33,662 bases of DNA. Origin: Candidatus Enterocloster faecavium. Its GTDB lineage: Bacteria > Bacillota > Clostridia > Lachnospirales > Lachnospiraceae. This document shows positions 1 through 33,662 of the stretch, piece by piece; position 1 is the stretch's first letter, and each line of letters starts with the position of its first letter. The translations under genes and the position numbers were made by a program. The notes under the pieces are model-generated. The model did not search any database, was not told the origin of the DNA, and saw only the letters and a list, made by a program, of their open reading frames with translations. The stretch lies in assembly GCA_019118585.1 (NCBI GenBank), contig DWYS01000122.1, forward strand, positions 1-33,662, read 5' to 3'.

Positions 1-1431
1 ATTTTGATCAAGGATATTGTAAAAGCCTGCGGCGGCCGGTTTTTATGGGGAAATGAGGACGGGGCCATAGAGGCGATCAGCCTGGATTCCCGGCATATGG
101 AGGGAAAGGACCTCTTTGTGCCAATCGCAGGGGAAAAGGTGGATGCGCACCGGTTTATCTGTCAGGCCCTCTCCCTGGGAGCGGCTGCGGTGCTGACAAA
201 CGTCCACCGATCATCCGGGGATGTGAAAGAAGAGCTCGAGAAGTTTGAGCGCGGCGGAGGAGATGCCAGGGCCATTGAGGATCGGGTCTGGATTGGCGTA
301 GAGGATACACGCAGAGCCCTTCAGGACCTGGGGGCATGGAGGAGAAAACAGATTTCCATTCCCATCATTGGGGTTACCGGAAGCGTGGGGAAAACCACCA
401 CCAGGGAGATGATTGCCCAGGCCCTTTCAGCGGGACTCAGGGTGTTCCGCACTCCGGGCAATTTAAACAGCCAGGTAGGAGTTCCCATTACCATCTGTTC
501 CATTCCGGAGGATGCCCAGGCAGCGGTAATCGAGCTGGGCATGAGCGAGCCGGGTGAGATGGAGCGCATCGCGAAAGTGGCCCAGGTGGACTGTGGGGTA
601 GTGACCAATATCGGCGTAGCCCATATTGGTCAGCTGGGCTCCAGGGAGCGGATTATGGAGGAGAAGCTGAAAATCCAGGAGGGAATGAATCCTCAGGGAA
701 CCCTCTTTCTCAACGGGGACGATGACCTTCTCCAGAATGCTTCCGCCTCAGAAGGGCGCAGGACCGTCTATTTCGGCACAAGCCCCCGGTGCCGGTACCG
801 GGCCGAGGATATAAGGCTTGAGGAAGGCCATCCGGTCTTTACGGCGGTATGCGGAGAGAAGCGGATTCCCATGAGGCTGAGCGTTCTGGGACTCCATATG
901 ATTTCCGGAGCCCTGGCAGCTATGGCCGTGGCAGACTTCTGCGGCGTGGATTTGGAAGGGGCGGCTTCAAGTCTGGAGCAGTTTTGCGGATACAAGGGAA
1001 GACAGCAGATCTATGAAGTTGGAAAGATGACGGTAGTGGACGACAGCTACAATGCAAGTCCGGCCTCCATGATCGCAGGGCTTCAGGTGCTGGAGTCCTT
1101 AAAGCCGGGGGCCAGGACGATCGCCATTCTGGCGGATATGAAGGAGCTTGGGCCGGAGGAGGTCCGCTTCCACCGGGAGATCGGCTACTATATTGCCGCC
1201 CATCCCGTAGACCGGGTGGTGCTGCTTGGAGAGCTGGCCCGGGAAATCGGAAGAGGCATTTTGGAAAAAGGGGGCAACACCTCGGTAGAGTTTATGGGAA
1301 ATCTGGACCAGGTGAAGGATTTCCTGAGCCGTGAAACAAAAGAGGGGGACTGCATTCTTTTTAAAGGTTCCAACAGCATGAGGCTGGGAGATGCGGTGTC
1401 CTGGTTCAGGCAGAAGCTGGAAGAAGCATAA
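1..1431 (+). CDS. murF: UDP-N-acetylmuramoyl-tripeptide--D-alanyl-D-alanine ligase, 5' end at window edge
   Basis: MurF adds D-Ala-D-Ala to UDP-MurNAc-tripeptide, the last cytoplasmic step of the peptidoglycan precursor. About 475 residues are visible, close to family length. The order is an N-terminal substrate domain, an ATP loop GVTGSVGKTTT near residues 122-132, the Mur-ligase centre (GNLNSQVGVP, ELGMSEPGEM, NIGVAHIGQLGS) and a C-terminal domain with VVDDSYNASPASM. The reading frame is open back to base 1. The TTG at base 4 could be a start, but family members usually begin a few residues earlier, so the true start probably lies just outside the window. No terminator follows; the next gene starts 66 bases after the stop, behind a hairpin. 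Identification is secure, the start is not. Confidence 0.93.
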   Translation: MLIKDIVKACGGRFLWGNEDGAIEAISLDSRHMEGKDLFVPIAGEKVDAHRFICQALSLGAAAVLTNVHRSSGDVKEELEKFERGGGDARAIEDRVWIGVEDTRRALQDLGAWRRKQISIPIIGVTGSVGKTTTREMIAQALSAGLRVFRTPGNLNSQVGVPITICSIPEDAQAAVIELGMSEPGEMERIAKVAQVDCGVVTNIGVAHIGQLGSRERIMEEKLKIQEGMNPQGTLFLNGDDDLLQNASASEGRRTVYFGTSPRCRYRAEDIRLEEGHPVFTAVCGEKRIPMRLSVLGLHMISGALAAMAVADFCGVDLEGAASSLEQFCGYKGRQQIYEVGKMTVVDDSYNASPASMIAGLQVLESLKPGARTIAILADMKELGPEEVRFHREIGYYIAAHPVDRVVLLGELAREIGRGILEKGGNTSVEFMGNLDQVKDFLSRETKEGDCILFKGSNSMRLGDAVSWFRQKLEEA

Positions 1432-1447
1432 GCAGCCGGTATAGAAA

Positions 1448-1491
1448 TCTCCTGTCTGGGGAAAATGAGGATATCCAAAACAGACAGGAGA
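1448..1491 (+). promoter_or_regulatory. Hairpin sequestering the transporter Shine-Dalgarno
   Basis: An 11-base arm at 1448-1458 (TCTCCTGTCTG) is perfectly complementary to 1481-1491 (CAGACAGGAGA), with a 22-base loop. The right arm contains the whole AGGAG ribosome site (1486-1490) of the downstream transporter, whose ATG is at 1498. No T-run follows, so it does not look like a terminator. In RNA this stem should limit ribosome access unless it is opened. That effect is inferred. Confidence 0.6.
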
Positions 1492-1497
1492 GTCCAT

Positions 1498-2922
1498 ATG
1501 AATCGGAATACAGGTGAAAAGAAAATACTTTGGTACAGTTTGGCCTTTATGGCCTTCTCGGCGGTCTGGGGATTCGGAAACGTGATCAACGGATTTTCCG
1601 AGTATGGCGGATTAAAGGCCATTGTCAGCTGGATTCTTATTTTTGCCATTTATTTTATCCCCTATGCGCTGATGGTGGGGGAACTGGGTTCTGCCTTCCG
1701 GAATGCGGGGGGCGGTGTCAGCTCCTGGATCCATGAGACCATTGGACCAAAAATGGCATACTATGCAGGATGGACCTACTGGGTGGTCCATATGCCCTAT
1801 ATTTCCCAGAAACCCTCCTCGGCGGTGATTGCCGCCAGCTGGGCCATTTTCCAGGATAATCGGGCCAGCGCCATGAATACCGCCCTCCTCCAGGCCATCT
1901 GCCTGGTGGTTTTTCTCTTTGCGCTCTATCTGTCAGGCAGGGGAGTCGGGGTGCTGAAGCGGCTGTCCACGGCGGCAGGCTCCGCCATGTTTTTTATGTC
2001 CATGCTGTTTGTGGTGATGATGATGGCTGCCCCCGGGGTGACCGATGGAAATTTCGTGGAAATCCAGTGGTCGGCAGAAACGTTCCTGCCTTCCTTTGAC
2101 GCCGGTTTCCTGATGAGCCTGTCTATCCTGGTGTTTGCGGTAGGAGGGTGCGAGAAAATATCGCCCTATGTGAATAAGATGAAGGACCCGGCCAGAGACT
2201 TTTCAAGAGGAATGATCGCCCTTGCGGTGATGGTGGCGGTGACAGCGGTGCTGGGGACGATTTCGCTGGGCCTGATGTTTGATTCCGAGCACATTCCGGG
2301 GGATTTGATGACAAACGGGGCCTATTATGCATTTGAACGGCTGGGTGAATACTACCACGTGGGCAATTTCTTTGTCATCGCCTACGCCCTTACCAATCTG
2401 GTGGGACAGTTTTCCGTTATGGTGCTGTCCATCGATGCGCCTCTGCGGATGCTTTTGGAGAGTGCGGACCGCACCTATATCCCGGCGGGCCTGCTGAAGA
2501 AAAACGAAAAGGGTGTTTACGTCAACGGACAGAAGCTGATTGGACTGATCGCGGCGGTGCTGATCGTAGTGCCGGCCTTTGGAATCCGGAATGTGGACGC
2601 TCTGGTCCGGTGGCTGGTGAAGGTAAACTCAGTCTGCATGCCCCTGCGCTATCTGTGGGTATTTGTGGCCTACATCGCCTTAAAAATGGGCGGGGAGAAG
2701 TTCCCGGCTCTGTACCGCTTTGTCCGCAGGAAGGAGACCGGCATTGCCTTTGGGGTGTGGTGCTTTGTATTTACGGCATTTGCCTGTCTGACCGGAATTT
2801 ACTCGGAGGATCCCTTTCAGCTGATCCTGAATATTGTGACGCCTTTTGTGCTGGTGGGACTGGGATTTATTATGCCGATGATCGCCAATAAAGAGAGGAG
2901 ACAGACCAATGAGAAACTATGA
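1498..2922 (+). CDS. APC-family amino-acid permease (YjeM / glutamate-GABA antiporter-like)
   Basis: An integral membrane transporter of about 474 residues with roughly twelve hydrophobic segments. The first carries the APC-type GFGNVINGF turn near residues 20-30, and a GGGVSSWIHETIG stretch follows segment 2, as in the glutamate:GABA antiporter/YjeM branch. Substrate is probably an amino acid or amine; the sequence does not say which. I chose the ATG at 1498 because AGGAG lies 7 bases upstream. An in-frame ATG at 1465 lacks a ribosome site and sits in the loop of the 1448-1491 hairpin. The stop overlaps the start of the M18 aminopeptidase by 14 bases, so transport and peptide breakdown are probably translated together, which suggests peptide or amino-acid catabolism. 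Confidence 0.85.
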   Translation: MNRNTGEKKILWYSLAFMAFSAVWGFGNVINGFSEYGGLKAIVSWILIFAIYFIPYALMVGELGSAFRNAGGGVSSWIHETIGPKMAYYAGWTYWVVHMPYISQKPSSAVIAASWAIFQDNRASAMNTALLQAICLVVFLFALYLSGRGVGVLKRLSTAAGSAMFFMSMLFVVMMMAAPGVTDGNFVEIQWSAETFLPSFDAGFLMSLSILVFAVGGCEKISPYVNKMKDPARDFSRGMIALAVMVAVTAVLGTISLGLMFDSEHIPGDLMTNGAYYAFERLGEYYHVGNFFVIAYALTNLVGQFSVMVLSIDAPLRMLLESADRTYIPAGLLKKNEKGVYVNGQKLIGLIAAVLIVVPAFGIRNVDALVRWLVKVNSVCMPLRYLWVFVAYIALKMGGEKFPALYRFVRRKETGIAFGVWCFVFTAFACLTGIYSEDPFQLILNIVTPFVLVGLGFIMPMIANKERRQTNEKL

Positions 2923-4246
2923 GAATGAACGGGAGCTGACCAGGGCTCTCATGGATTTTTTGGAAAAGAGTCCGACAAGCTTTCACGCCGTGGAGCAGAT
3001 GGCGGCCAGACTGAAGGAGGAGGGCTATGAGGAGCTAAGGGAGGAGTGTCCCTGGCAGCTGGAGGAAGGCGGCAGATACTATGTGATCCGCAGCATGTCC
3101 TCCCTGATCGCTTTCCGGATTCCGGGAAAGAACTTCGGAGGCTATCAGATTATGGCAAGCCACAGCGATTCCCCTGCCTTTAAGCTGAAGGAGAATCCGG
3201 AGATGGCGGCAGAGCAGCACTATGTGAAGCTGAATGTGGAGAAATACGGCGGGATGCTCTGCGCACCCTGGTTTGACCGCCCGCTGTCCATCGCGGGCCG
3301 CGTGGTCATTGGCAGAGAGGGGCGCCTGGTCACAAAGCTGGTGAATGTGGACCGGGATCTGGTGATGATCCCAAGTCTGGCCATTCACATGAACCGTCAG
3401 GTAAATGAAGGCTACAGCTACAATGCCCAGAAGGACCTGCTTCCCCTCTATGGAGGAGACGGCGCGGAGGGAACCTTGATGAAGACGGTTGCTCAGGCGG
3501 CGGGAGTCAGTCAGGAGGAGATCCTGGGCCATGACCTTTACCTTTACAACCGCATGAAAGGCGTGATCTGGGGTGCCGGGGAGGAGTTCTTCTCCTGCGG
3601 GCGCATCGACGATCTGCAGTGCGCATTCGCCTCCCTGGAGGGATTTCTGGCAGGGGGACACCCGGACTGTGTCAGCGTTCACTGCGTGCTGGACAACGAG
3701 GAGGTGGGAAGCAGCACCAAGCAGGGAGCGGATTCCACCTTCCTGGAGGATGTCCTGTGGAGGATCAACCAGGCAGCGGGAGGCGGACGGGAGGATTATC
3801 TGCGCCGGCTGTCTGCCAGCTTCATGGTATCTGCTGACAATGCCCACGGCGTCCATCCCAATTACGGGGAGAAGGCAGACCCCACCAACCGTCCCTGGGT
3901 CAATGGAGGCATCGTCATCAAGTACAACGCCAACCAGAAATACAGCACCGACGGAATATCTGCCGCCGCTTTTAAGACCATCTGTCAGAGGGCACAGGTA
4001 CCGTGGCAGACCTTTGCCAACCGCTCCGACATGGCAGGAGGCTCCACACTGGGAAATATTGCCAATTGCCATGTCTCCATCAACACTGTGGACATCGGCC
4101 TGCCTCAGCTGGCCATGCACTCCCCTTATGAGACGGCCGGAGTGAAGGACACCTGGTATCTGGTAAAGGCGGCAAAGGCATTTTTTGAAACTTCTTTTGT
4201 GCCGGAAGGGCAGGGCTGTTATCGTCTGGGAATGTTCCGGGCTTAA
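2909..4246 (+). CDS. apeB: M18 family zinc aminopeptidase
   Basis: A cytosolic aminopeptidase of 445 residues, normal length for M18 (aspartyl aminopeptidase/aminopeptidase I). The family's two-zinc ligand motifs are visible: H85 in ASHSDSP, D235 in RIDDLQ, E264-E265 in DNEEVGSSTKQGA, D310 in SADNAHGVHPNY and H404 in AMHSPYETAGVKD. The catalytic motifs are intact. It starts inside the end of the transporter gene (14-base overlap) with a purine-rich GAGAGGAG just upstream, so the two form an operon. M18 enzymes favour acidic N-terminal residues, which would fit a glutamate-type transporter partner, but that link is inference. The gene ends at a strong convergent hairpin. The symbol is a family-level guess. 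Confidence 0.93.
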   Translation: MRNYENERELTRALMDFLEKSPTSFHAVEQMAARLKEEGYEELREECPWQLEEGGRYYVIRSMSSLIAFRIPGKNFGGYQIMASHSDSPAFKLKENPEMAAEQHYVKLNVEKYGGMLCAPWFDRPLSIAGRVVIGREGRLVTKLVNVDRDLVMIPSLAIHMNRQVNEGYSYNAQKDLLPLYGGDGAEGTLMKTVAQAAGVSQEEILGHDLYLYNRMKGVIWGAGEEFFSCGRIDDLQCAFASLEGFLAGGHPDCVSVHCVLDNEEVGSSTKQGADSTFLEDVLWRINQAAGGGREDYLRRLSASFMVSADNAHGVHPNYGEKADPTNRPWVNGGIVIKYNANQKYSTDGISAAAFKTICQRAQVPWQTFANRSDMAGGSTLGNIANCHVSINTVDIGLPQLAMHSPYETAGVKDTWYLVKAAKAFFETSFVPEGQGCYRLGMFRA

Positions 4247-4253
4247 ATGCAGC

Positions 4254-4279
4254 AGGCAGGGCTATATGCCCTGCCTTTT
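4254..4279 (+). terminator. Convergent intrinsic terminator between aminopeptidase and atl
   Basis: A perfect 9-bp stem (4254-4262 with 4268-4276) around a TATAT loop, followed by TTT on the plus strand. It lies 7 bases after the aminopeptidase stop and includes the last codons of the opposing alkyltransferase-like gene, so it may serve both strands. The T-run is short. Confidence 0.65.
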
Positions 4280-4636
4280 AAATAGTTCCCGGAAGGCCTC
4301 CGCTTCTGCCAGGGTATGGTTCCATCCGTACCTGTTCAAATCTACTTTCCACCCGTCTTTGGTCCATGTGACTTCCACTCCTTCCCAGCGCAGCAGAAGG
4401 ACCTGCAGGTCCGGGGCGTCAAAATGGGCAGCTCCGCTGAGAATCCCTCTTGCGTTTACCACCCGGTGGGCCGGTGCTCCTGGCCCTATGAGCCCTGTTT
4501 TCAAGCCGTAGCCCACCTGGCGGGCATTTCGCGGCATACCGCACAGAAGGGCGATCTGGCCGTAGGTGGCAGTCCTGCCGTATGGAATCTTGCTGCAGAC
4601 CAGGGAGGCGCGTTTGTAGAGGTTGGGGGTGTCCAT
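4262..4636 (-). CDS. Alkyltransferase-like protein (MGMT DNA-binding fold, PAHR motif)
   Basis: A 124-residue protein consisting only of the C-terminal DNA-binding domain of O6-methylguanine-DNA methyltransferase. The recognition features are present: Y25 in TATYGQIA, the arginine finger R39 in NARQVGYGL, and the active-site region at 55-58. The reactive cysteine of PCHR is replaced by alanine (P55-A56-H57-R58). Known proteins with this change (alkyltransferase-like proteins such as E. coli YbaZ and fission yeast Atl1) cannot accept alkyl groups. They bind O6-alkylguanine and hand the lesion to nucleotide excision repair; that role is inferred here from family knowledge. The ATG is preceded by AGGAG 9 bases upstream. 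It stands alone, divergent from the next gene. Confidence 0.9.
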   Translation of the reverse strand: MDTPNLYKRASLVCSKIPYGRTATYGQIALLCGMPRNARQVGYGLKTGLIGPGAPAHRVVNARGILSGAAHFDAPDLQVLLLRWEGVEVTWTKDGWKVDLNRYGWNHTLAEAEAFRELFKRQGI

Positions 4637-4708
4637 ATAGAAAATCTCCTTTCAGCAGGAATTGCGTTTGCATCAGAAAAGGCATTTCCCACCATACGAT
4701 CCAGGCAT

Positions 4709-4737
4709 TGGACAAGGTGCCATGGCGGGATTAAAAT
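4709..4737 (+). promoter_or_regulatory. Sigma-A promoter for the CMD-family gene
   Basis: TGGACA (4709-4714), a 17-base spacer, TAAAAT (4732-4737); each box has five of six consensus bases. It points at the gene starting at 4796. No clear operator was seen. Confidence 0.55.
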
Positions 4738-4795
4738 ATGAGGTGATCCGTTCAGGACATTTGTTCCAAGTATCAGAAACCAGGAGGTATGTGTG

Positions 4796-5494
4796 ATGAA
4801 TTACCATGAAACAGATCCGGAGTTTATAGAGAGGTTTGAGCATTTCGCCTTTGAGGAGGTGCCGGGAGAGGAGGGCCAGAGTCTGGATGAAGCCGACCGG
4901 TACCTGGCGATCCTTGCGGCACTGATCGGATGTCAGGGAAAAGAGGCATTTGCCCAGATGCTTCCCAGAGCCCTGGAGGGCGGCCTGACGCCTGTGATGG
5001 TTAAGGAGACTGTCTACCAGGCGGCAGATTATGTGGGCTTTGGGCGGATGCTGCCTTTTTTGGATATCACCAATGATATCTTGCAGGCAAGAGGGATAAA
5101 GCTTCCCCTGGAGGGCCAGGCGACCACAACCATGGAGGACCGTCTGGAGAAGGGAGAGCAGGCCCAGGTGGCCATCTTTGGGGAAGGCATGAAAGGCGCC
5201 TGGAAGAAGGGGCATATCAACCGCTGGCTGGCGGCCAACTGCTTTGGAGACTACTATACCAGAAAAGGCCTGGACTACCGGCAGCGGGAGATGATCACCT
5301 TCTGCTTCCTGGCGGCCCAGGGAGGCTGTGAACCTCAGCTGACCGCCCACTCCAAGGGCAATATGCAGGTAGGAAATGACCAGGCCTATCTGATCAAGGT
5401 GGTATCTCAGTGCCTGCCCTACATCGGCTATCCCAGGAGCCTCAATGCCATTGCCTGCGTAAACCGCGCGGCAGAGGAAATGAAGGAAGGATAA
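4796..5494 (+). CDS. Carboxymuconolactone decarboxylase (AhpD-like) family protein
   Basis: A 232-residue protein with two CMD-like helical repeats, roughly residues 25-100 and 140-225. The second holds the family signature region (REMITFCFLAAQGGCEPQLTAHSKGNMQVG). The CxxC redox pair of true AhpD is absent, so peroxidase-type chemistry is not supported. It resembles the larger tandem-CMD proteins of Clostridia, whose substrates are mostly unknown. The ATG at 4796 sits 8 bases after AGGAGG; a GTG one codon earlier is too close to the ribosome site. It has its own promoter and ends at a convergent terminator shared with bcp. Function is not established beyond the family. Confidence 0.82.
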   Translation: MNYHETDPEFIERFEHFAFEEVPGEEGQSLDEADRYLAILAALIGCQGKEAFAQMLPRALEGGLTPVMVKETVYQAADYVGFGRMLPFLDITNDILQARGIKLPLEGQATTTMEDRLEKGEQAQVAIFGEGMKGAWKKGHINRWLAANCFGDYYTRKGLDYRQREMITFCFLAAQGGCEPQLTAHSKGNMQVGNDQAYLIKVVSQCLPYIGYPRSLNAIACVNRAAEEMKEG

Positions 5495-5500
5495 TATGGA

Positions 5501-5528
5501 AAAGGGAGAGAGTCAGTTCTCTCCCTTT
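5501..5528 (+). terminator. Convergent terminator between CMD gene and bcp
   Basis: A perfect 11-bp stem (5501-5511 with 5518-5528) and 6-base loop, A-rich at one end and T-rich at the other, so it works in both directions. It starts 6 bases after the CMD stop and includes the bcp stop codon. Confidence 0.75.
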
Positions 5529-5977
5529 AAATATGCCAGAATCTCAGCCGCGTTGGTGTCCGGCTTTACTTTTGGAAACACCTTCTCGATGAGGCCGTTT
5601 TCATCAATAAGATAAGTGGTCCGGACAATGCCCATGGATACCTTGCCGTAGAGTTTCTTCTCCTTCCACACATCGTAAGCCTGGATAGCCGTAAGCTCCG
5701 GGTCAGAGAGAAGGATAAAGGGAAGGCTGTTTTTCTGGGCAAATTTCTGGTGGGAGGCCTGGCTGTCCTTGCTGACGCCGATGATGACAGTGTTCAGCTC
5801 CTCAAATTCCCGGTAGGCCCCGGCAAAGGCGCAGGCCTGGCGGGTGCAGCCCGGAGTGCTGTCCTTTGGATAAAAATACAAAACGACTTTCTTTCCGCGG
5901 AAATCCTGAAGGGAAACGGATGTTCCGTCTTTGTCTGCCAGAGTAAATTCCGGCGCTTTCATTCCTGCTTCTAACAT
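5513..5977 (-). CDS. bcp: Thioredoxin-dependent thiol peroxidase (peroxiredoxin Q/BCP)
   Basis: A cytosolic peroxiredoxin of 154 residues, standard BCP length. It reduces hydrogen and organic peroxides with thioredoxin as donor. The peroxidatic cysteine is C44 in DSTPGCT and the resolving cysteine is C49, the five-residue spacing typical of the BCP group. The rest of the fold is complete (VVLYFYPKD, GVSKDS, TYLIDENG). AAGGAGGA precedes the ATG by 7 bases. It follows yaaA by 31 bases on the same strand, so the two probably form a peroxide-defence operon. Nothing looks damaged. Confidence 0.95.
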   Translation of the reverse strand: MLEAGMKAPEFTLADKDGTSVSLQDFRGKKVVLYFYPKDSTPGCTRQACAFAGAYREFEELNTVIIGVSKDSQASHQKFAQKNSLPFILLSDPELTAIQAYDVWKEKKLYGKVSMGIVRTTYLIDENGLIEKVFPKVKPDTNAAEILAYLKGEN

Positions 5978-6008
5978 ATGCGGTTCCTCCTTTTTCTTAA
6001 CAAATCGT

Positions 6009-6785
6009 TCAGGAAAGCTCTTTTAAGAAAATGTAATGAGTCTCATCGGACATTTCCCTGGAAAAATGATAGTTCAGGCGGCAGAAGTTTTTTAGGTCCT
6101 CCGGACGGCTGGCCCTTGTCTCTGCCAGAAAACGGACCATTTCTCCCCGTGCCATCTTGGCCTCGGTGGCCTTGGTTTTCAGCTTTAAAACGCCTCTGGA
6201 ATCCGGGGCAAGGCTGCCGAAGACAACATGGATCATGGTCTGCTCCGGTGTCAGAAAGGGCTCGATCCCCTTGCTGTATTCTTTGGAGGCCAGGTTGATG
6301 ACAACCGGGTCATCCGCTGTCAGCTCCCGGCAGAGGCGCTCGCCCCAGAAGGAGTAGAGCTCCCGGTATTCCTTTCCGTCAGCGAAAAAATGAGTTTTGG
6401 CCTGCATCTCCAGCCGGTAGGGCGCTACCCCGTCCATTGGCCTTAAAATTCCGTAAAATCCGGACAGGATGCGCAGATGCTCCTGAATATAGTCCAGCGA
6501 ACCCTGGTCGAAGACCTGCGGGGCCATATACTGGTACTGGATTCCCTCATAGGCCAGAATGGCCGGAGTCAGATGATTTTCCAGGTCCATTTCCTGGAAA
6601 CGGCGGTAATTCAGACTGGCCAGAGCCTCATTGCAGCCCCAGAGCGTTCTGGCTTCCTCAAGGGTCAAGGAACGGATATAGTCCATGAGGATCCGGGTCC
6701 GTTCCAGAAAAACGGGAAGCTGCAGCCAGGGAATAAAGTCCTCCTTTACCTCCATCTTTTTAGCAGGGGATATCATCAGTTTCAT
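6009..6785 (-). CDS. yaaA: Peroxide stress protein YaaA
   Basis: A 258-residue member of the YaaA/DUF328 family, full length, from MKLMISPAKKM to the usual end ETHYIFLKEL. Family landmarks include LSGFYGILRPMDGVAPYRLEM and NLASKEYSK. In E. coli YaaA limits free iron during hydrogen-peroxide stress and binds DNA; the same role is assumed here. AAAGGAG sits about 10 bases before the ATG. It lies downstream of pyrI on the same strand but behind a strong terminator (6835-6875), so it likely needs its own promoter or some readthrough; I could not find a convincing promoter in the 50 bases between. bcp follows. Confidence 0.95.
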   Translation of the reverse strand: MKLMISPAKKMEVKEDFIPWLQLPVFLERTRILMDYIRSLTLEEARTLWGCNEALASLNYRRFQEMDLENHLTPAILAYEGIQYQYMAPQVFDQGSLDYIQEHLRILSGFYGILRPMDGVAPYRLEMQAKTHFFADGKEYRELYSFWGERLCRELTADDPVVINLASKEYSKGIEPFLTPEQTMIHVVFGSLAPDSRGVLKLKTKATEAKMARGEMVRFLAETRASRPEDLKNFCRLNYHFSREMSDETHYIFLKELS

Positions 6786-6834
6786 GGGCGGTCACTCCTT
6801 TGTCCGGACCTTCACAAGATCCAGGTCCTGTCTG

Positions 6835-6875
6835 AAAAAAGACCCCGAAGCCTTTCGGTGAAAAGTCCGGGGTCT
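6835..6875 (-). terminator. Intrinsic terminator of pyrBI
   Basis: Read on the minus strand, an 8-bp stem (AGACCCCG with CGGGGTCT, 6868-6875 and 6840-6847), with a further CTTT/AAAG pairing inside, runs straight into a six-T tract (6840-6835). It lies 25 bases after the pyrI stop and separates pyrBI from yaaA-bcp. Confidence 0.85.
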
Positions 6876-6899
6876 CTGTTTTCGTCTGTTGTTTCTGTT

Positions 6900-7331
6900 T
6901 TACCGCTTCTTGCCGTAGCGCTCCTCGCAGTACTGGCAGCGGTAGGTCTGGGTTTTCTCATCAGCCAGATAGAAGATGTGAGGCAGCTCCTGCTCAATAG
7001 AAGTGATGCAGCGGGGATTTTTGCATCGGATTACATTGGTGATCTTTCTGGGAAGCTTTAATGCCTTCTTTTCCGCAATGGTGTTGTCATGGATGATGTT
7101 TACGGTGATGTTGTGGTCAATGTAGCCCAGTACATCCAGATCCAGCTTATCCAGATTGCCTTCGATCTTGATGATGTCCTTGCGGCCCATCTTGCTGCTG
7201 CGGGCATTTTTAATGATCGCTACCTGGCAGTCCAGCTTGTCCAGGCCAAGATGGTAGTAGATATCCATGCTCTTTCCTGCCTGGATATGGTCTAATACAA
7301 CGCCTTCTTTTAATCCGCTGATATTTAACAT
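6900..7331 (-). CDS. pyrI: Aspartate carbamoyltransferase regulatory subunit
   Basis: PyrI is the allosteric subunit that binds nucleotides and holds catalytic trimers together. At 143 residues it is slightly shorter than the E. coli protein. The zinc site is complete: C103, C108, C132 and C135 (CKNPRC and CQYC). The N-terminal nucleotide-binding domain includes [28 protein letters not shown]. It overlaps the end of pyrB by 7 bases, so translation is coupled, which suits a fixed subunit ratio. A terminator follows. Presence of pyrI indicates a regulated holoenzyme rather than a free catalytic trimer. Confidence 0.97.
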
Positions 7332-8248
7332 GGCTTCTCCACCTCCAGTAATGTCATGATCAGAGCCATCCGCACATATACGCCATACTGAGCCTGGTCG
7401 AAGTAGGCAGCTCTGGGGTCATCGTCCACTTCCACAGAAATCTCATTTACTCTGGGAAGGGGATGAAGAACGTACATGTCCTTTTTGGCCAGTTCCATTT
7501 TCTTGCGGTCCAGGATGTAGCAGTCCTTTAAGCGGATGTAATCTTCCTCGTTGAAGAAACGCTCCTTCTGAACACGGGTCATATAAAGAATATCCAGAGA
7601 GCCCAATGCGGCGTCCAGGCTGTCCACTTCCTCAAAGGGGATTCCCTTGGCCTTCAGTACATCCTCCCGGATGCTGTCGGGAACTCTCAGCTCCTGGGGA
7701 GAGATCAGGACGAACTTGATTCCCTCATAGCGGGCCATGGCACTGATCAGGGAGTGTACGGTACGTCCGAACTTTAAGTCACCGCACAGACCGATGGTCA
7801 GATTGTTCAGACGCCCTGTTTTGGAACGGATGGTCATCAGGTCCGTGAGGGTCTGGGTAGGATGCTGATGTCCGCCGTCTCCGGCATTGATGACAGGGAT
7901 CCTTGCCTTCTGAGCGGCAACATAAGCGGCGCCCTCTTTGGGATGACGCATGGCACAGATGTCAGCATAGCAGGAAATCATCCTTATGGTGTCGGCAACG
8001 CTCTCGCCCTTTGCAGCGGAGCTGGAGTTTGCAGAAGAAAAGCCCAGTACGCTTCCGCCGAGATTAAGCATCGCTGCTTCAAAGCTCAGGCGGGTTCTGG
8101 TACTTGGCTCGTAAAACAGGGTAGCCAGCTTTTTGCCGTCGCAGACATGAGCATACTTGGGCAGGTCCTTCTCAATGTCTCTTGCGAGAGAAAGAAGGCT
8201 GTCGATTTCTTCCACAGAGAAATCAAGAGGATTCAATAGGTGTCGCAT
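7325..8248 (-). CDS. pyrB: Aspartate carbamoyltransferase catalytic subunit
   Basis: PyrB joins carbamoyl phosphate and aspartate, the committed step of pyrimidine synthesis. The 307 residues match the family. The carbamoyl-phosphate loop is at residues 49-53 ([11 protein letters not shown]), followed by [15 protein letters not shown] and the late HPLPRVNEI motif. AGGAGA lies a few bases before the ATG. It is the first gene of pyrBI. A leader with several short inverted repeats precedes it (8344-8391), but I could not make out a PyrR-type attenuator or a leader terminator, so the regulation is open. Confidence 0.98.
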
Positions 8249-8427
8249 GATTCTCTCCTTTACCTTATGTGATTTAATCGTAATAGTTCAGGACAATCGT
8301 CCAAAACAGTTACATTTACTATAAAATGGGAATAATGGCAGACGCACCAGTGCGATAGCTGGTCCAGCCAGATCTGGCACTGATTTGTGCCTCGTCATAT
8401 TTTTACATAGAATATGTGAGAAGTCAA
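8249..8427 (-). promoter_or_regulatory. pyrB promoter candidate and structured leader
   Basis: On the minus strand a TTGACT box (8427-8422) is followed after 16 bases by TAAAAA (8405-8400), a weak -10. The predicted leader of about 145 bases holds packed short inverted repeats: GGCAC/GTGCC (8376-8391), the palindrome CCAGATCTGG (8368-8377), GCTGG/CCAGC (8358-8368), and a competing CAGTGC/GCACTG pair (8348-8353 with 8377-8382). Only one of the competing pairings can form at a time. I see no T-tract terminator and no clear PyrR loop. The rest of the intergenic stretch up to 8546 shows nothing I can name. Confidence 0.3.
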
Positions 8428-8546
8428 GCTGTTTTTTGTATTTTCCTGAAACAGTTTGGGACGGAGGAAGCGATTGGGGCAAAAACAGTCCTCTCGGACC
8501 AGGAAGGATGTCCACCACGGTGTAAGGAATATTTAAGAAAAACGCA

Positions 8547-8575
8547 ATGGCAGACAGCCGGTTATATGGTATACT
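8547..8575 (+). promoter_or_regulatory. Promoter of the MacB-type ABC operon
   Basis: ATGGCA (8547-8552), a 17-base spacer, TATACT (8570-8575); four and five of six consensus bases. It lies about 30 bases upstream of the ATPase start. Confidence 0.5.
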
Positions 8576-8608
8576 GAAAAAAATGAGACAACATCGGAGA
8601 ATATGTAT

Positions 8609-9343
8609 ATGGAAGAGAAGAAGCCGGTTTCAAAGGACCGGTCCCGGGACCCGGTGATTCGGGTAAAGGGGCTTTATAAGATTTACCGGGTAGGGGAAAC
8701 GAAGGTTTACGCTTTAAATGGTGTGGACTTTGAGGTGAAGCGGGGCCAGTTTGTGGCCATTGTGGGAGCCTCCGGTTCGGGAAAATCTACCCTTTTAAAT
8801 ATGCTTGCAGGCCTGGAGAAGCCTACAAGGGGACAGATCGAGGTTGCAGGCCGCCACATTGAAAAGCTGACGGAGCGTCAGCTGGTGGCCTTCAGACGGG
8901 AGAAAGTGGGATTTATTTTTCAGTCCTACAATCTCTTAAATACGATGAACGCGGTGGAGAATGTGGCACTGCCTCTGGCCTTCAGGGGGATTCCGAAGAA
9001 ACAGCGCCTGGCGGCTGCCAGGAAATACCTGAAGCTGGTGGGAGTGGACAAGCAGGAAAAGCATATGCCCAATCAGATGTCAGGAGGCCAGCAGCAGCGG
9101 GTGGGCATCGCCAGGGCCCTGGTGGTCAATCCGCAGATTATTTTTGCCGATGAGCCTACAGGAAATCTGGATTCCAAAACCACCATGGAAGTGTTACAAT
9201 TGATGCAGCAGATTGTCCGGGAGCAGCACCAGACTCTGGTGATGGTTACCCACGACGACCACCTGGCGTCCTTTGCGGACCGGAGGATCCGGATTATGGA
9301 CGGGAAGATAGTGGGAATTGAGGAGGGAAGAGAAAACCTATGA
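8609..9343 (+). CDS. ABC transporter ATP-binding protein (MacB/LolD type)
   Basis: A 244-residue nucleotide-binding subunit. Walker A is GASGSGKST near residues 53-61, the Q-loop is FIFQSYNLLNTMNAVENV, the signature MSGGQQQRVGIARAL, Walker B IIFADEPTGNLDS, and the switch histidine lies in VMVTHDDHLAS. The SYNLLNTM and DEPTGNLDS wording is typical of the MacB/LolD/FtsE group, which power mechanotransmission-type permeases rather than channel transport. The ATG at 8609 has GGAG 9 bases upstream; the ATG at 8603 is only 3 bases away, so 8609 is preferred. Its stop overlaps the next start by 4 bases (ATGA). It energises the permease at 11171. Confidence 0.95.
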   Translation: MEEKKPVSKDRSRDPVIRVKGLYKIYRVGETKVYALNGVDFEVKRGQFVAIVGASGSGKSTLLNMLAGLEKPTRGQIEVAGRHIEKLTERQLVAFRREKVGFIFQSYNLLNTMNAVENVALPLAFRGIPKKQRLAAARKYLKLVGVDKQEKHMPNQMSGGQQQRVGIARALVVNPQIIFADEPTGNLDSKTTMEVLQLMQQIVREQHQTLVMVTHDDHLASFADRRIRIMDGKIVGIEEGRENL

Positions 9344-11184
9344 GTATGAGGAGCAGGCATTGGCTGACCAGGGGAGCGGCGGTTTTGGCGGCAGCGGTTC
9401 TGGCAGTGTCCGCAAAGCCGGTGATGATATCCGGAGCGGCCGATTACAACCTGGGATACAGCACCAATCCAAGTGAAAATGATTATATTTACACCACCCG
9501 GACGCCCCGGGGCAGGATCGGAAAGTCCATGACGATCTCCTTCCGCATCCGGGCTACGGACAGCGATATGGAAAATGTGCGGGTGCGTTTGGCCCAGACT
9601 ACGGATTTCCAGCAGATCGAAGAGCGGGGGAGCGGCGACTATATTGTAGATTACTACCCCTTCGAGATCATGGAAACCACCTTCGTGTCCAAGTCCGTAG
9701 GAGATATTTCCAAGGACAAGGTGAAAAGCACCTCCCTCTCCGCCCAGGTCCGGCGGGATGCGGGCCAGGGCTACTACAGCATTCCCATTCTGATCGAGTG
9801 GGACGGAGGAGAGGATATTGATTACGTGAATATCTGGATTTCCACGGATACCACCGACGATGAGGAGGATGATACCGAGGAGGAGGGCGTATATTTTGTG
9901 ATTGGGGAAAACCAGTCCACGCCCAGAGGGACCTATCCAAATGTAATGGATTATACGGTGAATGTTCGGAACAAGCGGGATATTACGGCTCAGGACGTAA
10001 CCATCCACATGGAGCTGTCGGAGGATGACGCCAAATTCCCCTTTGAGATCAATGACGGCAATTACGACCGGCATTATGACCGCATCGGCTACGGGGAAAC
10101 GGTGGCAGTGCCCTACAGCATGGCGATCCGCAAGGATTCCTATACCGGATACTATCCGATCAAATTCACCATTACCTTCCGGCTGAGCTCGGAGGGTGAT
10201 CTGCATACGGAGGAGGGAACCTTCTATGTCCATATCACCTCCAAGGACAAGGAGGACGACCTGGGAGATTTCGATGCCAATGACCGTGTCCGGGCCCGTC
10301 TGATCGTGGACAGCTACCACACGGTTCCGGAGGAGGTGTACGCCGGGGACGAGTTCGAGCTGGTCCTGAATATGAAGAACGCTTCCACGGATGTGCCGGC
10401 CAGCAACATTCTCTTTACCATGGAATCGGAGAAAGTGGACGATTCCGCTGTATTTACCACCGAGTCCGGTTCTTCCTCCATTGTGGTGGACGCCCTGGGA
10501 CCGGGACAGAGTACGGAGGTCCGGGCCCGCTATACGGCCAAAGCAGGAGTAGACCAGCGCTCCTACGCCATTACCATAAAGGAGAAGTATGACAGCCCGG
10601 AGTTTAAAAATGCGGAGGAGAGCATCACGGTGGACATTCCGGTCAAGCAGTATGCCCGTCTCAGCACCAGCAATATCGATGTGATGCCCGCCAGCATCAC
10701 GGTGGGTTCGGAGTCCAATGTGATGTTCGGAATCAACAATACCGGAAAGGTGATCCTCTATAACGTCACCGCCTCCTTTCTGGGGGACAGCATAAGCCAG
10801 GTGGATGCCTATGTGGGAAATATCAAGCCTGGGGAGACGGGGAATGTGGATACCATGCTTTCCGGCATCGCTCCCACCATGGACGATGGGACCATTACCA
10901 TATCCATTACCTACGAGGATGAAAATGGGGTGATGGCGGAGCCGGTGGTGAAGGAGATGAACCTCATGGTGACGGAGGATATGAGCATGGATGAAATGTG
11001 GGACCCGGCCATGACAGACCCGGCGCTGACGCAGGAGGAGCCATCTTTCTGGAAGAAATATGGAATCTTCCTGGGGATCGGGGGAGCCGCGGCGGCGGTC
11101 ATCGGGGCGGTCATCATCTGCAAGGTGAGAAAGAAACGGAAGGCAAAGAAGGAGGAAGAGGAGCTGGACGATGAGATTTCCTGA
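9340..11184 (+). CDS. Exported, membrane-anchored CARDB/COG1361-like protein of ABC operon
   Basis: A 614-residue protein with an N-terminal signal sequence (MRSRHWLTRGAAVLAAAVLAVSA) and a single C-terminal membrane helix near residues 573-593, followed by a basic and then acidic tail. The body is beta-rich and repetitive. Repeats around residues 45-160, 175-295, 310-425 and 435-540 carry phrases such as YTVNVRNKRDITAQDV, FELVLNMKNASTDVPASN and VMFGINNTGKVILYNV, typical of NEW3/CARDB modules in COG1361 S-layer-type proteins. It should sit outside the membrane, anchored at its C terminus. Its position between the ATPase (4-base overlap) and the permease (14-base overlap) suggests it is the outer partner of the transporter, in the place an HlyD-type adaptor holds in classical MacAB. 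Substrate unknown. Confidence 0.75.
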   Translation: MSMRSRHWLTRGAAVLAAAVLAVSAKPVMISGAADYNLGYSTNPSENDYIYTTRTPRGRIGKSMTISFRIRATDSDMENVRVRLAQTTDFQQIEERGSGDYIVDYYPFEIMETTFVSKSVGDISKDKVKSTSLSAQVRRDAGQGYYSIPILIEWDGGEDIDYVNIWISTDTTDDEEDDTEEEGVYFVIGENQSTPRGTYPNVMDYTVNVRNKRDITAQDVTIHMELSEDDAKFPFEINDGNYDRHYDRIGYGETVAVPYSMAIRKDSYTGYYPIKFTITFRLSSEGDLHTEEGTFYVHITSKDKEDDLGDFDANDRVRARLIVDSYHTVPEEVYAGDEFELVLNMKNASTDVPASNILFTMESEKVDDSAVFTTESGSSSIVVDALGPGQSTEVRARYTAKAGVDQRSYAITIKEKYDSPEFKNAEESITVDIPVKQYARLSTSNIDVMPASITVGSESNVMFGINNTGKVILYNVTASFLGDSISQVDAYVGNIKPGETGNVDTMLSGIAPTMDDGTITISITYEDENGVMAEPVVKEMNLMVTEDMSMDEMWDPAMTDPALTQEEPSFWKKYGIFLGIGGAAAAVIGAVIICKVRKKRKAKKEEEELDDEIS

Positions 11185-12562
11185 TCTTCTGAGCATGAGC
11201 CTCAACAATTTAAGACGCAGAAAGCTGCGGACTTTTCTGACGGTTCTGGGCGTTATCATCGGAACCGCCTCCATTGTGGTGATGGTTTCCTTAGGTATAG
11301 GCCTCAATGAGCTTCAGATGGAGAGCATTGAAGCGATGGGGAGTCTGACGACCATCGAAGTGTCCTCCCCGTCCATGTATGGAAATGTGGTTTACAGCAG
11401 TTCAGGAGGCATGGTAAGCAGCGGCCAGGACTCGGAGCCCAACTATATTACCGATGATGTGATTGGACAGTTTTCCAGGCTGGAGCATGTGAAGGCAGTT
11501 TCGCCTGTTCTTCAAGTTAATGTGATAGCCAGGCAGGGGGCGTACGAGTGCCAGTATCTGAGTCTTATGGGAGTCAGCCAGTATTATCTGGAGCAGATCC
11601 CTCTGGCAAAAGGCCATATCCCGGCGGAAGGGGAAACGGGCCTGGTAGTGGGAAATACGGTCATCCGTGACTTTACCAATGCCAAGACGGGAGACGGGTA
11701 CTGGCAGACCGGAAAGCTTCCGGAGGTGGACTTTATGGGAAAGCCGCTGTTTGTGATCTTTGACACCAACGCTTATTACCAGTCTCAGGGTACCTCCTCC
11801 GGCTCCGGAGACCAGCAGGCGGTAAGTCCCCCCAAGAAGTACCTGATGGAGACAGTCGGAATGGTAGAGGGGGGGATTGATGACTGGAATTCCTATTCCT
11901 ACTCCATCTATACAGATGTGGAGGGCTTAAAGCAGCAGCTTCGGACGGTGTTCCGCGGAGGAAAGGTTATTCCCGGACAGCCGGTGAATCAGAAGGGAAA
12001 GCCGTACAGCTATTTTGTGTACAACAGTGCCCAGGTATTTGTAGATGATATGGACCATGTGACAGAGGTGCAGAAGGTCATCGGAGATATGGGCTATCAG
12101 GTCTACAGCCAGATGGACTGGCTGGAGAGCCAGAAGCAGCAGTCCAACATTGCCCAGGCGGTGCTGGGAGGCATCGGAGCTGTGGCGCTGTTTGTAGCGG
12201 CGATCGGCATTGCCAATACCATGATGATGTCCATTTATGAGCGGACCAAGGAAATCGGCGTTATGAAGGTGCTTGGCTGCGATATGGGAAATATCCGGAA
12301 TATGTTTCTGATTGAATCCGGCTGCATCGGTTTTCTGGGGGGCGTGGCTGGAATTGTATTGAGCTTCATCATTTCCGGGGTCATCAACCATTTTGTTGGA
12401 GGAGAGCAGCTGACAGGAATGGCAGGGGACCTGTCCCGGATTCCTCTGTGGCTGGCTGCCGCCGCCGTGGTCTTCGCGGTCTTTGTGGGAATGGCGGCAG
12501 GTTTTATGCCGGCCCTGCGGGCCATGAAGCTGAGCCCGCTGGCAGCAATCCGCAATGAGTAA
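11171..12562 (+). CDS. MacB/FtsX-family ABC transporter permease
   Basis: A 463-residue permease with the MacB layout. One N-terminal membrane helix (residues 20-45, RTFLTVLGVIIGTASIVVMVSLGIGL) is followed by a large extracellular MacB_PCD-like domain (about 45-320). The C-terminal FtsX domain has three helices (near 326-350, 382-408 and 424-448) and the family motif ANTMMMSIYERTKEIGVMKVLGC. The end AMKLSPLAAIRNE is typical. It overlaps the exported protein gene by 14 bases. Family knowledge suggests work on substrates at the outer face of the membrane (peptides, lipoproteins or cell-wall processes); the sequence does not show which. Confidence 0.93.
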   Translation: MRFPDLLSMSLNNLRRRKLRTFLTVLGVIIGTASIVVMVSLGIGLNELQMESIEAMGSLTTIEVSSPSMYGNVVYSSSGGMVSSGQDSEPNYITDDVIGQFSRLEHVKAVSPVLQVNVIARQGAYECQYLSLMGVSQYYLEQIPLAKGHIPAEGETGLVVGNTVIRDFTNAKTGDGYWQTGKLPEVDFMGKPLFVIFDTNAYYQSQGTSSGSGDQQAVSPPKKYLMETVGMVEGGIDDWNSYSYSIYTDVEGLKQQLRTVFRGGKVIPGQPVNQKGKPYSYFVYNSAQVFVDDMDHVTEVQKVIGDMGYQVYSQMDWLESQKQQSNIAQAVLGGIGAVALFVAAIGIANTMMMSIYERTKEIGVMKVLGCDMGNIRNMFLIESGCIGFLGGVAGIVLSFIISGVINHFVGGEQLTGMAGDLSRIPLWLAAAAVVFAVFVGMAAGFMPALRAMKLSPLAAIRNE

Positions 12563-12633
12563 AGAGATTCTTTCATTCGCTTTCGCAATCGGATTTATAA
12601 GGAAAATTCATAAGTAATCCTTCTTAAAAACAC

Positions 12634-12662
12634 TTGCATGATTAGAAAAAATCATATATGAT
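12634..12662 (+). promoter_or_regulatory. Promoter upstream of the ZTP riboswitch
   Basis: TTGCAT (12634-12639), a 17-base spacer, TATGAT (12657-12662). Transcription should begin near 12669, just before the aptamer. An inverted repeat ATGATT/AATCAT (12638-12643 with 12650-12655) spans the -35 edge and spacer and could be a repressor site. Confidence 0.7.
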
Positions 12663-12670
12663 AGAAACAG

Positions 12671-12746
12671 AAGATGTGTGACTGGCGGAAAGTGGAGATT
12701 ACCACAGGGAGCACATCGGATGTTTTGAAAGCCGGCCGCCTGGGCA
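12671..12746 (+). ncRNA. ZTP/ZMP riboswitch (pfl motif) aptamer
   Basis: The conserved pfl core is present in order: GTGACTGGCGG (12678-12688), GTGG...ACCAC stem (12692-12705), AGGGAGC (12706-12712), then the distal CCGCCTGGGCA (12736-12746). GATGTG (12673-12678) pairs with CACATC (12712-12717) as P1, and the distal CGCC can pair with GGCG as the pseudoknot. The last aptamer bases are also the left arm of the terminator at 12736-12780, so ligand binding should prevent termination (ON switch). It precedes the two genes that use up AICAR (ZMP), the ligand. Confidence 0.93.
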
Positions 12747-12780
12747 TACTATGGATCCGTATGCCCAGGCGGTTTTGTTA
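12736..12780 (+). terminator. Riboswitch expression-platform terminator
   Basis: A perfect 14-bp stem (12736-12749 with 12759-12772), 9-base loop and TTTTGTTA tail. The left arm includes the CCGCCTGGGCA strand required by the ZTP aptamer, so the two folds exclude each other. Confidence 0.92.
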
Positions 12781-12837
12781 TTACGTTGTTACGAGCACTT
12801 GACACCTGCAGCAAGCAAAGGAAAGGAGATTTTTCAG

Positions 12838-13551
12838 ATGCAGATTACAACCCTGGAAGAAGCGTTAAAGGGAAATTCCTACCCCGGAAGAGGAATCCTG
12901 ATAGGCCGGACGGAGGACGGGGAGAAGGCGGTAGTCGCCTATTTCATTATGGGGAGAAGCGAAAACAGCCGCAACCGGGTTTTCGTGGAGGACGGACAGG
13001 GAATCCAGACCCAGGCTTTTGACCCGGATAAGCTGAAGGACCCCAGCCTGATTATTTATGCCCCGGTGCGGGTACTGGGAAATAAGACCATTGTCACCAA
13101 CGGCGATCAGACGGATACCATTTACGAGGGAATGGACCGTCAGCTGACCTTTGAACAGTCGCTCCGCTCCAGATGCTTTGAGCCGGATGGGCCCAATTAC
13201 ACTCCGAGGATCTCCGGGATTCTTCACCTGGAGGATGGAAGCTGCAACTATGCGCTCTCGATTTTAAAGAGCAGCGATGGGAACCCGGAAAGCTGCCATC
13301 ATTTCACCTTTGCATACAAGAAGCCGGTCCCCGGCGAGGGAAGACTGATCCACACCTACCTTCACGATGGAAATCCGCTTCCCAGCTTTGAGGGAGAGCC
13401 GAAGAGAGTTGAAGTGAAGGGGGATCTGGACACCTTGACCGAGCAGCTCTGGGACTGCCTGGATGCAGAAAACAGGGTATCTCTCTTTGTGCGGATGATC
13501 GATTTGAAAACCGGAAGCTATGAGAGCAGAATTGTAAATAAAAATCAGTAA
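12838..13551 (+). CDS. IMP cyclohydrolase, stand-alone (PurO-like)
   Basis: A 237-residue protein of the PurO-like IMP cyclohydrolase family, which closes FAICAR to IMP, the last step of purine synthesis. Family features are the start TTLEEALKGNSYPGRGILIGRT, MGRSENSRNRVF near residues 40-52, and YTPRISGILHLEDG near 121-134. The ATG at 12838 has AGGAGA 9 bases upstream. The frame is open back to 12751, but that part encodes the riboswitch terminator and is not coding. The AICAR formyltransferase follows 21 bases later, so the two activities of fused PurH come from two adjacent genes. Regulation is by the ZTP riboswitch. Confidence 0.9.
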   Translation: MQITTLEEALKGNSYPGRGILIGRTEDGEKAVVAYFIMGRSENSRNRVFVEDGQGIQTQAFDPDKLKDPSLIIYAPVRVLGNKTIVTNGDQTDTIYEGMDRQLTFEQSLRSRCFEPDGPNYTPRISGILHLEDGSCNYALSILKSSDGNPESCHHFTFAYKKPVPGEGRLIHTYLHDGNPLPSFEGEPKRVEVKGDLDTLTEQLWDCLDAENRVSLFVRMIDLKTGSYESRIVNKNQ

Positions 13552-13572
13552 AGAGCAGGGGGAGGAATAAAA

Positions 13573-14751
13573 ATGAAGGAATTGGAATTAAAATATGGCT
13601 GCAATCCCAATCAGAAGCCATCCAGAATTTTTATGGAGGGGGAAGGAGAGCTGCCGATTCAGGTGCTGAATGGAAAGCCCGGCTACATCAATTTTCTGGA
13701 CGCCTTAAACGGATGGCAGCTGGTGCGGGAATTGAAGGAGGCCACCGGACTTCCCGCTGCCACATCCTTTAAACACGTTTCTCCGGCAGGTGCAGCAGTG
13801 GGGCGGCCATTAAGCGATACACTGAGAAAAATTTACTGGGTGGATGATCTGGGAGAGCTGACTCCTCTGGCAAGCGCCTACGCCAGAGCGAGAGGAGCGG
13901 ACCGGATGTCCTCCTTCGGAGATTTCATCGCGCTTTCCGATGTCTGCGATGTCTGCACCGCTCAGTTGATTAAGCGGGAGGTGTCCGACGGTGTCATCGC
14001 TCCCGGATATGAGCCGGAAGCTCTGGAAATTTTAAAGTCCAAGAAAAAGGGTGGCTACAATGTGATCCAGATCGATCCTTCCTATGAGCCGGCGCCTCTG
14101 GAGAGAAAGCAGGTATTCGGCATTACATTTGAGCAGGGACACAACGATCTGAAAATTGACAGGAGCCTGTTGAACAATATTGTGACGGAGAACAAGAATC
14201 TTCCGGATGAGGCGGCAGAGGACCTTCTGATCGCTCTGATCACCCTGAAATATACCCAGTCCAACTCAGTCTGCTATGTAAAGGACGGCCAGGCCATCGG
14301 GATCGGGGCAGGACAGCAGTCCAGGGTCCACTGTACCCGTCTGGCAGGAAATAAGGCGGACAACTGGTTTTTGCGGCAGGCCCCCCAGGTTTTGGATCTG
14401 CCCTTCCGCGGGGATATTAAGCGGGCTGACCGGGACAATGCCATTGATGTTTACATCGGAGAGGATTCTATGGATGTGCTGGGAGAGGGACGCTGGGAGG
14501 CTGTCTTTACGGAGAAGCCGCCGGTCTTTACGAGAGAGGAAAAAAGGGCCTGGCTGGACAAGCTGACCGGCGTAGCATTAGGTTCGGACGCCTTCTTCCC
14601 CTTTGGGGACAACATCGACCGGGCAAAAAAGAGCGGTGTGGTCTATGTGGCGCAGCCGGGAGGCTCTGTCCGGGATGACCAGGTAATCGAAACCTGCAAT
14701 CAGTATGGCATGGTGATGGCATTTACCGGCATCCGTCTGTTCCATCACTAA
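13573..14751 (+). CDS. AICAR formyltransferase, stand-alone PurH C-terminal domain type
   Basis: A 392-residue enzyme that formylates AICAR (ZMP) with 10-formyl-tetrahydrofolate, giving FAICAR. It matches the transformylase half of PurH with no MGS/cyclohydrolase domain. The catalytic K67-H68 pair is in [50 protein letters not shown] and [13 protein letters not shown] are other family blocks. The ATG has GGAGGA 7 to 8 bases upstream. It forms an operon with the cyclohydrolase at 12838 under a riboswitch that senses its own substrate. I do not give the symbol purH because the protein is only one half of the usual fusion. Confidence 0.95.
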
Positions 14752-14901
14752 AGCGAATGTGCAGCGGTCCGGAATGTCCGAGACAGGGCGCAAAAAATGT
14801 AAAAGTTTTGTGAACAATGTAAAGTTTGTGCAAATAAGCCCTTGAATGTTCATCCGCTTTTATGTTACCATGACGGTATTCTGTGAAGTGAGGATCCGTC
14901 T

Positions 14902-16758
14902 GTGACAAAAGAAAAAGCTGTTTTAATTCTAAAATATGGGCGAAAAGTCCTAGGGATCGCCGGCCTGATTCTCATGCCTGTTGCCTCGTACCTGATGTTC
15001 GAGTACGTGACAGGGAATCTGGCGGCGGTTCCTTTTTCTATGGCCATACTGAATATCTGCTGGATAGGAGTGCTGTATCTGGCCGCATTTGTTTTGAGCG
15101 GCCGCTCCAGAATTTCCATTCCGCTTATTTCCCTGTTTTTGCTGGCCCTTTCCATCGGAGAAACCTTTGTGATGGAGTTTCGCAGCCGCCCGATTATGCT
15201 GTGGGATGCGATGGCTGTTTCCACTGCGGTAAGCGTGACGAAAAATTATCGTTTTGACCTTTCGCCGGAGATGATCCGGGCCATTGTGCTGACGCTTTTC
15301 CTCAACGTGGTGCTGTTTGCCTGTCCTGTGCGCCTGAAGGGGAAAAAACTGTGCCTGGCTGCAGCCGGGGCGGGAACGGCGGTGATCGCTGCTTTTCTGC
15401 TTGGCTTTTACGGCTGGCTGGTACCGGTCAAGGATCTGTGCCTGAACATGTGGGATGTTTCTTCCACCTATGAGGGACTGGGCTATATGCTCTCTACAGC
15501 AGTTTCTGTGCGCTACCTGAAGGCGGAGAAGCCTTCGGGATACAGCGCGGCCCGGATCCAGGAGATTTACAGGCAGACAGAGCAGGAGGAGGCTCTGGAG
15601 CAGGAGGCGCAGGAACAGGAGCCGGTCCAGCCGGTCAACGTAATCTGCATCATGAACGAAAGTCTTTCCGATTTAAAGGTTGTGGGGGACTTTGAAACCA
15701 ATCAGCCCTATTTTCCCTTTATCAGCACACTGAGAGAGAATACGGTCCGGGGAAACCTCTGCATGCCTGTTTTCGGGGCGATGACCAGCAACTCGGAATT
15801 TGAGTTCCTGACGGGGGATTCCATGGCCCTTCTGCCGGCGGGAACCAGCGCCTATCAGTTTCAGGTCAAGCCGGGAATTAAGACGCTGGTCAGCACAATG
15901 GAGGACCAGGGCTATCGGACAGTGGCGGTCCATCCTTATCCGGGGGCAAACTGGAACAGGGAGTATGTCTATGAATGTATGGGATTTGACGAGTTTTTGG
16001 ATGAGGAAGCGTTTGAGGGAGCCCAGGTTCTGAGAGCCTATGTGGACGACCAGGGCGATTATGAGAAATTGATGCAGCTGGTGGAGGAGAAGGATGATCC
16101 ACAGGAGAAGCTTTTTATCTTTAACGTGACCATGCAGAACCATGGAGGATATGAGACCCGGTACGATAATTTTGACCAGCAGGTATGGCTGACAGGAAAG
16201 ATGGAGGGGAAATACCCCCAGACGGACCAGTATCTTTCCCTGATGCTGGAGTCGGACCGGGCATTCCAGAACCTGATTGAACACTTCCAGAACTGTGAGG
16301 AGCCTACTATGATCGTCCTATTCGGAGACCATCAGCCGGCAGTGGAGGATGAATTTTTCGATGAGATTTACGGGGAACCCAGTTACCTGGTTCACACCGG
16401 GGACCGTCTGATGTGGTATAAGACCCCCTTCATCATCTGGACCAACTATGAAAATGAGCCGGAGGACTTAGGAGACATGGGAGCGGTATATCTGGGAAGC
16501 CTCATGCTTCAGGAGGCAGGGCTTGAAATGACGCCCTACAATTCCTTTCTGCTTGAGATGAAGGAGGAGCTGCCGGTCATCCATATGCTGGGCGGCTACG
16601 ACCAGGAGGAGAATTATTATTCCTGGGAACAGCTGGAGGGAGAGAACAATCCCTCTCACAGCCGGATAGCGGACTACGAAAACCTGGTCTACAACCATCT
16701 GTTTGATCCCGCTGTTTATGAGCCGATGTTTTCCCTGTGGGAGTCCACGGAAAAATAG
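14902..16758 (+). CDS. LTA synthase family phosphoglycerol transferase-like protein
   Basis: A 618-residue membrane protein with about five N-terminal helices (within residues 1-175) and a large extracellular domain of the alkaline-phosphatase/sulfatase fold (about 245-600). Expected metal and catalytic residues are present: E253 in CIMNESLSDL, the nucleophile T295 in FGAMTSNSEFEFLTG, H414 in NVTMQNHGGY and D476-H477 in FGDHQPA. This is the LtaS architecture, which moves glycerol phosphate from phosphatidylglycerol onto lipoteichoic acid or other cell-surface polymers. Which polymer is made is not shown. The start is GTG with a GAGGAT site about 10 bases upstream. The 150 bases before it show no convincing promoter. 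Confidence 0.9.
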   Translation: MTKEKAVLILKYGRKVLGIAGLILMPVASYLMFEYVTGNLAAVPFSMAILNICWIGVLYLAAFVLSGRSRISIPLISLFLLALSIGETFVMEFRSRPIMLWDAMAVSTAVSVTKNYRFDLSPEMIRAIVLTLFLNVVLFACPVRLKGKKLCLAAAGAGTAVIAAFLLGFYGWLVPVKDLCLNMWDVSSTYEGLGYMLSTAVSVRYLKAEKPSGYSAARIQEIYRQTEQEEALEQEAQEQEPVQPVNVICIMNESLSDLKVVGDFETNQPYFPFISTLRENTVRGNLCMPVFGAMTSNSEFEFLTGDSMALLPAGTSAYQFQVKPGIKTLVSTMEDQGYRTVAVHPYPGANWNREYVYECMGFDEFLDEEAFEGAQVLRAYVDDQGDYEKLMQLVEEKDDPQEKLFIFNVTMQNHGGYETRYDNFDQQVWLTGKMEGKYPQTDQYLSLMLESDRAFQNLIEHFQNCEEPTMIVLFGDHQPAVEDEFFDEIYGEPSYLVHTGDRLMWYKTPFIIWTNYENEPEDLGDMGAVYLGSLMLQEAGLEMTPYNSFLLEMKEELPVIHMLGGYDQEENYYSWEQLEGENNPSHSRIADYENLVYNHLFDPAVYEPMFSLWESTEK

Positions 16759-16785
16759 TACCGGCCTTCCAAAGATTGTAAAAGC

Positions 16786-16813
16786 ACTCTGAAAGCCGTC
16801 CGGGCATAAGATG
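16786..16813 (+). promoter_or_regulatory. Possible SigE/SigK-type promoter of sigK
   Basis: CATAAGAT (16805-16812) matches six of eight bases of the SigE -10 element and most of the SigK -10 (CATANNNTA). An AC pair lies 17 bases upstream (16786-16787), as in SigK promoters. It sits about 30 bases before the sigK start. The motif is short, so this is tentative. Confidence 0.35.
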
Positions 16814-16841
16814 AAAGTAAGGAACAATAAGGCGGCTTTCA

Positions 16842-17480
16842 TTGAAGACATTTCCCAAACCATTGTCTGCAAGGGAGGAAAAGGAGTATCTGGAACGCAG
16901 CAGAGAAGGGGACCAGTTGGCCAGGGAGGCTTTGATTGAACGGAATATGCGCCTTGTGGCCCATGTGGTGAAGAAGTATCAGAGTCCGGATTATGATCTG
17001 GAGGATTTGATCAGTGTGGGGACCATCGGTCTGATCAAGGCGGTCAATACGTTTCGGGCCGACAAGGGCTCAAGACTGGGGACCTATGCGGCAAAATGTG
17101 TGGAGAATGAAGTGCTGATGCTGCTGAGAGCCAGTAAAAAGCTTTCAAAGGAGGTTTCTCTTTTTGAACCCATTGGTGTTGACAAGGACGGAGAGGCCGT
17201 CAGCCTGGTGGATATTCTGGAAATGGATAATAAGGCGGCCATCGACACCATGATCTTAAAGCAGGATGTGAAGGAGCTGTATCAGGCCTTTGAGTCCTGC
17301 CTGACGGAAACGGAGAAGACGGTGATCCGGCTGCGCTATGGGCTTTACAGGGGAAGGGAACATACGCAGAGGGAAATAGCGGCAGAGCTGAACATTTCCC
17401 GCTCCTATGTGAGCCGTATCGAGAAGCGTGCCATTGAAAAGATCAGACGGGAATTTGAAAAGCATGGCGGCTGCCGGTAA
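16842..17480 (+). CDS. sigK: RNA polymerase sporulation sigma factor SigK, no pro-sequence
   Basis: A 212-residue sigma-70 family factor for late mother-cell sporulation genes. Region 2 is clear ([61 protein letters not shown]), and region 4 ends with [27 protein letters not shown]. The whole protein lines up with mature SigK from FPKPLS onward. The start codon is TTG with AAGGCGG 6 bases upstream. An in-frame TAA at 16818-16820 leaves no room for the membrane pro-peptide of Bacillus pro-SigK, so the product should be active on synthesis, as in some other Clostridia. The gene is not split by a skin element. A terminator overlaps its 3' end. Confidence 0.92.
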
Positions 17481-17505
17481 AAGGGCGGCCGCCATGCTGA
17501 TTTTT
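17461..17505 (+). terminator. Terminator of sigK
   Basis: A perfect 11-bp stem (17461-17471 with 17488-17498), 16-base loop, and a T-run two bases later (17501-17505). The left arm lies within the last codons of sigK. Confidence 0.75.
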
Positions 17506-17559
17506 CAGCAGAACATGAAAAAGCGAAATAAAATTCCATCTATTTTAAGAAAAAGTGCA

Positions 17560-17588
17560 TTGTATCTCAGACTGAATACAGGTATACT
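17560..17588 (+). promoter_or_regulatory. Promoter of galE
   Basis: TTGTAT (17560-17565), 17-base spacer, TATACT (17583-17588). It lies after the sigK terminator and about 65 bases before the galE start. Confidence 0.5.
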
Positions 17589-17655
17589 GAACATACAAAG
17601 TACCAGGAAGGATGAAACCTGGCAAATCTGCAATCGACATAAGGAGGATACGAGA

Positions 17656-18681
17656 ATGACAATTCTAGTAACAGGCGGAGCCGGATATATCGGAAGCCAT
17701 ACCTGCGTAGAGCTATTAACTGCGGGATACGATGTGGTGGTGCTGGATAATCTCTGCAATTCCAGTGAAGAGTCTTTAAAACGGGTGGAAAAGATCACGG
17801 GAAAGAGCCTGAAGTTTTATGAGGCGGACCTTCTGGACCAGCCGGCGGTAAAGCAGGTATTTGACCAGGAGGATATTCAGGCGGTGATCCATTTTGCGGG
17901 CCTGAAGGCAGTGGGAGAGTCGGTGCAGAAACCGCTGGAATACTACCACAACAATATTACCGGAACCCTGATCCTCTGCGATGAGATGAGAAACCACGGC
18001 GTAAAGAACTTCGTATTCAGTTCCTCCGCCACCGTCTACGGAGACCCGGCGATCATCCCCATCACGGAGGAGTGCCCCAAGGGAGCCATCACCAATCCCT
18101 ATGGTCAGACCAAGGGGATGCTGGAGCAGATCCTTACGGACCTGAACCGGGCGGATTCCCAGTGGAATGTGATGCTGCTGCGGTATTTCAACCCCATCGG
18201 TGCTCATGAAAGCGGTCTGATCGGAGAGGACCCCAAAGGAATCCCCAACAACCTGGTGCCCTACATTGCTCAGGTGGCTGTGGGAAAACTGGACCATCTG
18301 AATGTATTTGGCGATGACTACGACACACCCGACGGAACCGGAGTAAGAGATTATATCCATGTAGTGGACCTGGCCAAGGGACATGTAAAGGCTCTGGAGA
18401 AGATGATGAACAGCCAGCCGGAGGTTCGGATTTACAACCTGGGAACAGGGGTCGGATACAGCGTACTGGATGTGCTTCACGCCTACGAGAAGGCCTGCGG
18501 CAAGACCCTTCCCTACAAGATCTGTCCCAGAAGAGCGGGAGATATCGCCACCTGCTATTCGGACTGCGCGAAGGCAGAGCGGGAGCTGGGCTGGAAGGCA
18601 GAGAAGGGGATTGAGGAGATGTGCGCGGATTCCTGGAGATGGCAGTCCCATAATCCGGACGGATACCGGACCGAAGCGTAA
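17656..18681 (+). CDS. galE: UDP-glucose 4-epimerase
   Basis: A 341-residue extended short-chain dehydrogenase that interconverts UDP-glucose and UDP-galactose, feeding galactose use and surface polysaccharides. The NAD loop is [10 protein letters not shown] at residues 7-16. The catalytic pair is Y149 and K153 (YGQTK), S/T residues lie in [11 protein letters not shown], and the substrate region has [18 protein letters not shown]. The ATG at 17656 has AAGGAGG 8 bases upstream. The frame is open further back to 17428, but that extension covers the sigK terminator and galE promoter and is not coding. It is a single-gene unit with a strong convergent terminator. Confidence 0.97.
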
Positions 18682-18731
18682 GGATGGCTTACCATCGTCA
18701 TCCGGCAGGAAACAAGCATCAGCAGATAGAA

Positions 18732-18767
18732 AAAGAGCGGGAAGGAATCAGGGCCTTCCCGCTCTTT
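18732..18767 (+). terminator. Convergent terminator between galE and the ABC exporter
   Basis: A perfect 14-bp stem (18732-18745 with 18754-18767), 8-base loop, A-rich and T-rich outer ends. It can act on both strands and lies just before the stop of the minus-strand ABC gene at 18776. Confidence 0.85.
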
Positions 18768-18775
18768 GCAATTCA

Positions 18776-20686
18776 CTAATCCAACTCCAGTGCACCTGTA
18801 TACAGCTGATAATAAGTACCGTGGAGCTTGATCAAATCTTCATGAGTACCGCGCTCGATGATGCGGCCGTGGTCCAGAACCATGATTGCATCAGCATTCT
18901 GAATCGTGGACAGACGGTGGGCAATGTAGAAGGTAGTACGGCCATGCATCAGGGCGTCCATACCTCTCTGGACAATAGCCTCGGTGTGGGTATCGATGGA
19001 ACTGGTGGCCTCGTCCAGGATCATAACCGGCGGGTCTGCCACAGCCGCACGGGCGATGGCGAGAAGCTGTCTCTGGCCCTGGCTCAGGTTGGAGCCGTTG
19101 CCCATGAGCATGGTGTTGTAGCCTTCCGGCAGCCGGCGTATGAAATCGTCAGCTCCTGCCAGCCGGGCAGCTCCGATACACTCCTCATCGGTGGCATCCA
19201 GGTTTCCGTAACGGATGTTTTCCATTACGGTTCCGGTAAACAGGTTGGTATCCTGGAGCACGATGCCCAGGCTGTGGCGCAGGTCCGCTTTCTTGATCTT
19301 TTTGATATTGATTCCGTCGTAACGGATTTTTCCATCGGCAATATCGTAGAAGCGGTTGATCAGGTTGGTGATGGTGGTCTTTCCGGCACCGGTGGAGCCC
19401 ACGAAGGCAACCTTCTGACCAGGCTTCGCATAAAGGGAAATATGGTGCAGCACCGTTTTCTCCGGAACATAGGCAAAGTCCACATCAAAGAAGCGGACAT
19501 CACCCTGAAGGCGGGTGTAGGTCACCGTACCGTCATGATGGGGATGCTTCCAGGCCCAGATGTTGGTACGCTGTGGGCATTCCACCAGTTCTCCTTTTTC
19601 GTTTTCCTGTGCGTTTACCAGAGTAACGTATCCTTCATCGGTTTCCTTCTCCTCATCCAGAAGAGTGAAGATCCGATGGGTTCCGGCCAGAGCCATTACC
19701 ACCATGTTGACCTGGTTGGATACCTGGCCGATGGCGCCGGCAAACTGTTTGGTCATGTTCAGGAAGGGCACGACAATACTGATGCTGAAGGCCATGCCGG
19801 AAAAGCTTAAATTAGGAGCTCCTGATAAGAGCAGGGTGCCGCCTACCAGAGCAACTATCACGTACATGACGTTTCCGATATTGCCCAGAAGGGGCATCAG
19901 GATATTGGCATAGCTGTTTGCCCGGCGGGCAGTGCGGTAGATTTCATCATTGATCTCATCGAAGCCGGCCTTGGCGCCGTCCTCATGGCAGAAAACCTTG
20001 ATGACCTTCTGGCCGTTCATCATTTCCTCTATATAGCCTTCCGCCCGCGCAATGTTAATCTGCTGGCGCAGGAACAGGCTGGAGGAATGGCTGCTGATGT
20101 GGCGGGCCAGCAGCGTCATGATCACAACGCCGCATACTACAACCAGCGCCAGCCAGATGCTGTAATACATCATGATGCAGAAAACGCTGAAGAGGGTGAC
20201 GGCGGAGATGGTCATCTGAGGAAGGCTCTGGCTGATCATCTGACGCAGCGTATCGATATCGTTGGTGTAATAACTCATGATATCGCCGTGGCTGTGCGTA
20301 TCAAAATAACGGATGGGCAAATCCTGCATATGGTCAAACATCTTTTCACGAAGCTTGGCCAGAGAACCCTGGGTGATAATGGCCATCAGCTGTGTATAGC
20401 AGATTCCTGCGATCAGGCTGATGACATACATGATAATCAGGATCGTCAGCAGTTTTACAATCTGTCCGGAAGCAGAAGACCAGTCTCCGGATGCATAGTG
20501 GTCTTCCACAATGGAAATGGCGTTCTGCATGAAGATGGACGGTACGGAGCTGACAATCGCGTTAATCAGGATACAGCCCAGGGTCAACGGCAGAAGCACC
20601 GGGTAAAACTCAAATATGGTGCGGATGAGACGCTTCATCACGCCCTTGGGGGCGCGCTGGCCTCTTCCGGTGGTGGTTCTACTCAT
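18776..20686 (-). CDS. ABC exporter half-transporter, catalytic NBD subunit
   Basis: A fused membrane/ATPase subunit of about 636 residues: six helices in the first 330, then the nucleotide-binding domain. Walker A is VGSTGAGKTT, Walker B VMILDEATSSID with the catalytic glutamate, and the switch histidine is in YIAHRLSTI. The signature is the unusual LSQGQ. Paired with the 20679 gene it forms a heterodimer like BmrCD-type multidrug exporters. Its intact Walker A/B would work with the normal signature of the partner, giving one active ATP site. A stretch of about 30 residues (NIWAWKHPHHDGTVTYTRLQ) sits between linker and domain. The ATG at 20686 has AGGAGG 8 bases upstream; a GTG at 20695 overlaps that site. 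It overlaps the upstream gene by 8 bases. Confidence 0.95.
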   Translation of the reverse strand: MSRTTTGRGQRAPKGVMKRLIRTIFEFYPVLLPLTLGCILINAIVSSVPSIFMQNAISIVEDHYASGDWSSASGQIVKLLTILIIMYVISLIAGICYTQLMAIITQGSLAKLREKMFDHMQDLPIRYFDTHSHGDIMSYYTNDIDTLRQMISQSLPQMTISAVTLFSVFCIMMYYSIWLALVVVCGVVIMTLLARHISSHSSSLFLRQQINIARAEGYIEEMMNGQKVIKVFCHEDGAKAGFDEINDEIYRTARRANSYANILMPLLGNIGNVMYVIVALVGGTLLLSGAPNLSFSGMAFSISIVVPFLNMTKQFAGAIGQVSNQVNMVVMALAGTHRIFTLLDEEKETDEGYVTLVNAQENEKGELVECPQRTNIWAWKHPHHDGTVTYTRLQGDVRFFDVDFAYVPEKTVLHHISLYAKPGQKVAFVGSTGAGKTTITNLINRFYDIADGKIRYDGINIKKIKKADLRHSLGIVLQDTNLFTGTVMENIRYGNLDATDEECIGAARLAGADDFIRRLPEGYNTMLMGNGSNLSQGQRQLLAIARAAVADPPVMILDEATSSIDTHTEAIVQRGMDALMHGRTTFYIAHRLSTIQNADAIMVLDHGRIIERGTHEDLIKLHGTYYQLYTGALELD

Positions 20687-22424
20687 TGCTGTCACCTCCT
20701 ACTCGGTTCTGAGATGTAAAGATTTCACGGTATACCTCGCTGGACTTCATCAGTTCCTCATGGGTTCCGATGGCGTCGATGCGTCCGCCCTCCATCAAAA
20801 TGATGCGGTCCGCATCCTGAACGCTGGCTACACGCTGTGCGATGATAATTTTGGTGGTTTCCGGGATAAAGTCGCGGAATCCCTTCCGGATCAGAGCATC
20901 CGTGCGGGTATCAACGGCGCTGGTGGAGTCATCCAGGATCAGGATCTTGGGTTTCTTCAGCAGGGCGCGGGCGATACACAGACGCTGTTTCTGACCTCCG
21001 GAAACGTTGGCGCCTCCCTGTTCGATCCAGGTATCATACTTATCCGGGAACTGCTGGATAAATTCATCGGCCTGAGCCAGACGACAGGCTTCTTCCATCT
21101 GCTCATCGGTGGCATCGGGATTGCCCCAGCGCAGGTTATCCTTGATGGTGCCGGAGAACAGCACGTTCTTCTGGAGCACCACGGCTACCTGATTTCGCAG
21201 AGCTTCCAGGTCATATTTGCGTACATCCTCGCCGCCTACTTTTACGCAGCCTTCCGTGGCATCGTAAAGGCGGGGGATCAGCTGGATCAGAGAGGATTTG
21301 GAAGAACCGGTTCCGCCCAGGATTCCGATGACCTCTCCGGATTTAATATGAAGGTTGATGTCGGACAGAGCCATGCGCTCCGCTTTCTTGGAGTACTTGA
21401 AGCTGACATCATCAAAATCGATGGAGCCGTCCTTTACCTCGGTCAGTCCGTTTTCCGGGCTGGTCAGGCTGCTCTGCTCGCTCAATACCTCTACAATACG
21501 CTCAGCAGATTCGGTGGCCATCGTAATCATAACGAATACCATGGAAACCATCATCAGGCTCATAAGAATCTGGAAGCTGTAGGTCAGCATGGAAGACATC
21601 TGTCCTACATTCAGGTCCAGACCACGGCTGGTGATAACGGCGTAGGAGCCATAGGCGATGACGAAGACCATACCGGTATAAACGCAGAACTGCATCATGG
21701 GGCTGTTGATCGCCATAATGCGCTCTGCCTTGGTGAAGTCCTTCTGAACGTTTTCAGCTGCCGCACCGAATTTTTTCTTCTCGTAGTCCTCACGCACATA
21801 GGATTTTACAACACGCATAGCCTGAATGTTTTCCTGAACGGAATCGTTTAAGGCATCGTATTTGCGGAACACCCGGCGGAAGATGGGGGTGGCTGCCCGG
21901 ATTACCAGGAATAGGGCAATGGTCAGAAGGGGGATGGTAAACAGGAAAATCATCGCCAGCCGTCCGCCCATAACGAATCCCATGACAAATGAGAAAATCA
22001 GCATCAGGGGACAGCGGATTGCTACACGGATGATCATCATGTAGGCCATCTGTACATTCATGATATCGGTGGTCATACGGGTAACCAGGCTGGATACGGA
22101 AAACTTGTCAATGTTCTCAAAGGAAAAGTTCTGAATATTATAGAACATATCCTTTCGCAGGTTTCTGGCAAATCCGGTGGATGCAGCTGCGCAGGTAGCA
22201 CCAGCGGCTCCGCCGAAGATCAGAGAAACCAGTGACATGGCAATCAGCACGATTCCGTACCGGACAATGACGTCCATGGAACAGCCGGCCTGCATCTGGT
22301 TCACGAGCTGTGCGATCACAAAGGGGATCGCACATTCCAGAATAACCTCCACCGTTACCAGCAAAGGCGTCAGGATCGAAGCCTTTTTAAATTCCCGGAT
22401 ACTCCGGGCCAAGACTTTAACCAT
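20679..22424 (-). CDS. ABC exporter half-transporter, degenerate NBD subunit
   Basis: A fused membrane/ATPase subunit of 581 residues with six N-terminal helices and a C-terminal nucleotide-binding domain. Several catalytic positions are altered. Walker A is GGTGSSKSS. The Walker B end is LILDDSTSAVD, with aspartate where the catalytic glutamate belongs. The H-loop reads IIAQRVASV, with glutamine for histidine. The signature VSGGQKQR is normal. This is the pattern of the non-catalytic half of asymmetric exporters. The partner lies immediately downstream (8-base overlap), a MarR regulator upstream. The ATG has AGGAGG 10 bases before it. Substrate is probably a drug or lipid-like compound, inferred from the family and the MarR neighbour. 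Confidence 0.95.
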   Translation of the reverse strand: MVKVLARSIREFKKASILTPLLVTVEVILECAIPFVIAQLVNQMQAGCSMDVIVRYGIVLIAMSLVSLIFGGAAGATCAAASTGFARNLRKDMFYNIQNFSFENIDKFSVSSLVTRMTTDIMNVQMAYMMIIRVAIRCPLMLIFSFVMGFVMGGRLAMIFLFTIPLLTIALFLVIRAATPIFRRVFRKYDALNDSVQENIQAMRVVKSYVREDYEKKKFGAAAENVQKDFTKAERIMAINSPMMQFCVYTGMVFVIAYGSYAVITSRGLDLNVGQMSSMLTYSFQILMSLMMVSMVFVMITMATESAERIVEVLSEQSSLTSPENGLTEVKDGSIDFDDVSFKYSKKAERMALSDINLHIKSGEVIGILGGTGSSKSSLIQLIPRLYDATEGCVKVGGEDVRKYDLEALRNQVAVVLQKNVLFSGTIKDNLRWGNPDATDEQMEEACRLAQADEFIQQFPDKYDTWIEQGGANVSGGQKQRLCIARALLKKPKILILDDSTSAVDTRTDALIRKGFRDFIPETTKIIIAQRVASVQDADRIILMEGGRIDAIGTHEELMKSSEVYREIFTSQNRVGGDSNE

Positions 22425-22474
22425 TGGTGGTATTCCTCCTTTATTATGTAAATTCTTAATGGTTCTTAAAATTC

Positions 22475-22497
22475 AGGCGGCTTCTGCCGCTTTTTTG
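22475..22497 (+). terminator. Plus-strand terminator-like hairpin inside the minus-strand marR-ABC gap
   Basis: GCGGC (22477-22481) pairs with GCCGC (22486-22490), loop TTCT, extended by a G-T and an A-T pair, then a run of six T on the plus strand. No plus-strand gene ends here. On the minus strand the same hairpin lies between marR and the exporter genes without a good T-tract. Confidence 0.4.
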
Positions 22498-22519
22498 TTC
22501 TGCTGCGAACTTTCTGGGC

Positions 22520-22993
22520 TTATGGTGTCTGTTGGCTGCCGGACAGGATGTCCGTTCTGTCCTCATCCCAGTGCTCCAGGTTGCACAGCATCTGTGCGGC
22601 TATCTCTTTAAACAGCTGCACCTGACCGTCGGAAATCCCACGGGTGAGCATGCGGTCGGTATTGCGCAGGCTGGCACGTACCTGGGTATCCAGTTCTACG
22701 GCCCGTTTTGTTGGAACCAGACTCTTCAGACGAGCGTCACTTTCCACGCTTTCCCGCCGTATAATGCCGTTTTTTTCCAAAAGCTGTAAAATTCCTGTGG
22801 CAGTTGAGCGGCTGAGTCCAAAGACGCTTTCAATATCCTTCTGAAAGACAGGTCCATCCTGACAGTGGATCAGAATATAATAGATGACCCGGCTCTGTAC
22901 GCCGGTGATGCCCAGGCTTTGCAGCATAGAATTGGAACGCGATTTAAGCTTATGCGACAGCAGGTTGATCCATGCGCCGCAGTCTTTTTCCAC
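22520..22993 (-). CDS. MarR-family transcriptional regulator
   Basis: A 157-residue winged-helix regulator. The DNA-binding part is clear: PVFQKDIESVFGLSRSTATGILQLLEKNGIIRRESVESDARLKSLVPTKRAVEL, with the typical D-x-R wing. It probably represses its own operon and responds to a small molecule that the downstream exporter removes. I chose the GTG at 22993 because AGGAGG lies 9 bases upstream; the longer frame from 23044 would begin at the predicted transcription start without a ribosome site. It is followed after 95 bases by the exporter genes. A palindrome CTATTTTATAG (23058-23068) between its promoter boxes is a candidate operator. Confidence 0.92.
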   Translation of the reverse strand: MEKDCGAWINLLSHKLKSRSNSMLQSLGITGVQSRVIYYILIHCQDGPVFQKDIESVFGLSRSTATGILQLLEKNGIIRRESVESDARLKSLVPTKRAVELDTQVRASLRNTDRMLTRGISDGQVQLFKEIAAQMLCNLEHWDEDRTDILSGSQQTP

Positions 22994-23049
22994 CTTTTCC
23001 CACCTCCTCTGAGCAAAATTGTATTTTATATTGTTCGGACACAAACAGT

Positions 23050-23078
23050 ATAGTAACCTATTTTATAGATGATGTCAA
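23050..23078 (-). promoter_or_regulatory. Promoter of marR-ABC operon with candidate operator
   Basis: On the minus strand TTGACA (23078-23073), 17-base spacer, TACTAT (23055-23050). The spacer contains the 11-base palindrome CTATTTTATAG (23058-23068), which could be the MarR site. The rSAM promoter lies about 50 bases away in the opposite direction. Confidence 0.7.
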
Positions 23079-23124
23079 GTAGGGATTTGCTTTCATTTTT
23101 AAGGAGAATAAATTTGATTTCTGC

Positions 23125-23153
23125 TTGCATTTTTTCCGGTATGCTGGTATGAT
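23125..23153 (+). promoter_or_regulatory. Promoter of the rSAM DNA-repair operon
   Basis: TTGCAT (23125-23130), 17-base spacer, TATGAT (23148-23153) with a TG one base before it (extended -10). Start of transcription is expected near 23160, right at the LexA box. Confidence 0.75.
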
Positions 23154-23162
23154 AATGGAATA

Positions 23163-23174
23163 GAACATATGTTC
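23163..23174 (+). promoter_or_regulatory. LexA (SOS) operator
   Basis: A perfect 12-base palindrome GAACATATGTTC, matching the Firmicute LexA/DinR box (CGAAC-N4-GTTC core) over the whole GAAC...GTTC part. It lies about 10 bases after the -10 box, where a bound repressor would block initiation. The gene behind it belongs to a family linked to DNA repair, which supports the call. Confidence 0.82.
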
Positions 23175-23203
23175 GAATATAGGGGATAAACGGAGGAACG
23201 ATC

Positions 23204-24679
23204 ATGCTGATTCAGGAAGATCTGAGTCTGGAGGAGAAATTGAAGATCTTGTCCGATGGAGCAAAGTACGATGCTGCCTGTACCTCCAGCGGAGTCAGCC
23301 GCAGGGGCAGACCGGGATTTTTGGGGAATACGTCTGCAGCCGGCATCTGCCACAGCTTTGCTGCAGACGGACGATGCATCTCCCTGTTGAAGATCCTTTT
23401 GACCAATCAGTGCATTTATGACTGCAAGTACTGCGTCAACCGCTGTTCCAACGATACGGTGCGGACTGCATTTACGCCTCAGGAGGTATGCCGTCTAACC
23501 ATGGAATTCTACCGCCGCAATTATATTGAAGGACTGTTTTTGAGTTCCGGCGTTCTTTACAGTGCGGATTACACGATGGAACAGATTTATGAGGTGGTAT
23601 GGAGACTGCGCACCCAGTACCGGTTCAACGGATATATCCATGTGAAGGCCATACCGGGAGCTTCTCCGGAGCTGATTGAGCAGACCGGCTTTCTGGCAGA
23701 CCGGATGAGTGTGAATCTGGAGCTGCCCACGGCAGAGGGACTGAAAAAACTGGCACCCGGAAAGACCAGGGAAAAGATTCTGCGTCCCATGCGCCAGATC
23801 CAGCAGGGCATCTGGGGGAACGCCCATTTTTTGGACGGTGAAGATCAAAGAAAGATAGGGAGCGGGGAAAGAGGAGGCCCGTCTTTTTTGCAGGGAACGG
23901 GAGCCGGCTTTCGGGGAGGGGCCGCCCTTTTGAGGGAGGATCTGGCCCAATCCGGATACAGGCCCCGAAATTCCCAGGGCAGGCCATTTGTGCCGGGAGG
24001 GCAGAGTACGCAGATGATCGTGGGAGCCACCCCGGAGAGCGATCTTCAGATGATGTCGGTGGCCCAGGCTCTCTATTATAATTTTGGATTAAAGAGGGTA
24101 TTTTACTCCGCCTATATCCCGGTCAATCAGGATGAGTCGCTTCCTTCCCTTCCGGGAGGTCCGCCTCTTCTGCGGGAACACCGGCTGTACCAGGCAGACT
24201 GGCTGCTGAGATTTTACGGATTCCGGGCGGAGGAGCTTTTGTCTGAAGAACAGCCTAATTTTAATGTGTTTCTGGATCCTAAGTGTGACTGGGCGCTGCG
24301 TCACCTGGAGCTGTTCCCGGTCGAGGTGAACCGGGCGGATTACGGGGCACTTCTGAGAGTACCGGGGATGGGAGTTAAGTCGGTCCGGCGGATCCTGGCG
24401 GCCAGAAGAGGGGGAAAGCTGGATTTCGGGGATTTGAAGAAGCTGGGGGTAGTGATGAAGCGGGCGGTTTATTTTATCACCTGCAAAGGAAAGATGATGG
24501 AAGGGGTCAGGCTGGACCAGGATTATATCACCAGCTGCCTTCTGGGGGACGAGAGGAGGTCAGTGTGGGATATTGAGCACAAGGACTGCTACCGCCAGCT
24601 GTCCCTCTTTGATGATTGGAAGCTTGAGGTTTGTCCCAGCAGTGAGGATGCAGTGAAGGCCGGGAAGGGAGAGTTGTAA
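23204..24679 (+). CDS. Radical SAM protein, putative DNA modification/repair (UDG-linked family)
   Basis: A 491-residue radical SAM protein of the rSAM_link_UDG type (TIGR03916-like). The cluster cysteines are C70, C74 and C77 (CIYDCKYC), inside LLKILLTNQCIYDCKYCVNRCSND. The barrel continues with EGLFLSSGVLYSADYTMEQI and FVPGGQSTQMIVGATPESDLQ. A helix-hairpin-helix near residues 381-430 (LLRVPGMGVKSVRRILAAR) suggests DNA binding. The exact reaction is unknown. Residues about 202-262 form a glycine-rich, low-complexity insert that seems longer than in relatives. GGAGGA lies 8 to 9 bases before the ATG. Transcription is from a LexA-boxed promoter, and the TIGR03915 partner starts at the base after the stop. 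Confidence 0.9.
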   Translation: MLIQEDLSLEEKLKILSDGAKYDAACTSSGVSRRGRPGFLGNTSAAGICHSFAADGRCISLLKILLTNQCIYDCKYCVNRCSNDTVRTAFTPQEVCRLTMEFYRRNYIEGLFLSSGVLYSADYTMEQIYEVVWRLRTQYRFNGYIHVKAIPGASPELIEQTGFLADRMSVNLELPTAEGLKKLAPGKTREKILRPMRQIQQGIWGNAHFLDGEDQRKIGSGERGGPSFLQGTGAGFRGGAALLREDLAQSGYRPRNSQGRPFVPGGQSTQMIVGATPESDLQMMSVAQALYYNFGLKRVFYSAYIPVNQDESLPSLPGGPPLLREHRLYQADWLLRFYGFRAEELLSEEQPNFNVFLDPKCDWALRHLELFPVEVNRADYGALLRVPGMGVKSVRRILAARRGGKLDFGDLKKLGVVMKRAVYFITCKGKMMEGVRLDQDYITSCLLGDERRSVWDIEHKDCYRQLSLFDDWKLEVCPSSEDAVKAGKGEL

Positions 24680-25507
24680 ATGACGGTTTATCTGTGTGAA
24701 GGGGATCTTGAACATATTTTGTGCGGGGTGTATGAGGCGTGGACGAGCCGCAGGGGCCATAAGAACGTGAGGCTTGCGCTGGAGGGGGAGGCATTTCAGA
24801 CCAGCTTTCTGGAGGAATATGTCCATGTTCCATATGAAGAGAGAAAATTCCGGGCCGTTTTTGACGCGATGGAACAGAAACTCTCCGCCCAGGTGACAGA
24901 CTGGGTTTACCGTGCTTCCCTCAGTGAGGATGAGGAGAGAGCAGATAAGATTTACCGTTTTCTTGTAACCGCTTTTGCCCTTGGTGCGGCGGTTGTGGAG
25001 CGTCTGCAGATCCCGGCGGTCCAGGAAGTGTTCCAGCTGTGCCGGTTTGTGGGGAATGAAAGCCATCTGATGACGGAGTTTCTGCGCTTTGTCCAGACGC
25101 CTTCCAACGTGCTGGTAAGCCGGATCGGACCGAAAAATGATGTGCTGCCCCTGATTTCCCCTCATTTTGCCGACCGGCTCCCATCGGAGAACTGGGTGAT
25201 TTGGGATGAGAACAGAGGCAAAGCGTCCGTGCACCAGGCTGATAAGGGATGGTTCCTCGTCTCCCTGACAGCGGAGGAAGAAAAGCAGATATCCATTTTA
25301 GCCGGAGGCGGGGGAAGGCTGCGGCAGGAGCCATCATCAGGACCGGAAACAGGATCCGAAATTTTTTCCGTCTGCGGGGAAGATTATGAGAAGCTGTGGA
25401 AATCCTTCTGCACCAGCATAGCCATATCCCAGCGGAACAATCCCCGCTGCCAGAGGACCCATCTTCCGCTGCGGTACAGGCCGTACATGACGGAATTTCA
25501 AAATTAG
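24680..25507 (+). CDS. TIGR03915/DUF4130 family putative DNA-repair protein
   Basis: A 275-residue protein of the DUF4130 family, which nearly always accompanies the radical SAM protein upstream. Visible blocks are YLCEGDLEHILCGVYEAW at the start, RFVGNESHLMTEFLRFV and PLISPHFADRLPSENWVIWDENRGKASVH in the middle, and the typical end RNNPRCQRTHLPLRYRPYMTEF. In many bacteria this protein is fused to a uracil-DNA-glycosylase-like domain; here it ends without one, so a separate glycosylase might lie elsewhere. Its ATG directly follows the rSAM stop, with the ribosome site (GGGAAGGGAG) inside the rSAM end, so the two are translated together. Biochemical role is undetermined. A retron begins about 50 bases downstream. 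Confidence 0.88.
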   Translation: MTVYLCEGDLEHILCGVYEAWTSRRGHKNVRLALEGEAFQTSFLEEYVHVPYEERKFRAVFDAMEQKLSAQVTDWVYRASLSEDEERADKIYRFLVTAFALGAAVVERLQIPAVQEVFQLCRFVGNESHLMTEFLRFVQTPSNVLVSRIGPKNDVLPLISPHFADRLPSENWVIWDENRGKASVHQADKGWFLVSLTAEEEKQISILAGGGGRLRQEPSSGPETGSEIFSVCGEDYEKLWKSFCTSIAISQRNNPRCQRTHLPLRYRPYMTEFQN

Positions 25508-25510
25508 GAG

Positions 25511-25539
25511 TTCCCCATCTATAGATCGTGTGGTATAGT
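25511..25539 (+). promoter_or_regulatory. Extended -10 promoter for the retron RNA
   Basis: TATAGT (25534-25539) preceded by TGG (extended -10). The -35 region 17 bases upstream, TTCCCC (25511-25516), is weak. Start of transcription would be about 25546, roughly 10 bases before the a1 repeat, which fits a retron RNA. Confidence 0.5.
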
Positions 25540-25556
25540 AGGAGTATCCGGAAGGA

Positions 25557-25759
25557 GCCCGGGTTTCGGGCGTTGGCAGCGAAATCAGAGCAATGCTTTG
25601 GGCGGGCGGCGAGTCGCCGTCCGGAGTGGGAGAACTCAGGGATCAGCCCCCAGGCAGCTACGATGTACGGCCGCACATTTCATGTGCATAAAGCCTGCGG
25701 CTTTGTACATCTGCGCTTCCTGGTCTATCCCTGTCAGTGCTGACGCCCAAAGGCCGGGC
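25557..25759 (+). ncRNA. Retron msr-msd non-coding RNA
   Basis: About 203 bases between the repair gene and the reverse transcriptase fold as a retron RNA. The ends are complementary: a1 25568-25578 (GGGCGTTGGCA) pairs with a2 25738-25748 (TGCTGACGCCC) over 11 bp with two G-T pairs. Outer TTT/AAA and GCCC/GGGC pairing extends it to 25557 and 25759. AGC follows a1 at 25578-25580; its G (25579) is the expected branch guanosine. The msr then has hairpins 25586-25600, 25604-25622 and 25624-25637. The msd is a long stem opened by CAGGGAT/ATCCCTG (25637-25643 with 25727-25733), then CCAGG/CCTGG and ATGTAC/GTACAT (25663-25668 with 25705-25710). It is topped by GCACAT/ATGTGC and AAAGCC/GGCTTT hairpins. 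Ends are approximate. Confidence 0.8.
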
Positions 25760-25786
25760 CGCGGAGAGAAAAGAGGGAGAAGGACA

Positions 25787-26767
25787 ATGGGGGACGGGGA
25801 AATCTGGAAATACTGCGGAAAAGAACAGGCGGTGGAAATGATCCTGTCCCTTCAGCTTCTTCCATCCTCCGGCTGGCAGAGAGAGCGGATCCTGGCCTGT
25901 CTGTATGCGCTGTCCAATCATCCGGAGGAGCATTACCATCCGGTATGGATTCCTAAAAGAAGGGGCGGATACCGGAGGCTGGATGTGCCGGATCCGCTGC
26001 TGAAACAGGTTCAGAGAAATATCCTTCATCATGTGCTGGAGGGCTTTTCCGTTTCGCCGGCAGCAGCAGCCTACCGGAAAAACCGCTGTGCGGCTGATGG
26101 GGCGGCTGTTCACATAGGAAAGCCTCTGGTTTTGAAGCTGGATATCCATGATTTTTTCGGCAGCATCACCTTTCCTATGGTGCTGGGGTATGGGTTTCCT
26201 GCCGCTTATTTTCCGGAGGAAGTCCGGGTACTGCTGGCCTCCCTTTGCTGCTGCCGCCAGAGACTGCCGCAGGGAGCTCCCACGTCACCGGCTTTGTCCA
26301 ATCTGGTGATGAAACATTTTGATGAGGCCATGGCTGCCTGGTGCGGCCCTCAGAATATTGCCTATACACGGTACTGTGATGACATGACCTTTTCCGGAGA
26401 TTTGAATCCCGGCGCAGTAATCGGAAGGGTCCGCGGCTTTCTGGAGACCATGGGAATGGAGCTGAACCACAGCAAGACCGCCGTCTGTTCCCAGTTCAGC
26501 CGTCAGACGGTAACCGGAATTACGGTCAACCAGGTATGCCAGCTTCCAAGAGAGGACAGGAGGAAGCTGCGCCAGGAGGTCTATCTCTGCCTGCGCTACG
26601 GTACAGGAGAGAGCAGACCGGCGGATTCGGTACGCCGTCTGGAACAGATCCTGGGGAAGGTCAGCTATCTTTTGCAGGTTCGACCGGATGACCGGTGGTT
26701 CCTGGAACAGAGGGAAGCTTTAAAGGAGATGCTGAAGAAAGAGAGGGGACAAGTTTATGAGTCATGA
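25787..26767 (+). CDS. Retron-type reverse transcriptase
   Basis: A 326-residue reverse transcriptase with no extra domain. Motifs in order: KPLVLKLDIHDFFGSIT with catalytic D119, LPQGAPTSPALSNLV (160-174), YTRYCDDMTFSG with active-site YCDD at 196-199, LNHSKTAV, and the retron-typical VTG at 242-244 (QTVTGITVNQ). The NAxxH region appears as GAAVH (105-109), and the YADD usual for retrons is YCDD. There is no maturase or HNH domain, which argues against a group II intron. The ATG at 25787 has GGGAGAAGG upstream. The frame is open back to 25598, but that part is the retron RNA. It should copy the msd into RNA-linked msDNA. The last 11 bases overlap the next gene. Confidence 0.92.
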   Translation: MGDGEIWKYCGKEQAVEMILSLQLLPSSGWQRERILACLYALSNHPEEHYHPVWIPKRRGGYRRLDVPDPLLKQVQRNILHHVLEGFSVSPAAAAYRKNRCAADGAAVHIGKPLVLKLDIHDFFGSITFPMVLGYGFPAAYFPEEVRVLLASLCCCRQRLPQGAPTSPALSNLVMKHFDEAMAAWCGPQNIAYTRYCDDMTFSGDLNPGAVIGRVRGFLETMGMELNHSKTAVCSQFSRQTVTGITVNQVCQLPREDRRKLRQEVYLCLRYGTGESRPADSVRRLEQILGKVSYLLQVRPDDRWFLEQREALKEMLKKERGQVYES

Positions 26768-27218
26768 GGAACAGGCGAGAGCTCTTTTTATGGAGGGCTG
26801 CAACTGTGCCCAAGCGGCGTTCTGCGCCTTTTGCGACGTGACGGGCATGGAGAACGGGATGGCCATGAGACTTTCCTCCTCCTTTGGCGGAGGGATGGGA
26901 CGGCTGCGAGAGGTGTGCGGGGCACTGTCCGGTATCTTTATGGCGGCCGGGATCCTCTACGGCTACGATGACCTGACAGATAAATCCCTAAAGACTGCCC
27001 ATTATGAGAGGATCCAGGAGCTGGCGGCGCGTTTTCGGGAGGAGAACGGTTCGATTCTCTGCCGGGAAATCTTGGGACTGGCGGAGGAGCACAGTCAGCC
27101 TGAACCGGAGGACAGGACGCCGGACTACTATGCCAGACGCCCCTGCCCGGAGGTAGTGGCCAGAGCGGCCAGAATTTTCGAGGCGTATATGAGGGAGCAT
27201 CCGATTCCAGAGCGATGA
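26757..27218 (+). CDS. C_GCAxxG_C_C family protein (putative redox protein)
   Basis: A 153-residue protein with the conserved cysteine pattern of the C_GCAxxG_C_C family: C15 and C17 in GCNCAQAAF, FGGGMGRLREVCGALSGIFMAAG near residues 42-65, a later C in LCREILG and another in RPCPEVV. Members are small proteins thought to use their cysteines for redox or metal/cluster binding; no reaction is firmly known to me. The ATG lies 11 bases inside the end of the reverse transcriptase gene, with AGGGG about 9 bases before it, so translation is coupled. Whether it takes part in retron function is unknown. The family is also common without any retron. Confidence 0.85.
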   Translation: MSHEEQARALFMEGCNCAQAAFCAFCDVTGMENGMAMRLSSSFGGGMGRLREVCGALSGIFMAAGILYGYDDLTDKSLKTAHYERIQELAARFREENGSILCREILGLAEEHSQPEPEDRTPDYYARRPCPEVVARAARIFEAYMREHPIPER

Positions 27219-27224
27219 ATAAAA

Positions 27225-27249
27225 ACAGAGGGGCTTCGCTCCCCTCTGT
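27225..27249 (+). terminator. Hairpin terminator candidate after the C_GCAxxG gene
   Basis: A perfect 9-bp stem ACAGAGGGG/CCCCTCTGT (27225-27233 with 27241-27249), loop CTTCGCT. A TTTTT run starts eight bases later (27257-27261) rather than directly after the stem, so termination efficiency is uncertain. Confidence 0.5.
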
Positions 27250-27270
27250 GCGGTAATTTTTGATTGATTC

Positions 27271-27330
27271 AGGAGCCCGTTCCGGCTCCTAGCTTCTGCC
27301 GGTTTTTCCGGTTCCGGCGCTTTTCGCGCC
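27271..27330 (+). other. Cluster of hairpins before comM
   Basis: Three further stems follow in 60 bases: AGGAGCC/GGCTCCT (27271-27290), CCGG-TTTTT-CCGG (27299-27311) and GGCGC-TTTTC-GCGCC (27316-27330). With 27225-27249 this makes four in a row. They could be terminators and a leader structure for comM, or a small structured RNA. No coding potential seen. Confidence 0.35.
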
Positions 27331-27367
27331 ATATTCCGTTTATTGTTTTGTTGAAAGAGAGGATTCT

Positions 27368-28900
27368 ATGTTTACAAAAGTGAATAGTGCAGGCATCCGC
27401 GGAATTGAAGGGGTGCTGATCGGAGTGGAGGCTGATGTAGGAGATGGTCTGCCTGGATTTTCCATGGTTGGATATTTGTCCTCCGAGGTGCGGGAGGCCC
27501 AGGACCGGGTCAAAACGGCTCTGAAGAATTCCGGGTTTCGTCTGAATGCCAGGAAGGTGACGGTCAATCTGTCCCCAGCCAATATCCGAAAGGCGGGAAC
27601 GGCCTACGATTTTCCAATTGCCCTGGCGGTATTGGGCGCGTATGGGCTGACAGATTTGAAATCCACGGAGCCTTTTGCAGCTGTAGGGGAGCTGGGGCTG
27701 GACGGGAGGATTAAGCCGGTCAGCGGCATCATGGCAATGGTCATGGCAGCCAGGGATGCAGGGCTGAAGCAGGTGATGCTGCCGATGGAGAACGTGGCAG
27801 AGGGAAGAGTGGTGGAACATATGAGGATCATCGGCGTTTCTTCCCTAAAGCAGGCAGTAGAAATTCTGAAGAATGGAGGAAAGGGAACAGAATATCAGAG
27901 TGGAGCGGAGGAACAGGCGGCAAAAACAGTGGAAGATGAGGTGGATTTTCGGGAGATAAACGGCCAGAGTGTTCTTCGCCGGGCGGCGGAGATTGCGGCG
28001 GCAGGGATGCACAATCTTCTGATGACCGGTCCTGCCGGAACAGGAAAGACCATGATTGCCCGGCGTCTGCCGACGATCCTTCCTCCCCTTACCCGGGAAG
28101 AGGACATCGAAATTTCCAGAATATACAGTATCTGCGGCCTGCTGCCTCATAACCGGCCCTTGCTGGGGAAACGTCCCTTTCGAAGTCCTCACCATACGAT
28201 CACACCTCAGGCTCTGGCGGGCGGGGGAAGACCCTTGAAGCCAGGAGAGCTGTCCCTGGCTTCCGGCGGAATTTTGTTCCTGGATGAGCTTACCCTGTTT
28301 GGACGCCCGGCAGTGGAAGTCTTGCGACAGCCTCTGGAGGAGCATAAGATTATCCTCAACCGGATGGAGGGCTCCTATGAACTCCCGGCGGATTTCTTGC
28401 TCTGCGGGGCATTCAACAGCTGTCCCTGCGGCTGGTATCCGGACCGGACCCGCTGCCGGTGCAGTCCGGCGCAGATTGAACGGTATCTGAGCCGCCTGTC
28501 CAAGCCTATTATGGAGCGTTTCGACCTCTGCGTCCAGGCTACGCCCATTTCCTATGAGGAGCTCTTGAAAACAGGAGGGGAAAATGAAGATTCTGCTTCG
28601 ATCCGCAGAAGAGTCCAGGAGGCCTGGGAGCGTCAGAAACGGCGTTTTTCGGGAGAAGGAATGAGCTTTAACAGCCGTATGGGGCAGAGAGAGATCCGGA
28701 GATTCTGCATATTGGGGCCGGAGGAGGAAGCGCTTTTGGAGCAAATTTATCGAAAGCAGCAGCTGAGTGCCAGAGTCTGCCATAAGATCCTGAAGGTGGC
28801 CAGAACGATCGCAGACCTGGAGGGGAAGGAAAAGATCAGCCGAAGCCATCTGGCGGAAGCTGCCGGGTATCGGGTACTGGAGGAGAAAATATGGGGATGA
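27368..28900 (+). CDS. comM: YifB/ComM family Mg-chelatase-like AAA+ ATPase
   Basis: A 510-residue AAA+ ATPase. The N-terminal domain (FTKVNSAGIRGIEGVLIGVEADVGDGLPGFSMVG) is typical of the family. Walker A is GPAGTGKTM near residue 221, Walker B GGILFLDEL, and the C-terminal Mg-chelatase part includes FNSCPCGWYPD, RFDLCVQ and FNSRMGQREIRRF. In naturally competent bacteria ComM is a hexameric helicase that aids branch migration during transformation. Its stop overlaps dprA by 10 bases, which supports a joint role in handling incoming single-stranded DNA, though many bacteria with this pair are not known to be competent. AGAGAGGA precedes the ATG by about 6 bases. Confidence 0.94.
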   Translation: MFTKVNSAGIRGIEGVLIGVEADVGDGLPGFSMVGYLSSEVREAQDRVKTALKNSGFRLNARKVTVNLSPANIRKAGTAYDFPIALAVLGAYGLTDLKSTEPFAAVGELGLDGRIKPVSGIMAMVMAARDAGLKQVMLPMENVAEGRVVEHMRIIGVSSLKQAVEILKNGGKGTEYQSGAEEQAAKTVEDEVDFREINGQSVLRRAAEIAAAGMHNLLMTGPAGTGKTMIARRLPTILPPLTREEDIEISRIYSICGLLPHNRPLLGKRPFRSPHHTITPQALAGGGRPLKPGELSLASGGILFLDELTLFGRPAVEVLRQPLEEHKIILNRMEGSYELPADFLLCGAFNSCPCGWYPDRTRCRCSPAQIERYLSRLSKPIMERFDLCVQATPISYEELLKTGGENEDSASIRRRVQEAWERQKRRFSGEGMSFNSRMGQREIRRFCILGPEEEALLEQIYRKQQLSARVCHKILKVARTIADLEGKEKISRSHLAEAAGYRVLEEKIWG

Positions 28901-30036
28901 GAAACGAACAAACAGCAGGGAAGGTAAAGGAACGGGAACAGGAGAAAGAATATCTGTACTGGATGTGCAGCCGGGTGGAAGGATTAGGTGCAGTCAGCAT
29001 CCGAAAAGCCTGGGAATTTGCCGGGAGCTTCCGGGAGGCATTTTATATAGAAGGAACAGAATTTTTTCGTCAGGGGATTTTCCGGCGGGAATCCATGGCT
29101 GCAGGCTTTGAGAAGGCTAAAAAGGAGCTGGAGATCAGCCGGAAAGAATATCGGGAGCTTGAGGAAAGGAAAATCCGGTTTATAACACCGCTGGATGAGG
29201 AATATCCGGAGCGTTTCCGGAATATCTATGACTATCCAATGGGACTGTGGGTAAAGGGCAGACTTCCGGAAGAAAGCCGCCCATCGGCAGCGATTGTGGG
29301 TTCCAGGGGCTGCACCAGCTATGGAGAACAGGCTGCGGAGTATATGGGAAGAGAGCTGGGGCGAAACGGTGTGCAGGTGATCAGCGGTCTGGCTATGGGA
29401 GTGGACGGAGCAGGGCACAGAGGGGCACTGAAGGCAGGCGGCAGGACATGGGCTGTTCTGGGCAGCGGGGTCAATGTGTGTTATCCCAAAAGCCATTATC
29501 CTCTGTATCAGGATATTCTGGAAAAAGGAGGAATCCTCTCGGAGTATCCGCCCGGAGCTTCTCCCAGAGCGTTCCATTTTCCGGTGAGAAACAGGCTGAT
29601 CAGCGGCCTTTCCGATGTGATCCTGGTCATAGAAGCAGGAGAGAAGAGCGGTTCTCTGATCACGGCTCACCTGGGTCTGGACCAGGGAAAGGAGATCTTT
29701 GCCCTTCCGGGGAGGATCACTGACCGGGTGAGCCGGGGCTGCAATGAGCTGATACGGGATGGGGCTTCTATTCTGACAGCGGCGGAAGATGTGCTGGAAT
29801 ATTTGGGAATTTCAAAGGAAAATAAGGGGATTTCTTGCGAAAAACAGGACAAGGGACTTGCCAAGATTGAAAAAATGGTGTATAGTTTCCTGGATTGTGA
29901 ACCAAAGCATGTAGAAGAAATATGCACGGCTTTGAATCTGGAGACCAGCCGCTGCATGAACGTACTGCTGGATCTGGAATTGGGAGGATGGATCGAGCGT
30001 ACGGCGGGACAATACTATGTGCGCAGAGTTCTGTGA
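28891..30036 (+). CDS. dprA: DNA-processing protein DprA
   Basis: A 381-residue DprA/Smf protein that binds incoming single-stranded DNA and loads RecA. The Rossmann-like core spans about residues 130-310, with AIVGSRGCTSYGEQAAEYMGRELG, VISGLAMGVDGAGHRGAL, AVLGSGVNVCYPKSHYPLY, SEYPPG, FPVRNRLISGLSD and EKSGSLITAHLGLDQGKEIFALPG. A C-terminal winged-helix-like domain follows (about 325-381). The N-terminal SAM-like region is present. It overlaps comM by 10 bases and lies 32 bases before topA, so the three are probably one operon. Confidence 0.95.
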   Translation: MGMRNEQTAGKVKEREQEKEYLYWMCSRVEGLGAVSIRKAWEFAGSFREAFYIEGTEFFRQGIFRRESMAAGFEKAKKELEISRKEYRELEERKIRFITPLDEEYPERFRNIYDYPMGLWVKGRLPEESRPSAAIVGSRGCTSYGEQAAEYMGRELGRNGVQVISGLAMGVDGAGHRGALKAGGRTWAVLGSGVNVCYPKSHYPLYQDILEKGGILSEYPPGASPRAFHFPVRNRLISGLSDVILVIEAGEKSGSLITAHLGLDQGKEIFALPGRITDRVSRGCNELIRDGASILTAAEDVLEYLGISKENKGISCEKQDKGLAKIEKMVYSFLDCEPKHVEEICTALNLETSRCMNVLLDLELGGWIERTAGQYYVRRVL

Positions 30037-30068
30037 GGGAGTTTTAAAAAAAAGATGAGGAGTTTGCA

Positions 30069-32171
30069 ATGGCGAAGTGTCTGGTAATTGTGGAGTCACC
30101 TGCAAAGGTAAAGACGATCAAGAAGTTTCTGGGAAGCAATTATGTGGTGGATGCATCCGGCGGACATGTAAGGGATTTGCCCAAAAGTCAGCTGGGCTTT
30201 GATGCGGAACACGACTATGAACCAAAATATATCACCATACGAGGAAAGGGAGATACTCTGGCCAGACTCCGCAAGGAGGTCAAGAAGGCAGATAAAATCT
30301 ATCTGGCAACCGACCCGGACCGGGAAGGAGAGGCTATTTCCTGGCATTTAAGCCAGGCCCTGAAACTGGATGAACTGAAGGATAAGCAGGTATACCGGAT
30401 CAGTTTTAACGAAATTACCAAGAATGCGGTAAAGGCATCTTTAAAAAATCCAAGGGATATTGATATGAATCTGGTGGACGCCCAGCAGGCCAGAAGGATG
30501 CTGGACCGGATGGTAGGATACCGCATCAGTCCGCTGCTTTGGGCAAAAGTAAAGAGGGGACTGAGCGCAGGCCGTGTGCAGTCCGTGGCTCTGCGGATGA
30601 TTTGCGACCGGGAGGAGGAGATTAACGCCTTCATTCCGGAGGAATACTGGAATCTGGAGGCCAGGCTTCTGGTACAGGAAGCAAAAAAGCCGATCACGGC
30701 GAAATACTATGGGCCTGCAGGTGAGAAAAAGGCGAAAAGCTCCATTGGCAGCAAGGAGGAGCTGGACCGGATCTTGAAGGACCTGGAGGGCCAGGAGTAT
30801 GTGGTGGAGGAAATCAAAAAGGGCGAGCGGGTCAAGAAGGCCCCCATTCCCTTTACGACCAGTACCCTGCAGCAGGAAGCTTCCAAGGCCCTGAACTTTT
30901 CTACCCAGAAAACCATGCGTCTGGCTCAGCAGCTCTATGAGGGCGTGGAGGTAAAAGGCCACGGGACCATCGGCTTGATCACATATCTGCGTACGGATTC
31001 CACACGGATTGCCGAGGAGGCGGACCAGGCGGCAAGGGCCTTTGTGGAGCAGAATTACGGAAAGGACTATGTAACTCAGCAGGAACAGACTGCGAAAAAC
31101 AGCGGTAAAATCCAGGATGCCCACGAGGCCATCCGTCCCACGGATATCACATTAACGCCTACGATGGTGAAAGAGTCCCTGCAGCGGGATCTGTTCCGTC
31201 TGTATCAGCTGATTTGGCGCCGTTTTACTGCCAGCCGTATGGCCAGCGCTGTTTACGAGACTACCAGCGTCCGGATTGCCGCCGGCAGTCAGTGCTTTAC
31301 CGCAGCGGCTTCCAGAAGAACCTTTGACGGCTTTATGTCTGTCTATGTAGAGGCGGACCAGGAAGAAGAGGGCAGCAGCCAGGCTCTGGGAAATATGGAG
31401 AAGGGTTCCGTATTAAAGCTGGAGGGACTGGAGCCCAGCCAGCATTTTACCCAGCCGCCTGCCCATTACACAGAGGCGTCCCTTGTAAAAGCCCTGGAGG
31501 AGCAGGGAATCGGCCGTCCCAGTACCTATGCCCCCACTATTACCACCATTATCGCCCGCCGCTATGTGGTGAAGGAGAATAAGAACTTGTATGTGACGGA
31601 GATCGGCGAGGTGGTAAACCGGATCATGAAGCACAGCTTCCCCAGCATTGTGGACATTGGATTTACTGCAAACATGGAGCTTTTGCTGGATAAGGTGGCG
31701 GATGGAACGGTTTCCTGGAAAACGGTAGTCAGCAATTTCTATCCGGATTTGGAGGAAGCGGTTCAGACAGCAGAAAAGGAACTGGAGTCCGTGAAGATTG
31801 AGGATGAGGTTTCCGATGAGGTCTGCGAGCTGTGCGGCCGCCGGATGGTGATCAAGTACGGCCCCCACGGAAAATTCCTGGCCTGCCCGGGATTTCCAGA
31901 GTGCAAGAACACTAAGCCCTATCTGGAGAAGATCGGTGTTCCCTGTCCAAAATGCGGCAAGGAGGTTGTGCGCAAGAAGACCAAGAAAGGCCGCCTGTAC
32001 TACGGCTGCGAGGCAAATCCGGACTGCGATTTCATGTCCTGGCAGAAGCCATCTACCGAGAAATGCCCCAAGTGCGGCTCTTATATGGTAGAAAAAGGAA
32101 ATAAACTCCTTTGTTCCAATCAGACCTGCGGCTATCGGATGAATCTGGAGAAAGAGGAGAAGGAAGCTTAA
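30069..32171 (+). CDS. topA: DNA topoisomerase I
   Basis: A 700-residue type IA topoisomerase that relaxes negative supercoils. The Toprim domain opens the protein (LVIVESPAKVKTIKKFLG, later DPDREGEAISWHL). The catalytic tyrosine is Y306 in GLITYLRTDSTR, and HEAIRPTD and GIGRPSTYAPTI complete the core. The C terminus has three zinc-ribbon motifs starting near residues 584, 628 and 662 (CELCG, CPKCG and CPKCG with their paired cysteines). Length and order match Firmicute TopA. The ATG has GAGGAG about 7 bases upstream. The order dprA-topA-codY is common in Firmicutes. Confidence 0.98.
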   Translation: MAKCLVIVESPAKVKTIKKFLGSNYVVDASGGHVRDLPKSQLGFDAEHDYEPKYITIRGKGDTLARLRKEVKKADKIYLATDPDREGEAISWHLSQALKLDELKDKQVYRISFNEITKNAVKASLKNPRDIDMNLVDAQQARRMLDRMVGYRISPLLWAKVKRGLSAGRVQSVALRMICDREEEINAFIPEEYWNLEARLLVQEAKKPITAKYYGPAGEKKAKSSIGSKEELDRILKDLEGQEYVVEEIKKGERVKKAPIPFTTSTLQQEASKALNFSTQKTMRLAQQLYEGVEVKGHGTIGLITYLRTDSTRIAEEADQAARAFVEQNYGKDYVTQQEQTAKNSGKIQDAHEAIRPTDITLTPTMVKESLQRDLFRLYQLIWRRFTASRMASAVYETTSVRIAAGSQCFTAAASRRTFDGFMSVYVEADQEEEGSSQALGNMEKGSVLKLEGLEPSQHFTQPPAHYTEASLVKALEEQGIGRPSTYAPTITTIIARRYVVKENKNLYVTEIGEVVNRIMKHSFPSIVDIGFTANMELLLDKVADGTVSWKTVVSNFYPDLEEAVQTAEKELESVKIEDEVSDEVCELCGRRMVIKYGPHGKFLACPGFPECKNTKPYLEKIGVPCPKCGKEVVRKKTKKGRLYYGCEANPDCDFMSWQKPSTEKCPKCGSYMVEKGNKLLCSNQTCGYRMNLEKEEKEA

Positions 32172-32182
32172 CGCTTTCTTCT
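32158..32182 (+). terminator. Possible terminator of topA
   Basis: A 10-bp stem with one G-T pair (32158-32167 with 32173-32182) around a 5-base loop. It includes the topA stop codon. A clean T-tract is lacking (TTTT only 8 bases later), so it could be a weak terminator or only a 3' stabilising stem. Confidence 0.4.
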
Positions 32183-32253
32183 GCCATCGTTTTCCCGCCG
32201 TCCTGAACGTTTACCTTAAAAATACAAAAAAAATCGAAAACTTCCAAAAACTC

Positions 32254-32282
32254 TTGTTATTGCGGAATAATTATGTTACAAT
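32254..32282 (+). promoter_or_regulatory. Promoter of codY
   Basis: TTGTTA (32254-32259), 17-base spacer, TACAAT (32277-32282) with TG one base before it (extended -10). The surrounding sequence is AT-rich. It gives codY expression independent of topA. I did not find a good CodY box (AATTTTCWGAAAATT) here. Confidence 0.7.
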
Positions 32283-32340
32283 TCAAATAGAAATTGCGTA
32301 TTTGTTGCGATATATCTGTGAGATAAGGAGGTTTTCGGAG

Positions 32341-33129
32341 ATGAGTGTTCAGTTATTGGACAAAACAAGAAAGATTAATAAGTTATTGCATAATAATAAT
32401 TCTCATAAGGTTGTATTCAACGATATCTGCAAAGTTTTAAGCGAAATCTTGCTGTCCAATATTTTGGTCATCAGCAAAAAGGGAAAGGTGCTGGGGGTAA
32501 GCATCTGGCCCGGAGTGGACGAGATCGAGGAGCTGATCGAGGACCAGGTAGGCGGATATGTAGACCAGATGCTCAATGAGCGTCTGCTCAGTGTCCTCTC
32601 TACCAAGGAGAATGTAAATCTTGCCACCCTTGGCTTTGCTGAGGAGAATGTAAAAAAGTATCAGGCAATCATTACCCCGATTGATATTGCGGGAGAGCGG
32701 CTGGGAACGTTGTTTATCTATAAACTGGATTCCCAGTACGATATCGATGACATTATTTTAAGCGAGTACGGAACCACGGTAGTGGGTCTGGAGATGATGC
32801 GCTCGGTAAATGAGGAGAACGCGGAGGAGACCCGCAAGGTGCAGATCGTGAAGTCTGCCATCAGCACCCTTTCCTTCTCTGAGCTGGAGGCAATCATCCA
32901 TATCTTTGATGAGCTGGATGGAAACGAGGGGATCCTGGTTGCCAGCAAGATTGCGGACCGGGTTGGGATCACCCGTTCGGTGATCGTCAATGCCCTCCGC
33001 AAGTTCGAGAGTGCCGGCGTCATTGAATCCAGGTCTTCCGGTATGAAGGGAACCTACATTAAGGTACTCAACGATGTGGTGTTTGATGAGCTGAAAGCCA
33101 TCAAGGCTTCCAATTCCAATTTGAAGTAA
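32341..33129 (+). CDS. codY: GTP-sensing transcriptional regulator CodY
   Basis: A 262-residue global regulator that senses GTP and branched-chain amino acids and represses nutrient-scavenging genes during growth. The N-terminal GAF-like sensor covers about residues 1-160. The C-terminal winged helix has the near-invariant helix-turn-helix ASKIADRVGITRSVIVNALRKFESAGVIESRSSGMKGTYIKVLN. The ATG at 32341 has AAGGAGG 9 bases upstream. The frame is open to 32254, but that extension overlaps the promoter. Length is normal. The transporter-peptidase pair at 1498-4246 would be a plausible CodY target, but I see no CodY box there. Confidence 0.98.
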   Translation: MSVQLLDKTRKINKLLHNNNSHKVVFNDICKVLSEILLSNILVISKKGKVLGVSIWPGVDEIEELIEDQVGGYVDQMLNERLLSVLSTKENVNLATLGFAEENVKKYQAIITPIDIAGERLGTLFIYKLDSQYDIDDIILSEYGTTVVGLEMMRSVNEENAEETRKVQIVKSAISTLSFSELEAIIHIFDELDGNEGILVASKIADRVGITRSVIVNALRKFESAGVIESRSSGMKGTYIKVLNDVVFDELKAIKASNSNLK

Positions 33130-33175
33130 AGGATCTGCAGCAGTTGAATAACCCTGAATCAGAGCGGGGAAAGAT

Positions 33176-33208
33176 AAGACCAGAAGTGTAAAAAGCTTCT
33201 GGTCTTTT
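33176..33208 (+). terminator. Terminator of codY
   Basis: An 11-bp stem (33176-33186 with 33196-33206), 9-base loop, then TT and more T (CTTTTCT). It lies about 45 bases after the codY stop. Confidence 0.85.
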
Positions 33209-33218
33209 CTATTTTATA

Positions 33219-33247
33219 TTGACATTCCACAACTAACATGTTACTAT
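33219..33247 (+). promoter_or_regulatory. Promoter of uxuA
   Basis: TTGACA (33219-33224), 17-base spacer, TACTAT (33242-33247): a perfect -35 and a good -10. A strong promoter of this type is normally kept off by a repressor, in line with the palindromes at 33234-33275. Confidence 0.8.
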
Positions 33248-33275
33248 AGGGATAACAAAACTGACATGTCAGTTT
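33234..33275 (+). promoter_or_regulatory. Two palindromic operators at the uxuA promoter
   Basis: AAACTGACATGTCAGTTT at 33258-33275 is a perfect 18-base palindrome just after the expected transcription start. TAACATGTTA at 33234-33243 is a perfect 10-base palindrome overlapping the -10. They share the core ACATGT and lie 28 bases apart centre to centre. Shape and place resemble the operators of GntR-family UxuR/ExuR-type repressors, which respond to hexuronate intermediates. The repressor gene is not in the window. Confidence 0.75.
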
Positions 33276-33344
33276 AGACTGAGGTATTTCGGTTCAGGAC
33301 TGAACTGCTGCGGTATTTTGCAAATTGAAATGGAGGACATTGCT

Positions 33345-33662
33345 ATGGAGATGACACTGCGTTGGTATGGACCTGGTTATGACAGCGTAACCCTGGAGCA
33401 GATTCGGCAGATCCCGGGTGTACACGGGGTGGTTACCACTTTGTTTGGAAAGCAGGCCGGAGAGCTGTGGACCTATGAGGAGATTGCTGAGCTGAAGAAG
33501 ACGGTAGAGGATGCGGGGCTGAAAATTGCCGCCATCGAGTCCGTGAACGTATCCGATGATATCAAGATCGGAACCGAGAAGAGGGATGAGCACATTGCCA
33601 ACTACATCGCCACCCTGGAAAATCTGGCAAAGAACGACATCCATATCGTCTGCTACAACTTT
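33345..33662 (+). CDS. uxuA: Mannonate dehydratase, 3' part outside window
   Basis: The first 106 residues of UxuA, which dehydrates D-mannonate to 2-keto-3-deoxygluconate in glucuronate breakdown. The start EMTLRWYGPGYDSVTLEQIRQIPGVHGVVTTLFG, then ELWTYEEIAELKKTVEDAGLKIAAIESVNVSDDIKIG and the last visible NDIHIVCYNF, match the family N terminus closely. The frame stays open to the last base, so the gene continues to the right. The ATG at 33345 has GGAGG 8 bases upstream. It has its own promoter and palindromic operators. The metal-binding residues lie mostly in the missing part. Confidence 0.95.
   Translation, partial: MEMTLRWYGPGYDSVTLEQIRQIPGVHGVVTTLFGKQAGELWTYEEIAELKKTVEDAGLKIAAIESVNVSDDIKIGTEKRDEHIANYIATLENLAKNDIHIVCYNF

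What the first reader, a model, noticed from the sequence alone, without database searches (positions are those of the whole stretch)
25557..26767. Complete retron locus: msr-msd RNA plus reverse transcriptase
The 280-base gap before the reverse transcriptase is not empty. It has complementary ends (25568-25578 with 25738-25748, extendable to 25557/25759), an AGC at the expected branch position directly after a1, three msr hairpins and a msd stem of nearly 100 bases capped by two hairpins. A 326-residue RT with the VTG motif follows. Layout a1-msr-msd-a2-RT is that of retrons. Whether this RNA family has been described I cannot tell.
Basis: partly seen in the sequence, partly recalled or inferred. 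Interest (0 to 1): 0.9.

Follow-up and report, generated by a model that had tools for sequence, protein, structure and literature searches.

The report
Effector-free Ec107-type retron in Clostridia
The window holds a complete retron, a two-part element of a folded RNA and a reverse transcriptase, of the same family as E. coli retron Ec107; it is a sound find of a known kind, with no recognisable effector gene beside it.

Summary
The observation and its reading hold. Window 25557-25759 carries a retron msr-msd RNA and 25787-26767 a 326-aa retron RT. The RT is 45% identical to that of E. coli Ec107 (Retron-Eco5) over 310 aa; its best PADLOC model is RT_Ec107-like. In a tree of 45 RTs it falls with Ec107 in a clade of 30 (support 100/99), all with the same type of RNA. 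In 22 aligned RNAs, 36 of 48 pairs show compensatory changes, 0/500 shuffles as high. A covariance model built without the window, its nearest relative and Ec107 finds the window RNA (E 5.6e-20) and Ec107's (E 9e-13). Rfam has no match.

The RT is the only gene family shared by all 28 loci compared, at 21 sites by my count, so no linked effector is seen. One empty site suggests, less firmly, that the element runs from just before the RNA to about the RT stop codon, with 45-67 bp of the empty site unmatched. One relative holds two msd-only copies far from its retron.

Verdict: new member of a known kind. Production of msDNA is inferred, not shown.

The parts
25557..25578 (+). a1, 5' arm of the terminal helix that positions the priming site
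   Evidence: 22-position helix with 25738-25759; its last 12 positions covary in 22 loci
25579..25579 (+). putative branching G (2'-OH primer of reverse transcription)
   Evidence: invariant G directly after a1 in alignment A1; role inferred from known retrons
25581..25602 (+). variable msr hairpin 1 (limits approximate)
   Evidence: different sequences and lengths in the 22 loci; folded
25603..25623 (+). conserved msr hairpin 2, 9 bp, GAGTCG at the tip
   Evidence: 5 of 9 pairs with compensatory changes, 3 never vary, 95.5% of cells paired
25633..25737 (+). msd, template of a predicted RT-DNA of about 105 nt; 5' limit by analogy with Ec107
   Evidence: stems 25648-25657/25716-25725 and 25662-25668/25705-25711, hairpins 25673-25687 and 25693-25701
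25738..25759 (+). a2, 3' arm of the terminal helix
25787..26767 (+). retron reverse transcriptase, 326 aa, Ec107 family (YCDD, VTG)

Best explanation
This is an intact two-part retron of the Ec107 (Retron-Eco5) family. [quoted passage not shown] The a1/a2 helix brings G25579 next to the last template base (25737). The RT recognises the msr (most likely the GAGTCG hairpin), starts DNA from the 2'-OH of that G and copies the msd back to about 25633, giving a branched RNA-DNA with a two-tipped hairpin of about 105 nt. No linked effector gene is recognisable here or as a shared neighbour in the relatives compared. Shown here: RNA structure by covariation, RT clade, motifs, selection on the RT, lack of a shared neighbour. 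Inferred: transcription, priming, RT-DNA length, RNA-protein recognition, any cellular role.
For: PADLOC RT_Ec107-like 414 bits against 291 for the next model. 45% identity with the RT at the E. coli pyrE-slmA site. 30 RTs with this RNA form one side of a branch, 100/99, Ec107 among them. Y(C/S)DD in 30 of 30 tabulated RTs with the RNA against 1 of 12 without it. 177 cells with changes on both sides against 58.5 in shuffles, 0/500. Held-out model R3 finds the window at 25567-25749, E 5.6e-20, and Ec107, E 9e-13; no match at E up to 1 in 15 loci whose RT lies outside the clade, in the K-12 pyrE region without the retron, or in five loci taken for the upstream gene. dN/dS 0.09-0.20 in six pairs. 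The RT is the only family in all 28 loci.
Against: The region X motif NAXXH reads GAAVH in the window; 21 of 30 tabulated RTs with the RNA have it exactly, one could not be read. No direct evidence of msDNA. dS is above 1 in three of the six pairs, the window pair among them, so those ratios are rough. In the cross test three foreign partners reach the window's own a1/a2 score, and five of 30 loci do not show the helix. Small effectors under 70 aa would have been missed.
Confidence: 0.92

Rival explanations
1. A tripartite defence retron whose effector is encoded elsewhere in the genome or is a host protein; the RT-msDNA complex is the sensor.
For: In known defence types the RT-msDNA module is the sensor and an associated protein acts (PMC13405049, passages). 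The RT is under purifying selection, so it has a role that pays.
Against: No shared linked partner in 28 loci. An unlinked partner was not searched for. The passages read describe no defence role for Ec107; only parts of six papers were read.
Confidence: 0.25
2. The overlapping downstream gene (C_GCAxxG_C_C protein, 26757-27218) is the effector.
For: Its start codon overlaps the RT stop by 11 bases.
Against: The nearest relative at the same site (L031) has only 195 bases and no ORF of 70 aa or more between RT and the next shared gene. The gene has no relative among the neighbours of the other 27 loci.
Confidence: 0.04
3. A decayed remnant that no longer makes msDNA.
For: Variant NAXXH motif. 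Other members may be damaged: G205 has the RT in two overlapping pieces in different frames, G465 a TAA inside the matched stretch, place not looked at, E. coli L097 is annotated with an internal stop.
Against: Open frame, intact RNA pairing, dN/dS 0.12 with L031 (dS 1.76).
Confidence: 0.05
4. Not a retron: another RT class (group II intron, DGR, DRT) beside a chance hairpin.
For: Weak matches to group II and DRT models (62 bits or less).
Confidence: 0.01

Closest known systems
Retron Ec107 (Retron-Eco5), E. coli, between pyrE and slmA
   Same: RT 45% identical, YCDD, VTG; homologous RNA with a1, GAGTCG hairpin, two-tipped msd, a2; only the RT between pyrE and slmA in L096; lies between housekeeping genes; replacement of 34 bp reported (PMC6868368, passages). 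Seen in 5 of 60 listed records of 5374
   Different: Host phylum; msd and a1/a2 sequences; GAAVH in place of NAQPH; site is TIGR03915-yifB (yifB named by my reading)
Other retron types (PADLOC III-A, NCBIfam St85, Ec67)
   Same: Retron RT sequence; VTG in several of the tabulated RTs outside the clade
   Different: Lower scores (NCBIfam St85 205.8 bits, below its cut-off of 235); YADD in 10 of the 12 tabulated RTs outside the clade; no GAGTCG RNA found by the models; effector ATPase PtuA beside the RT in L154, phosphoribosyltransferase upstream in L155

Membership tests
Retron (general) | RT with retron-type sequence and VTG in motif 7 | tested here: met
Retron (general) | NAXXH in region X (14 of 16 validated retrons, PMC6868368) | tested here: not met
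   GAAVH in the window; exact in 21 of 30 tabulated family RTs, one unreadable. The review gives two validated exceptions, also changed at the N, so this is a usual mark and not a strict one
Retron (general) | a1/a2 complementary ends enclosing msr and msd upstream of the RT, G after a1 | tested here: met
   weaker in the cross test, where three foreign partners reach the window's own score
Retron (general) | branched msDNA made in the cell | not testable with these tools
   needs experiment
Ec107 family | RT groups with the Ec107 RT | tested here: met
   clade 100/99; PADLOC RT_Ec107-like
Ec107 family | RNA homologous to the Ec107 msr-msd | tested here: met
   model built without Ec107 and without the window finds both
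Ec107 family | YCDD active site | tested here: met
   YCDD of Ec107 also stated in PMC6868368
Tripartite defence retron types | effector gene beside or fused to the RT | tested here: not met
   28 loci, ORFs of 70 aa or more: no neighbour family in more than 6 loci; the RT shows no added domain, it aligns to near its end with the 319-aa Ec107 RT

The most novel reading that the evidence does not exclude
An effector-free retron lineage centred on Clostridia (E. coli Ec107 being an offshoot) that spreads as a minimal mobile unit from its promoter to the RT stop codon, taking the place of some tens of intergenic base pairs, and whose RT-DNA can itself be written back into the chromosome as msd-only copies.
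Probability: 0.18. Interest if true: 0.7.

Novelty: new member of a known kind. Interest (0 to 1): 0.4.

Why it matters
Retrons are now mostly explained as a sensor plus a linked effector. Here is a family found at 21 different sites (my count) with no shared linked effector, and with its RT under purifying selection, which makes the question 'what does a retron do without an effector' testable. The covariance model gives a way to find such RNAs, which Rfam lacks, and the family offers new RT-RNA pairs from anaerobes for making ssDNA.

Tried and rejected
Rfam at gathering (whole window) and at E up to 10 (25500-25800) gave nothing on the RNA. The viral-contig scan found no relative. Phage and plasmid collections gave only RTs under 60% identity (45 and 154 records); one phage-labelled faecal contig (L098) carries the family RNA.

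duplexfold on long flanks was too noisy, so I used an ungapped helix scan. The a1/a2 limits of all 30 RNAs were then set by hand, following where it worked; one search had not found the arms finally used in L009, L012, L014-L018, L020 and L032 and only an outer part in L031 and L040; L096 and L098 were not in it. Of the 30, 22 went into alignment A1; I left out L012, L014, L015, L017, L018, L020, L039 and L098 as divergent or unsure, which raises the pairing figures. Models R1 and R3 later found all eight.

Rows dropped: L001 (the window again) and L033 (copy of L008) from motif table and tree; L022 from the tree; L042-L046 of the genome-contig scan were never read into the RT alignment or tree; L157-L162 came after the tree.

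The msd-only model R2 was run on 23 genomes: 47 places, of which 18 are the retrons' own msd (of 20 genomes with the RNA; G056 and G282 missed), one is a separate msd copy (G321, E 6.5e-12) and 28 are weak (E 0.01-0.96). Six of the 28 were compared with the genome's own retron and gave nothing but one 13-base match; the others were not compared. R2 missed the second G321 copy that BLAST found, so copies elsewhere may be missed too.

Sister genome G119 gave no match to the RT or to the TIGR03915 gene, so no empty site. Structure prediction was not used. Papers not held: Mestre 2020, Khan 2024; what I think they say about an Ec107-like clade is recall and not used as evidence.

Full report
WHAT IS THERE. 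Between a TIGR03915 putative DNA-repair gene (ends 25507) and a C_GCAxxG_C_C gene (starts 26757) lies an RT gene, 25787-26767, with a 279-base gap before it. The gap holds a structured RNA: 25557-25578 and 25738-25759 pair, and the fold is stronger than shuffles (z -3.1; msd as DNA z -3.8). The RT is single in its genome, which is 86% complete.

RT IDENTITY. PADLOC's best model is RT_Ec107-like, E 9e-125, 414 bits; the next is RT_III-A with 291 bits. Pfam sees RVT_1. NCBIfam's retron St85 RT scores 205.8, below its cut-off of 235. The best solved relatives by sequence are Ec86 RTs. I located the Ec107 site between pyrE and slmA in E. coli (5 of 60 records listed at even steps through 5374 carry an RT there), took L096 and found 45% identity over 310 aa. 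That this is Ec107 rests on the site (recalled; PMC6868368 speaks only of an intergenic region) and on YCDD, not on a label in the record. In a tree of 45 RTs the 30 with the RNA form one side of a branch (100/99). Ec107 sits in a 25-row group (95/98) whose other 24 rows are of the window's own family or of named Lachnospiraceae, Clostridiaceae and Oscillospiraceae; inner branches are less certain (85/89, 84/87). Two long-branch rows outside the clade met, as the tool warned. That Ec107 came from Clostridia is an inference; other phyla were not sampled evenly.

RNA EVIDENCE. Of 30 RNAs placed, 22 were aligned. RNAalifold alone predicted 30 pairs, 24 with a compensatory change. For the structure I named, 48 pairs, 87.2% of cells pair against 71.8% shuffled, 36 pairs have changes on both sides against 23.4, the covariation score is 0.453 against 0.182, and 0 of 500 shuffles reach any of the five measures; sliding partners by 1-3 columns drops pairing to 31-43%. 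The structure was drawn on these sequences, so the slid control leans to it. To avoid circularity I built R3 from 19 loci without the window, L031 and Ec107. It found the window at 25567-25749 (97 bits, E 5.6e-20), L031 (E 1e-26), Ec107 (E 9e-13) and, more weakly, the divergent members (down to L017, E 0.006); L159 only by a fragment (E 0.015) and L161 not at all. There was no match at E up to 1 in 15 loci with RTs outside the clade, in the K-12 region, or in five loci taken for the upstream gene. R1 found the RNA in 19 of 394 genomes of the host family, all 19 among the 33 of 397 with an RT match at E 1e-20 or better. The other 14 of the 33 have no RNA match: G282 was lost by the stricter filters (its RNA, L020, scores 45.6 bits); ten have RTs outside the clade in the tree; three (G016, G157, G183) were not put in the tree. 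In the phylum 7 of 398 genomes, the window's included, have an RT at E 1e-35 or better; five of the six others have the RNA upstream (L157-L160, L162; L159 weakly), L161 has not.

MOTIFS AND SELECTION. Among 42 RTs tabulated, Y(C/S)DD is found in 30 of 30 with the RNA and 1 of 12 without; VTG in 29 of the 30; exact NAXXH in 21 of the 30 (one unreadable), the window being an exception with GAAVH. dN/dS by a script of mine (Nei-Gojobori counting) is 0.09-0.20 in six pairs, three with dS above 1, so the RT is maintained.

NO LINKED EFFECTOR SEEN. In 28 loci with up to about 6 kb on each side, some cut by contig ends or masked, and counting ORFs of 70 aa or more, the RT is the only family in all 28. 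The next most frequent is in 6 loci (ABC transporter); others seen in 3-4 loci are at orthologous or nearby sites (dapA, aroA-tyrA-aroF, xanthine dehydrogenase) or a transporter; these names are my reading, not from a call. By my count these are 21 distinct sites. The gene overlapping the window RT by 11 bases is absent in L031, which has the retron at the same site.

BORDERS. L163, from genome G308, keeps both flanks of the dapA site without a retron between them; G308 is also not among the 33 RT-positive genomes (its row was in the unlisted part). Left likeness to L163 ends at 1280 (L035) or 1277 (L036, L038; L037 has no left match); right likeness begins at 1316 (L037), 1326 (L035), 1344 (L036), 1345 (L038). 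So 45 (L035), 66 (L036) and 67 (L038) bases of the empty site are unmatched. In L035 and L037 right likeness begins within 13 bases of the end of the RT stop codon; in L036 and L038 it begins about 104 and 77 bases after it. On the left about 50, 145 and 102 bases lie before the aligned a1 in L035, L036 and L038. BLAST ends are approximate. The tightest case, L035, fits an element from just before the RNA to the RT stop. RT stops that overlap the next start by 11, 4 and 4 bases in the window, L058 and L062, and an RT read in frame into the next gene in L063, fit it too. Which state is older was not tested. For Ec107 replacement of a palindromic 34 bp is reported (PMC6868368, passages).

MSD-ONLY COPIES. 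G321 has, far from its retron and about 9 kb apart, two stretches alike to its msd only: 94% over 47 and 90% over 31 bases at one place, 89% over 55 at the other. No msr or a1/a2 likeness was found there, and no RT trace at E up to 1 in the 3 kb fetched around each, part of which is masked. A search of 23 genomes with an msd-only model found no other strong case, but it missed the second G321 copy, and only six of 28 weak places were compared further. They may be RT-DNA written into the chromosome or leftovers of an older retron; two copies in one genome do not decide.

LITERATURE. Seen as passages only: PMC6868368, PMC8989520, PMC13405049, PMC12548924, PMC8934634, PMC12262390. Searches with Ec107, Eco5, Ec107-like, retron census and clade terms, and retron with Lachnospiraceae listed no title about this family in Clostridia; the listed papers were not read through, and the library lacks the main classification paper and the retron census. 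So I make no claim that it is undescribed; PADLOC's model name shows that such RTs were already grouped.

JUDGEMENT. Identity as an Ec107-family retron is near certain; making of msDNA is very likely; the cellular role is open. New member of a known kind, interest 0.4.

Noticed in passing
L118 1501-1574 and L120 1501-1554 (genome G321): Two msd-only copies of that genome's retron, without msr or RT likeness, about 9 kb apart.
   Followed up: partly
window 26757-27218: C_GCAxxG_C_C redox-type gene whose start overlaps the RT stop by 11 bases; absent at this place in L031.
   Followed up: partly
L163 1277-1345 against L035-L038: Empty site of the retron upstream of dapA; 45-67 bases unmatched; right border at the RT stop in two of four relatives.
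   Followed up: partly
L063 RT frame: RT reads in frame into the next gene, which by my reading (recall, no call) looks like an NAD(P)H-hydrate epimerase.
   Followed up: no
window 12668-12752: ZMP/ZTP riboswitch, 62.3 bits.
   Followed up: no
window 23204-25507: Pair of TIGR03916 radical SAM and TIGR03915 genes, putative DNA modification or repair.
   Followed up: no
L098 1114-1299: A faecal contig labelled as phage carries a family RNA and RT.
   Followed up: no
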